Below are positions 1-6,113 of a stretch of DNA of 6,113 bases, piece by piece. The DNA is from JALTID01 sp027004335 [NCBI: bacterium] (lineage in GTDB: Bacteria > JALSQH01). A program made the position numbers and the translations under genes. Where the stretch lies: contig JALTID010000242.1 in the NCBI GenBank assembly GCA_027004335.1, positions 1-6,113 of the forward strand. The letters run 5' to 3'. Under the pieces are notes generated by a model that was not told the origin of the DNA, did not search any database, and saw only the letters and a program-made list of their open reading frames with translations. Each line of letters starts with the position of its first letter. Position 1 is the stretch's first letter.

Positions 1-87
1 GGTAAAGATGGTCAAGGAGTTCCAGTGACGGATGGAATGCCCTCTGTGCTTATTTCCAGGTTAACTGTGGGAGGCAGGGTAAAATAG
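1..87 (+). CDS. C-terminal end of an unidentified upstream gene (partial)
   Basis: Frame 1 is open from the window edge to a TAG at 85-87, giving 28 residues that end in LISRLTVGGRVK. The reading frame is supported by its position: its stop lies 13 bases before the pncA start, immediately ahead of the pncA ribosome binding site, as expected for a co-transcribed upstream gene. The peptide is rich in Gly and Val and has no motif I can assign, so I do not name a family. It is probably part of the same operon as pncA and pncB, because there is no room for a promoter or terminator between the genes. Confidence 0.6.
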   Translation, partial: GKDGQGVPVTDGMPSVLISRLTVGGRVK

Positions 88-88
88 C

Positions 89-95
89 AAGGAGG
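89..95 (+). promoter_or_regulatory. Ribosome binding site of pncA
   Basis: AAGGAGG lies 5 bases before the ATG at 101. It is a near-perfect match to the 16S anti-Shine-Dalgarno sequence and fixes the pncA start. It sits directly after the stop codon of the upstream gene, which fits translation from a shared mRNA. Confidence 0.85.
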
Positions 96-100
96 TTGTT

Positions 101-622
101 ATGGGGGAAAAGGAAGCTTTACTTATTATTGATATGTTAAATGATTTTGTAAGAGAAGGAGCCCCCCTTGAGGTTCCTTCTACAAGGGAGATAATACCTG
201 TAATTAAGGAAGAGATTGAAAAAGCAAGGTCAGCAGGAAATCCCATTCTTTATATTTGTGATGCCCATGATCCTGATGATCCGGAATTTAAGATATGGCC
301 TCCTCATGCTGTAAAAGGAACAGAAGGAGCAAAGGTGATAGATGAACTTGCCCCGCAGAGTAGGGATATAATAGTTGAAAAGACCACCTATAACGGGTTT
401 TATAAAACCGATCTTGAGGAAATTCTCCGGGATATTGGGGTTACTACTGTGAGATTAACAGGCTGTGTAACTCACATTTGCGTGCTTTATACCGCAGCTG
501 GTGCAAGAGTAAGAGGTTTTGATGTTAAAGTGGTTGAGAGGGGGGTCGCTCCCCTTTCTCTGGAGGACCATCAGTGTGCTTTGAGACAGATGAAAGAAGT
601 TTTAAAGGTGGATATTGTTTAA
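101..622 (+). CDS. pncA: Nicotinamidase (isochorismatase-fold cysteine hydrolase)
   Basis: This 173-residue cytoplasmic enzyme is predicted to deamidate nicotinamide to nicotinate and ammonia, the first step of the bacterial NAD salvage route. The whole fold is present. The catalytic triad is visible as Asp11 (in LLIIDMLNDF), Lys94 (in VEKTTYNGF) and Cys127 (in GCVTHICV, with the usual cis-peptide site at Val123-Thr124). The metal site typical of nicotinamidases is Asp54-Ala-His56 plus His69 in WPPHAVKGTEG. Length is normal for the family and there is no signal peptide. The isochorismatase superfamily also holds isochorismatases and other amidases, but the metal-site motif and the pncB gene 20 bases downstream make nicotinamidase by far the best assignment. 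The ATG is fixed by an excellent ribosome binding site. Confidence 0.93.
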   Translation: MGEKEALLIIDMLNDFVREGAPLEVPSTREIIPVIKEEIEKARSAGNPILYICDAHDPDDPEFKIWPPHAVKGTEGAKVIDELAPQSRDIIVEKTTYNGFYKTDLEEILRDIGVTTVRLTGCVTHICVLYTAAGARVRGFDVKVVERGVAPLSLEDHQCALRQMKEVLKVDIV

Positions 623-628
623 CTTATA

Positions 629-635
629 GAAGGAG
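629..635 (+). promoter_or_regulatory. Ribosome binding site of pncB
   Basis: GAAGGAG lies 7 bases before the ATG at 643, inside the 20-base gap after the pncA stop. It supports this start and independent ribosome loading on a pncA-pncB transcript. Confidence 0.8.
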
Positions 636-642
636 CTGAATA

Positions 643-1803
643 ATGTTTTATATTGCTGATGAAGAAAAAATAAAGGCAAACTATACTACTGATGTTTATT
701 TTGTAAGGACGGTGCAGGTCTTGAAGGCCAAGGGAATAAGTAAGAAAGTAAAAATGGAAGTATTTCTGAAAAGGACTCCTAACAATTATCCATGGGGGAT
801 ATTTGCTGGGCTGGAAGATGTTCTTCATCTTTTTGAAGGAGATAATGTGGATATTTATGCTCTTCCTGAGGGTACACTTTTCTATCCAGGAGAACCTGTG
901 ATGACAATTGTTGGGAACTATGAGGATTTTGCTATGAGGGAAACGGCAATGCTTGGGTTTATATGTCAGGCAACCGGGATAGCAACAAAAGCAGCGAGAA
1001 TTAAGAAATTAGCAGGAGATAAACTTGTTGTGCATTTTGGTGCAAGGAGGATGCACCCAGCAATCACTCCTATGATTGAAAGAGCCGCATATATTGGTGG
1101 CATGGATGGTGTTGCAACTCTTGCAGGAGCAGAGGCAATAGGTAAAAATCCTGTTGGAACAATGCCTCATGCACTTATGCTTATTGTCGGTGACACTGTG
1201 AAGGCAGCCATGTTTTTTGATGAAGTTATTTCAGAAGATGTCCCAAGAATTGTGCTTATTGACACTTTTATGGATGAAAAGTTTGAGTCAATAAGAGTGG
1301 CACAGGAATTGGGTGAAAAGCTTTCAGGAATTAGACTTGATACTCCTTCAAGCAGGAGAGGTGATTTTAGAAAGATTGTGGAAGAAGTTAGGTGGGAGCT
1401 TGATATAAGGGGTTTCAAGCATGTAAAGATATTGGTAAGTGGAGGTATAGATGAGGGGAGCGTTGCAGAGTTGAGAGATGTTGTAGATTCCTTCGGGGTG
1501 GGGACATCGGTGAGTGCAGCAAAAACTTTTGATTTCTCCTTTGACATAGTTGAGGTAGAAGACAAAGTTCTGGCCAAAAGAGGGAAGATGTCTGGTGCAA
1601 AAAATCTGTGGCTGTGTGATAAATGTGGGTGGAGGAAAGTAGCTCTGATGTCAGAGGAGAGGGTCATTTGCTCCTCCTGTGGAATCCCAATGAAAAGCTT
1701 AACTGAGAAGTTCATGGAAAAGGGTAAAATAGTGAGTCCACTACCTGCCGCTGACAAAATTAGGGAGTATGTTTTATCTCAGGTTAAAAAGGTGGAATTG
1801 TAA
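643..1803 (+). CDS. pncB: Nicotinate phosphoribosyltransferase, zinc-knuckle type
   Basis: This 386-residue cytoplasmic enzyme is predicted to join nicotinate to PRPP, giving nicotinate mononucleotide and pyrophosphate, the step after PncA in NAD salvage. Visible family motifs are an N-terminal YTTDVYF (14-20), FGARRMHP (132-139), GTMPHAL (172-178, whose His176 probably matches the catalytic histidine of characterised homologues), RLDTPSSRRGDF (231-242), LVSGGID (264-270) and the phosphate-binding GVGTSVS (285-291). Four cysteines near the C terminus, CDKC at 325-328 and CSSC at 343-346, form a zinc knuckle like that of the Thermoplasma enzyme. The length is that of the compact archaeal/thermophile form, shorter than the enterobacterial or human enzymes. 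Quinolinate phosphoribosyltransferase is a distant relative but lacks this zinc module, and the pncA neighbour supports the call. I see no terminator after it. Confidence 0.93.
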   Translation: MFYIADEEKIKANYTTDVYFVRTVQVLKAKGISKKVKMEVFLKRTPNNYPWGIFAGLEDVLHLFEGDNVDIYALPEGTLFYPGEPVMTIVGNYEDFAMRETAMLGFICQATGIATKAARIKKLAGDKLVVHFGARRMHPAITPMIERAAYIGGMDGVATLAGAEAIGKNPVGTMPHALMLIVGDTVKAAMFFDEVISEDVPRIVLIDTFMDEKFESIRVAQELGEKLSGIRLDTPSSRRGDFRKIVEEVRWELDIRGFKHVKILVSGGIDEGSVAELRDVVDSFGVGTSVSAAKTFDFSFDIVEVEDKVLAKRGKMSGAKNLWLCDKCGWRKVALMSEERVICSSCGIPMKSLTEKFMEKGKIVSPLPAADKIREYVLSQVKKVEL

Positions 1804-1820
1804 AAGTGCATGTTTCCAAG

Positions 1821-1849
1821 TTGACTTTTAGCTCTCCCTATCTTAAAAT
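1821..1849 (+). promoter_or_regulatory. Probable sigma70-type promoter of the lipoprotein-smc unit
   Basis: TTGACT at 1821-1826 and TAAAAT at 1844-1849 are separated by exactly 17 bases. Each box differs from the consensus (TTGACA, TATAAT) at one position. The promoter lies in the only sizeable intergenic gap in the window, 45 bases before the ATG at 1894, so transcription would start near 1855-1858. It probably serves the lipoprotein gene and, given the 6-base gap, also smc. The assignment rests on sequence match only. Confidence 0.65.
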
Positions 1850-1850
1850 T

Positions 1851-1872
1851 AAATAGTATGTGAAATAGTATG
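1851..1872 (+). repeat. Direct repeat of AAATAGTATG with 12-base period
   Basis: The ten-base sequence AAATAGTATG occurs at 1851-1860 and again at 1863-1872, separated by TG. The pair covers the expected transcription start and the 5' leader of the lipoprotein gene. A 12-base spacing is near one helical turn, so two copies would face roughly the same side of DNA and could be a small operator. It may equally be a chance AT-rich duplication. Confidence 0.5.
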
Positions 1873-1877
1873 ATAAA

Positions 1878-1882
1878 GGGGG
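1878..1882 (+). promoter_or_regulatory. Weak, distant ribosome binding site of the lipoprotein gene
   Basis: AAAGGGGG precedes the ATG at 1894, with 11 bases between the G run and the start. It is a weaker match and a longer spacing than those of pncA and pncB. The in-frame ATG upstream at 1870 runs into a TAG at 1888-1890, so 1894 is the only start that gives an intact signal peptide. Confidence 0.5.
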
Positions 1883-1893
1883 TTTTTTAGAAA

Positions 1894-4779
1894 ATGAATT
1901 TTCATAATAGCAGGAATATCTTATCGGCTCTGATATTTCTCTTTGTTTTTTTACTTATAATGAGTGGTTGCAGTGGAGGCGGGATCCAGAATGGATTATC
2001 TACCTCTTATGCAACATATGTGGATAGTGAAGATATGCTAATTGGAGGTCCTTCTTCTCAGGGGGCAATAGGAGATATTTTAATTTATAATAATGTGGCA
2101 AGATTTATTATTAAGGCAACAGATTATCCTTCTCCTGTTCCTCTGAGGGGTGAAATAATTGATGCTGATGTCAGAAGGATTCCCGGTGAGAGTGGTGAAG
2201 ATTCACTAAATGGAGTTCTTTTTTATTACTACCCGAGACATTATATTGTACCTGATTCCTTTTTAAGGGGACAGGGAAAGATTTCTATTATTGATGATGG
2301 AACACTTTCAGGTGTTCCTGATGTGAGGGTTACTGGTAAGGATGAATATTATCCTTTGGGAATTACCCTTACACCCCCTCATGTGAATGTTAAAGCTTTA
2401 GAGCAATCCCTTCCACTTAATTTTATAATTGATTATTCTCTTTTTCCTGATTCTCCTTGCTTGCAGGTAAAAGTGGTAGTCCAAAATAATTCTGCTTCAG
2501 CTGAATATATTTACCCTGGAATAATGGTTCTTCCCGGGCCGGGTAAATTCTTTTCCGGGGGATATGGTTTTGGTGATCCAGGTCAGAAGGGTCCATTTAA
2601 CAACATAATTTATCTTGCAAAGGAATTCCATGATGTTACTTTTGGCTTTTATCCTGGTAGCATGGTAACTAAACCTCTTGCTGATGAAGGCGTTGTATCA
2701 GGAGAAGATGGTTATGCTTTGTATTCTCCAGGGGATGGAAAAACTCCTCTGAGAGTTACGATTGATGGAAATTCTACTCAAACTTTTGTATACGAGGTAT
2801 GTGCTGTTAAAGGTTATTCGGGAGAGTTTTATTCATATCTTGTGAAAAAGTTTAAATTGCTTGAAACGACTGTGGATGGGAATGCCTGTTTAACCAATGG
2901 TAATGACAGAATGGAGAGTGATAGTAGTGGAAATAAGAGAAAAATTTGCACTACTCCACAGGATATAGAAAAGGGGATAAGTGGTGTGGAAAACAAGGGG
3001 GTGGAAGGCACTGATGTTTTTATTGAAGATGGATCTGGTAATGTAATTGCCCATACAAAGACAGGAAATGATTCTGCTGAATATTACAGAATGTTTACTG
3101 AATTTGATCCCTTTTACCTTTATAAAACTATTTATACTGGTTTTTACCATTTTGATCTCCCCGGGAAAAATTACGATGTTGTTGCTCTTAAAAGGAACTG
3201 GGCTATTCCTACTCCTCAATTTCTTATAATTTTTCCTCCTTCAAGTCAAGGTGGAAATGCCCTTGTGGAAATTGACCATGCTGATTTTGTTTTTTCATCT
3301 CCCGTTACCCTTGATGTTTTTGCTAAAGAATTACCTGCTATTCCTTCCTCCGCAAGGGTGGTGATAAGTTCAAAGGATTTTTATCCAGCTTCGGTTACAG
3401 GAATGCTTGATAAGTTTGGTTTTACTTACTACCATCCTTACAGTGGGAAAGTTACAGAGGTATATTTTGTGGATTCTTCTGGGCATCTCCTCCTTAATCT
3501 TGCTAACGGAAAATATGATTTTGTTGCAGATAAAGGGGTAGAATATAATCAGGTTACAGGCACAGTTAACTTGAACCAATCTCTTGTGATTTTATTAAAA
3601 TTTAAAAAGGTCCTGGATGAGGGGGAGTATAGGAATATTGATCCATTTGTTACCAGTTATTCTTTTGTACAGGATTTTTATAATAAGTCTCTTGCATTAA
3701 ATGCATTTTCCATTGATGATGCAATTATTTTTGAGAATAATTTACTTCCCTCCACATGGGAGACATCAGTTCCCTCAATTTTCGGATCTGTTATCAGTAG
3801 AGATGATGGAACATTTGCTCTTTACCCTGTGAATAAAAAAGATTATGATAATTTTGAGAATGTAGATGATGTTTCTTTGAAGGATCTTTTTAAATTAAGC
3901 TCTAATTCGGTTATTCTTGACCCTTCTTCTCCTTCCTCATATTTCAACAGATTATCCGCAACTGTTGATTTTAATTCAGGTAAAATAAGACCTTCTGATT
4001 ACGATAATTCTTTTATTTTTGTTCAAATCTTTCCTTCAATGAACCCTAAAGAGTCTCTTCTATGGTGGTTTAGGCTTCTTCAGCTTACTACAGGCGGGAA
4101 AAAGGGAACATTTGTTTTTCATCCTTTTATAGCAGGTTCTTTTGATAATGATCCCATTTATAATCCACCAGGGCTTATGAGGATGTATGTTAATACCGGG
4201 AAAATTTCAGGTGATCTGATAAGAAATGAGAATTGTTCAAAAGATGCAATAGGAAGTGATTTTGACCAGCTTTTATGCCGAATGAGGGAAGGAGTCTCTA
4301 CCGCGGGAAGATTTCTGTTTTTCTCTGTTTCTTTAACCTCCACAGGGAAAAAAGAAGCTATTCCTGGAGAGGTGATTTCGTTAGGCTCAGGAGATAAACT
4401 TTATTTGAATATTGATGTGCAGAGCCCTGTATGGGCAGGATTCAACAAAATTTATGTTTTTGATGGCCTTCAGGATTATGGAAACGATGTGACTGATCCT
4501 TTTGCATCAGCATATTCTATGAGTGTGACACCCACAGTTGTATCTGTTGGTGATAAAAAAAGTATGGCAAGGTATGAGTGGAAAAGGGTATTTGAGTATC
4601 CCTATAATATCAGTAACAAGGCAGATTCCTGGTGTGTGGTGTTTGTTTCTGGTGAGAATGATGCCAGTGGGTATCCAGAATTGAAATCTCTGGGTATTTC
4701 CAATCCAGTTTTTATTGACAGTGATACCACGCCCGGGTACAATCCACCCTGTCCAGGAGCATTTTGTCCCAGCAAATAA
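1894..4779 (+). CDS. Secreted lipoprotein, CehA/McbA-like PHP homologue with apparently lost active site
   Basis: This 961-residue protein starts with a lipoprotein signal peptide: a charged head, a hydrophobic stretch at 9-23 and a lipobox ending SGC with the acylated Cys at 26, then a Gly-rich linker. It should be anchored in a membrane facing outside the cytoplasm. The body follows, by recalled family pattern, large secreted CehA/McbA-type metallohydrolases: an N-terminal beta domain (GAIGDILIYNNVARFII, EIIDADVRR, about 50-320), a carboxypeptidase-regulatory-like segment (about 370-435, with DLPGKNYDVVAL), a second beta segment ending in ANGKYDFVADKGVEY (537-551), then a PHP-like region (about 580-805) and an end domain with the usual SNPVFIDSD near 936-943. 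The expected metal motifs are altered: HxHS is FVTS (585-588), TDHN is IFEN (612-615) and GHFxxxP is GTFALYP (639-645). Catalysis is therefore doubtful and its substrate or ligand is unknown. Several Cys occur in the exported part, including the PCPGAFCPSK end. It shares its transcript with smc. Confidence 0.7.
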   Translation: MNFHNSRNILSALIFLFVFLLIMSGCSGGGIQNGLSTSYATYVDSEDMLIGGPSSQGAIGDILIYNNVARFIIKATDYPSPVPLRGEIIDADVRRIPGESGEDSLNGVLFYYYPRHYIVPDSFLRGQGKISIIDDGTLSGVPDVRVTGKDEYYPLGITLTPPHVNVKALEQSLPLNFIIDYSLFPDSPCLQVKVVVQNNSASAEYIYPGIMVLPGPGKFFSGGYGFGDPGQKGPFNNIIYLAKEFHDVTFGFYPGSMVTKPLADEGVVSGEDGYALYSPGDGKTPLRVTIDGNSTQTFVYEVCAVKGYSGEFYSYLVKKFKLLETTVDGNACLTNGNDRMESDSSGNKRKICTTPQDIEKGISGVENKGVEGTDVFIEDGSGNVIAHTKTGNDSAEYYRMFTEFDPFYLYKTIYTGFYHFDLPGKNYDVVALKRNWAIPTPQFLIIFPPSSQGGNALVEIDHADFVFSSPVTLDVFAKELPAIPSSARVVISSKDFYPASVTGMLDKFGFTYYHPYSGKVTEVYFVDSSGHLLLNLANGKYDFVADKGVEYNQVTGTVNLNQSLVILLKFKKVLDEGEYRNIDPFVTSYSFVQDFYNKSLALNAFSIDDAIIFENNLLPSTWETSVPSIFGSVISRDDGTFALYPVNKKDYDNFENVDDVSLKDLFKLSSNSVILDPSSPSSYFNRLSATVDFNSGKIRPSDYDNSFIFVQIFPSMNPKESLLWWFRLLQLTTGGKKGTFVFHPFIAGSFDNDPIYNPPGLMRMYVNTGKISGDLIRNENCSKDAIGSDFDQLLCRMREGVSTAGRFLFFSVSLTSTGKKEAIPGEVISLGSGDKLYLNIDVQSPVWAGFNKIYVFDGLQDYGNDVTDPFASAYSMSVTPTVVSVGDKKSMARYEWKRVFEYPYNISNKADSWCVVFVSGENDASGYPELKSLGISNPVFIDSDTTPGYNPPCPGAFCPSK

Positions 4780-4780
4780 C

Positions 4781-4784
4781 AGGA
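4781..4784 (+). promoter_or_regulatory. Cramped ribosome binding site of smc; probable translational coupling
   Basis: Only AGGA at 4781-4784 precedes the smc ATG at 4786, one base away and too close for efficient independent initiation. The lipoprotein stop (4777-4779) is in the same frame 6 bases upstream, so ribosomes finishing the lipoprotein probably reinitiate here. The ATG is nevertheless right because MRLTKLYLNGFKSF is the standard SMC N terminus. Confidence 0.5.
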
Positions 4785-4785
4785 A

Positions 4786-5832
4786 ATGAGACTTACAAAA
4801 CTTTATCTCAACGGCTTTAAGTCATTTGCGGAACCTACTCATCTAATTTTTGAGCGGGGGATTACTGCAATAGTTGGTCCCAATGGAAGTGGAAAAAGCA
4901 ACATTGTAGATGCTATTAAATGGATCATGGGCGAGAGAAGAATAAAGAATCTCAGGGGGAGTGTTGCTGAGGATCTCATTTTTGCTGGAAATGACAATGT
5001 GAGGAGGTCAAACATTGCTGAGGTTGGAGTTCTGTTTGAGGATGAGAATGAGATAGAAGTTTTGGGTAAGGGAAAGTTTTCAACCGTTGAAGTTAAAAGA
5101 GTTTTGTATAGGGGGGAGAGGAGTTTTTTTTATATAAATAATTCACGGGTTCTTGAGAAGGAAGCTGAGTATTTTTTCAATACTTCTGCAAAGTTATCAA
5201 AGAGATATGCAATAGTAGAGCAGGGAGAAGTAGAGGCAATTGCTCTTATGTCTCCCAGAGAGATAGCAAGAATGATTATGGACGCTGCGCAGGTGGGGGT
5301 CTTTCTGCAAAACAAGGTTGATGCTGAAGCGGAACTGGCTGATGTTAGAAGAAGACTTGAAGAAATAGATCCATACCTTTCGGAGAAAAAGCTTATCAGG
5401 GATAAGTTAGCTCTGGAGGTTGAGAAAAAACTCAAGTATCAGGAATTGGAGATTTCTGTTAAGAGATTAATGGTAGGAATTAATTTAAGAAAGTATAAGG
5501 AGTTAAAAGCAGAACTGGATTCTATTACCGAGAGAAAGGAAAAATTGCTTTTGGAAATTCAAAGTAAAAAGGCTGAATCAGAGATGATTAATAATAACCT
5601 GATTGAAATTGGCCGTGAACTTAATGATGTTATTCAGAAATATGAAGATGTAAGCCACGAAAAAGGAGAAGTAGAAAAAAAATTGCTTGAAACAAATTTA
5701 AAGATGAAGGGGCATGAAAGGGAAAAAAATGATTATGAAACATGCGGGAACTATATATATTGCATTAAGTCTCATTGTGTTAATGGCTTGCAGACTAAAT
5801 GCTACTTCACCTACGCCGTTCGGGTCAGATAA
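4786..5832 (+). CDS. smc: SMC chromosome-partitioning ATPase, N-terminal part only, broken near codon 318
   Basis: SMC proteins are cytoplasmic ABC-type ATPases that dimerise, bind ScpA/ScpB and compact and separate chromosomes. The N-terminal half of the head is complete: KLYLNGFKSFA (5-15), Walker A GPNGSGKS (31-38), DAIKWIMGE (42-50), the arginine-loop region LRGSVAEDLIFAG (56-68) and the Q-loop IVEQGEVEAI (143-152). A Lys/Glu-rich coiled coil starts near 180. The segment after the Q-loop reads MDAAQVG where most bacterial SMCs have EAAG followed by I/V, a mild divergence. A full protein is about 1,100-1,200 residues with hinge, return coil, signature and Walker B. Here the coil ends at about residue 318 and is followed by 30 Cys/Tyr-rich residues that do not resemble SMC, in DNA of higher GC. 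The annotated end at 5832 is therefore not a natural C terminus; the real SMC part is about 4786-5740. The gene follows the lipoprotein by 6 bases. Confidence 0.9.
   Translation: MRLTKLYLNGFKSFAEPTHLIFERGITAIVGPNGSGKSNIVDAIKWIMGERRIKNLRGSVAEDLIFAGNDNVRRSNIAEVGVLFEDENEIEVLGKGKFSTVEVKRVLYRGERSFFYINNSRVLEKEAEYFFNTSAKLSKRYAIVEQGEVEAIALMSPREIARMIMDAAQVGVFLQNKVDAEAELADVRRRLEEIDPYLSEKKLIRDKLALEVEKKLKYQELEISVKRLMVGINLRKYKELKAELDSITERKEKLLLEIQSKKAESEMINNNLIEIGRELNDVIQKYEDVSHEKGEVEKKLLETNLKMKGHEREKNDYETCGNYIYCIKSHCVNGLQTKCYFTYAVRVR
5729..5760. other. Probable chimeric junction inside smc
   Basis: Upstream of this zone the DNA is AT-rich (hand count about 30% GC for 5461-5760) and encodes SMC coiled coil. 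Downstream it is about 51% GC (5821-6113), uses CGG, CGC, CGA and CCG codons, and encodes a different protein in a different frame. No inverted repeat, target duplication or transposase is visible. A run of A (5723-5729) and the ATGATTATGAAA stretch are possible sites of microhomology. An assembly or cloning chimera is the simplest explanation; a real rearrangement is possible. The exact breakpoint cannot be fixed from the sequence alone. Confidence 0.7.
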
Positions 5833-6113
5833 TCCGCTGACGATAGAACCGGAAATCAGTCATTATCTGGATCAGATTGCAACGTCAACGCGGGACAGGA
5901 TGCTATTGAATGGCGAGTGGCGCATAAGCAACGCGACCAAGCTACCACCGCTTAATCCGAATGACAAAAAACAGCAGACCGACCCGACACAGGCTTTCGC
6001 GCCCCCTCCGTTGAATGAAACACCCCCTGCTGACGGTTGGGAAACAAAGACAGTTCCATTGCACAAGTACAATTCCCGAAGAGGGCTGGATTGGTACCAC
6101 AAGCAATTTGATG
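5735..6113 (+). CDS. N-terminal part of a lipoprotein resembling glycoside hydrolase family 2 (partial)
   Basis: A frame different from smc is open from ATG 5735 to the window end (126 codons plus one base). It begins with a clear export signal: MKHAG, a hydrophobic stretch of about 12 residues, then LMAC with Cys at 19, a plausible lipobox. After a Pro/Ser/Thr-rich spacer, residues 53-62 read RDRMLLNGEW, and residues 102-125 read GWETKTVP (from 101) followed by LDWYHKQF (118-125). This spacing of LNGEW, a W-x-x-x-x-VP strand and WYxxxF matches the N-terminal sugar-binding jelly-roll domain of family 2 hydrolases such as beta-galactosidases and beta-glucuronidases. The catalytic domain would lie beyond the window, so the substrate is unknown. 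In-frame ATGs at 5714 and 5729 are alternatives, and no strong ribosome binding site decides between them. Base composition differs from every other gene here, so it probably comes from another organism. Confidence 0.6.
   Translation, partial: MKHAGTIYIALSLIVLMACRLNATSPTPFGSDNPLTIEPEISHYLDQIATSTRDRMLLNGEWRISNATKLPPLNPNDKKQQTDPTQAFAPPPLNETPPADGWETKTVPLHKYNSRRGLDWYHKQFD

What the first reader, a model, noticed from the sequence alone, without database searches (positions are those of the whole stretch)
3625..4308. PHP-like domain of a CehA/McbA-type lipoprotein with all recognisable metal motifs replaced
Seen: lipoprotein residues about 537-805 follow the order of features that I recall from secreted CehA/McbA-family metallohydrolases: a G-x-YD..A.(K/R)G.EY strand, an L.(K/R)VLD..G linker, D..V.S, a G.F..YP strand, VILDPSSPSSYF where NHPR...YF is expected, WWFRLLQ where a DWF.LL helix sits, MRMYV where PRTYV is expected, and (R/L).G...AGRF where a GR..TNGPF turn is expected. 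At the metal positions HxHS is FVTS (585-588), TDHN is IFEN (612-615), GHF is GTF (639-641), NHP is DPS (676-678) and the GNSDxH region reads AGSFDND (747-753). Loss of every histidine while the scaffold is kept suggests a pseudoenzyme used for binding or structure. The alignment is from memory, so it is inference until run.
Basis: partly seen in the sequence, partly recalled or inferred. Interest (0 to 1): 0.65.

Follow-up and report, generated by a model that had tools for sequence, protein, structure and literature searches.

The report
Surface enzyme relic lacking its metals
A bacterial surface protein keeps the body plan of a known family of metal-using enzymes but has lost every residue that would hold the metal, and relatives with a similar loss were found in two other bacterial groups, so a dead enzyme seems to have been kept for another job, probably more than once.

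Summary
Window 1894-4779 encodes a 961-aa lipoprotein. With its only held orthologue (45% identity) it aligns co-linearly with CehA/McbA-type PHP metallohydrolase lipoproteins from other lineages (profile-profile Prob 100, E 1.8e-43, 825 columns). All nine metal-ligand positions are replaced in both orthologues (0 of 18 cells; 161 of 162 kept in 18 intact relatives), while 25 of 52 cells at other conserved PHP columns are kept. One His remains in the region; ten intact domains have 8-12. Neither genome of the lineage has a CehA/McbA match above cut-off.

The loss is not a one-off. Homologues occur in 36 of 40 genomes of a second phylum and 7 of 7 of a third; the 35 and 5 examined keep 0-3 and 1-4 of nine ligands. 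One common clade of all ligand-poor proteins is mildly rejected (AU p 0.03): separate losses are likely, not proven.

Best reading: a pseudoenzyme surface lipoprotein kept as scaffold or binder. Structure prediction failed (pLDDT 36 and 31), so fold and job are inferred. Novelty: new variant of a known kind.

The parts
1894..4779 (+). CDS of the 961-aa lipoprotein
   Evidence: orthologue of 949 aa in G001, 45% identity over the whole length
1894..1971 (+). signal peptide with lipobox-like LIMSGC, Cys26 (residues 1-26); orthologue has LVSC
   Evidence: by eye on the sequence; lipobox rule recalled, no predictor run
1999..2679 (+). conserved N-terminal domain (residues 36-262), uncharacterised, shared with intact PHP proteins and with metallophosphoesterase-like proteins
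   Evidence: no PDB match at E <= 1 with its profile
2680..3618 (+). middle part (residues 263-575), aligned with the part of intact relatives that holds carboxypeptidase-regulatory-like stretches and the strand just before the PHP region
   Evidence: colinear alignment; three of three intact relatives match PF13620 there, one of them below the curated cut-off; the window protein does not
3619..4347 (+). PHP-like region (residues 576-818) without metal ligands
3646..3654 (+). HxH position: F585, V586, T587 (F, I, E in the orthologue)
3670..3672 (+). third motif-I ligand (D/H) position: Q593
3733..3738 (+). DH of TDH: E614, N615 (D, Y in the orthologue)
3790..3792 (+). GxE glutamate position: V633 (F in the orthologue)
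3811..3813 (+). GHF histidine position: T640 (N in the orthologue)
3919..3921 (+). NHP histidine position: D676 (D in the orthologue; the 60-way alignment shifts this stretch and reads S and D)
4141..4149 (+). DxH of SDxH: F750, D751, N752 (M, S, S in the orthologue)
4348..4776 (+). C-terminal domain (residues 819-961) as in the intact proteins, with ISNPVFIDSD..GYNPPCPG near its end
   Evidence: (residues 820-961 alone against the full intact profile: E 8e-12)
101..622 (+). neighbour: isochorismatase/nicotinamidase-like protein
   Evidence: Pfam PF00857
643..1803 (+). neighbour: nicotinate/quinolinate phosphoribosyltransferase-like protein
   Evidence: Pfam PF02749, PF01729; same gene order in G001
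4786..5832 (+). neighbour: N-terminal part of an SMC-like protein, starts 6 bases after the lipoprotein stop codon; matches the orthologue only to 5694
   Evidence: Pfam PF02463

Best explanation
The gene encodes a surface-anchored lipoprotein descended from a CehA/McbA-type PHP metallohydrolase lipoprotein. Its PHP-like region has lost all nine metal ligands and is therefore very probably not a metal-dependent hydrolase. It is kept by selection as a pseudoenzyme: the N-terminal domain, the middle part and the C-terminal domain stay, and the PHP scaffold between them probably serves as a structural module or as a ligand- or partner-binding module. Shown here: homology by profile-profile comparison, co-linearity, ligand loss in both held members of the lineage, the same place before smc in both, and the recurrence of ligand loss in two other phyla. 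Inferred: the PHP fold, lipidation and surface location, loss of catalysis, and the binding or structural job.
For: Full-length profile-profile match to 10 intact proteins, Prob 100, E 1.8e-43; residues 1-300 alone E 3e-22, residues 820-961 alone E 8e-12, PHP region alone E 7e-5 with 0 of 200 shuffles reaching its score. PHP region against the ligand-poor homologues of the second phylum: Prob 96, E 2.3e-9. Ligands kept: 0 of 9 in each of the two orthologues; intact relatives 161 of 162 cells in 18 proteins, the one miss being an alignment slip in L102, whose His is present by eye. Other conserved columns kept: 25 of 52 cells against 0 of 18 ligand cells, Fisher p 1e-4. His count 1 (window) and 3 (orthologue) against 8-12 in 10 intact domains. 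Both reading frames are open over the whole length. In the PHP region codon position 3 is 36% identical against 64% at position 2, and fourfold sites at identical amino acids match in only 8 of 23, so synonymous change is near saturation while 37% of amino acids remain. No CehA/McbA match above cut-off in either genome. Same order NAPRT-like gene, lipoprotein, SMC-like gene in both.
Against: No usable structure model (mean pLDDT 35.6 and 30.6). Single-protein HMM scans of the window protein find neither PF02811 nor NF038032. With a larger intact profile the PHP-only match gets weaker, not stronger (Prob 39, E 3e-4), and the PHP-only local alignment starts near residue 630, so the placing of HxH and TDH rests on the whole-protein alignments. 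In the window pair the PHP-like region is the least conserved part (37% identity against 51% N-terminal, 41% middle, 57% C-terminal), which fits relaxed constraint as well as a new job. Only two members of this lineage are available, and the window's genome is 80% complete, so an active copy could be missing from it.
Confidence: 0.77

Rival explanations
1. The region between the conserved N- and C-terminal parts is not a PHP domain at all; an unrelated sequence replaced it, and the likeness to PHP landmarks is chance.
For: No HMM of Pfam or NCBIfam recognises it; two AlphaFold runs give no fold; the PHP-only match to intact domains is modest (Prob 39-63).
Against: Score 33-38 against shuffle maxima of 23; Prob 96 against ligand-poor PHP domains that are themselves well supported (E 2.8e-50 against intact PHP, and 40 of 40 ligand-poor homologues of the two other phyla match NF038032 at E <= 0.001); the match lies between the flanking domains, in order.
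Confidence: 0.1
2. It is still an enzyme: a metal is bound by retained or new acidic residues (D583, E614, D676), or the mechanism needs no metal.
For: Three positions of the old motifs are acidic in both orthologues; the Asp before HxH is Asp in 31 of 35 and that of TDH in 34 of 35 ligand-poor homologues of the second phylum.
Against: None of the nine ligands remains and only one His is left in the region. The Asp before HxH and the Asp of TDH are not direct ligands in the PHP scheme (recalled), and they are kept in lineages that lost the ligands, so a scaffold role suffices.
Confidence: 0.1
3. The domain is a decaying relic: only the N- and C-terminal parts matter and the PHP-like part drifts as a spacer.
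For: It is the least conserved part in the window pair.
Against: Both frames are open, 37% of amino acids persist at near-saturated synonymous sites, and clusters such as SSYF, WFRLLQ, FHPxI and PPGL are identical. In the second phylum the ligand-poor PHP region is more conserved than the N-terminal and middle parts in all seven pairs compared, with NG86 dN/dS of 0.07-0.19 in the four pairs where it could be computed.
Confidence: 0.12

Closest known systems
CehA/McbA family metallohydrolase (NCBIfam NF038032), here as surface proteins with an N-terminal extension (for example L005, L023, L024)
   Same: same order of signal peptide, N-terminal domain, middle part, PHP region and C-terminal domain, aligned over 825 columns
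   Different: no metal ligands (0 of 9 against 9 of 9), and not found by the family HMM
PHP domain of E. coli DNA polymerase III alpha subunit
   Same: a PHP domain that lost metal ligands and is kept for structure (PMC3666897, abstract read)
   Different: an intracellular replicase that, by the abstract, lost several ligands; here all nine are gone, in a surface lipoprotein
Ligand-poor CehA/McbA-type proteins of the phyla of G013 and G099 (found here)
   Same: same architecture, same kind of loss, Asp of motif I and of TDH mostly kept
   Different: their PHP regions still match NF038032 (40 of 40), and changed ligands are often Arg/Lys (88 of 296 and 15 of 35 changed cells); the window pair has no Arg/Lys there (0 of 18)

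Membership tests
CehA/McbA family metallohydrolase (NF038032) | score above the curated cut-off of 80 bits | tested here: not met
   no match at E <= 10
CehA/McbA family metallohydrolase (NF038032) | homology over the whole architecture of lipoprotein members | tested here: met
   hhalign Prob 100, E 1.8e-43, 825 columns
CehA/McbA family metallohydrolase (NF038032) | PHP metal ligands HxH, D/H, TDH, E, GH, NH, DxH | tested here: not met
   0 of 9 in the window protein and in its orthologue; ligand scheme recalled
CehA/McbA family metallohydrolase (NF038032) | hydrolase activity | not testable with these tools
   no experiment possible
PHP superfamily (Pfam PF02811) | match to the Pfam model | tested here: not met
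   no match at E <= 10, whole protein and residues 516-961
PHP superfamily (Pfam PF02811) | PHP fold | tested here: inconclusive
   AlphaFold mean pLDDT 35.6 and 30.6
PHP superfamily (Pfam PF02811) | profile-profile similarity of the region alone above shuffled controls | tested here: met
   score 38.0 against a maximum of 23.5 in 200 shuffles; 33.3 against 23.0 with the larger profile
bacterial lipoprotein | signal peptide with lipobox cysteine | tested here: inconclusive
   LIMSGC at residues 21-26 (Met at -3 is not the classic residue), LVSC in the orthologue; by eye, no predictor run

The most novel reading that the evidence does not exclude
A surface metallohydrolase lipoprotein has been turned into a core, non-catalytic protein independently in at least three bacterial phyla, and in two of them (not in the window's lineage) the lost metal site was rebuilt with arginines, so that an anionic ligand once held by metals may now be held by side chains: a family of catalytically dead surface receptors, some of which current annotation models would call metallohydrolases.
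Probability: 0.3. Interest if true: 0.75.

Novelty: new variant of a known kind. Interest (0 to 1): 0.6.

Why it matters
In this lineage a dead enzyme is kept with no detectable active CehA/McbA copy in the two held genomes, and ligand-poor relatives are present in most or all held genomes of two further phyla (36 of 40 and 7 of 7 with a homologue; ligands examined in 35 and 5). That points to a conserved non-catalytic job at the cell surface. There is also a practical point: all five ligand-poor proteins examined in the third phylum score above NCBI's cut-off for 'CehA/McbA family metallohydrolase' although they keep only 1-4 of 9 ligands, so annotation by model alone would name dead domains as enzymes.

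Tried and rejected
Pfam, NCBIfam and PDB sequence searches with the window protein alone: no relative. The one genome-contig scan, with the two-row alignment, found only the G001 orthologue, record JALSQH010000223.1. One viral-contig scan with 10 intact PHP domains found no relative (seven further scans were allowed and not used), so the alignments for structure prediction held two rows; both AlphaFold jobs failed, and fold search was not run because a low-confidence model gives meaningless matches.

The N-terminal-domain survey of 386 genomes gave hits in 28: 14 with intact PHP (18 proteins), 8 ligand-poor (window and G001 included), 5 with a metallophosphoesterase-like part in place of the PHP part, and 1 chance hit in an alpha-mannosidase-like protein (L110); the last two classes were called by eye on the sequences. 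L033 was a chance hit without a long open frame. I considered that all ligand-poor proteins go back to one loss. The tree built without the PHP columns puts the window pair among intact proteins, but on branches without a star (93 and 89). Holding window + second phylum together gives AU p 0.021, all ligand-poor 0.0325, window + third phylum 0.065, not rejected. These are quick trees with long branches, and the groups were named after seeing the data, so independent loss is likely, not shown. Arg/Lys replacement as a general rule was rejected for the window itself (0 of 18 cells). YN00 failed for most pairs, so NG86 values were used, and several pairs were saturated. Rows left out before the 60-row counts: fragments L169, L170, L171 (genomes G426, G423, G408), and the metallophosphoesterase and chance rows L031, L033, L034, L035, L097, L098, L109, L110.
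Full report
What was checked. The finding covers residues 578-805 of a 961-aa ORF at 1894-4779. The window is contig C242 of a 1.5-Mb genome, 80.2% complete. The ORF has a lipobox-like LIMSGC ending at Cys26 (by eye).

Relatives. Of 59 genomes searched with the protein, besides the window's own, one (G001, same family, other genus) holds a full-length orthologue with 45% identity, and G015 gave a short N-terminal match. The G001 copy is record JALSQH010000223.1. A vent-deposit paper uses JALSQH01 as the name of a proposed phylum with 3 MAGs (PMC9793634, two passages seen); linking the record prefix to that phylum is my inference. In both genomes the order is NAPRT-like gene, lipoprotein, SMC-like gene; G001 has an extra 177-aa ORF on the other strand between the first two.

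Homology to CehA/McbA lipoproteins. The G015 protein has 1012 aa and all PHP motifs, and it scores 107.8 bits on NF038032 (cut-off 80). With a profile of the two orthologues, 13 of 386 genomes (own and G001 included) gave hits, most of the others to the N-terminal part of proteins of about 900-1200 aa. Ten intact PHP proteins (L005, L023-L030, L032) were aligned and compared with the orthologue pair: Prob 100, E 1.8e-43, residues 12-953. Piece by piece: residues 1-300 E 3e-22 and 820-961 E 8e-12 against the full profile, 578-818 against the PHP profile E 7e-5 (Prob 63, score 38.0). Of 200 column shuffles the best scored 23.5, and the reversed region 16.7. With 18 intact sequences the PHP-only score fell to 33.3 (Prob 39; best of 200 shuffles 23.0); against the ligand-poor domains of the second phylum it was 64.0 (Prob 96, E 2.3e-9) and against those of the third 39.5 (Prob 72, E 3.3e-5). 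hhalign E-values are for one comparison.

Metal ligands. Nine ligand positions were read from the intact proteins (that these residues are ligands is recalled PHP knowledge). Intact: 161 of 162 cells in 18 proteins; the one miss is L102, whose sequence has the His but is shifted in the alignment. Window protein 0 of 9, orthologue 0 of 9. The partner of some gap-flanked positions differs between the 12-way and the 60-way alignment (third motif-I ligand in the orthologue, N or G; NHP His, D676 or a neighbouring Ser), but neither gives a ligand residue of the expected type. Without any alignment of single positions: the region has one His (H743) against 8-12 in ten intact domains; the orthologue has three. 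Conserved non-ligand columns (26 that are at least 80% conserved in the intact set) are kept in 25 of 52 cells of the pair, against 0 of 18 ligand cells (Fisher p 1e-4). Kept in both are D583 (before HxH), G631, G639, P645, F684, F707, W725, L729, S749 and G760; E614 is Asp in the orthologue.

Selection. In the pair, the PHP-like region is 37% identical (N-terminal 51%, middle 41%, C-terminal 57%), with codon positions 1/2/3 at 55/64/36% identity; fourfold sites at identical amino acids agree in 8 of 23. So amino acids are held while silent sites are near saturation, but the region is the least constrained part of the protein. No match to NF038032 above cut-off exists in G000 or G001; the weak matches lie in frames of 223-279, about 580 and 1148 aa, sizes that I read as other PHP proteins (inferred, not tested). 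G000 is 80% and G001 97% complete.

Beyond the window. A profile of the N-terminal domain hit 28 of 386 genomes. Reading the C-terminal halves: intact PHP in 14 genomes (18 proteins), ligand-poor PHP in 8 (window, G001, three of family f99, three of family f13), metallophosphoesterase-like in 5, chance in 1. In the phylum of G013, 36 of 40 genomes have a homologue, including 20 of 20 at least 90% complete and at most 5% contaminated; in the phylum of G099, 7 of 7. Of these, 35 and 5 proteins were aligned; G408, G423 and G426 were left out as fragments. Ligands kept of nine: in the G013 phylum 0 in 19, 1 in 11, 2 in 3, 3 in 2 proteins; in the G099 phylum 1, 2, 2, 4, 1. Yet the motif-I Asp is kept in 31 of 35 and 5 of 5, the TDH Asp in 34 of 35 and 5 of 5, and 61% and 75% of other conserved cells. 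Their PHP region matches the intact PHP profile at E 2.8e-50 and 3.8e-41, though these sub-alignments were cut from one common alignment. Independent of that, all 40 (their C-terminal halves) match NF038032 at E <= 0.001; the five of the G099 phylum are over the cut-off, while the four G013-phylum proteins whose scores I saw are under it. So these are PHP domains without a complete metal site, and L167 with 4 ligands looks like a stage of loss.

Selection there (G013 phylum only): four pairs give PHP dN/dS (NG86) of 0.066, 0.073 (dS 2.3, near saturation), 0.194 and 0.148; three other pairs gave no value. In all seven pairs the PHP part is more conserved in amino acids than the N-terminal and middle part.

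How many losses. On a quick tree of 60 proteins without the PHP columns, the window pair lies among intact proteins (unstarred branches), the 35 of the G013 phylum form one group (SH-aLRT 99) and the 5 of the G099 phylum another (100). Holding together window + G013 phylum: AU p 0.021; all ligand-poor: 0.0325; window + G099 phylum: 0.065. Long branches are present and composition differs between rows, so I take three losses as likely, not established.

A side pattern. Where ligands changed, the new residue is Arg or Lys in 88 of 296 cells in the G013 phylum against 20 of 353 changed cells at other conserved columns, and in 15 of 35 against 1 of 32 in the G099 phylum. His to Arg is one mutational step and related sequences are not independent, so this is a lead to an anion-binding pocket, no more. 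The window pair does not show it (0 of 18).

Mechanism. Most likely the lipoprotein is exported, lipidated and held at the surface by Cys26, with the PHP-like part as a non-catalytic module between conserved flanking parts; it may pack against them or bind a ligand or partner. Steps shown: homology, order, ligand loss, retention in two genera. Steps inferred: fold, location, loss of catalysis, binding. Both structure predictions failed.

What is known. The E. coli Pol III PHP domain is the precedent for a PHP domain that lost metal ligands and keeps a structural role (PMC3666897, abstract only). Searches of the paper library for CehA/McbA/metallohydrolase (7 of 7 listed), PHP domain + pseudoenzyme + metal (none), PHP domain + pseudoenzyme (none) and PHP domain/lipoprotein/metallohydrolase/CehA (15 of 82 listed) show no paper whose title or opening of the abstract describes ligand-less CehA/McbA lipoproteins; no bioRxiv preprints are held and most subscription papers are missing.

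Verdict. It is a new variant of a known kind (PHP pseudoenzyme), made more interesting by its recurrence.

Noticed in passing
L100, L101, L103, L104, L105, L108, L135-L168 (phyla of G013 and G099): Ligand-poor CehA/McbA-type proteins in two other phyla (homologue in 36 of 40 and 7 of 7 genomes, ligands examined in 35 and 5); the five of the G099 phylum pass the NF038032 cut-off and would be annotated as metallohydrolases.
   Followed up: yes
same loci, PHP ligand columns: Lost ligands are often replaced by Arg/Lys (E of GxE is Arg in 29 of 35, His of NHP is Arg in 20 of 35 in the G013 phylum), more than at other conserved columns.
   Followed up: partly
L031, L034, L035, L097, L098, L109: The same N-terminal domain sits in front of metallophosphoesterase-like sequence instead of PHP, in five genomes (called by eye), so this uncharacterised domain is joined to at least two kinds of hydrolase; its profile has no PDB match.
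   Followed up: partly
window 5695-6113: The SMC frame matches the orthologue only to 5694, and the rest of SMC is not clearly found elsewhere in the genome (only a weak 27% match on C36); another open frame with a signal-peptide-like start and no Pfam match runs from 5714 off the contig end. Either a misjoin in the assembly or a real break.
   Followed up: partly
window 4779-4786; L003:4335-4338: The lipoprotein stop codon lies 6 (window) and 2 (G001) bases before the smc start codon, so the two genes are probably transcribed together.
   Followed up: no
L101, L103, L104: In family f13 of the second phylum the ligand-poor lipoprotein lies near what look like purL, mtnA and efp (named by eye from the sequence starts) and after a 325-413-aa ORF without a Pfam match above cut-off.
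   Followed up: no
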